Origin: Acuticoccus sp. MNP-M23
Lineage (GTDB): Bacteria; Pseudomonadota; Alphaproteobacteria; Rhizobiales; Amorphaceae
DNA: 35,767 bases
Assembly: GCF_031195445.1 (NCBI RefSeq)
Contig: NZ_CP133483.1
Coordinates: 1-35,767, forward strand
Reading direction: 5' to 3'
The notes under the pieces were generated by a model, which saw only the letters and a program-made list of their open reading frames with translations, had not been told where the DNA came from and made no database searches. This document shows, piece by piece, positions 1-35,767 of this stretch. The translations under genes were made by a program, and so were the position numbers. Numbering within the stretch: the first letter of the stretch is position 1; the number at the start of each line of letters is the position of its first letter.

Positions 1-785
1 CGGCCAAGCGCGTGTCGTTGACCGACCCGGCTGCCGCCCTCAGCCGCAAGCACGGCAAGGCGCGGTTCGCTTGACGCATGAACGCGCTTGTCGACACCGG
101 ATCAGGGGTCGTTCTGGGCGTCCAGGCGGCACCGGAGCGCTTCGCCGACGAGCCGGAAGCCGCCCGCCGGATGGTCGAGCGGCTGCGCGTTCGGCACAGT
201 GCGGTCCCCGAGATACTCACGGCGGACAAGGCCTACGGATCGGGGCCGTTTCTGGCGTGGGTCGAGGAGCGCGGGATCGAGGCGCATGTCCCCGTCATCG
301 ATCGCACGCACCAGACCGCCGGGCGAATGACCCATGCCGAGTTCTGTTACGACGCGGCAGACGACCGCTACGTGTGCCCGGAGGGCAACGTATTGCGGCG
401 TGTCGGCGACGCCAGCGGAGAAGCAAGGCGCAGCGGGACGACCGCCTACCGAAGCCGCCTCAGCGACTGCAGGGGATGCCCGATCAAGGCGCGCTGCACG
501 ACGAGCTCGACGCGGGCCATCAGCCGATCGCTTCATCAGGATGTGCGGGTGAAGGTTCAGGCCCGTGAAGCCACGGAGGTGTTCGGACACTCCATGCGGC
601 TGCGCAAACGCATCGAGCGGCTGTTCGCCTGCGTAAAGCACAACGATGGTCTCCATCGCCTTCGGCTCCGCGGCCTGCGCGGCGCCGACGAGCAATTCGT
701 GCTCGCGGCCACGGCGCAGAACCTGAAGCGGATGACGAAGCTCCTCGCCACAGGGGGACCGAGGATTGGAATGGTAGCAGCGTGA
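1..785 (+). pseudogene. IS1182-like transposase, 3' part, broken by in-frame stop
   Basis: The frame starting at base 3 reads ...SLTDPAAALSRKHGKARFA, then a TGA at 72-74, then continues in the same frame as RMNALVDTGSGVVLGVQA and on for 235 residues. IS1182-type transposases normally run through this point without interruption, so this is one protein with a nonsense codon, not two genes. The downstream part contains the family's cysteine cluster (CRGCPIKARC) and the C-terminal block around RIERLFACVKHNDGLHRLRLRGL with its conserved Arg/Glu residues. The 5' part lies outside the window. An ATG at 78 could start a short product, but it would lack the N-terminal half of the catalytic domain, so the element is probably not autonomous. 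The family call is from recognition of the translated sequence. Confidence 0.75.
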
Positions 786-877
786 CCCTGGGGCCTACCG
801 GAAGAGCACCCGGCAACGCTCGCGCACCGAGAGGACGGTGCCGGCAGACAGAAACCGCCAATAAGCGGCCCGACGGA

Positions 878-897
878 CGGTGTTTTTCAACAGCCTC
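878..897. repeat. Terminal inverted repeat of the left IS element
   Basis: These 20 bases are the exact reverse complement of 34501-34520. They lie about 90 bp after the transposase stop codon, the expected place for the right end of the element, so the outer edge is probably base 897. Only 34 bp separate this edge from the stop codon of the restriction operon. Confidence 0.7.
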
Positions 898-931
898 GAC
901 GGTTTTTGGGAGGTGACGCGTCGTGGCCCTA

Positions 932-3482
<2,551 letters not shown>

Positions 3483-3490
<8 letters not shown>

Positions 3491-5057
3491 CGTTCGATTC
3501 CAGAGGGCGAATGATACCTTCGATTAATGCGATCTCTTCGGCATCAAGATCGTATTTTTCGTACAGTTCCTCGTCAGACCAATTCCTATTCCATTCCTGA
3601 ACGGGCACCCATGTATATGTCGCGCGCGTGGCATGTTGGCTGACCTTTCGAAGCCAGACCATATACCTAAATATTCGGGTCCTAACGTAACTTTCCATAC
3701 TACTTGCTTCTTCTTCTGATCTTGCCGGAAGAAACAAATATGTCTGAGTGCATACGGATGGATTTGTAGCGCGCCTCAATGAACTAAGCACCGGCGTCGG
3801 TGATATTTGCGACTCAAAACCAGCTGCGGGTATAAGAACCTTCCAAGTATCAATCAAATTTTGGCTTTTATTTATATTATCCCTGCTAACCCACACAACT
3901 ATGCGCTTGGCTCCTTGATAAGCATACAGCGGGATCGATCCATCAAACTCAAACTTCTTATAATCAGAAAAATTACTTGTAAGACCAAATTCTTTATCTG
4001 CAGACAGCAATCCTACAATAGACTGTTCATTTTTAGACATTACCTTTTTAATTATACTTAGGGCTCTGCTATCTCGAACAAGTATATCGTATTCGTCTAG
4101 ACGCCTCTCGTCATAAATATCTTTCTGACCACTCCTTGACAAAATAGTCCTGCATAAGCCGGGGTTGTCCCGATCCCACAGGAAGAAACAAGCGCCACCC
4201 ATAAGCTTAACACCGGGAAATACATCTGTTGATGCTGGAAAATCGACGAGAGTTCGAATGCGGTCATCGGACAGCATCTCAGATCGAAATTCTGCTAGCC
4301 CCAAGCCTGCTGCCATCCAGCGAGATGGAATAACCATGCATAAATAGCGCGGTTCCAACCCTTTCGCCTGCTGTACGAAGTGCTGGTAAATGGGCTTATC
4401 GCGCGTCCCACCATCGCTAGCCAGCTGATATGGTGGGTTTCCGATGATCACGTCGAATTGCATGTCGTCTCCGAACATCCCGGCGATCCGAGCCCTGATG
4501 TCGTCAGTGTGGATAAAGGCATAGGCGTGGGTCTCGGCTTCCTCGCCGCGGTCGAGCGTCCCCTTGCTAGCACCGCAGTATTTGCACTTGTCGTTGACCC
4601 ACGTGTGCTCAGCACGCTCGAACCAAATGTTGCCGGCATCGTCCGAGAAGCCCTTGGCGATCGAGTGCTCACCAATGGCGTGCTTGGAGCAGTACAGGCT
4701 TCGGCGGGCGAGGAGGGCCGTAAGCTGCGTGATCCCGATCCCGAACACTTGCTTGGTCAGGATATGATCGACGCGCTGCTGCAGGTCGGGAATGTCATCC
4801 TTCAGCCCGTCCTGAAGTCGCTTCGTGATCTCGCGTAGGAACACCCCCGACTTGGTGAATGGGTCTAAAAATTTTACCGACTTACTCGCCCAGATGTTTG
4901 CGCCGCCATTCCCTGTGGCCCAGGCGTCCGCCAGTGTGTCGAGCATACGGTTGGCGAACTCCGGCGGCGTGAACACCTCGTCATTGGAGAGGTTGGCAAT
5001 GCAGGTCAGAACGTCCGGATTTCGCCCGTGCAGCATGAATCCTGCCTGCTCGGTCAC
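3483..5057 (-). CDS. N6-adenine DNA methyltransferase (Eco57I/type III-like)
   Basis: This 524-residue protein is the catalytic methyltransferase of the operon. VFTPPEFANRMLD (28-40) is motif X-like. FLDPFTKSGVFL (63-74) is a variant of SAM-binding motif I, with Lys-Ser where the usual sequence has Gly-Ser. FDVIIGNPPY (201-210) contains the catalytic NPPY motif IV of N6-adenine enzymes. A CKYC pair lies at 158-161. The part after about residue 240 is likely the target recognition region. By eye that 3' half of the gene (about 3500-4350) is clearly AT-richer than the 5' half, which suggests recombinational exchange of the specificity domain. It overlaps the upstream gene by 4 bp (ATGA) and the downstream gene by 8 bp. 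Methylation of adenine is known for the family; the recognition site is unknown. Confidence 0.85.
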
Positions 5058-5764
5058 GCAGCATCTCCGACGCCGCCACTGGCGAAGCCCGCTAAATCAC
5101 GCGCTGTCATCGGAGGATATGTTCTCATAGGCGTGAAAAGTTCATCCTTGCCAAGGTGCGCGAATAACGAGCCTTCGGCGCTGAAAGCTGCCATGCCGAT
5201 CAGGACGTCCAATCTGAAATCGCGCCGTTGAAACTTACCCCTTCCGAGGTAGCCCCATTCGACGAAGTGTATCGGCAACTCGTCTACGCCGCGCATCGTC
5301 ATGGCATCGCCATGGATTAGATTTAGCGAGATTACGAAGAACGCGGCCTGATACAGGTCATCGGCCGCGGTGATCCGCAGGTAGTTGGCGAACAATTCGA
5401 GCAGGTTCGCCCGGCATTCGGCGAGGTTATCTGGCAGCAGCTCGATGCCGTAGCAGCACATCAGCGCCAGGAGGGCGTAGTGCCGCTTCTCGAACTCGGA
5501 CCGGCCAAACTTCGCTTCGACGGCCGCCAGTTTGCGCTGCAAGACCGGGACGAGGAAATTCCCGCTCCCGCAGGCGGGCTCAAAGAAGCGGGCGTCAATG
5601 CGCTCGGCCTCTCCGCCGACCAGGTCAAGCATCTCTTCGACCAACCAGGAAGGGGTGAATACCTCACCGTGGTCGGCGACCCGCTTTCTTGATCTAATTA
5701 GCCTCTCTGTGGTCCGCCGGATGTGACCCTCAGTGGATTTGGGCTTTGGACTCTTCACCTTCAC
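5054..5764 (-). CDS. Methyltransferase-like protein with degenerate catalytic motif
   Basis: This 236-residue protein is the first gene of the restriction-modification operon. It has an N-6 methylase fold signature: GEVFTPSWLVEEMLD (33-47), canonical motif I FEPACGSGNFL (61-71), motif II-like YGIELLPDNLAECRANLLELF, and NLIHGDAM for motif III. The place where NPPY should follow reads LDVLIGMAAF (185-194), which aligns with FDVIIGNPPY of the next gene, so the catalytic Asn-Pro-Pro-Tyr is replaced by Met-Ala-Ala-Phe. It also ends soon after, without a target recognition region. It could bind SAM but is unlikely to methylate on its own. I infer a structural or regulatory partner of the 524-residue enzyme, the two forming a split methylase. 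The alternative is a decaying paralogue. It ends in a 4-bp overlap with the next gene. Confidence 0.75.
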   Translation of the reverse strand: MKVKSPKPKSTEGHIRRTTERLIRSRKRVADHGEVFTPSWLVEEMLDLVGGEAERIDARFFEPACGSGNFLVPVLQRKLAAVEAKFGRSEFEKRHYALLALMCCYGIELLPDNLAECRANLLELFANYLRITAADDLYQAAFFVISLNLIHGDAMTMRGVDELPIHFVEWGYLGRGKFQRRDFRLDVLIGMAAFSAEGSLFAHLGKDELFTPMRTYPPMTARDLAGFASGGVGDAA

Positions 5765-5888
5765 ACCTAAGGGTTTATTGCACTGTAATTGCTATTGGCA
5801 GATCCAGGCGGGATCGTCGCAGCGTAGCTCCTGCACCGTAGAGGCCTCAACAGGGCACTCTTTTCCCAGCACCTAATTTCTTCAGACG

Positions 5889-5900
5889 GCGTAGCTACGC
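5889..5900. other. Perfect 12-bp palindrome downstream of the integrase
   Basis: GCGTAGCTACGC is perfectly self-complementary and lies 19 bp beyond the integrase stop codon, in the 154-bp gap between the integrase and the restriction operon. The gap shows no gene. The palindrome could be a recombination core, a protein site or nothing; no second copy was noticed in the window. Confidence 0.35.
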
Positions 5901-5918
5901 TCGCGCAGACAAGCGTGT

Positions 5919-6908
5919 TCAAATCAGAATGCGCTCAACCTCGTCCAAACTGACCTCGTCGGCCCGCCGATCATAGAGCTGCGTGGTGCGGGTCGAGGCA
6001 TGGCTGGCCATCTGGGCCGCCTTCTCGAGCGCCCCATCGTTCTTGAGGTAGGCCGTGATGCCGGTAGCCCGGAACGTGTGACAGCCGATCAAGGTCTCGA
6101 TCTCGGCCTGACGCGCCCGCCGCCGGATCATCTGCCAGACGTTGGCCTGGGGCATCGGCCGGTCCGACAGGGTTTTGGTGTTCCGGTCGATGGTGCGGAA
6201 CACGTAGCCCTTGCGATCCTCCCACAGGGAGCACCCGTCCATGTAGTCGTGAATGTAGACTTCCAGCGTGTGGTGGCAGGGCACCTCGTGCCGCTTGCCG
6301 CCCTTTTCGTGGAGCCGCACCCAGAGCCGCCGGTTCTGGGTGTAAAGATCCTCGACCTTTAGCGACAGCGCCGCGCCGACGCGGGCGAACGAGTAGACCA
6401 TCAGCCCGATCAGCGCCCGGTCGCGAAGTCCCACCGGCTTCGACACGTCGATCGCATCCAGAAGCTGGCGCGCCTCGGCGGGATCGAGCACCGGCGTCTT
6501 GCCCCGGCGCACGATGTGGCGCGGGCCGCGCACCGATGAGGCCGGGTTGGTCGGCATCACCTGGCCGATCACCAGCCAGTCGAACAGGGCGCGGATGCCA
6601 GCGAGGCGCTGCTTCACGGTCGGGACGCTGTGGGTGGTGCCGAGTTCCTCGATCCAGGCGGCCACATGGATGGGCTGCACGGTCGCAAGCGACGTCACCC
6701 CTCGGATCTCGCACCAGGCCGAGAACTCCGCGGCGCTGCGCATGTAGGAGCGGCGCGTATTCGGGTTGCGGATGTGGACGGCGAAGAATTCGAGGAAGCG
6801 GGTTCGGGCCCGTTCATTGGCGGGGGCGAACAGGATCGGGAGCGCCGGGCCGGTATCGGGCGAGGGGATCGCGATGGTGGTGGTGGTGGTGGTGGGAACG
6901 GTCGTCAT
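5919..6908 (-). CDS. Tyrosine recombinase (integrase)
   Basis: This 329-residue protein is a complete tyrosine recombinase. Residues about 30-125 form the SAM-like core-binding domain (NTRRSYMRSAAEFSAWCEIRG). The catalytic domain follows, with Arg176 (SFARVGAAL), Lys202 (HEKGGKRHEV), His277 and Arg280 (CHTFRATG), His303 (ASHAST) and the nucleophile Tyr312 (TQLYDRR). The motif set is intact, so the enzyme should be active in strand exchange. The N-terminus contains a run of six threonines coded by a GGT repeat near 6875-6893, a slippage-prone tract outside the conserved fold. There is no good Shine-Dalgarno sequence before the start, so the true start may be further in. It lies between the restriction operon and the AT-rich cassette and may have carried either one in. 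Its att sites are not evident. Confidence 0.9.
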   Translation of the reverse strand: MTTVPTTTTTTIAIPSPDTGPALPILFAPANERARTRFLEFFAVHIRNPNTRRSYMRSAAEFSAWCEIRGVTSLATVQPIHVAAWIEELGTTHSVPTVKQRLAGIRALFDWLVIGQVMPTNPASSVRGPRHIVRRGKTPVLDPAEARQLLDAIDVSKPVGLRDRALIGLMVYSFARVGAALSLKVEDLYTQNRRLWVRLHEKGGKRHEVPCHHTLEVYIHDYMDGCSLWEDRKGYVFRTIDRNTKTLSDRPMPQANVWQMIRRRARQAEIETLIGCHTFRATGITAYLKNDGALEKAAQMASHASTRTTQLYDRRADEVSLDEVERILI

Positions 6909-6915
6909 CGGGTTG

Positions 6916-6956
6916 ATGATAACCGATCCGAATCATCGGATAAAGGATATTATCAT
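6916..6956. promoter_or_regulatory. Nested inverted repeats upstream of the integrase
   Basis: Immediately upstream of the integrase start, CCGAT and ATCGG (6923-6939) flank a 7-bp spacer. An outer pair, ATGATA at 6916-6921 and TATCAT at 6951-6956, encloses them. This is a plausible operator or recombinase arm site. The rest of the 193-bp gap up to 7101 shows no gene. Confidence 0.35.
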
Positions 6957-7101
6957 ATGCATAATGTCACATGGAACGTCCGGCAGTGGCCCGGAGATTA
7001 TTGATTAAATGATCGTGATTTCGCAGGCATTGTCAGCACTGCGGGCCATCCTGGCTCGACTGCAGTAGCTTTCGGCGGCCGGCCACGAGCAGCCGTATCA
7101 C

Positions 7102-8058
7102 TCAAAATGGCTTCGGAATCGGCGTAATGCGCTCCAGCTGAAGTGACATTTCAAGTGCACATCCACCTACCGACGCCCTAAACCTATAGCTTTCTGACGA
7201 GGATACATCCATCATTGCTGCGCCCGCTGTTACAAGTGGGATCAACTCATCTCCGACGAGGGATGCCTCTACCTCAAACGTCGCATAGTCGCTGAACGAT
7301 ACACCAATTCCACACTGTCTACCGGTGTTCAATAGACTTACAATCAGCTCGTCACCATTCGAAACTTGACCTCCCCATATTTTTAGTGCCGACCCCGCCC
7401 CTGCATTACTACTTAATACTCTTATATCTTTCTCCTCTTGACTCTTCTGCACGTCAATAAAGCGCGTCTCTAAAACTAGGCCGCCCATACATCCCGAGAT
7501 CGTATCCTCGTGGATAATTGCTGATACCATCCACTTCTGCACTATTAATTCCGGCTGTGGCCTAACAGAAATTGGCGATATCTCTGTCTGCGGATGGCAG
7601 GAGCAAAAGCCTGACTGCTTCTCGAACCCGCACTCAAGAAAAATATCGACGCGTCTATTCTCCTCCGCGCCCGGTTGGTTGGGGTCCGCTAACCGGCTTT
7701 CCCCCTCCCATTCGACGGATATCTCAGCTTCACGAAGAGATTTTAGCTCTTGAGCTACCGCTTGAGCTCGTCTTGCAGACAATTCGCGATTGTACCCCTC
7801 GGCGCCCACACTATCCGCATGGCCCACTACAACAACAGAACTATTTGTACTATTTAAGCGGCCAATTTCCGCCGCTATACGTCGAATTTCTTTGCGCGCT
7901 GTTGCATCAAGAAGCGCAGAATCAAAGACAAAAGCTATCGTGCCAATTTTCGCTCTTGACGAAAAATCCCTTCTAAATTCGCTCTTAGCCGCGGTCGTTA
8001 TGAAAACATGAGATATCACAATTAAAATAAATACTAATTGGCGCCGCATCTTTTTCAT
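7102..8058 (-). CDS. Exported OmpA-like protein with novel C-terminal domain
   Basis: The product is about 318 residues and is the last gene of the AT-rich cassette. It begins with a signal peptide (MKKMRRQLVFILIVISHVF, probable cleavage after TTAA), with no lipobox. Residues about 35-140 form an OmpA-C-like peptidoglycan-binding domain: IAFVFDSALLDATARKEI, VVVVGHADSVGAEGYNRELS with following RRAQAV, and a final ENRRVDI. The remaining roughly 180 residues (a CGFEKQSGFCSC cysteine cluster, then predicted beta strands) match nothing I recognise. The likely site is the periplasm or outer membrane, tethered to peptidoglycan. The first possible codon is TTG at 8061; I chose ATG at 8058. The gap to the preceding gene is only 12 bp, so the two are probably co-transcribed. 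Confidence 0.7.
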   Translation of the reverse strand: MKKMRRQLVFILIVISHVFITTAAKSEFRRDFSSRAKIGTIAFVFDSALLDATARKEIRRIAAEIGRLNSTNSSVVVVGHADSVGAEGYNRELSARRAQAVAQELKSLREAEISVEWEGESRLADPNQPGAEENRRVDIFLECGFEKQSGFCSCHPQTEISPISVRPQPELIVQKWMVSAIIHEDTISGCMGGLVLETRFIDVQKSQEEKDIRVLSSNAGAGSALKIWGGQVSNGDELIVSLLNTGRQCGIGVSFSDYATFEVEASLVGDELIPLVTAGAAMMDVSSSESYRFRASVGGCALEMSLQLERITPIPKPF

Positions 8059-8070
8059 CAAACTATGACA

Positions 8071-9558
8071 CTACCCCCGTAACCAATCGATACTCTGTGC
8101 TGCCTCCGCGAAATCAGGGGACATTTCAGCCACACGCTGAAGGCGCTCTAGCTCGAGAGGGAAATCGATATCGGGATCGGGATTTGGTGACGTCGGAAGT
8201 ACATCGCAGACGAATGCGATGATTTGCGCCCCGCGCGAGACGACCCCACTCGCGTCGCTCTGATAATCATGCGAAGCTGATGATTGACTGTGTGAGTAAT
8301 TGCCCCTTAAGGAAAACGGCCCCCAACCAACACGCGCGCTTGTGTTCAGCTCTGATCTGAAGGTTCGGTTTTCCTCGTGCTCCATGTTTGCATGAACTTT
8401 TACATTTCTTGCAACGATCATTGACGTTGGCAGTACCGGCATGAAGCCATCTAATGGATAATCCCCACTAGAGATGCTGCCATCTTGGTTCAACTCATCT
8501 ACGCCTTTCCAACCTCGACTACTGAAGATCCACCCGTTAAGCCATCCACGGAGAATTGGAAGTTGAATTAGATCAGCCTCTACACCGAACTGACTTATAT
8601 CCGATCGATTGTAGGTTTTGGTTTCCGAATAGTTCGCGCCGGCACCAAAGGACCACAGACCAAAGCCACCGCTGACGCCTCCACCCCAACTTGTTGATTC
8701 TTTACTTTCAAATGTGCTTATCTCGGATTCTGCAAATGAAAATTTCGTCCAGGCATCATCAAAAACTGAAGAAAGAATATTCGCGGGGTAAACGAACGTT
8801 GGGTAAAAGCCTGTTTGGAATTGATCCAGCCTACGCGCTCCGTCGAATTGCGCCCGCATCCTCTCATATAACGCAAATGAACTCCGGCCGGTAAAGTTTG
8901 CGATGATCCCGCGCGCTTGATTTACGTAATCACGATAACCTAACGATCCCCATTGAGAGTACGCATTCAATGCTTGAGCCTCGTAAATCGGCCCATTATT
9001 GGTCATTTCAAGAACGTTTTCCGGTGTTGGATTCGTTATTGCAGTGATTCTAGTGTTGTTTAGTATACGTAATCGCGCCGCATATTGCGAAAATAATCGG
9101 TCATACTGCTCAGATTGAACCGATGGACGAACTTCTTTCTTTTTTTCTAATGTGAATGGATCCGTAAATTCGACATCCTCTCTGACGAATTCTTCCGCTC
9201 TCTTAAGCATCTGCTCTTCCGCCTCTGAAAGAGAAGGGAGCGGGAGGCGTACCTTGCGGAGAGCTAAATTGTATATGTCCCAGGTTTTCGTCGAGGTCAG
9301 CTGCCATGTCCCTGTCGGGCTAGGCGTAGAATTCACAAACTGCGAAAAGAAAGAGGCTCGTCGAACTTGGTCAAGCGTCTCCATGTTGCCAAAATCGAGA
9401 TCATCTAAAGGAATACCCGGGTTACAAAATGATATGAAGGGCTTATGACTACTAGTAGAGAATTTCCTCTGCACTGGATTTGCGTTAACCTGGTCAGCAG
9501 CGGTTAAAATTTCATATATCTTCCCGATAAGACCGTTCATTGCCGATTGATTTGACAT
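8071..9558 (-). CDS. Large beta-rich protein of unknown function, possibly pore-forming
   Basis: This 495-residue protein has no signal peptide or obvious transmembrane helix. The N-terminal half is mostly helical and charged (SEAEEQMLKRAEEFVRED). From about residue 285 it becomes Ser/Thr/Gly-rich with alternating strands: ESTSWGGGVSGGFGLWSFG followed by AGANYSETKTYNRS, and later SARVGWGPFSLRGNYSHSQS. Such paired amphipathic hairpins recall membrane-inserting segments of pore-forming proteins, but this is only a pattern. Phrases such as LPTSMIVARNVKVHA and FVCDVLPTSPNPDPD seem to belong to a conserved uncharacterised bacterial family (recollection, unverified). AAGGA sits 7 bp before the ATG. 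It lies between two exported proteins with gaps of 30 and 12 bp, so the three products probably act together. Confidence 0.6.
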   Translation of the reverse strand: MSNQSAMNGLIGKIYEILTAADQVNANPVQRKFSTSSHKPFISFCNPGIPLDDLDFGNMETLDQVRRASFFSQFVNSTPSPTGTWQLTSTKTWDIYNLALRKVRLPLPSLSEAEEQMLKRAEEFVREDVEFTDPFTLEKKKEVRPSVQSEQYDRLFSQYAARLRILNNTRITAITNPTPENVLEMTNNGPIYEAQALNAYSQWGSLGYRDYVNQARGIIANFTGRSSFALYERMRAQFDGARRLDQFQTGFYPTFVYPANILSSVFDDAWTKFSFAESEISTFESKESTSWGGGVSGGFGLWSFGAGANYSETKTYNRSDISQFGVEADLIQLPILRGWLNGWIFSSRGWKGVDELNQDGSISSGDYPLDGFMPVLPTSMIVARNVKVHANMEHEENRTFRSELNTSARVGWGPFSLRGNYSHSQSSASHDYQSDASGVVSRGAQIIAFVCDVLPTSPNPDPDIDFPLELERLQRVAEMSPDFAEAAQSIDWLRG

Positions 9559-9588
9559 AACTAAATCCTTATTAATGGAAGGTATTTA

Positions 9589-10347
9589 CTATCGATGGAT
9601 AGAACAGCTTATAACAGCACGGTTTATGAGCGTAATAATCCGAAAATTTGCTGTCGAATTGGGTTGCGTCGAGCAAAAATCATTCGATATCTGCTCTAAT
9701 TTGGCCGACAAACATTTATTTTTCACATCCTCGATCGAGGATTCCGTGCATCCACTAACTTGATCAAGAGGTATTATCGTAGAGATAAACGTTACAGGTT
9801 GCAGCAAAACCTCAAATTTGCTTGATATCGATGAAATCGCGTCTGTTTGATTAGATACAACAGCAACTAGTCTGTCTATCTCGTCAGAGAGGCTGCTATT
9901 GAATGCGCCCACCTCCGCTAAAAGACGAATCATCTGATCGCGCTGATCAATAATCAACGACTCAATATCACGGATATTTTCGTGATTTGTATCGCTGCTC
10001 AACTTCACTTGTTCTGCAAATCTAGTCAGAATATCGCTCTGCCCTTCAAGCAAAACACGGAGACGGTCAATTTTAGATTGGGCCTCTCTGTCATCGACAG
10101 GAAAGTGCCCGCCTGAGGTGAGGGCGGACAAGTCTGAGGTGTCCTGATTTATAGAACTAATCTGGAGTATTAGGGCTCTCTCAATAGAATCGATGCTCGC
10201 TAGCAGCTCTTTTATGCCGTTTAGGCAATTCAATTGCGCCTCATCGGTCGATGGGAATTGTTTCCCACAGCCGTCATAGCTCTGCGAAAGTGCCGGTGAT
10301 GGAAGAAGGAAAAGTAATAGTAGTAGTATGCAGTGAAACTGTCTCAT
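9589..10347 (-). CDS. Secreted coiled-coil protein, unknown function
   Basis: The product is 252 residues from the ATG at 10347, which has GGAG five bases upstream; a TTG at 10371 is a weaker alternative. It starts with a classic signal peptide (MRQFHCILLLLLFLLPSPAL, then SQS), with no lipobox. The mature part has heptad-like hydrophobic spacing over about residues 45-180 (IDRLRVLLEGQSDILTRFAE; IRDIESLIIDQRDQMIRLL; IDRLVAVVSNQTDAISSIS), so a long coiled coil is likely. The C-terminus has cysteines (SGCTESS, NKCLS, DFCST, ISCSI) that could form disulphides. It is the first gene of the AT-rich cassette, and its promoter must lie in the gap upstream. No known family was recognised. Confidence 0.65.
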   Translation of the reverse strand: MRQFHCILLLLLFLLPSPALSQSYDGCGKQFPSTDEAQLNCLNGIKELLASIDSIERALILQISSINQDTSDLSALTSGGHFPVDDREAQSKIDRLRVLLEGQSDILTRFAEQVKLSSDTNHENIRDIESLIIDQRDQMIRLLAEVGAFNSSLSDEIDRLVAVVSNQTDAISSISSKFEVLLQPVTFISTIIPLDQVSGCTESSIEDVKNKCLSAKLEQISNDFCSTQPNSTANFRIITLINRAVISCSIHR

Positions 10348-10986
10348 GTGGCTCCGCCTGCGTTCTATCAAATCTTAAATCGGCGTTAATGGTTCTACGT
10401 TGCGGACGTGCTGTCAAGGTCGTTGAAGCACAGCCTAACACACGGTGCGTATCTTACGAGAATACCGAATGGATTCGCTTCGCTGTCGGAACGATCGCTT
10501 CAGAGTAGCAAGGTTGTGAGTGGGCGGTTCCATAACGTCCCGTTACGCGACCGACGTGTGTAACAGCAATTTAGTAATGTCTCACTTCAGCAAGTTAGAG
10601 AAGTCCCACCGGCGGTCCTTCCCTCATGGATTCGGTGTCGAGGTGGCGGATGACGGTGTTGAAGATGATCGATTTGGAGCCAGCCCGTTGCAATCTTAGG
10701 TAAGAGAGCGTGATATACGATGGCGGCAGTCTTCGGGACTGTGGGAGCGGTGCTGCAAGAAGGCGAGATCGACGCGATCGCCAAGATGAAACCGTCCAGC
10801 CTGATCGGTAACCCTAGCGGTTGCCGGTATTAGGTCCTTCCTTGCGAGGCCGGACGGTAGTGGGACCATCAGGTCATCCGGGCCAATGATCGGGATGACC
10901 AGAGGCGCCCGGCCTGCCGTGCGCTCCGAACGCGTTTCGGCGAAGATACCTATTCCATCTGAATAGCGTCGATCTGTGGGTTCAGG
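10348..10986. other. Gene-poor gap between AT-rich cassette and partition genes
   Basis: About 640 bp without a convincing gene. It should hold the promoter of the AT-rich cassette (minus strand). The composition changes from AT-rich to GC-rich between about 10500 and 10600, which marks one edge of the cassette. A short plus-strand frame at 10720-10833 (MAAVFGTVGAVLQEGEIDAI...) has coding-like composition but no recognised relative and may be a gene remnant. Confidence 0.4.
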
Positions 10987-11223
10987 TCAGGTATCGCGCT
11001 CATAGGCGTTCATGAGGATCTCCAGCATGTCCGCGTAAGTGCGCCGGTCGTCCTTGCACAGACGGCGGAACCGCGTGATCACGTCCGTCGGGGCCTTGAT
11101 GCTGATCTGCCCGTCCCGAACGGGTTCGCGGCTAGGCCAGCGCTCCACGTCAGGCGGCGACACGGTCGCCTCCTCCCTCGGCTCGAACTGCTTCAGGCGG
11201 TTGAGGTCAAGCGATCGCGGCAT
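10987..11223 (-). CDS. Small ribbon-helix-helix partition partner of ParA
   Basis: This 78-residue protein has a flexible, charged N-terminus and a C-terminal ribbon-helix-helix-like segment: ISIKAPTDVITRFRRLCKDD followed by RRTYADMLEILMNAYE. The strand QISIKAP would contact DNA. It starts within the end of parA (17-bp overlap). Small RHH proteins directly after a ParA gene usually act as centromere-binding protein and as autorepressor, in the role of ParG or ParB. The repeats upstream of parA are its likely target. Confidence 0.7.
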   Translation of the reverse strand: MPRSLDLNRLKQFEPREEATVSPPDVERWPSREPVRDGQISIKAPTDVITRFRRLCKDDRRTYADMLEILMNAYERDT

Positions 11224-11884
11224 GGCGCGTCTCCTCCAGCATGTCGACGACTTCGGCCGTAAAGGCCTCGGCGTTGGTTATCGCCTTCTCGATCCCGCTG
11301 ACGTCGGCTGGGTTCAACTGGCGCAGGCCGCCCCCGGCATTGTGCAGCGAGGAAAAGGCCGTGCGGCGGTTGAGCTCTGTTCCGAACGTGCGCACCGCCG
11401 CGCGCAGCTCCCCGTTGATGTGCTTCTCGAGCTTGCTCTTCACCGCAGCGTTGGTGCGCGTGAAGAGCACGGCCGCCGCGATATCGCGCCGCCGGGCCCG
11501 GCCCTCCATTGCGATCTGGGCAAGCGTCTCGATCGCCTCGTCGGCATCCTGCTGCTCGTCCCCCGTCGGCACGATGACGAGATCGGATTCGCAGATCGCG
11601 AACGAGTTCAGCCGGGATGCCGCGCCCTCGAGATCGATGAGCACGAAGCTGGCCCGGCGCCGGGCCGCGGCGATCTCGTCCTGGACCGCGCGCTCGCCCC
11701 CGCTGGTGACAACGTGAACACGCTTGGGGGGCGGTGCGAGCTTCGACCAGCGCGTCAGCCGGCGCGCGGGGTCGGCGTCGATGAGAACCACGTCGGTGCC
11801 CTCGGCAAGCTCGCTGGCGAGGACAATGGCAGAGGTGGTCTTGCCCGCGCCGCCTTTGGAGGACGCGAAGGAGATAACCGGCAT
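11207..11884 (-). CDS. parA: ParA-family partition ATPase
   Basis: This 225-residue protein has the deviant Walker A motif SSKGGAGKTT (8-17), with the signature lysine at the start of the motif. Walker A-prime follows at VVLIDADP (32-39), and SFVLIDLEG (79-87) is Walker B. This is the small ParA type (Ib-like), without an N-terminal HTH domain, so regulation probably falls to the adjacent RHH protein. It would position plasmid copies along the nucleoid. It overlaps the downstream RHH gene by 17 bp and lies about 225 bp downstream of repA on the same strand, separated by a repeat-rich tract. Confidence 0.88.
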   Translation of the reverse strand: MPVISFASSKGGAGKTTSAIVLASELAEGTDVVLIDADPARRLTRWSKLAPPPKRVHVVTSGGERAVQDEIAAARRRASFVLIDLEGAASRLNSFAICESDLVIVPTGDEQQDADEAIETLAQIAMEGRARRRDIAAAVLFTRTNAAVKSKLEKHINGELRAAVRTFGTELNRRTAFSSLHNAGGGLRQLNPADVSGIEKAITNAEAFTAEVVDMLEETRHAAIA

Positions 11885-11920
11885 CGGGACGGTCCTTCTG
11901 ATCTCGCCTGGGGAGGCAGA

Positions 11921-12069
11921 TGCCTACCATTGGCATGTTAAGGAAACCCTAGCCGTCACAGGCCACGGCAGGTTCAACCATGGCCACGATCGCCATACCA
12001 TTCACTGCCATGCCATGCCATGCGAACGAAACTAATTCATGCAGTTGGCCTGCCATGGCCTGCCATGGG
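11921..12069. repeat. TGCCATG-rich tract, candidate centromere/par operator
   Basis: Between repA and parA the motif TGCCATG or close variants recur on both strands. Examples are CATTGGCATG near 11928, ACCATGGCCA near 11978, TGCCATGCCATGCCATGCG at 12006-12024 and two abutting CTGCCATGGC-type copies at 12050-12068. A pair of AAGGTA repeats follows at about 12076-12092. Clustered short repeats in front of a small ParA/RHH pair are the usual form of a centromere and autoregulatory operator. Function is inferred from position. Confidence 0.6.
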
Positions 12070-12110
12070 TATTTCAAGGTATCACAAGGTACCAGGAGCC
12101 TGGATGAATG

Positions 12111-13175
12111 TCAGAAGTGAGCGGTATCGAACGGACCGCGCTTGCGACAGAAGTCTAGGAAATGCGCGTCCATGTTGTTCACGCTGATCCCCTTCTCACT
12201 CACCCAGCAGCGCCATTCCTGCTGCAGCGCATGGATGTCCCACCCTCGCGCCAGCGCGCGCCCTTTCTCGAGCGCATCAGGACTGACCGGAAGATCGCTG
12301 AACGACAAGGCGGGCCGGCGCTCGCCACCCAGCGCCAGAGTCAGCTCGGGGCGAGGGCGGACAACAAGGTTCCCCGCAGCAAGCTCGAAGGTATAGTCCG
12401 GCATATGATGCTCGCGCGCATCGGTGTCGCAGATGTTCTTGACGAGCCTCTTGAATTCCTTGTCGCTCGAATTCGACCCGCACTTGTCCTTCAGGATTGA
12501 AAGACCGATCCTCCATTCCGATTGCTGGCCGCAGTGTTTGCGGGCGAGCTCGTAGAGCCGCCGCTCGAGCGGCTTGCGCAGTTGAAAATACTCGCGGCTG
12601 AGGGTCAGTACATTGTTGTTCTCGACAGCCTTCACCAGCCAATCGCCAAGCTCGAGTTCCACATCCAGCATCCGTCCGGTCGCATCCTCCTTCACGATGG
12701 TCGCGTCGGTGATCAGGGAAATCTGCCGCCAGGCGGAAATCCCGTGATCGTGGATGTTGGTATGGATTTGCGTGTACTGGAGGCGCGTCAGAGCACGTCT
12801 CAGGGTGGCGTAGGCTTGCCCGCTGGTGTGCCGGTTGGTCGCCTTCAGCAGATCGTGCGCACAGATCCGCACGCGCCGCCCGATGGGGCGCCGGTCTTCC
12901 TTCGCCGCCATCAACTGGCTGAGAACGTAGATGAGGATATCCCGGTCGAAGATGTTCGCCCGGCCTTCCTCGGCGGCAGGAACGATCCGCAAGCCCGCCT
13001 GGCCGCGAGTATATTCGAACGGCGCCATGTCCTTCTTGACCGAAAGGGAAAACAGCGGGTGCTCCATCGAAGCGCGATCACCCTTCGGGGTGGCGTCGAG
13101 GATATCGCAGAGGAAGAGGTCGGGCTCGTCATGCCGCTGCGGAAGAAGGGCGGTCCGTCGCTTGGGTCGGGCCAT
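12111..13175 (-). CDS. repA: Plasmid replication initiator RepA
   Basis: The product is 354 residues from the ATG at 13175, with AGAGGA about 10 bases upstream. An in-frame start at 13229 would run into the first iterons and is less likely. The sequence resembles the alphaproteobacterial RepA initiators (RPA family): LPQRHDEPDLFLCDILDATP, MEHPLFSLSVKKDMAPFEY, IFDRDILIYVLSQLMAAKED, and the winged-helix-like region YATLRRALTRLQYTQIHTN. REYFQLRKPLERRLYELARK is also typical of the family. It would bind the iterons directly upstream of its gene and open the origin. The family call is from recognition of these blocks. Confidence 0.85.
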   Translation of the reverse strand: MARPKRRTALLPQRHDEPDLFLCDILDATPKGDRASMEHPLFSLSVKKDMAPFEYTRGQAGLRIVPAAEEGRANIFDRDILIYVLSQLMAAKEDRRPIGRRVRICAHDLLKATNRHTSGQAYATLRRALTRLQYTQIHTNIHDHGISAWRQISLITDATIVKEDATGRMLDVELELGDWLVKAVENNNVLTLSREYFQLRKPLERRLYELARKHCGQQSEWRIGLSILKDKCGSNSSDKEFKRLVKNICDTDAREHHMPDYTFELAAGNLVVRPRPELTLALGGERRPALSFSDLPVSPDALEKGRALARGWDIHALQQEWRCWVSEKGISVNNMDAHFLDFCRKRGPFDTAHF

Positions 13176-13198
13176 GTCTCGATCCTCTGCCCAAGGGG

Positions 13199-13350
13199 TT
13201 ATTCGATACGCTACACACCGGTAGCGCATTCCTCGATAGTCTGCACACCGGAAGGCACGAGATGGTGCAATCCCCGGCAGGCGTTATTCGATATCCTACA
13301 CACCGTTCCTCGATAGTCTACACACCGTTCTTCGATACTCTACCCACCGG
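13199..13350. repeat. Five 22-bp iterons, plasmid origin of replication
   Basis: Five direct repeats share TCGATA, a short variable part, CTACACACCG. They start at 13199, 13229, 13284, 13306 and 13328. The last three abut at exact 22-bp steps and the first two are 30 bp apart. The third, fourth and fifth differ only at a few central bases. Base 13175, the repA start, is 24 bp from the nearest repeat, so binding there could also repress repA. An AT-richer stretch follows (about 13355-13440) and may be the melting region. No clear DnaA box was seen. Confidence 0.85.
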
Positions 13351-13639
13351 GAGGCCGAAATTTCTCGGATTTTCTTCATTTTGTCAGTGCCTTGCCGGCC
13401 TCACTGATTCGCGTAACCCTATATCTAACCCATACTAACCCCCCTCAGAATTCAACAGGCGCGCTCAACCGCATCATCACCATGCTTGATGGGAAGAGGC
13501 TGAGGAGGGGACCAAACCTCGATTGACTGAATCAGTGATGGCTCTGAGGGCCAGCATCCCGCCGCAGATCCTGCCGAGAAATCTCTTGCACGCACAGAAA
13601 ATCGCATCATTTGATGCATATACAAAACCGGAGGCTGGA

Positions 13640-13834
13640 ATGCGCACCACAGTCACGCTGGATGACCAGCTTATCGACCGTGCTGTCGCCCTCACCGGCG
13701 TTCAGGAACGCGGCGCGCTGCTGCGCAAAGCGTTGACCGCGCTGATCGAACGCGAGAGCGCGAGAAGACTGGCACAGCTTGGCGGAACCGAGCCCGAACT
13801 CGAAGCATCGCCGCGCCGGCGGCCGGAAGGGTGA
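13640..13834 (+). CDS. vapB: VapB-like antitoxin
   Basis: The product is 64 residues from the ATG at 13640, with GGAGG five bases upstream. A longer reading frame from 13523 lacks such a site and its extra residues look non-coding. MRTTVTLDDQLIDRAVALTG is the DNA-binding N-terminus of VapB (a strand followed by helices), and ALLRKALTALIERESARRLA is the family's following helix. The acidic, basic tail would wrap the toxin. The stop codon overlaps the vapC start as GTGA. The antitoxin would neutralise VapC and repress the operon. Confidence 0.85.
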   Translation: MRTTVTLDDQLIDRAVALTGVQERGALLRKALTALIERESARRLAQLGGTEPELEASPRRRPEG

Positions 13835-14196
13835 TTCTTGCCGATACGTCGATATGGATCGATCACTTGCGCGCGGGTGAGCCCGACCTAAAACGGCTCC
13901 TCCTCGCTGAGGAGATCGTTTGCCACCCATTCGTGATCGCGGAGATCGCACTCGGGTCCCTGAAGGGACGAGACAAGGTCCTTGGATTTCTGGATGGTCT
14001 TGCCATGCTCCCGGTGCCTGAACCTGCCGAGATCCGCCAGATGATCGAGGCGCGGCGCCTCTATGGACGCGGAGTCGGGTATGTAGATTCCGTGCTCATC
14101 GCCTCTTGTCTCCTGCGACCAGGGACATTGTTCTGGACCCGGGACCGTCGCCTACAAGCCGTCGCGACAGAGATCGGGTTCGCGTTCTACCCATAG
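13831..14196 (+). CDS. vapC: VapC-like PIN-domain ribonuclease toxin
   Basis: This 121-residue PIN-domain protein starts at a GTG that overlaps the antitoxin stop by 4 bp. The acidic catalytic set is complete: Asp5 (LADTS), Glu38 (IAEIA), Asp86 (GYVDSVLIAS) and Asp105 (WTRDRRL). VapC proteins cleave RNA, commonly initiator tRNA or rRNA. Next to the replicon its likely role is post-segregational stabilisation of the plasmid. Confidence 0.9.
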   Translation: MILADTSIWIDHLRAGEPDLKRLLLAEEIVCHPFVIAEIALGSLKGRDKVLGFLDGLAMLPVPEPAEIRQMIEARRLYGRGVGYVDSVLIASCLLRPGTLFWTRDRRLQAVATEIGFAFYP

Positions 14197-14640
14197 AACC
14201 GATCGTCCAGGTTAGCTTCCAGATCCCCACTGCTCCCACCCCTGCGACCCCTCACAGGGCCAAGCGAGGCTCGCAACGCTCGCAGCCGGGTGATGGTACC
14301 CCTCAATCCGAGTTGCAGCATGTCCGGGCTCGGGCTTTCATCCTCGCGGATGAGGGGCCGTCAATCCTTGACGGTTTCCCTTCCGAGCTTGACGAAAAAT
14401 GCGTGGTCATTCTGAATGGGGTTCTGGACATCGTCGCTTCCAGTCGGGGCTGCACACGAACGCGGGTCCGAGTGTAGGCCTACTTGCCGCGCATGCGGGA
14501 TGAGGCATCGATTATCTCCATCAAAGATTAGTACGATGGCGTCGAAGGTATTTGGAAGAAGAAATCGAAATCCTTCGTAGCCGTTTGATAGAGTTAGAAC
14601 GACGAACTGGGCGCTGAAAATATGCCGATTAGCGTCCTGT
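14197..14640. other. Gap after vapC with no clear gene
   Basis: The frames here look like low-complexity shadows. One short open tail, ending in a TGA near 14618, reads YLEEEIEILRSRLIELERRT plus two residues. It is helix-rich and could be the end of a small degraded coiled-coil gene, but no start codon with a ribosome site was found. Confidence 0.3.
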
Positions 14641-14654
14641 GTGCGCCTTCACAT

Positions 14655-14966
14655 GCGAGGGTTTGCGAGACTTGCGAGGGTCTGCGAGGGTTTGGCAGGG
14701 GGTACGGAGCGGATGATTATTCGTTTTGGTTCAGGGGGTTACAAAAGTTTTTGCGAGGGTTGCGAGGGTTGCGAGGGTTGCGAGGGTCTCACGCGGGGGC
14801 GCGCGCATGAACCGGGTTCACCATGGATTTCACGATGGTCGGAGGGTTTCTCACGCGCGTTACGCGACCCTAAACCCTCGCGACCCTCGCAAGGGGTGTT
14901 TAAGTGATTGTAATAGAACAGAGAATTTTTTGCGAGGGTTTGAAAACAACCCTCGCAAACCCTCGC
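14655..14966. repeat. Field of GCGAGGGT(T) repeats in both orientations
   Basis: GCGAGGGT occurs in the forward sense at 14655, 14674, 14684, 14753, 14762, 14771, 14780, 14789 and 14932. It occurs as ACCCTCGC at 14874, 14883, 14949 and 14959. The copies at 14753-14796 are five units at an exact 9-bp period. A variant, GCGAGACT, lies at 14665. The short frames that cover this area translate to repeated Cys-Glu-Gly or Ala-Arg-Val units and are by-products of the repeat. The field could be a binding array for a replication, transfer or regulatory protein. Confidence 0.85.
14929..14959. other. Perfect 12-bp stem hairpin within the repeat field
   Basis: TTTGCGAGGGTT (14929-14940) and AACCCTCGCAAA (14948-14959) pair perfectly around a 7-base loop, TGAAAAC. 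It is built from one forward and one inverted copy of the 9-bp repeat. There is no T-run after the second arm, so a simple terminator is unlikely. It could form a cruciform or act as a dimer binding site. Confidence 0.7.
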
Positions 14967-15783
14967 AGAATTTGATTAATTCGTTGAATCATAAGGGTAT
15001 TCTCCGAATGGAGACGAGTTCTGGCATCGGCCAAGGCCGCTGGGAGCAGGCGTTCCGCAGTTGCGTGGTCGGCTGATGCCGGCTCGGCGTATCGGGAGAA
15101 ATCCTGGGGTTTCCGCAGATACGCTGGTCCCGTGGCGCAGATCTCAGTGAGATGGTCCGTTCCGGTAGCACGTGGCGGTAGTCGAGCTGCGAGCTATCCG
15201 CCGATCTGTTTCCGGCCGCAACGACGAATCTCTCTTGGCACCGAAGGCTCAGGTCTTCCGGTAGACCGTGCGCAATTCCGCGTCAGAACTTCGGAACCAG
15301 GGCGTGGACTGTCGCCAGTCGCCTGGGTCGGAGACCCAGGGGGGTGCAAAAGTCTGAGGCGTCGCGCCCGGGGACCGGCGGGGAGGCATTTTCGTGGAGT
15401 GCACGGAAATTGAAGGGAAAAAGCCACTTGGCTGGGTGATGCTGTGCAGGGTCTAAGCCCATCGCCAAGGTCTGCGGCCCATGCCCTGGCTCGAGTGTGG
15501 CGTCGGTTCTCAGCGGCCGTGCCTGGTCGGCGCGGGTGGTGGCGGCCTGAACGCCTCGAGAGTTCTCGGGGCGTGCGGCGCGGAGGTCGCCCACCGAGGC
15601 CCCCTTTGCCACCATAACCATCAGGGAGACGTTTCAAGGCCCTTAGAAGGGCGATTGGTATCGCATGGTGCGGGGGGGGGGCGGAATTCACGCGGGCGTG
15701 CCATCCACGGCCTTCCTAGGGCCATTAAACGCCATACTGCGGTTTTTGCAGCTGCCGGCGGGCGGTGACCTCCGGTCGACTCG
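14967..15783. other. Gene-poor stretch, possible transfer-origin region
   Basis: No convincing gene. Minus-strand frames such as 15283-15621 (MVMVAKGASVGDLRAARP...) have no recognised domain. Within it are a 14-bp inverted repeat at 15639-15652 and a run of ten G at 15672-15681. Confidence 0.3.
15639..15667. other. Inverted repeat plus AAGGGCG motif, weak oriT candidate
   Basis: GCCCTT-AG-AAGGGC (15639-15652) is a perfect inverted repeat that runs into AAGGGCGATTGGTATCG. Agrobacterium-type (MOBQ) transfer origins contain AAGGGCG followed by an AT-rich segment, so the resemblance is suggestive. No relaxase gene is present in the window, which keeps the call weak. Confidence 0.22.
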
Positions 15784-15991
15784 TCAAAGCAGCTCGGCTT
15801 CGTCCTGCAACCATCGCTGCGCGTGTTCCTGATCGATGACCGCTCCCCATGTCCCTCAGGCGGTGATCGCCAGTTAGCAGGCTGCGAGGCCAAGGTAGCA
15901 GTGCGTTAGGATCATAGTCCTGTTGAAGCGGCGCCGGCGCCACGAGTTTGGTCAGCGCTGAAACTGCGCGGTTATTGTTGAGAAATCTCAT
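15784..15991 (-). pseudogene. Small unknown gene with a single-base frameshift
   Basis: The minus-strand frame from 15991 reads MRFLNNNRAVSALTKLVAPA..., with coding-like text down to LLTGDHRLRDMG. It then shifts into unlikely Arg/Ser-rich sequence. One extra base in the G-rich stretch after the ATGGGG near 15852 would restore AVIDQEHAQRWLQDEAELL followed by TGA at 15784-15786, giving a product of about 68 residues. The two halves together look like one small acidic protein. Its function is unknown. Either the gene is broken or there is a sequencing error in the G run. Confidence 0.4.
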
Positions 15992-16513
15992 ATATTACTA
16001 TTTATAGTACTAGTTTTATTATAAAATACCAAATTTAACTCGGATTATATCGGATAATAATGAAAGGCGCGGGGATAAAGCTTATGCGGCAGGACATTTC
16101 TCTTCGAGAGCGGAGCTATCACGGCCCTATTTTCCGGAGCGGCAGGCGAAGTTGATAGTCCGGCAAGGATGCAGCGCCTGGGGATGACGGCACAGCCACC
16201 GACGGCGGCGCGTTGATCGACGACGGACTGCACTGCGCGGCCGCGATGAGACCGCTCGGACGCGGAGCGGCTGGCAGGGGCGCGCGCTCCCGGCGACGAT
16301 CATTGCCGAAGCCGGGCACCTCCATCTCCTCGACACCTTCGTCAGCGTCGATGAGCACCGCGTTGGGTTGTTACCGGACCACGCGACGTGCGGCGAGATC
16401 GCCAGGCATCTCATCGCTGCTGGCGGTATCGGAGTCCTCGAAATCCGGCGAAGTTTTCACGATGGGCGTGCGCCCGAATCACCTTTGTTCGAACCGCAAT
16501 CCAGCACCCGTTG
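15992..16513. other. Gap with AT-rich patch and an unstarted open frame
   Basis: An AT-rich patch lies at about 15985-16060. On the plus strand a frame at about 16288-16544 is open and coding-like (PATIIAEAGHLHLLDTFVSV..., RHLIAAGGIGVLEI) but has no start codon, so at most it is a gene remnant truncated at its 5' side. It ends inside the operator-like repeat at 16514. Confidence 0.3.
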
Positions 16514-16674
16514 GTTCATATGGTCATTTTGGGCGATCATATGAACATTTCCTGCGAGCGTCAGAGTCGGGGCAACACACGCGCATGACTGCATGCAAAA
16601 CTTCCTTAGCCAGTTAATTCAATCATTTCGATGTCATTGCGGTCACTTGAAAATGTCATTCGGTTGAAACATTG
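16514..16674. promoter_or_regulatory. Operator-like repeats upstream of the GDPD gene
   Basis: GTTCATATG (16514-16522) and CATATGAAC (16538-16546) are perfect inverted halves. Further on, TCACTTGAAA lies at 16643-16652 and AATGTCA...TGAAACATT at 16652-16673. The same TCATATGAAC and AATGTCA...TGAAACATT elements occur in front of the DeoR-like regulator and ABC operon (26759-26891). GAACATT/GAAACATT halves resemble those of GlpR operators. The distance to the GDPD start is about 240 bp. Confidence 0.55.
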
Positions 16675-16911
16675 ACGCCCTAGTGGCCGTTCGGACGAAC
16701 AGTCTGGGCTTTCATATCAATGATGCTGACCCCGGTGTCGCGCGGCGACCCACCATGATCGCGCAGGCTTCGAACCCCACGGCGGTTCGACCCGCCGTTG
16801 TGTACCGCGTCGCCGCGAGCGGAGTGTCGCTCGTGCCGGTCATCTTCGCCGGTCTCCAGACGCGTTCATAGCCCCGTCCTCACTGTCCTCCGCCCATCGA
16901 GAGCGCCTGTC

Positions 16912-19900
16912 ATGTCCGAACTCACCATCATCGCCCATCGCGGCACCAACCCCTATCCCGATGCATCCGCCGATGCGTATCGCCATGCGATCGACTGGGG
17001 CGCCGATGCCGTCGAAACCGACGCGCAGGTGACGGCGGACGGGATCGTCGTGCTGGCGCATGACACCGGCAACATCCCGAACATGACCTATGCGGATCTG
17101 CTCGCGGCAGATCCGGACCTCATCACCCTCAGCGAGCTGATCGGGATCATCGAAGAGAAATCGGCCGAGACGGGCCGTGTGATCGGGCTCAGCCTCGAGA
17201 TGAAGAACCCCGCCACCTACACGGCCGCGGGGATCGACATCGCGCAGGCAACGCTCGACGTCCTCGTCGCCAACGGCTTTACCGACGAGCGGGTGATGCT
17301 GAACTGCGGCGACGCGGCGACGCTGCAATATCTGAACGATACGCTGATGCCCGAGGCCGGTGTCGATATCTTCCTCGAGCAGACCTACAACGGAACGGAC
17401 GCGGAAGACCTCGCCCAGATCGCGACCTTCGCGGACGGGATCTCCGCCAGGATCAGCGGCCTCGATGCGGACAAGGTCGCCGAGGCCCAGAGCCTCGGCC
17501 TCAACGTCAATGCCTGGACGCACGACGGTCCGGGCGACGAGCTTCAGTCCCTGATCGAGATGGGCGTCGACGGCGTCTACACCAACAACACCCGCATCGC
17601 CCGTGCCTATGCCGAAGGGGACGTCGGTGTCAGCGTCGTTTACGGCGACGAGACGGCAGAGAGCGTCAGCGGGACCGACGGCGACAACATGATCTACGCC
17701 ATGGAGGGCAACGACGTCGTGCTCGCCGGCGCCGGTGACGACGTCGTCTACGGCGACGCTGGCGACGATACGCTGTCGGGCGGCTCTGGCGAGGACCGGC
17801 TCTTCGGCGGGGCCGGCGACGACGCCCTGTTCGGCGGCGAAGGCAGTGACATGCTGGCCGGCGGCCAGGGCAACGACGTCCTCAATACCGGTGGCTCGGA
17901 CAACACGGTCGTCTACGCTGCGGGCGACGGTATCGACGTTCTGAACGGCACGTCGACCGACACGCTGGTCCTCACCGACATCGCCTCGTCGGACGTCTCC
18001 GTGACGAACATCGGACCGAGCCTCGCGCTGGAATTTGCTGGCGGTGGCGCCGTGTTCATTGGCTCCGGCACCATCGGCAGCGTCGTGCTGGATGGCGGCG
18101 CCACGGTCTGGTCGGCGAGCGACCTTTCCGACATGGCGGACGGCCGTGTCTCCGACGCGGTTCTGGAGGTGGCGACGACCGCCGCGACCGGCCTTGCCGC
18201 AGCCACCGCGGCGGCATCAGCCGAACCGACGCCCAATCTCGTCCAGAACGGCAGCTTCGAATACACCGACAGCGCATCCGCCTACCGTGACTGGGGTCGC
18301 TCGGCGCTCAACGGCGAGATTCCGGGATGGGTGAACCTCAACTCGGGCCGGATCGAGCAGCACCAGGACACCAGCGCGCTCGGCCTTACGGCCAATGATG
18401 GCGCATTCTACGTCGATCTCGACGGCAACAGGAACAACGTCGCCCTTGCCCAGACCATCGAGGGCATGGAGACCGGCGCCACCTACGCGCTGGCCTTCGA
18501 CCTCAGCGACGGCGACACGTCGGACGACGAAGCCATCACCGTCACGTTCGGCGGCGAGGTGGTCTACGAGGGTGCACCGGCCGCGGCCGAGTGGGAGACG
18601 ATTTCGCTTGCCATCATAGGCGGCGCCGGCGACGGGTCCAATACGCTCGTCATCGAAGAGACCGGCGGCTCGCTCGACACCACCGGCATCTTCATCGACG
18701 ACGTCTCGGTGGTGAAGACTGCGGATGCTCCTGCCGGCAGCGCCGACGGCAACCTGATCGTCAACGGCAGCTTCGAAAACATCAACGGCACCTCGCACCG
18801 GTCCTGGGGCCGCTACGCGCCGGACGGCGAAATCGCCGGCTGGTCGAACGTCGATCCCAACCCGACCCAGCGCATCGAACTCCACGCCGACACGAGCGAC
18901 AACGGCGTCAGCGCCAGTGATGGCCAGTACTTCGTCGACATGGACGGCGACGGAAACAACCTCGAGATCGTCCAGACGGTCGAAGGGGTGGAGGCCGGCA
19001 GCACCTATACGCTGAGCTTCGATGTCGCCGATATCGATCCCGATGCCGACGATGATGCCATCGAGGTGAGCTGGGGCGGCGAGGTGGTCTACACCGGCAC
19101 GCCGGGCGAGGCCTGGGAGACCATCAGGCTCGAGGTTGTCGGCGGCGCGGGCGACGGGACCGATACGCTGGCGTTCCGCCATCTGGCGACGGATCTCAAC
19201 GGCGACGGCATCGCGCTCGACAACGTTTCGCTGATGGCCGGGCGCATCGAGGATCAGCCGGGCGACGGCGGTGATCCCGATGGCGGCGAGGAGACCCCCG
19301 GCGACGGCGACCCCGATGCGGACGCCCCCTTCCTCCTGATCTCGCACCGGGGCACCAACCCCTATGCGGACCACTCGGAGGCCTCGCACAGCCATGCGCT
19401 CGACTGGGGCGGCGACATGGCCGAGTTCGACCTGCAGATGACGGCGGACGGCGTCCTCGTGATCGCGCACGACACCGGCACCATTCCGTCGACCACCTAT
19501 GTCGATCTCATTGCCTCGAACCCTGACATCATGACCTTCGAGGAGGGTCTCGACCTCGTTCTCGCCAAGCAGGTGGAGACGGGCCGCACGTTCCAGATCA
19601 GCGCCGAGATCAAGAACCCCACCTCCTATGCCGACAACGGCCTGGCGTTCGCGCAGCAGCTGGTGGACACGCTGGAGGCGAAGGGGTTCGACGACCCGGC
19701 CCAGGTCAGCATCTCGTCCTTCAATTCGGCCATCGTCCGCACGCTCCTCGACGATATCCTGCCCGAGGCCGGGACCGCCTATAACGTGGACTATGTCGGC
19801 TACGGTCTCAGCGACAGCGAGCTGTCGACGGTCGCCGGATGGGGCGTCAAGAGCGTTTCTCTCAACGCCAGCTACCTGAACGCGGCCATGGTCGAGGCGG

Positions 19901-22143
19901 CTCACGACGCCGGCCTCAAGGTCTACGCCTGGACTTCGAGCGGGCCGGGCGAGAACCTGCAGCCGCTGATCGATATGGGCGTCGACGGCGTCTATGACGA
20001 CAACACCCGCGTCGCGCGGGAATACATCGACGGCGTCGCGGGCCTGGCGACCCTTTATGGCAGCACTGACGGCACGATCGTCAGCGGTACGGATGGCGAC
20101 AACGTCGTCTATGCCCTTCAGGGCGATGACACGGTGCTCGGCGGTGCGGGCGACGACATCCTCTACGGGGACGGCGGAAACGACGTGCTCGTCGCGGGCT
20201 TGGGCGACGACCTTCTCGTCGGCGGCGCGGGCGACGACGTGCTTTTCGGCGGCGAAGGGGCCGACACGCTGGACGGCGGCGGCGGCAACGACGTTGTGGT
20301 GGCCGGCAGCACCGACACGGTCCACTTCGGCGCCGGAGACGGGATTGATCTCCTCACCGCCGAGGACGGCGTGACGGTCGTCTTCGATGGCATCGCAGCG
20401 GCGGACATCACGGTCACCACCCTGGACGGAGCGCTGGTGATCGAGACCGCCGACGGTGCCGCGCTTATCGTCTCCGACGGGACCGGGGCGAGCTTCCGCT
20501 TCGCGGACGAGACAACGCTCACGACATCGGACCTCGCCGGCCTCGCCAGCGGTCCGGCATCCCAGGCAATGGAGACGGCGCGGGCCACCCTCGAGGCGGC
20601 AGCGGCCGACGCCGCGCCGGCCGCTGGGCTGGAGCCGACACCGAACCTCATCGTCAACGGCAGCTTCGAGAATATCGACGGCACGTCATCGCGCGCCTGG
20701 GGGCGGTACAGCCCGGACGGCACCATGCTCGGCTGGCAGAACCTTGCCTCAGGCCGCGTCGAACAGCATCAGGACACGGTTGGCGGCGTCTCCGCGTCGG
20801 ACGGTGCGTACTGGACCGATCTCGATGGCTGGCTCAACAACGTCGAGCTGGCGCAGACCGTCGAAGGGGTCGAAACCGGGGTCAACTACGTCCTGTCGTT
20901 CGACCTCGCCGACACCGACCTTGCGGACGACGAGACGCTTACGGTCATGTGGGGCGATGCGGTCGTCTACGACGGCAAGCCCAACAGCGCCGAGTGGTCG
21001 ACGATCACGGTCGACCTCGTCGGCGGCTCCGGCAACGGCTCCAACCAGCTCGTCTTCGTCCAAGGTGGCGGTTCGCTCGACGGCGCCGGCCTCGCGCTCG
21101 ACAACGTGTCCCTCGTCAAGGCCCGTTCCGAGGCGCCAGGCGGCAGCGACGGCGACACCCTTACCGGCACTGATGGGGCCGATAAGCTCCGTGGCGGTGC
21201 CGGGAACGATACGCTCCTTGGCGGCGCAGGCGACGATGTCCTGCGGGGCGAAGCGGGCAGCGATGTGCTCGTGGGGGATGACGGGAATGACATTCTGATC
21301 GGCGGCGACGGCGAGGACCAGCTCCTCGGCGGAGCCGGAGCCGATACGCTGAAGGGTGATGCCGGGCAAGACATGCTCAGCGGCGGCATTGGCGACGATG
21401 TGCTCTTGGGGGGTGACGGGAATGACATTCTGTCCGGTGGCGCCGGCGGGGACCGTCTGATCGGCGGGTCCGGGGCCGATACGCTTGGCGGCGATGCCGG
21501 AGACGACACGCTCCGCGGCGGCACGGGCGACGACATGCTCGCCGGGGACGACGGAAATGACGTTCTGGCCGGCGGCGCCGGCGATGACCTGCTGATCGGC
21601 GGCGCCGGGGCCGATACGCTCAGAGGTCACACTGGGGACGACACGCTCCGTGGCGGCATGGGCGACGACCTGGTCGCCGGTGGCGACGGGAATGACGTTT
21701 TGTCCGGCGGGGCCGGCGGTGACATCCTGATCGGCGCCGCCGACGCCGATACAATCAGCGGTGATGACGGGCACGACACGCTGCGTGGCGGCGAAGGTGA
21801 CGACATGCTGCACGGCGACAGCGGCAACGACAAGCTCTTCGGCGACGACGGCGACGACTTCCTCTTCGGTGGCGACGGCAATGACCGCCTGACGGGCGGC
21901 GGCGGCGGCGACATCCTGAAGGGCGACGCGGGCGCGGACACGTTCGTGTTCTCCGGAGAGTTCGGGGCCGATACCATCCTGGACTTCGAGTTCGGGGTCG
22001 ACAGGATCGTCCTTCGCGGGATCAGCGAGGGCGACGTTTCGATTACGGACGGCCATGCCGGTGCGACCATCACGGTCGGCGACGACAACGTCATCACGGT
22101 CCTTCAGGGCGATATCGGCCTCTCCGACCTGATCTTCGTCTGA
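16912..22143 (+). CDS. Secreted RTX protein with two GDPD domains and three jelly-roll modules
   Basis: The product is about 1743 residues from the ATG at 16912, where homology to GDPD enzymes begins immediately; an upstream frame to 16798 looks non-coding. Glycerophosphodiester phosphodiesterase domain 1 covers residues 1-240, with His9-Arg10-Gly11, Glu35/Asp37 and His50-Asp51. An RTX block follows at 262-327, then two beta-sandwich modules (NLVQNGSFEY at about 442, NLIVNGSFEN at about 614). An acidic Gly/Asp/Pro linker leads to GDPD domain 2 (about 807-1040), with SHRGTNPY, AEFD and IAHD. A second RTX block, a third module (NLIVNGSFENIDGT, about 1244) and a long RTX array (about 1412-1680, GGAGDD-type nonapeptides) follow. 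The end (DTFVFSGEFGADTILDFEFG ... LSDLIFV) is typical of type I secretion signals. It should hydrolyse glycerophosphodiesters outside the cell in a calcium-stabilised form. No type I exporter gene lies in the window. Confidence 0.9.
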   Translation: MSELTIIAHRGTNPYPDASADAYRHAIDWGADAVETDAQVTADGIVVLAHDTGNIPNMTYADLLAADPDLITLSELIGIIEEKSAETGRVIGLSLEMKNPATYTAAGIDIAQATLDVLVANGFTDERVMLNCGDAATLQYLNDTLMPEAGVDIFLEQTYNGTDAEDLAQIATFADGISARISGLDADKVAEAQSLGLNVNAWTHDGPGDELQSLIEMGVDGVYTNNTRIARAYAEGDVGVSVVYGDETAESVSGTDGDNMIYAMEGNDVVLAGAGDDVVYGDAGDDTLSGGSGEDRLFGGAGDDALFGGEGSDMLAGGQGNDVLNTGGSDNTVVYAAGDGIDVLNGTSTDTLVLTDIASSDVSVTNIGPSLALEFAGGGAVFIGSGTIGSVVLDGGATVWSASDLSDMADGRVSDAVLEVATTAATGLAAATAAASAEPTPNLVQNGSFEYTDSASAYRDWGRSALNGEIPGWVNLNSGRIEQHQDTSALGLTANDGAFYVDLDGNRNNVALAQTIEGMETGATYALAFDLSDGDTSDDEAITVTFGGEVVYEGAPAAAEWETISLAIIGGAGDGSNTLVIEETGGSLDTTGIFIDDVSVVKTADAPAGSADGNLIVNGSFENINGTSHRSWGRYAPDGEIAGWSNVDPNPTQRIELHADTSDNGVSASDGQYFVDMDGDGNNLEIVQTVEGVEAGSTYTLSFDVADIDPDADDDAIEVSWGGEVVYTGTPGEAWETIRLEVVGGAGDGTDTLAFRHLATDLNGDGIALDNVSLMAGRIEDQPGDGGDPDGGEETPGDGDPDADAPFLLISHRGTNPYADHSEASHSHALDWGGDMAEFDLQMTADGVLVIAHDTGTIPSTTYVDLIASNPDIMTFEEGLDLVLAKQVETGRTFQISAEIKNPTSYADNGLAFAQQLVDTLEAKGFDDPAQVSISSFNSAIVRTLLDDILPEAGTAYNVDYVGYGLSDSELSTVAGWGVKSVSLNASYLNAAMVEAAHDAGLKVYAWTSSGPGENLQPLIDMGVDGVYDDNTRVAREYIDGVAGLATLYGSTDGTIVSGTDGDNVVYALQGDDTVLGGAGDDILYGDGGNDVLVAGLGDDLLVGGAGDDVLFGGEGADTLDGGGGNDVVVAGSTDTVHFGAGDGIDLLTAEDGVTVVFDGIAAADITVTTLDGALVIETADGAALIVSDGTGASFRFADETTLTTSDLAGLASGPASQAMETARATLEAAAADAAPAAGLEPTPNLIVNGSFENIDGTSSRAWGRYSPDGTMLGWQNLASGRVEQHQDTVGGVSASDGAYWTDLDGWLNNVELAQTVEGVETGVNYVLSFDLADTDLADDETLTVMWGDAVVYDGKPNSAEWSTITVDLVGGSGNGSNQLVFVQGGGSLDGAGLALDNVSLVKARSEAPGGSDGDTLTGTDGADKLRGGAGNDTLLGGAGDDVLRGEAGSDVLVGDDGNDILIGGDGEDQLLGGAGADTLKGDAGQDMLSGGIGDDVLLGGDGNDILSGGAGGDRLIGGSGADTLGGDAGDDTLRGGTGDDMLAGDDGNDVLAGGAGDDLLIGGAGADTLRGHTGDDTLRGGMGDDLVAGGDGNDVLSGGAGGDILIGAADADTISGDDGHDTLRGGEGDDMLHGDSGNDKLFGDDGDDFLFGGDGNDRLTGGGGGDILKGDAGADTFVFSGEFGADTILDFEFGVDRIVLRGISEGDVSITDGHAGATITVGDDNVITVLQGDIGLSDLIFV

Positions 22144-22242
22144 CGCTGACGCACTGTTCGCCCGGAAAGGGCCCCGAATACGATCCGTAAAGGCATCGTG
22201 TTCGGGGCCGACCTGAAGAGCGGTGCGCTCTTCGAAACGAGA

Positions 22243-22275
22243 AAACCGCGCCGCTGATGCGGCGCGGTTTTTGTT
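22243..22275. terminator. Strong intrinsic terminator after the GDPD gene
   Basis: AAACCGCGCCGC (22243-22254), a TGAT loop and GCGGCGCGGTTT (22259-22270) form a perfect 12-bp stem followed by TTGTTTTT. The gene stops about 100 bp upstream. The A-run on the other side means it could also act on the minus strand. Confidence 0.9.
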
Positions 22276-22437
22276 TTTCGGGACGGCGCGTTCCGTCCGC
22301 ATTGTCCTCGGGATGCCGCGCGACGCCGCGGACCAGCCCGGTATGGACCCGGCCTGTTGCACACCGATGCACTCCAGCGAGTGCCGCCGATGGTCTCAGC
22401 CAGAGGCTTCTTCTGGGTTCATGCGATCAGGGATAGC

Positions 22438-22473
22438 GAAAGGGGGCCGCCTCGCATGAGGCGACCCCCTTTC
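22438..22473. terminator. Hairpin at the end of the ABC transporter operon
   Basis: AAAGGGGG (22439-22446) pairs with CCCCCTTT (22465-22472), and an inner GCCTC/GAGGC stem encloses a GCAT loop. It lies about 90 bp after the last ABC gene, which is read on the minus strand. The T-run is short, so efficiency is uncertain. The 420-bp space between the two convergent stop codons holds the two hairpins and no gene. Confidence 0.7.
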
Positions 22474-22563
22474 GTGCTTTCGCGCATTTCCATCGTGACG
22501 GAACGGAGCGCGCGGCCCGAACCTCACCCGGCGCAGAGGCGACCGGACGACGCGTAGCGCGCG

Positions 22564-23382
22564 CTACTTGATCCCCGAGGTGAGGAACGCCTGCATGAAC
22601 TGACGCTGGAAGATGAGGAAGGCGACGATCAGCGGCGTGATCGTCATCAGCGTGGCGGCGCTGATCATCGATATGTCGACGCCGCTCTCGGGCGCGCCGA
22701 ACAGCGACAGGCCCACCGTGAGGGGTCGCGTGTCGGGCGAGTTGGTGATGATCAGCGGCCACAGGAAGTTGTTCCAGTGGGTCGACACCGAGACGAGCGC
22801 GTAGGCGAGGTACACCGGCCGCGCGACCGGGACGTAGACGCGCCACAGCACGCCCAGCACCGAGCAGCCTTCCACACGCGCCGCATCCTCCAGCTCCCGC
22901 GGGACCGACTTGAACGCCTGCCGCAGCAGGAAGATGCCGAATGCGCTCGCCATGTACGGCATCGCCATGCCGAGCGTGGTGTCGAACAGGCCAAGGTTCG
23001 AGACGATGGCGTAGTTCTCGACGATCAGCACCTCGGGCAGGATGAAGAGCTGCAGCAGCACGAGGAGGAAGAGCGCCTCGCGCCCGCGGAAGGTGAAGCG
23101 GGCGAAGGCGTATGCGGCGAGGGTGCAAAGGATGAACTGGCCGGTCAGAACCAGGCCGACGAGCTTCACAGTGTTGAAGAAGTAGGTCAGCCACGGCGCT
23201 TGCGCCCATACCGCGCGCACGTTGTCGAGAGTCCATGGCGCGGAGAGGTCGAAACTGACCGCCGCCGACGGTGTGTGAAACGCAGCCCAGACGGCAAAGA
23301 CGAGCGGCGAGATCCAGGCGAGCGCCAGAACGAGGGCGCCCAGCGTATCGAGGCGGAAGGCCGAGTGGCGTGCGCTGGTCAT
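22564..23382 (-). CDS. ABC transporter permease, UgpE-like
   Basis: This is the second inner-membrane subunit, about 272 residues from the ATG at 23382. The frame is open upstream to 23790, but that part is a shadow of the preceding permease gene, and the 23382 start gives the usual 4-bp ATGA overlap. Hydrophobic segments include LGALVLALAWISPLVFAVWA, LVGLVLTGQFILCTLAAYAF and ALFLLVLLQLFILPEVLIV. The cytoplasmic EAA loop reads ELEDAARVEGCSVLGVLWRV, the contact site for the ATPase. With the neighbouring permease it should form the translocation channel. Substrate is inferred from the operon context (glycerol-3-phosphate or a related compound). Confidence 0.85.
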   Translation of the reverse strand: MTSARHSAFRLDTLGALVLALAWISPLVFAVWAAFHTPSAAVSFDLSAPWTLDNVRAVWAQAPWLTYFFNTVKLVGLVLTGQFILCTLAAYAFARFTFRGREALFLLVLLQLFILPEVLIVENYAIVSNLGLFDTTLGMAMPYMASAFGIFLLRQAFKSVPRELEDAARVEGCSVLGVLWRVYVPVARPVYLAYALVSVSTHWNNFLWPLIITNSPDTRPLTVGLSLFGAPESGVDISMISAATLMTITPLIVAFLIFQRQFMQAFLTSGIK

Positions 23383-24260
23383 CGGTAGTGGGCCCGCCGG
23401 TCGATGAGGGTGAACTGCAGCGCGGCGACGATGCCGAGAACGATGAGGACCAGAACCGTCATCGCCGCGGCGTGGGGCGTGTCGAAGTAGGCGAAGGCCA
23501 TTTCCCAGATGTAGTAGAGGATGAGCTTTGTCGCGTTGTCCGGCCCGCCCTTGGTCAGGATGAACAGGTGGTCGATCAACCGCACCGAGTTGATGAGCGC
23601 GTTGACGAGGATGAACAGCGTCGTCGGCATCAGGAGCGGCAGGATCACCCGGCGCAGGTACGTGAAGCGCGTGGCACCCTCGACGGTCGCGGCCTCCTTC
23701 AGGTCGGGCGGGATCGTCTGCAGTGCGGCGAGATAGAAGATCATGAAGAATCCCGCCTCCTTCCAGATGGTGACGAGGATGATGGCCCACAGCGCCGTCT
23801 CCGGCTGGCCGAGCCAGTTGACGTCACCGAAGCCGAACAGGCTGCCGATCTGGTCGAACAGGCCGATGCCGGGGGTATAGAAGAATAGCCACAGGTTGGC
23901 GGCGGCGATCATCGGCAGCATCGTCGGCGTGAAGTAGGCGATCCGAACGAAGCTGCGCGCCGGCATCTTCGCGTCGGCCCACAGGGCCATGGCGAGCGCG
24001 ATGGCGATTGACGCCGGGATCGTGACGGCCGCGTAGATGGCGTTGTTGCCGACCACCTGCCAGAACACCGGATCGGCGAACAGGTCGCTGTAGTTGTCGA
24101 GGCCCGCAAAGTGCGACGGGCGGCGGCTGGTGCCGCGCGAATAAAGGCTCGACCACAGCGTTGCGATGGTCGGCCAGAACGCGAAGGTCGTGAGGAGAAC
24201 CAGCGACGGGAAGAGCAGCATACCCGCATAGATCGCCTGTCGTTGACGCCTGGCTGCCAT
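23379..24260 (-). CDS. ABC transporter permease, UgpA-like
   Basis: This 293-residue inner-membrane subunit has hydrophobic segments near the N-terminus (AIYAGMLLFPSLVLLTTFAF), at NNAIYAAVTIPASIAIALAM, and at AAAMTVLVLIVLGIVAALQF near the end. The EAA loop is DLKEAATVEGATRFTYLRRV followed by ILPLLMP. WPTIATLWSSLYSRG and TKGGPDNAT are common features of sugar and glycerol-phosphate permeases of this class (MalF/UgpA type, without the long periplasmic insertion). It overlaps the next permease by 4 bp and is preceded by a hairpin-containing 75-bp gap after the binding-protein gene. Confidence 0.87.
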   Translation of the reverse strand: MAARRQRQAIYAGMLLFPSLVLLTTFAFWPTIATLWSSLYSRGTSRRPSHFAGLDNYSDLFADPVFWQVVGNNAIYAAVTIPASIAIALAMALWADAKMPARSFVRIAYFTPTMLPMIAAANLWLFFYTPGIGLFDQIGSLFGFGDVNWLGQPETALWAIILVTIWKEAGFFMIFYLAALQTIPPDLKEAATVEGATRFTYLRRVILPLLMPTTLFILVNALINSVRLIDHLFILTKGGPDNATKLILYYIWEMAFAYFDTPHAAAMTVLVLIVLGIVAALQFTLIDRRAHYR

Positions 24261-24285
24261 TGTGACCCTCCCCGAATGCTTGGCA

Positions 24286-24308
24286 GGAGAGGGCGCGCGG
24301 CCCCCTCC
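24286..24308. other. Hairpin between binding-protein and permease genes
   Basis: GGAGAGGG (24286-24293) and CCCCCTCC (24301-24308) pair with one mismatch around CGCGCGG. Such stem-loops between the binding-protein gene and permease genes often protect the upstream mRNA and lower expression of the permeases. There is no T-run in the minus-strand sense, so full termination is not expected. Confidence 0.5.
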
Positions 24309-24335
24309 CTTTTTCGTTTGTCCGACGCGTCGCGC

Positions 24336-25598
24336 TTACTGGTAGTCGCGCAGGAGCCGGTCTGCAGTCGCCTGGGCTTCCGTCAGCGCGTCCTCGGCGG
24401 ACTTGGAGCCGGTCAGGGTTGCCTGGATCGCGTTGTTCAGCGATTCACGCACGCGGGCGGTCTCGTAGGTCGAGAACTCGGGGATCGCGACCTCGAGCTG
24501 GTCGCGGGCAACGAGCGCCTGCGGGAAGTCCGCCACGTAGTTCTTCAGCGTATCGGTCTCGTAGGCCGCGGGGCTGATGCCCACATAGCCGGTTGCGGTC
24601 GACCATTCCGCGGCACGCTCGGGCGCGGTCATGTACTTGATGAGTGCCAGCGAAGCCGCCTGCTCCTCGTCCGACGAGCCCTTGAAGAGGTAGAAGTTGC
24701 CACCGCCCGTCGGCGAGCCCGGCTGCACCTTGGCCGGCAGCATGGCGACACCGAAGTCGAAGTTGGCGGCGTCCTTCACGGCGGTGAGGTTACCGGTGGT
24801 GTGCCACATCATGGCGGTCTGCCCCTCGAGGAAGGCCTGGCGCAGCGTGCCCCATTCGGTGGTGCCTTCGGGCATCACCTTCGCGTCCGTCATCAGCGAG
24901 CGCCAGAACTCGAGCGCCTCGACGACGGCAGGGTCGTCGAAGTAGGTCGCCGTGCCGTCGGCGCTCATCAGTTCCTTGCCGTTCTGGATCGCGAAGCACT
25001 GGAACATCCAGTACGGGTAGCCGGTGGACGGGATCATGATGCCCCAGCGGTCATCCGTGGTGAGGGCCTTGGCGTCCTCGACCAGCTCGTCCCACGTCGT
25101 CGGCGGGGTCTCGGGATCGAGGCCGGCCGCCGTGAACATGTCCTTGTTGTAGTACATGACGATGGTCGAGCGCTGGAACGGCACGCCCCAGGTGTGGCCG
25201 TCGATCTCGCCGTTCTTCATCAGCGCCGGGTAGAAGCTGTTCAGCCACGCCTTGTCCTCATCGCTGGTCGCGACTTCGTCGAACGGGACGATGAGGTCGT
25301 TCTCGATGAGGTCGTAGGCGTCGATCGAGAACAAGACCGAGAGCTGCGGCGCGTCGCCGGAGTTGATCGCCGACAGGGCGCGGACGCGCGTGTCGTCGTA
25401 GTTGCCGGCGTAGACGGCCTCGACGGTCACGTCCGGGTTCTCGGTTTCGAAGCCCTCGATCATCCCGTCGATCACCGCGGTGAGCGGGCCGCCGACGGCG
25501 ATCGGGTAGTACATGGTGAGATGCGTCTGCGCGGCCGCCGGAAGCGTGAAGCCGGCGATCGCGCTGGCGGCCAGAAAGGCCTTGAGGCTGAGCGTCAT
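24336..25598 (-). CDS. Periplasmic solute-binding protein, UgpB-like
   Basis: The product is 420 residues from the ATG at 25598 (AAGGAG nearby); the frame extends to 25634, but that start lacks a ribosome site. A signal peptide (MTLSLKAFLAASAIAGFTLP, then AAAQ) directs export. The mature protein has a type I periplasmic binding fold with VTVEAVYAGNYDDTRVRALS, SGDAPQLSVL and WGVPFQRSTIVMYYNKD. GNYDDTRVRALSAI is typical of the UgpB-like glycerol-3-phosphate/extracellular solute-binding family 1. It would bind glycerol-3-phosphate or a close compound made by the secreted GDPD enzyme. Substrate is inferred from family and context, not from binding residues. Confidence 0.85.
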   Translation of the reverse strand: MTLSLKAFLAASAIAGFTLPAAAQTHLTMYYPIAVGGPLTAVIDGMIEGFETENPDVTVEAVYAGNYDDTRVRALSAINSGDAPQLSVLFSIDAYDLIENDLIVPFDEVATSDEDKAWLNSFYPALMKNGEIDGHTWGVPFQRSTIVMYYNKDMFTAAGLDPETPPTTWDELVEDAKALTTDDRWGIMIPSTGYPYWMFQCFAIQNGKELMSADGTATYFDDPAVVEALEFWRSLMTDAKVMPEGTTEWGTLRQAFLEGQTAMMWHTTGNLTAVKDAANFDFGVAMLPAKVQPGSPTGGGNFYLFKGSSDEEQAASLALIKYMTAPERAAEWSTATGYVGISPAAYETDTLKNYVADFPQALVARDQLEVAIPEFSTYETARVRESLNNAIQATLTGSKSAEDALTEAQATADRLLRDYQ

Positions 25599-25634
25599 GG
25601 TATCTCCTTGGGGGCGGGGTGTCGCCGGCGCCAT

Positions 25635-26687
25635 TCAGGCGGCCGGTGAAGGGGAAAGGCGCGCACCGTCATCGGTGAAGCGGTGGGCGGCATCGGCCGC
25701 CCAGTCGAGGCCGAGCGGGGTGCCGGCGGCAAGCTCTACACGGCCGGGGGCGCGCACGATTAGGGGATGGTTCGCCCCGGTTTCGACGTAGACGAAGGTT
25801 TCGGCGCCGAGGAACTCGCATTGCGTCACGCGGACCTGCAGGCGCCCGTCGCCATTGCCGACAAGGCGAAGGTCTTCTGCGCGCACGCCGGTGTTTGCGC
25901 CGGTGTGTTCGCCGGCAGCGGGGGGCAACATCTGCATCGGCGGCGCGCCGAGGAAGGTGGCGACGAAACGGCTCGCTGGATTGGCGTAGAGCTCGGCCGG
26001 CGGCCCGGCCTGCTCGATCCGGCCGCCGTTCATCAGCACCACGATGTCGGCCATCGACATTGCCTCTGTCTGGTCGTGAGTCACGTAGACGACGGTCATG
26101 CCAAGGCGCTGCTGCAGGCTGCGGATGTCGCGGCGCACGGCGTGGCGCAGCTTGGCGTCGAGATTGGAGAGGGGTTCGTCCATCAGGCACAGCGGATGGC
26201 CGGCGACGACCGCCCTTGCGAGCGCGACGCGCTGGCGCTGGCCGCCGGAGAGCTGCGCGGGCTTGCGCCGTTCCAGCCCTTCGAGGCCCGTCAACGACAG
26301 TGCATCCGCAAGCCGGGTGCGGCGCTCGGCCTTGCGGACGCCGCGCACCCTGAGGCCGAATTCGATGTTCTCCACGACCGACAGATGCGGGAACAGGGCG
26401 TAGGATTGGAACACCATGGAGAGATTGCGCGCGGAGGGCGGTAGCGCCGTGACATCCTCGCCGTCGATGACGATGCGCCCGGCGTCCGGATCCTCCAGCC
26501 CCGCGAGAAGACGAAGCGTCGTTGACTTGCCGCAGCCGGACGGACCGAGCAGGACGACGAACGCACCGCGCGGAATGCGCAGCGACACGTCCCGGACGCC
26601 CGCCTCGCCGGAGAAGATACGGGTCAGGCCCTCGATCTCGACGAACGGCGCCGAGTTCTCTCCCTGCTCCACGGTCACTCGCTCCAT
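25635..26687 (-). CDS. ABC transporter ATPase, UgpC/MalK-like
   Basis: The product is 350 residues, first gene of the operon. The start at 26687 has AAGGGGG upstream; the frame is open to 26771, but that would cover the operator region. Walker A is GPSGCGKST, Q-loop FQSYALFPHLS, signature LSGGQRQRVALARA, Walker B PLCLMDEP, and the D-loop and switch His are present (SNLDAK; YVTHDQTEAM). The C-terminal third (GVRAEDLRLVGNGDGRL onwards) is the TOBE regulatory domain of the sugar/glycerol-phosphate ATPases. It drives import through the two permeases. It ends 36 bp before the binding-protein start. Confidence 0.9.
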   Translation of the reverse strand: MERVTVEQGENSAPFVEIEGLTRIFSGEAGVRDVSLRIPRGAFVVLLGPSGCGKSTTLRLLAGLEDPDAGRIVIDGEDVTALPPSARNLSMVFQSYALFPHLSVVENIEFGLRVRGVRKAERRTRLADALSLTGLEGLERRKPAQLSGGQRQRVALARAVVAGHPLCLMDEPLSNLDAKLRHAVRRDIRSLQQRLGMTVVYVTHDQTEAMSMADIVVLMNGGRIEQAGPPAELYANPASRFVATFLGAPPMQMLPPAAGEHTGANTGVRAEDLRLVGNGDGRLQVRVTQCEFLGAETFVYVETGANHPLIVRAPGRVELAAGTPLGLDWAADAAHRFTDDGARLSPSPAA

Positions 26688-26758
26688 CAACGCCCCCTTG
26701 CGTGCCGGGCCGATGCTTAAGGGCTGAGTTTGACGCTTACGTGTCGGCCAGATGACAT

Positions 26759-26891
26759 TCACATGAAACAAGAGTTTTGCTCATTTGAACACCCGATTGA
26801 CGACAAGTGGAACACAATTTGCAATGTCACGCCGATGAAACATTCCGCTGCTAAGGGCTGTCATATGAACGGATCAAATTTTCATTTGAAC
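26759..26891. promoter_or_regulatory. Divergent control region with DeoR-type operator motifs
   Basis: This gap lies between the ABC operon (leftward) and the DeoR-like gene (rightward). Motifs are TCACATGAAA (26759), TCATTTGAAC (26781), AATGTCACGCCGATGAAACA (26823-26842, then TTC), TCATATGAAC (26861-26870) and TCATTTGAAC (26882-26891). The last two overlap the regulator's start codon and first codons, so binding there would block its own expression. The same motifs precede the secreted GDPD gene. Confidence 0.6.
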
Positions 26892-27692
26892 AATGCCGAT
26901 GCCGTCCCGGCCCGCCGTCAGATCCTGATTTCGCAAATGCTTCAGACGCAGGATTTCCTGACGGTCGAAGCGCTCGCGTCGCAGTTCGATGTCACGACAC
27001 AGACGATCCGCCGCGACATCAACGCCCTCTGCGAACAGGGCGCGGCCCGGCGACGGCATGGTGGAATCGCGCGCATCGCGGTCGGCGGGAACGTCAGTTT
27101 CCGGGACCGCGAAGTGCTGAACCGCAGTGCCAAGCTGATGATCGCGGGCGAGGTCGCACGCTGCATTCCGAACGGGGCGTCCGTGGCGCTGGGGATCGGA
27201 ACCACGCCGCAACTCGTCGCCGAGAACCTCCTCGGCCACAGCGGGCTGAAAATCGTCACCAACAACCTGCCGATCGCACTTGCGGCGGCGCAGCACACGG
27301 ACTTCGACGTTGCAATCGCCGGCGGAACGGTGCGCAACAGCGATCTCGACATCGCCGGCCACGCCGCCGAGGAGCTCTTCGCTGCCTACAGGGTCGATTT
27401 CGCCATCTTCGGTGTTGCCGGCGTGGACGACGATGGGTCGCTGCTCGACTTTTCGCGCGCCGAGGTGCGCATTCGCCAGGCGATGCTGCGTCACTGCCGC
27501 CAATCGTTCCTCGTTCTCGACTCCTCCAAATTCGGCCGCCCGGCGCATGTGCGCGGCGGCCGGCTCGACGAGGCGAGCGTCGTTTTCTGCGAGGCCGGAC
27601 CGCCTGTCGTGATCGCCGAACTCCTGGCCGGCTCGGACACGCGCTTCGTCGATTGCTCGGCGCCTTTGCCGGCCGATCTCAAGCACGACTGA
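26865..27692 (+). CDS. DeoR/GlpR-family transcriptional repressor
   Basis: The product is 275 residues from the ATG at 26865, preceded by AAGGG. An upstream frame to 26730 has no ribosome site and includes the operators. The N-terminal helix-turn-helix (RRQILISQMLQTQDFLTVEA, LASQFDVTTQTIRRDINALC) has the DeoR signature, and EQGAARRRHGGI is the wing. The C-terminal DeoRC sugar-phosphate sensor domain contains VALGIGTTPQLVAENL, IVTNNLPIALAA, VAIAGGTVRNSDLDIAG and the conserved VDFAIFGVAGVDDDGSLLDF. GlpR-type members respond to glycerol-3-phosphate or a related metabolite. It is transcribed divergently from the ABC operon and probably controls it, itself and the GDPD gene. Confidence 0.88.
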   Translation: MNGSNFHLNNADAVPARRQILISQMLQTQDFLTVEALASQFDVTTQTIRRDINALCEQGAARRRHGGIARIAVGGNVSFRDREVLNRSAKLMIAGEVARCIPNGASVALGIGTTPQLVAENLLGHSGLKIVTNNLPIALAAAQHTDFDVAIAGGTVRNSDLDIAGHAAEELFAAYRVDFAIFGVAGVDDDGSLLDFSRAEVRIRQAMLRHCRQSFLVLDSSKFGRPAHVRGGRLDEASVVFCEAGPPVVIAELLAGSDTRFVDCSAPLPADLKHD

Positions 27693-27849
27693 CTGAAGCC
27701 CGCCCGCTTGGAGCAACTGGCGACGGCGAGGCCCGGGTTGGTCAGGCGGATCATCAGGGCGCGCGCTGTCCCTGCAGCCGGGCAAGGCGCATCTGGGGGG
27801 CAGCCGATAGAACTGGCACGGATATGCTCTTAGCGGGCGTGAGTTCGGG

Positions 27850-28707
27850 TCAGCCGATGTTCGCGTTGGCTCGTGCTGCCGACAGGATGCGGCTGACGGT
27901 GGCTTGCGACACATTGTAGAGCCGGGCCATCTGGGCGGCGCTCCTGCGTCCACTCTTGACGTTCTCGACCACGTCGGCGTGCTTACCGTCAAGAATCGCA
28001 AAAACGTTCGATGCTTCGGCGGCGTAGGCATCATCGCCAAAGCGCGTGGAGAGCTGACGGTCGAGCCGGTGCGGTGCACCGCTCCAGTGGGTGAGCTCAT
28101 GCAAGAGCGTCCCGTACCAGGCTTCGGTCGGGTTTGATGTCGCCGTACCGGTAAACCGCTCTCGGTCCGGCATTTGGATACGATCCTCGGCCGGCCGGTA
28201 GAAGGCGCGCTCGCCGCCAACGCTCACCATGGCACCGGCTGCAGCGGTAAAGGCTTCGGCGGCCTCTACAGGCTCGATCCGGTCCTCGGTCGGCACTTCA
28301 TCGTCGACGGTAAAACCCTCGACCTGCGCAGCATTGAAGACACGGCTGGCGCGCGCAAACAGCACGGTTTCGGTCTCGCTCGGATCATCCTCACGCGGCC
28401 GCTCGAGTTCCTTGTAAAACACGATGACGGAGGACTTTTCGCCCTTCTTCACCTGGGCGCCATGCTCCTGCCACTGCTTATAGGTTCCCCACATGCCATG
28501 GGCGTAGTCGTTGGCCGCGGCCGCCACCCACAGCGCCAGCACGTTGATGCCGCGATAGCCCTTTCCGGATGCGATGTTCTGCGGCCGAGTGATGGCATGT
28601 GCCGAGCGATGCCAGGGCATTTGCCAGTTGTCCGCGCCGGCCTCAATGGCGGTGACAATCTGATCGGTGATGTGTTGATGAACGTCGAAGCGGTCGGTCT
28701 TTCCCAT
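27850..28707 (-). CDS. ArdC-like antirestriction protein fused to a resolvase HTH tail
   Basis: The product is 285 residues from the ATG at 28707 (AAGGAG nearby); the frame is open to 28995 but the extra residues look non-coding. Residues 1-125 match the ArdC N-terminal ssDNA-binding domain (WQMPWHRSAHAITRPQNIAS, YRGINVLALW). Residues about 150-230 are the zincin-like metallopeptidase part with HELTHWSGAPHRLDR (203-217). Full-length ArdC proteins continue after RFGDDAYA with a further helical region. Here that part is missing and the sequence changes to a serine-recombinase C-terminal HTH: GKHADVVENVKSGRRSAAQM followed by ARLYNVSQATVSRILSA. So the gene is a fusion, probably created by a recombination event. 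It would bind plasmid ssDNA and inhibit restriction; activity without the normal C-terminus is uncertain. Confidence 0.8.
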   Translation of the reverse strand: MGKTDRFDVHQHITDQIVTAIEAGADNWQMPWHRSAHAITRPQNIASGKGYRGINVLALWVAAAANDYAHGMWGTYKQWQEHGAQVKKGEKSSVIVFYKELERPREDDPSETETVLFARASRVFNAAQVEGFTVDDEVPTEDRIEPVEAAEAFTAAAGAMVSVGGERAFYRPAEDRIQMPDRERFTGTATSNPTEAWYGTLLHELTHWSGAPHRLDRQLSTRFGDDAYAAEASNVFAILDGKHADVVENVKSGRRSAAQMARLYNVSQATVSRILSAARANANIG

Positions 28708-29154
28708 GATGTTGATCTCCTTGCCTTGGGGTTGGGGTGCAGCTGCTGCTGCACCTCTGCCCGTCGGCGAGACCGGGGATCGGAGGGGGGAAGCGAAATC
28801 GTGCCGAGTGGTGCGGGCGCACAAGCGCGAAGCGCGCGGAGCCTCGGTCGGTGCTATTTCGCTTCGGGGAGCAAGGGGCGGCGCACCTTGGCCCTCCCCA
28901 CTGCCGAGTGAGATGCCGGCCGAAGGCCGTCCAACCCTGTTCAGCGGCGCGATCAGCGAGGCGCATCGAGACAGATCCGCCCTCGATCGACGCACCCGCG
29001 TTAGGGACAGCCACCCGGATGGGCCGAGACCCGTGCAGCGGGGCTCGGTGAGGCCCGAAGGGTCGAATAGGGCCCGACGGCAAAGCCGGAACGCCCATCA
29101 ATATTGACAATCTTTGCCATTTTATGCCATTCTTGAATGATGGAGGACGTGCTC
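28708..29154. other. Leader region of ardC and upstream of the ParDE-like operon
   Basis: About 450 bp without a gene. It holds the divergent promoters of the ArdC-like gene and the toxin-antitoxin operon. A GTGCAG/CTGCAC hairpin lies at about 28737-28754. Frames reading through here (extension of the ArdC frame to 28995) are Arg/Pro/Gly-rich and look non-coding. The composition change at about 29100 (ATATTGACAATC) may be the start of the TA promoter, with TTGACA at 29103-29108. Confidence 0.35.
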
Positions 29155-29406
29155 ATGGCAACGATGAATGTTTCGCTTCCCGATCCGATGAAGGATTGGG
29201 TCGAGCAGCAGACCAAGGGCGGCCGCTACAGCAACTCGAGCGACTACGTGCGCGACCTGATCCGGAGAGATCAGGACAGGGCTGCGAAGATCGCCCACAT
29301 GCAGAAGATGGTAACCGAAGGCCTCGAGAGCGGCCCCGCCGAGCCCTTCGACTTCGACGCGTTTTCCAAGCGCATGCAGGAGGAGCATGGCGGACGGTCC
29401 AGTTAG
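29155..29406 (+). CDS. parD: ParD-like antitoxin
   Basis: The product is 83 residues from the ATG at 29155, preceded by GGAGG; the ATG at 29140 lacks such a site. MATMNVSLPDPMKDWVEQQT is the ParD/RHH N-terminus, and KGGRYSNSSDYVRDLIRRDQ is its second signature block. The C-terminus (DFDAFSKRMQEEH) would bind the toxin. It overlaps the following ParE gene by 20 bp. Confidence 0.9.
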   Translation: MATMNVSLPDPMKDWVEQQTKGGRYSNSSDYVRDLIRRDQDRAAKIAHMQKMVTEGLESGPAEPFDFDAFSKRMQEEHGGRSS

Positions 29407-29707
29407 GGCGTACCAGCTAACGCCGGCAGCACAGAGCGACCTCGAAACGATCTGGCGGTTCACGGCCAACCGTTGGTCGGTCGGGCAGGCGGAAGCCTAT
29501 CTCAATGGCCTGCGTGACGCGCTCGAAGACCTGATTGCCAATCCGCGAATAGCGCGAGAGCGGCTCGAACTGACCCCGCCGGTCCGCGTCCAGCCATACG
29601 GATCTCACATCATCATCTACACGATCGAGATCGATTATCTGGCCGTCATCCGCATCCGGCACAGCCGGGAGAATTGGATCAGCGACCCCGCTGGCGAAGA
29701 CGAATGA
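29387..29707 (+). CDS. parE: ParE-like toxin
   Basis: This 106-residue protein of the RelE/ParE superfamily shows YQLTPAAQSDLETIWRFTAN, then LRDALEDLIANPRIARERLE, and the strand RVQPYGSHIIIYTIEIDYL. The last conserved strand is AVIRIRHSRENW. ParE toxins poison DNA gyrase. It overlaps the antitoxin gene by 20 bp and the next small gene by 4 bp (ATGA), which suggests three coupled genes. Confidence 0.9.
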   Translation: MADGPVRAYQLTPAAQSDLETIWRFTANRWSVGQAEAYLNGLRDALEDLIANPRIARERLELTPPVRVQPYGSHIIIYTIEIDYLAVIRIRHSRENWISDPAGEDE

Positions 29708-29871
29708 CCCCAACATCAAACGTGAACAAATCGACCTCGGAGCCGGTGGACCCACCCGACGAAGCCTATCTCACGTGGCGTGATGCGAAAGTCCGCCACG
29801 TTCTCAATGAGAAGACGAACAAGCGCGCGCCCTACAAGTCGCTCGATGAGATCGCCGACCGATACAGGTAA
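29704..29871 (+). CDS. Small third gene of the ParDE-like operon, unknown
   Basis: A 55-residue acidic/basic protein: MTPTSNVNKSTSEPVDPPDE followed by AYLTWRDAKVRHVLNEKTNK. The ATG overlaps the ParE stop codon as ATGA, the strongest evidence that it is a real translated gene. It has no hydrophobic segment and no recognised domain. Its EAYLTWRDAKV pattern recalls small plasmid stability-determinant proteins and may bind the toxin or antitoxin, but this is inference. Confidence 0.55.
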   Translation: MTPTSNVNKSTSEPVDPPDEAYLTWRDAKVRHVLNEKTNKRAPYKSLDEIADRYR

Positions 29872-30020
29872 GGGGGCCGTCAAGCTCGCCGGCTTGGCCT
29901 CTAATTATCGACCATTCTTGAGAAATTATCACGCTCCGGCCACAACCGATCGAATGGCACTCTCCATTGCCAAGAGCCGTCCTGTCCGGTCAAACGGGGT
30001 CACTCCAAGGAGATGTGGTC

Positions 30021-30974
30021 GTGAGTGAATTGCTAGGGCGATCTGTTCGATTGTTTCTCGCCGACGGGACTGCGTCGGGGCTCATTACGGCCGAGATCAT
30101 GAATTGGACCGGTCATGTCTTGACCGGCTCGCGGAGTGGCCTGCCTGCCTTTCTTAAACGCGTCGAACTAGATCGAACCGGCCTCTACTTCCTCACGGGG
30201 CCAGCGCCCGATGATCCGGATACGACTCAAGTCTACATTGGAGAAAGCGATAACGTCCGAAAGCGACTGTTCCAGCACAGCAAGGACGAAATAAAAGACT
30301 TCTGGGAGCGCACTTGTGTCGTCACCAGCAAAGATCAAAACATCACCAAAGCCCATGCGCGCTATCTCGAAGCGAGGCTCATCGCTATTGCGAAATCAGT
30401 GGCCATCGCCAGCGTCGTCAATGGCACCGCGCCACCGCCAGCGGCCTTGCCGGAGGCCGATGCCTCCGACATGGAATATTTCATCGAACAGTTGCGGCTC
30501 GTGCTGCCCGTTCTGGGGTTTGATTTTCTGCGGCAATCGAAAGCCGCTACCCGGAAGACTCCATCAGAAAGAGCAGATGCGACCAGCGAAGACGCAAGCC
30601 CGATCTTCCGACTGAGCAGCAGGAAGCACGGGATTGAAGCGCAGGCACGGGAGATTGACGGCGAGTTTGTCGTTATCGAGGGCTCGGCTGCCGTTGCTAC
30701 CTGGTCGAGCCAGGCGGATCACAGCTACTCGAAACAGCACGCACAGCTGATGAAAGCTGGAAAGTTGGTAGCCGACGATGGCGGTCACCTACGCTTTGCC
30801 GAAGATGTTGCGTTTCGCAGTCCCAGCGCGGCCTCTGCCGTCATTCTTGGTCGGCCTGACAACGGACGCACGTCCTGGAAGCTAAATGGGTCGAATATCT
30901 CCTATGGCGACTGGCAGGCCGAGCAGGTTGCCCAGACGACGTCAAGCCTTTCTGAAAGCGATGAATTTACGTGA
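30021..30974 (+). CDS. GIY-YIG nuclease with DUF4357-like C-terminus
   Basis: The product is 317 residues from the GTG at 30021, preceded by AAGGAG; an earlier frame to 29967 has no ribosome site. After a short beta-rich lead (RSVRLFLADGTASGLITAEI), GLYFLTGPAPDDPDTTQVYI and GESDNVRKRLFQHSK form the GIY-YIG core, with Tyr, Gly-Glu and Arg in the usual places. A helical region follows, with ARYLEARLIAIAKS, then LPVLGFDF and a DUF4357-type C-terminal domain (SWKLNGSNISYGDWQ). Proteins of this layout are typical accessory nucleases of mobile DNA, found with restriction systems or as solitary genes. The call is by pattern. The gene stands alone between the TA operon and the NERD-helicase operon. 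Confidence 0.8.
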   Translation: MSELLGRSVRLFLADGTASGLITAEIMNWTGHVLTGSRSGLPAFLKRVELDRTGLYFLTGPAPDDPDTTQVYIGESDNVRKRLFQHSKDEIKDFWERTCVVTSKDQNITKAHARYLEARLIAIAKSVAIASVVNGTAPPPAALPEADASDMEYFIEQLRLVLPVLGFDFLRQSKAATRKTPSERADATSEDASPIFRLSSRKHGIEAQAREIDGEFVVIEGSAAVATWSSQADHSYSKQHAQLMKAGKLVADDGGHLRFAEDVAFRSPSAASAVILGRPDNGRTSWKLNGSNISYGDWQAEQVAQTTSSLSESDEFT

Positions 30975-31173
30975 TCGACAGGCTGAAAACCAAGCCAACC
31001 CTCAACCTTGCCGCTGCGATCGGGGCACGATTTGGCCCCATTGGGCGGCGTCGCGCTCGACCTTCCGGACGGTCGCTTCCCACGAAGGCTGATCAAGAGT
31101 TTCACAAAACGACCGTTTTTGGGAATCTCGAGAACCGCCCAACACGCACAGGAAGAAAGCCATCTTTTGGCTA

Positions 31174-31201
31174 TTTACAAAATTTAAATATGGCTTATGT
31201 C
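31174..31201 (+). promoter_or_regulatory. Candidate promoter of the NERD-helicase operon
   Basis: TTTACA at 31174-31179 and TATGTC at 31196-31201 are 16 bp apart in an AT-rich patch, about 40 bp upstream of the first gene of the operon. The match to a sigma-70 promoter is moderate. Confidence 0.3.
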
Positions 31202-31240
31202 TAGCTTCAGACGCGGACTAGTTCACGATTGGAGATCGTA

Positions 31241-31465
31241 ATGCAGACGGATGCTGGGCAAACGAAACACATGGTCGACAGGATGCGGCAGCGTCGGATC
31301 ACTGACGTCGAGATTGAGGTGATCATAGATCTTGGCGAGTGGAACGCGCGCGCTGATCGTCTCGTGCTGACGGCGCAAGCTTGCCGTCGCGAAGAGGAAG
31401 CTCTGCGCCAAGAAATAGCGACCCTTGAGAGGCTCGCACAGAAACGCGTGCCACTGGCCCAGTAA
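31241..31465 (+). CDS. Small DUF4258-like protein, first gene of NERD-helicase operon
   Basis: A 74-residue protein from the ATG at 31241 (GGAG upstream). MQTDAGQTKHMVDRMRQRRI, then TDVEIEVIIDLGEWNARADR and LVLTAQACRREEEALRQEIA resemble DUF4258-type small proteins, in which RM.QRGIT..EI plus GE is typical. The C-terminal third is a short helix/coiled coil. DUF4258 is a small domain often seen next to toxin-like genes. It is followed after 15 bp by another tiny gene. Confidence 0.5.
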   Translation: MQTDAGQTKHMVDRMRQRRITDVEIEVIIDLGEWNARADRLVLTAQACRREEEALRQEIATLERLAQKRVPLAQ

Positions 31466-31480
31466 ATTCAGGAGAGATCG

Positions 31481-31630
31481 ATGCTTAGTGAAGAAATTGC
31501 CGGGAAGCGGGAAAGGCTGAAGCTAATTGAGCGGTTGCGCCGGGCAGGGGGCGCAACCTTGGTCATCGGCGACGATGGCTCAACGCAGATCACCGTATTT
31601 CGCAACACGAGGAGATTTCGTCGTGCCTGA
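31481..31630 (+). CDS. Tiny basic protein, 49 residues, unknown
   Basis: From the ATG at 31481 (AGGAGAG upstream): MLSEEIAGKRERLKLIERLR followed by RAGGATLVIGDDGSTQITVF. It begins with a charged helix and ends with a short beta hairpin and a basic tail. It overlaps the start of the next gene by 8 bp, which supports real translation. No known family was recognised. Confidence 0.6.
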   Translation: MLSEEIAGKRERLKLIERLRRAGGATLVIGDDGSTQITVFRNTRRFRRA

Positions 31631-32126
31631 CCACAATGCACGCTCCTTCATGACAAAGCGTGGCGAGTTCATCGCCCGCATAGCCACCGACGAACTTGCG
31701 AGCCCGTCCGTAGAGGCGGGCACTAAGAGTGATCGCAAGTTCAATATCCGGATCAAGCAGGATGACATCTTTCTGCTGGATGCGCTTGCAAAATTTCATG
31801 GCGTTACGCGGGCTACCCTGATCAACGAAATTCTGCATGAGGTGATGCGCGATGAACTGATGAGTATAGGTCAAGGTGATGCGCGTGTGCTGATGGCTTG
31901 CACCGCTGATCAGACCGCGTCTTACGACGAACTTTCTCAGCCGTGGATTTATGACGCTCTCAGGTCTGAATTTAGCCATATCATTCAAAACATGCTGGAC
32001 TATGGCTCGCTGGGCGAAGGTCAGCCTGGTCACGACTGGCCATCGTCTTCGTCAACACCGGAAGACGACTATCGCGACCCAGTTTTCGTCGGATTGCGCG
32101 ACAAATTAGAATGTATTCTGAAATGA
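31623..32126 (+). CDS. RHH-like protein 1
   Basis: The product is 167 residues from the GTG at 31623, preceded by GAGGAG; a longer frame from 31527 overlaps the preceding gene and lacks a site. RKFNIRIKQDDIFLLDALAK followed by FHGVTRATLINEILHEVMRD is a ribbon-helix-helix-type DNA-binding segment (strand then two helices) starting at about residue 37. The remainder, with TADQTASYDELSQPWIYDAL and an acidic, serine-rich tail, is of unknown fold. It is a probable autorepressor or partner of the following proteins. It overlaps the next gene by 16 bp. Confidence 0.6.
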   Translation: MPDHNARSFMTKRGEFIARIATDELASPSVEAGTKSDRKFNIRIKQDDIFLLDALAKFHGVTRATLINEILHEVMRDELMSIGQGDARVLMACTADQTASYDELSQPWIYDALRSEFSHIIQNMLDYGSLGEGQPGHDWPSSSSTPEDDYRDPVFVGLRDKLECILK

Positions 32127-32509
32127 CCAATGGGATTCTTTCAAAGGTCATAGGCGATATTGGCGAAGCCGATTCTGAAGCTCGCGCAGAGAGCTATACG
32201 ATGGTCAATGTCCGGCCAGGCGAGAAGGTCGCAGCAATGCTCAGTACCCTGTCTAAGCTGGCAGGAAAAAGCCCTTCTGCTGTGGTGACAGATGAGATTT
32301 CGCGCCGTTTGTCTGACTACGCACGGTCATCTTTAGCCCATAGTGAAGCTATCTTAGATGCCACGGAGAAGGCTCTTAAGGATGGAGGATATTCCAGCTT
32401 CCAGTCGGGAAGCGCTCTGGACATCCTTCAGCGTGAAGGTGTTGTCGAGTTAGAGACGCCCTTTGCCAAAGAGCTGCGTAAATCTCTGAATCTTAGAGCC
32501 AAGGCCTGA
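32111..32509 (+). CDS. RHH-like protein 2
   Basis: A 132-residue protein whose middle part, SYTMVNVRPGEKVAAMLSTL followed by SKLAGKSPSAVVTDEISRRL, has the same strand-helix-helix layout as the preceding protein, so the two may be divergent paralogues forming a heterodimer. The C-terminus (ILDATEKALKDGGYSSFQSG) is helical. Overlap with the gene before is 16 bp, and the gap to the helicase is 14 bp, so production of all three is linked. Confidence 0.6.
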   Translation: MYSEMTNGILSKVIGDIGEADSEARAESYTMVNVRPGEKVAAMLSTLSKLAGKSPSAVVTDEISRRLSDYARSSLAHSEAILDATEKALKDGGYSSFQSGSALDILQREGVVELETPFAKELRKSLNLRAKA

Positions 32510-32523
32510 GCGTGGAGCTGGCA

Positions 32524-34449
32524 ATGGAAAATCGTGTCATTTATCCGCCCATTGGTGCTCTGGCCCGGCTAAGGCAGCCGCTGACGGCGGGAGAGATAAA
32601 GGTATTTGATTTTTTCAACGGCCAGCTCCCCTCGGGATGGGAAATCTACATCCAGCCACACCTCAACGGTCTGCGACCGGACTTCGTCCTTGTGAACCCG
32701 GATGGTGGGATCGGCGTGTTCGAGGTCAAAGACTGGAATCTTGGTGCTCTGCGTTACTTCACCCAGAAAGATCAATGGGGCCACACCTTATGGGCTGAGA
32801 AGGATGGCAAGAAATTCTGCATCCAAAGGGAAAACCCTGTCAGCAAGATAAATCTCTACAAGAAAGAGGTTTTCGACCTCTACTGCCCGAGACTTCAGAA
32901 GGGAAACGGATGGGCTGCGATCACTGCAGGTGTCATCTTTCCATTCGCTAAGGCCGAGGACGTAAAGGCTCTTTTCAAACCATTTCTTCAGACATCCTCT
33001 AATGAGAGATGCGCGAGATACCAGCCCGTCAGTGGTGCGGAAGCCTTTTCGTCCGGCGATCTTCAAACGGTTTTCCCGGAGGCATTCCGCACTAACTCTC
33101 GTGTGATGACTGAGGATCACGCGGCAGATCTGCGAGGTTGGCTGGTAGAGCCGGATTTTGCGGCGACACAGCGTCTGCCCTTGGTTTTGGATAAAAACCA
33201 ACGCTCGTTTGCAGATACCCGCACCGAGACAGGGTATCGACGCATCAAGGGGCCTGCAGGATCTGGAAAATCTCTGGTTCTTGCGGCCCGTGCAGCACGC
33301 CTTGCGCGTGAAGGGAAATCTGTCCTCGTTGCCACATTCAATATTACGCTGTGGCACTATCTGCGCGATCTGATCGTGCGCGATCTCGATGCCCCTAGGC
33401 ATCTTCAGAACATCCAGTTCACGCATTTCCACCTTTGGTGCAAACACACCTGCTACGATGTTGGCTGGGAGAACCGCTATGATGATCTGTTCAAGCATGG
33501 CGGTGGCGTTGGCGTCCTAGACGTTGAACTCCCGAAGCTGGCCGAAGGGGCGCTGCAGCAGCCTGGCGCCGCGCGATATGATGCGATTCTGGTCGATGAG
33601 GGTCAAGATTACCGACCGTATTGGTGGAACGTGCTCAGGCAGGCAAGCTCGCCCGGCGGTGAGATGATTCTGGTGGCCGATGCGACGCAGGATGTTTACG
33701 GCACCGCGGCTTCATGGACCGATGATGTTATGAAAGGGGCCGGTTTTTCTGGCGGACGGTGGGCGCAGCTTCGTATAAGCTACAGGCTCCCGCCTGACGC
33801 GCTGAGCCTTGCTCGAAGCTTTGCTGAGAAGTTTCTGCCTAAGGATGCCATCGACCTTCCAGAGCCAGAGCCAGAGCAAGGTTCGCTCGACCTCTTCCCT
33901 TGCAGCCTTCGCTGGGTTCAATGCGATCCGGATGATGCGCAACAATTATGTGCAAAAGAAACACTCGCCTTAATGCGCCAGACTGGCAAAAACGGTCTGG
34001 CCAATGCCGACATCACCATGCTGTTCAGTGATCAGAAGTCTGGTGCTGATGTCGTCGAGCGCCTGTTGGAATACAGGGTGCGTACGGTCGATACCTTCAG
34101 CGAAAACGCGCAGGAGAGCCGCCGCAGGAAGATGGGTTTCTATATGGGCACTGCTGCGGTCAAGGCGACCACATTGCACAGCTTCAAAGGATGGGAAGCC
34201 CGATTACTCGTGGTTTACGTCACGGACGCAGCACAGGTGGAAAGGCTAGCGCTCATTTATGCTGGGCTCACTCGTTTGAAACGAAGCCCGGAGGGCAGTT
34301 GGTTGACGGTGGTATGCTCCGCCCCGGAACTGAGGGAGTATGGAAGATCATTCCCCGACTATGTCGATGAGGCAGACACCCCAATAACACTGGAGAAGCC
34401 CTCTCCGACAACACAACCAGATTGGCGGGAGCAACCGGACAGATTGTGA
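32524..34449 (+). CDS. NERD-domain nuclease fused to UvrD/Rep-like helicase
   Basis: The product is 641 residues from the ATG at 32524 (GGAG eight bases upstream); a GTG at 32512 is possible. Residues 20-130 form a nuclease-related NERD domain, with RPDFVLVNP (Asp53), FEVKDW (Glu67 and Lys69) and the typical W..G.LR follow-up, a PD-(D/E)XK-like core. The superfamily 1 helicase follows with Walker A GPAGSGKS (243-250), motif Ia VLVATFN, Walker B VDEGQD (357-362), motif III LVADATQDVYG and motif IV ISYRLPPDALSLARSF. Motif V is ATTLHSFKGWEARL and motif VI ALIYAGLTRLKR. NERD-helicases are recurrent in defence islands (Nhi-like). It is the last gene of the operon and ends 51 bp before an IS terminus. 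Confidence 0.85.
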   Translation: MENRVIYPPIGALARLRQPLTAGEIKVFDFFNGQLPSGWEIYIQPHLNGLRPDFVLVNPDGGIGVFEVKDWNLGALRYFTQKDQWGHTLWAEKDGKKFCIQRENPVSKINLYKKEVFDLYCPRLQKGNGWAAITAGVIFPFAKAEDVKALFKPFLQTSSNERCARYQPVSGAEAFSSGDLQTVFPEAFRTNSRVMTEDHAADLRGWLVEPDFAATQRLPLVLDKNQRSFADTRTETGYRRIKGPAGSGKSLVLAARAARLAREGKSVLVATFNITLWHYLRDLIVRDLDAPRHLQNIQFTHFHLWCKHTCYDVGWENRYDDLFKHGGGVGVLDVELPKLAEGALQQPGAARYDAILVDEGQDYRPYWWNVLRQASSPGGEMILVADATQDVYGTAASWTDDVMKGAGFSGGRWAQLRISYRLPPDALSLARSFAEKFLPKDAIDLPEPEPEQGSLDLFPCSLRWVQCDPDDAQQLCAKETLALMRQTGKNGLANADITMLFSDQKSGADVVERLLEYRVRTVDTFSENAQESRRRKMGFYMGTAAVKATTLHSFKGWEARLLVVYVTDAAQVERLALIYAGLTRLKRSPEGSWLTVVCSAPELREYGRSFPDYVDEADTPITLEKPSPTTQPDWREQPDRL

Positions 34450-34500
34450 GGGCAGGGATTGTTCTGACGGCTAAGTGTTTTGTTTCTGACGAAAACGACG

Positions 34501-34520
34501 GAGGCTGTTGAAAAACACCG
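34501..34520. repeat. Terminal inverted repeat of a second IS element
   Basis: This is the exact reverse complement of 878-897, so it is the outer end of an IS whose body extends to the right. Base 34501 would be the first base of the element. About 50 bp inside it the element is interrupted by an IS3-family element. The sequence just inside the repeat differs from the interior of the left copy, so this may be the other end of the same IS type. Confidence 0.7.
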
Positions 34521-34596
34521 GCGGACGATAGCCGCCGGGCTTCTCATCTGAATCGATGCTTCGCGGATGGTGACGTTGCCCCAGAAGTGTCCCCGC

Positions 34597-35418
34597 TCAT
34601 AGCTGGACTCTGTTCGTGTTGTGGTCCCATCGGGACCGGGTTGCAAACTCGTTCGGGGTGAGGCCGCCCAGGCTGGTGTGCGGCCTGTCGTGGTTGTAGT
34701 CGGTGCGCCATTCCTCAATGATGCGGCGAGCGCCCGGAAGGCTGCGGAAGAGATGCTCGTTGAGGCACTCATCGCGGAAGCGACCGTTCAGGCTCTCTAC
34801 GAAGCCGTTCTGCATCGGCTTGCCGGGCGCGATGTAGTGCCAATTGACGCGGCGGTCCTCCTGCCATTCGAGGATGGCATGGGAGGTCAGCTCGGTGCCG
34901 TTGTCGCTGACGATCGTGAGCGGCTTGCCGCGACTGACGATCAGGCGGTCGAGTTCCCGTGCCACGCGAGCCCCCGACAGTGATGTGTCGACAACGAGCG
35001 TCAGGCACTGGCGGGTGAAGTCGTCGAGCACCACCAGCACACGGAAGCGGCGCCCGTCGCTGAGCTGGTCGGAGACAAAGTCGAGGCTCCAGCGCTGGTT
35101 TGGTCCTCGCGGCAAGGTCATTGGCGCCCGCGTTCCGATGGCACGTTTTCGGCCGCCGCGCCGTCGTACACTCAGCCTCTCCTCGCGGTATAGGCGGAAC
35201 AGCTTCTTGTGGTTCACCTCGATACCCTCGCGCCGCAAAAGGATATGCAGCCGCCGATAGCCGAACCGGCGCCGTTCGTTCGCCAGCGTTTTCAGGCGTT
35301 GGCGCACCGTCGCATCGTCCGGCCGCTGCGACCGGTAGCGGTAAGTCCTTGGATGCATCCCGATCAGGGCACAGGCGCGCCGCTGGGAATACCCCTTCTT
35401 TTCAATCGCCCAACTCAC
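34597..35418 (-). CDS. IS3-family transposase OrfB, DDE integrase domain
   Basis: The frame gives 273 residues from a GTG at 35418. It starts with a HTH-like helix region ([20 protein letters not shown]). The retroviral-type catalytic core has Asp113 (SLDFVSD), Asp172 (VSDNGTE) and Glu208 (FVESLNG), the last two separated by 35 residues, which fits the DD(35)E pattern of the family. The C-terminal block [17 protein letters not shown] is also typical. Upstream of 35418 the frame stays open as [17 protein letters not shown], so the functional transposase is probably an OrfAB fusion made by -1 frameshifting. Confidence 0.93.
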
Positions 35419-35441
35419 GAAGCCTCTCCGTGCGCTGGGCG

Positions 35442-35708
35442 TCAGAAGTTTTTTCCCAGAGCGTCCCGCAGCGTCGCCACATCGAGCATCTGTTCGGCGA
35501 GAAGCTTCTTCAGGCGGCCGTTCTCATCTTCCAGCGCCTTCAGCCGCCTGGCTTCAGACACTTCCATTCCGCCGTAGCGCTTGCGCCACGTGTAGAACGT
35601 CGCGTCGCTGATCCCGTGCTTGCGGCACAGCTCCGACACACCGATCCCCGCGGCATGCTCCTTCAGGACCGCGATGATCTGCTCTTCGCTGAAGCGGCTC
35701 TTCTTCAT
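35442..35708 (-). CDS. IS3-family OrfA, HTH protein with frameshift site
   Basis: The protein has 88 residues: [20 protein letters not shown] followed by [20 protein letters not shown], a helix-turn-helix that binds the IS ends. A leucine-rich coiled coil ([20 protein letters not shown]) follows. Near the end, the minus strand has A AAA AAC at 35448-35454 in the correct phase for -1 slippage. Slippage bypasses the stop at 35442-35444 and continues into the OrfB frame, the established route to OrfAB in this family. Confidence 0.92.
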
Positions 35709-35767
35709 CTCCGTCTCCTTCTGACGGAGTCCAGTTCAGACCGAGGACATTCCAAGGGGCAACGTCA

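Follow-up and report, generated by a model that had tools for sequence, protein, structure and literature searches.

Background

Among the described systems closest to the locus analysed here are the two-component CDC-like proteins (CDCLs), which form a related pair with one member lacking a part (PMC11952106), and the bacterial gasdermins, which act in phage defence (PMC9612521). Some relatives of the 495-aa protein P0002, the middle product of a three-gene cassette (the trio), likewise come in pairs in which one partner lacks a part. In the CDCL short form, however, it is the fourth domain and not a hairpin that is missing, and the window (the whole stretch of DNA analysed, 35,767 bases) carries no second P0002 copy. 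Like gasdermins, MACPF and CDC proteins, P0002 has two hairpin-like units, and these proteins are the best Foldseek neighbours of both its low-confidence models; in contrast to them, it has no sequence-profile match, its fold is a low-confidence prediction, its two units can be recognised as repeats of one another, and Pfam matched no protease in the trio. Bacterial gasdermins and CDC-like pairs are precedents for such designs but do not make P0002 one of them (PMC9612521, PMC11952106), and we do not file P0002 as a gasdermin or a MACPF protein.

The third product, P0001, shares PF00691 above cut-off and the conserved stretch of solved domains with OmpA-like peptidoglycan-binding proteins, but differs from them in having no other Pfam domain and in extending by about 170 further residues at the C-terminus. 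It also resembles ZorB of the Zorya system, whose PADLOC profile it matches (E 3e-6) over the OmpA/MotB-like part, that is, through the shared domain only; unlike in Zorya, the two other products, P0002 and P0003, match no PADLOC family, and ZorA was matched by none of six proteins compared with PADLOC (the trio and three restriction-modification genes).

A foreign-looking cassette on a plasmid-like contig

The window is one entire contig of a 5.16-Mb genome in seven contigs. It encodes an RPA-type plasmid initiator and a ParA/VirC1 ATPase, and the ParA region has 77% DNA identity to a region on a plasmid of Acuticoccus (Hyphomicrobiales). The contig ends share no exact overlap of 12-399 bases that would point to circularity. 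The features on which the following relies are:

932-5764: split restriction-modification operon (ResIII helicase-like protein, Eco57I-type methylase, short second methylase piece)
5919-6908, minus strand: tyrosine integrase (PF00589), adjoining the trio
7102-8058, minus strand: P0001, 318-aa OmpA-like protein with a signal-peptide-like start (open reading frame, PF00691, hydropathy scan)
7105-7611, minus strand: extra C-terminal part of P0001, about 170 residues, no relatives found where searched
7654-7932, minus strand: OmpA domain PF00691, P0001 residues 44-136 (56.4 bits; cut-off 27.2)
8071-9558, minus strand: P0002, 495 aa, lacking a signal peptide; N-terminal half predicted helical, C-terminal half duplicated and of beta type by prediction
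8236-8373, minus strand: P0002 residues 396-441, second Gly/Ser-rich hairpin-like unit, related to the first
8596-8718, minus strand: P0002 residues 281-321, first Gly/Ser-rich hairpin-like unit
8839-9285, minus strand: P0002 residues 92-240, predicted mostly helical (structure model; block of residues about 111-210 at pLDDT 72-79)
9589-10347, minus strand: P0003, 252 aa, signal-peptide-like start, coiled-coil-like by reading (open reading frame, hydropathy scan)

The cassette is real and foreign-looking. As the first-pass annotation had it, three close, co-oriented genes occupy 7102-10347 on the minus strand, and the open reading frames (9589-10371 with an ATG at 10347; 8071-9558; 7102-8061 with ATG as second codon at 8058) confirm gaps of 30 bp (9559-9588) and 12 bp (8059-8070). 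The further claim that the trio is AT-richer than everything around it holds for the window as a whole (GC 0.466 versus 0.602) but not locally, since 3501-4500, within the methylase gene, has a GC of only 0.459. Third-position GC lies at 0.45-0.47 in the trio genes against 0.57-0.89 in six other measured genes, and this foreign composition supports the horizontal origin proposed earlier. The integrase and the restriction operon named as neighbours are likewise real, the former being a possible agent of the trio's arrival, and parts of the first two restriction-modification genes match a single PADLOC type IIG model. Promoter and terminator scans stayed at chance level (5 versus 5.1 and 2 versus 3.4, respectively).

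Other contents of the contig deserve mention in their own right. An ArdC-type anti-restriction protein is encoded at 27850-28995, on the same contig as the restriction operon. The 1781-aa product of 16798-22143 combines a glycerophosphodiester phosphodiesterase domain, DUF642, a carbohydrate-binding domain, and 20 RTX calcium-binding stretches. An exact 14-nt direct repeat (6425-6438 and 10600-10613) flanks the trio and part of the integrase gene; about 0.06 such repeats are expected by chance by our own estimate, and it was set aside as evidence.

Two putatively exported partners

A simple hydropathy scan shows strong signal-peptide-like starts in P0003 and P0001 and none in P0002. P0001 had been described as an OmpA-like peptidoglycan-binding protein with an additional part, and this description holds. 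Its GHADSVG and LSARRA motifs (stretch GHaDsvG...yNrelSarRA) align with solved OmpA domains in two alignments. Conserved Asp and Arg residues of the OmpA family bind peptidoglycan, and the P0001 domain is expected from its sequence to do the same. P0001 is matched in 90 of 101 genomes of the order, and among the matches listed, P0001 itself excepted, the aligned part spans residues 21-186, mostly the OmpA domain; its C-terminal part gave no plasmid match at E 0.1.

At E 0.01 none of 72,556 plasmid records matched P0003, nor did any PADLOC 2.0 family at E<=0.1, and the NCBIfam signal of P0003 is weak (chorismate mutase, 19 bits where the cut-off is 120). Among 150 genomes of the order it is matched in five, its own included; the other four matches are confined to residues 102-219, and their partners are proteins of 549-631 aa with a membrane-anchor-like start. 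A kinship to the P0002 family was rejected both for P0003 and for the extra part of P0001 (hhalign probability 0.2% in each case, with a profile-versus-shuffle test also negative).

The trio as a set was not found elsewhere in the collections searched. The notion of the trio as a conserved unit finds no support: relatives of P0002 have other partners, and P0003 and the extra part of P0001 had no relatives where searched, beyond the partial P0003 matches above.

The P0002 family and its internal duplication

Judged by sequence, P0002 falls into a family for which no name turned up. Searches with P0002 yielded nothing better than E 0.13 in Pfam, no match in NCBIfam, PADLOC (E<=0.1), or PHROGs at the limits applied, and nothing better than E 0.48 among PDB sequences; the family profile reached E 0.014 at best in the PDB, where its helical part aligned with a telomere-binding domain. 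Its function had gone unrecognised in the first-pass annotation, and Pfam, NCBIfam, and the PDB place it in no known enzymatic family by sequence. Gasdermin, MACPF, and CDC chains were absent among the 11 PDB chains from the family-profile search, and Pfam assigned none of these families to P0002 or the other 11 aligned members at E<=1. Twelve relatives align with conserved motifs common to them, and in a reciprocal search a Rhizobium relative finds P0002 at E 5e-27; one family-profile score of P0002 is not independent, as P0002 itself was in the model. A literature search by accession, locus tag, and topic returned no paper on the family among the matches listed.

From samples or short patterns, the family looks rare and patchy, found mainly in rhizobia so far and in some cases on plasmids. 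Relatives occur in two of 72,556 plasmids (tblastn covering 80-97% of P0002), in none of 50,697 phage records, and in no confirmed case in viral contigs, where the scans used short peptide patterns that may miss distant kin. Genome samples, which overlap and all four of which count genome G209, a member of the same order as the genome analysed here, gave relatives in 4 of 297 genomes of the order (own genome included), with a five-row profile in 2 of 398 genomes of the phylum (own included) and 6 of 346 of G209's family, and with a twelve-row profile in 1 of 249. A pattern scan of the genome collection from a three-row alignment recovered two loci, in Rhizobium tropici and Mesorhizobium, and the same scan from P0002 alone recovered none.

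The firmest new result is an internal duplication in the C-terminal half of P0002. When blocks 262-340 and 376-456 from eight intact relatives were compared by hhalign, they scored 21.6, and none of 100 column shuffles reached this score (maximum 9.7), from which the duplication follows. Each unit is built as a strand, a Gly/Ser-rich turn region, and a strand, and the strand prediction and motif order are common to the eight intact relatives.

The first-pass annotation had spoken of Gly/Ser-rich amphipathic hairpins. A conserved, duplicated Gly/Ser-rich unit is indeed present, and an amphipathic pattern is weakly shown, for the second unit only: in six relatives the hydrophobic/polar alternation of 396-441 exceeds within-region shuffles (mean p 0.004, maximum p 0.06), as it does in P0002 alone (mean p 0.012, maximum p 0.026), all values being uncorrected for the regions tried. 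The first unit, 281-321, stays within chance (p 0.30 for the mean and 0.21 for the maximum; 0.50 and 0.32 in P0002 alone), and so does the domain taken in full (0.16 and 0.20). An earlier alternation scan, uncorrected for the number of windows, favoured 302-334 and 382-432, and in P0002 alone just 6 of the 25 best alternation windows fell at 385-422.

Second copies at the loci of relatives

We compared 15 loci carrying a member or possible member of the P0002 family, the window included. Although no common trio emerged, homologues are not wholly without a shared neighbourhood, a point on which the first-pass annotation had staked its idea: among the neighbour genes listed, a significantly related second gene adjoins the intact one at 5 of the 15 loci, namely S. 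meliloti (two such genes), two Rhizobium loci, G752, and G799, with the limits that three of the five form one close clade and that one profile used held a copy of the second type. The second copy of G799 is broken; at the four loci with an unbroken copy, unit 1 is lost or replaced by inspection, and in the Rhizobium type a Cys/Gly/Pro-rich stretch takes its place. At five further loci (Mesorhizobium, G972, G080, G115, and Cupriavidus) a co-directed second gene follows, whose relatedness was not significant where tested (all but G115). Shuffles reaching the score numbered 1 of 300 each for Mesorhizobium 363 and 306 (330 gave no score), 1 of 300 for G972 396, 39 of 300 for the third gene of G972, and 6 of 300 for G080 355; for Cupriavidus 410 none of 300 did, yet the score was 0.2 bits at E 15. 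At the remaining five loci, the window among them, no such second gene was recognised among the neighbour genes listed.

The best topology of a 13-protein tree leaves the second copies scattered, and their clustering by label is weak (82 of 500 shuffles as low), a picture with which a single origin of the second copies may still be compatible. P0002 sits there on a long branch in no supported set. Unlike P0002, its relatives of Mesorhizobium, S. meliloti, and G972 carry signal-peptide-like starts.

A possible pore and its alternatives

The first-pass annotation had suggested a pore-forming assembly, and here the models are suggestive at most, with no sequence-profile match beside them. Both AlphaFold models of P0002 are unreliable (pLDDT 41 and 38), and the placement of the units between core strands comes from a low-confidence model. 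With non-significant scores and no control search, the first ten PDB chains in Foldseek were gasdermin, MACPF, or CDC in 10 of 10 cases for the domain model and 9 of 10 for the full-length model; several of the top chains are repeats of one protein, and the hairpin arrangement had been set down before these searches. We treat pore formation by P0002 as a plausible hypothesis.

Our leading reading, held tentatively and with less than even confidence, is that the trio is horizontally acquired plasmid cargo and that P0002 most likely forms oligomers which insert into a membrane. Holding or regulating the assembly would fall to the helical N-terminal half, while the two related hairpin-like units might open into the membrane, and the opened units of neighbouring subunits could join into a beta-barrel pore built on lines similar to those of gasdermins and MACPF/CDC proteins. 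Lacking a signal-peptide-like start, P0002 would work from within the cell: from the cytosol on the cell's own inner membrane, perhaps as a self-killing defence, or, if used to attack neighbours, by reaching them after lysis. The exported P0003 and P0001 would lie in the periplasm, where the OmpA domain of P0001 would fasten that protein to peptidoglycan, and together they may position the assembly beneath the peptidoglycan, serve as its gate, or shield the producing cell.

A doubtful but serious competitor is an envelope or matrix assembly that makes no pore, in which the Gly/Ser-rich units of P0002 and its relatives would let these proteins stack into a layer or fibre that P0001 and P0003 would anchor to the cell wall. 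The signal-peptide-like starts of two of the three products, one of them with an OmpA domain, are in keeping with it, as are those of the listed members of the Mesorhizobium and S. meliloti cassettes and the weak alternation in unit 1; against this, P0002 itself has no signal peptide, and the Foldseek ranks lean, weakly, to pore proteins.

We consider it unlikely that P0002 or its relatives are a released weapon that harms neighbours, with P0001 and P0003 as immunity or carrier proteins shielding the producer. Such a role would suit the plasmid-like location and foreign composition, and the differing partners of the relatives would fit changing immunity or delivery genes, but no secretion system, delivery domain, toxin, or immunity profile was matched in the trio, and the second genes of the relatives have no counterpart in the window. 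Least probable of all is that three unrelated cargo genes lie together by chance, with P0002 working alone, perhaps through a fold yet unrecognised: the absence of the trio elsewhere and of relatives for P0003 and the P0001 C-terminus where searched would agree with this, yet the short gaps, single strand, and equally atypical composition of all three genes speak against it.

Returning to the membrane-inserting oligomer, we also offer a bolder and rather improbable conjecture: P0002 would found an undescribed bacterial lineage of giant pores, in which a single hairpin module was duplicated in tandem to give the membrane unit. The copy without an intact first hairpin that stands beside several relatives might cap, target, or restrain its partner, a role that here the OmpA-anchored protein and the second exported protein could have taken over.

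Should P0002 make pores, the bacterial pore formers would gain a family without a current profile, and the detectable hairpin duplication would bear on the evolution of two-hairpin pores. Should it make none, the family remains an unannotated, patchily spread gene set in rhizobia and their kin. The trio offers a testable case, a protein without export signal beside two exported partners on a plasmid.

Further observations on relatives

Candidate distant kin from Rhodobacter, Cupriavidus, and Klebsiella score about 10 bits, above 300 of 300 shuffles. The Klebsiella link is doubtful because the reversed Klebsiella protein also scores 10.2; this candidate (L034, 4134-5534) lies on a Klebsiella michiganensis plasmid and adjoins a TRL-like protein.

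The Rhizobium-type second copies, in which a CCC(C)-containing Gly/Pro-rich stretch replaces unit 1, lie at L003 7204-8661, L015 9412-10872, and L027 6007-7476. Their cassette opens with a conserved 242-aa protein (L003 5020-5748, L015 7207-7935, L027 8939-9667), of which the L003 copy had no Pfam match. TIR-domain proteins, possible defence genes, occur near the S. meliloti locus, and near the Mesorhizobium locus lies a gene pair that we take to be a type III restriction pair, also possible defence genes. Finally, two P0002 relatives of 805 aa (L030 6214-8631 and L031 6604-9021) have a far longer N-terminal part, and the one in L030 is adjoined by a protein with CxxCH motifs, presumably haem-binding.
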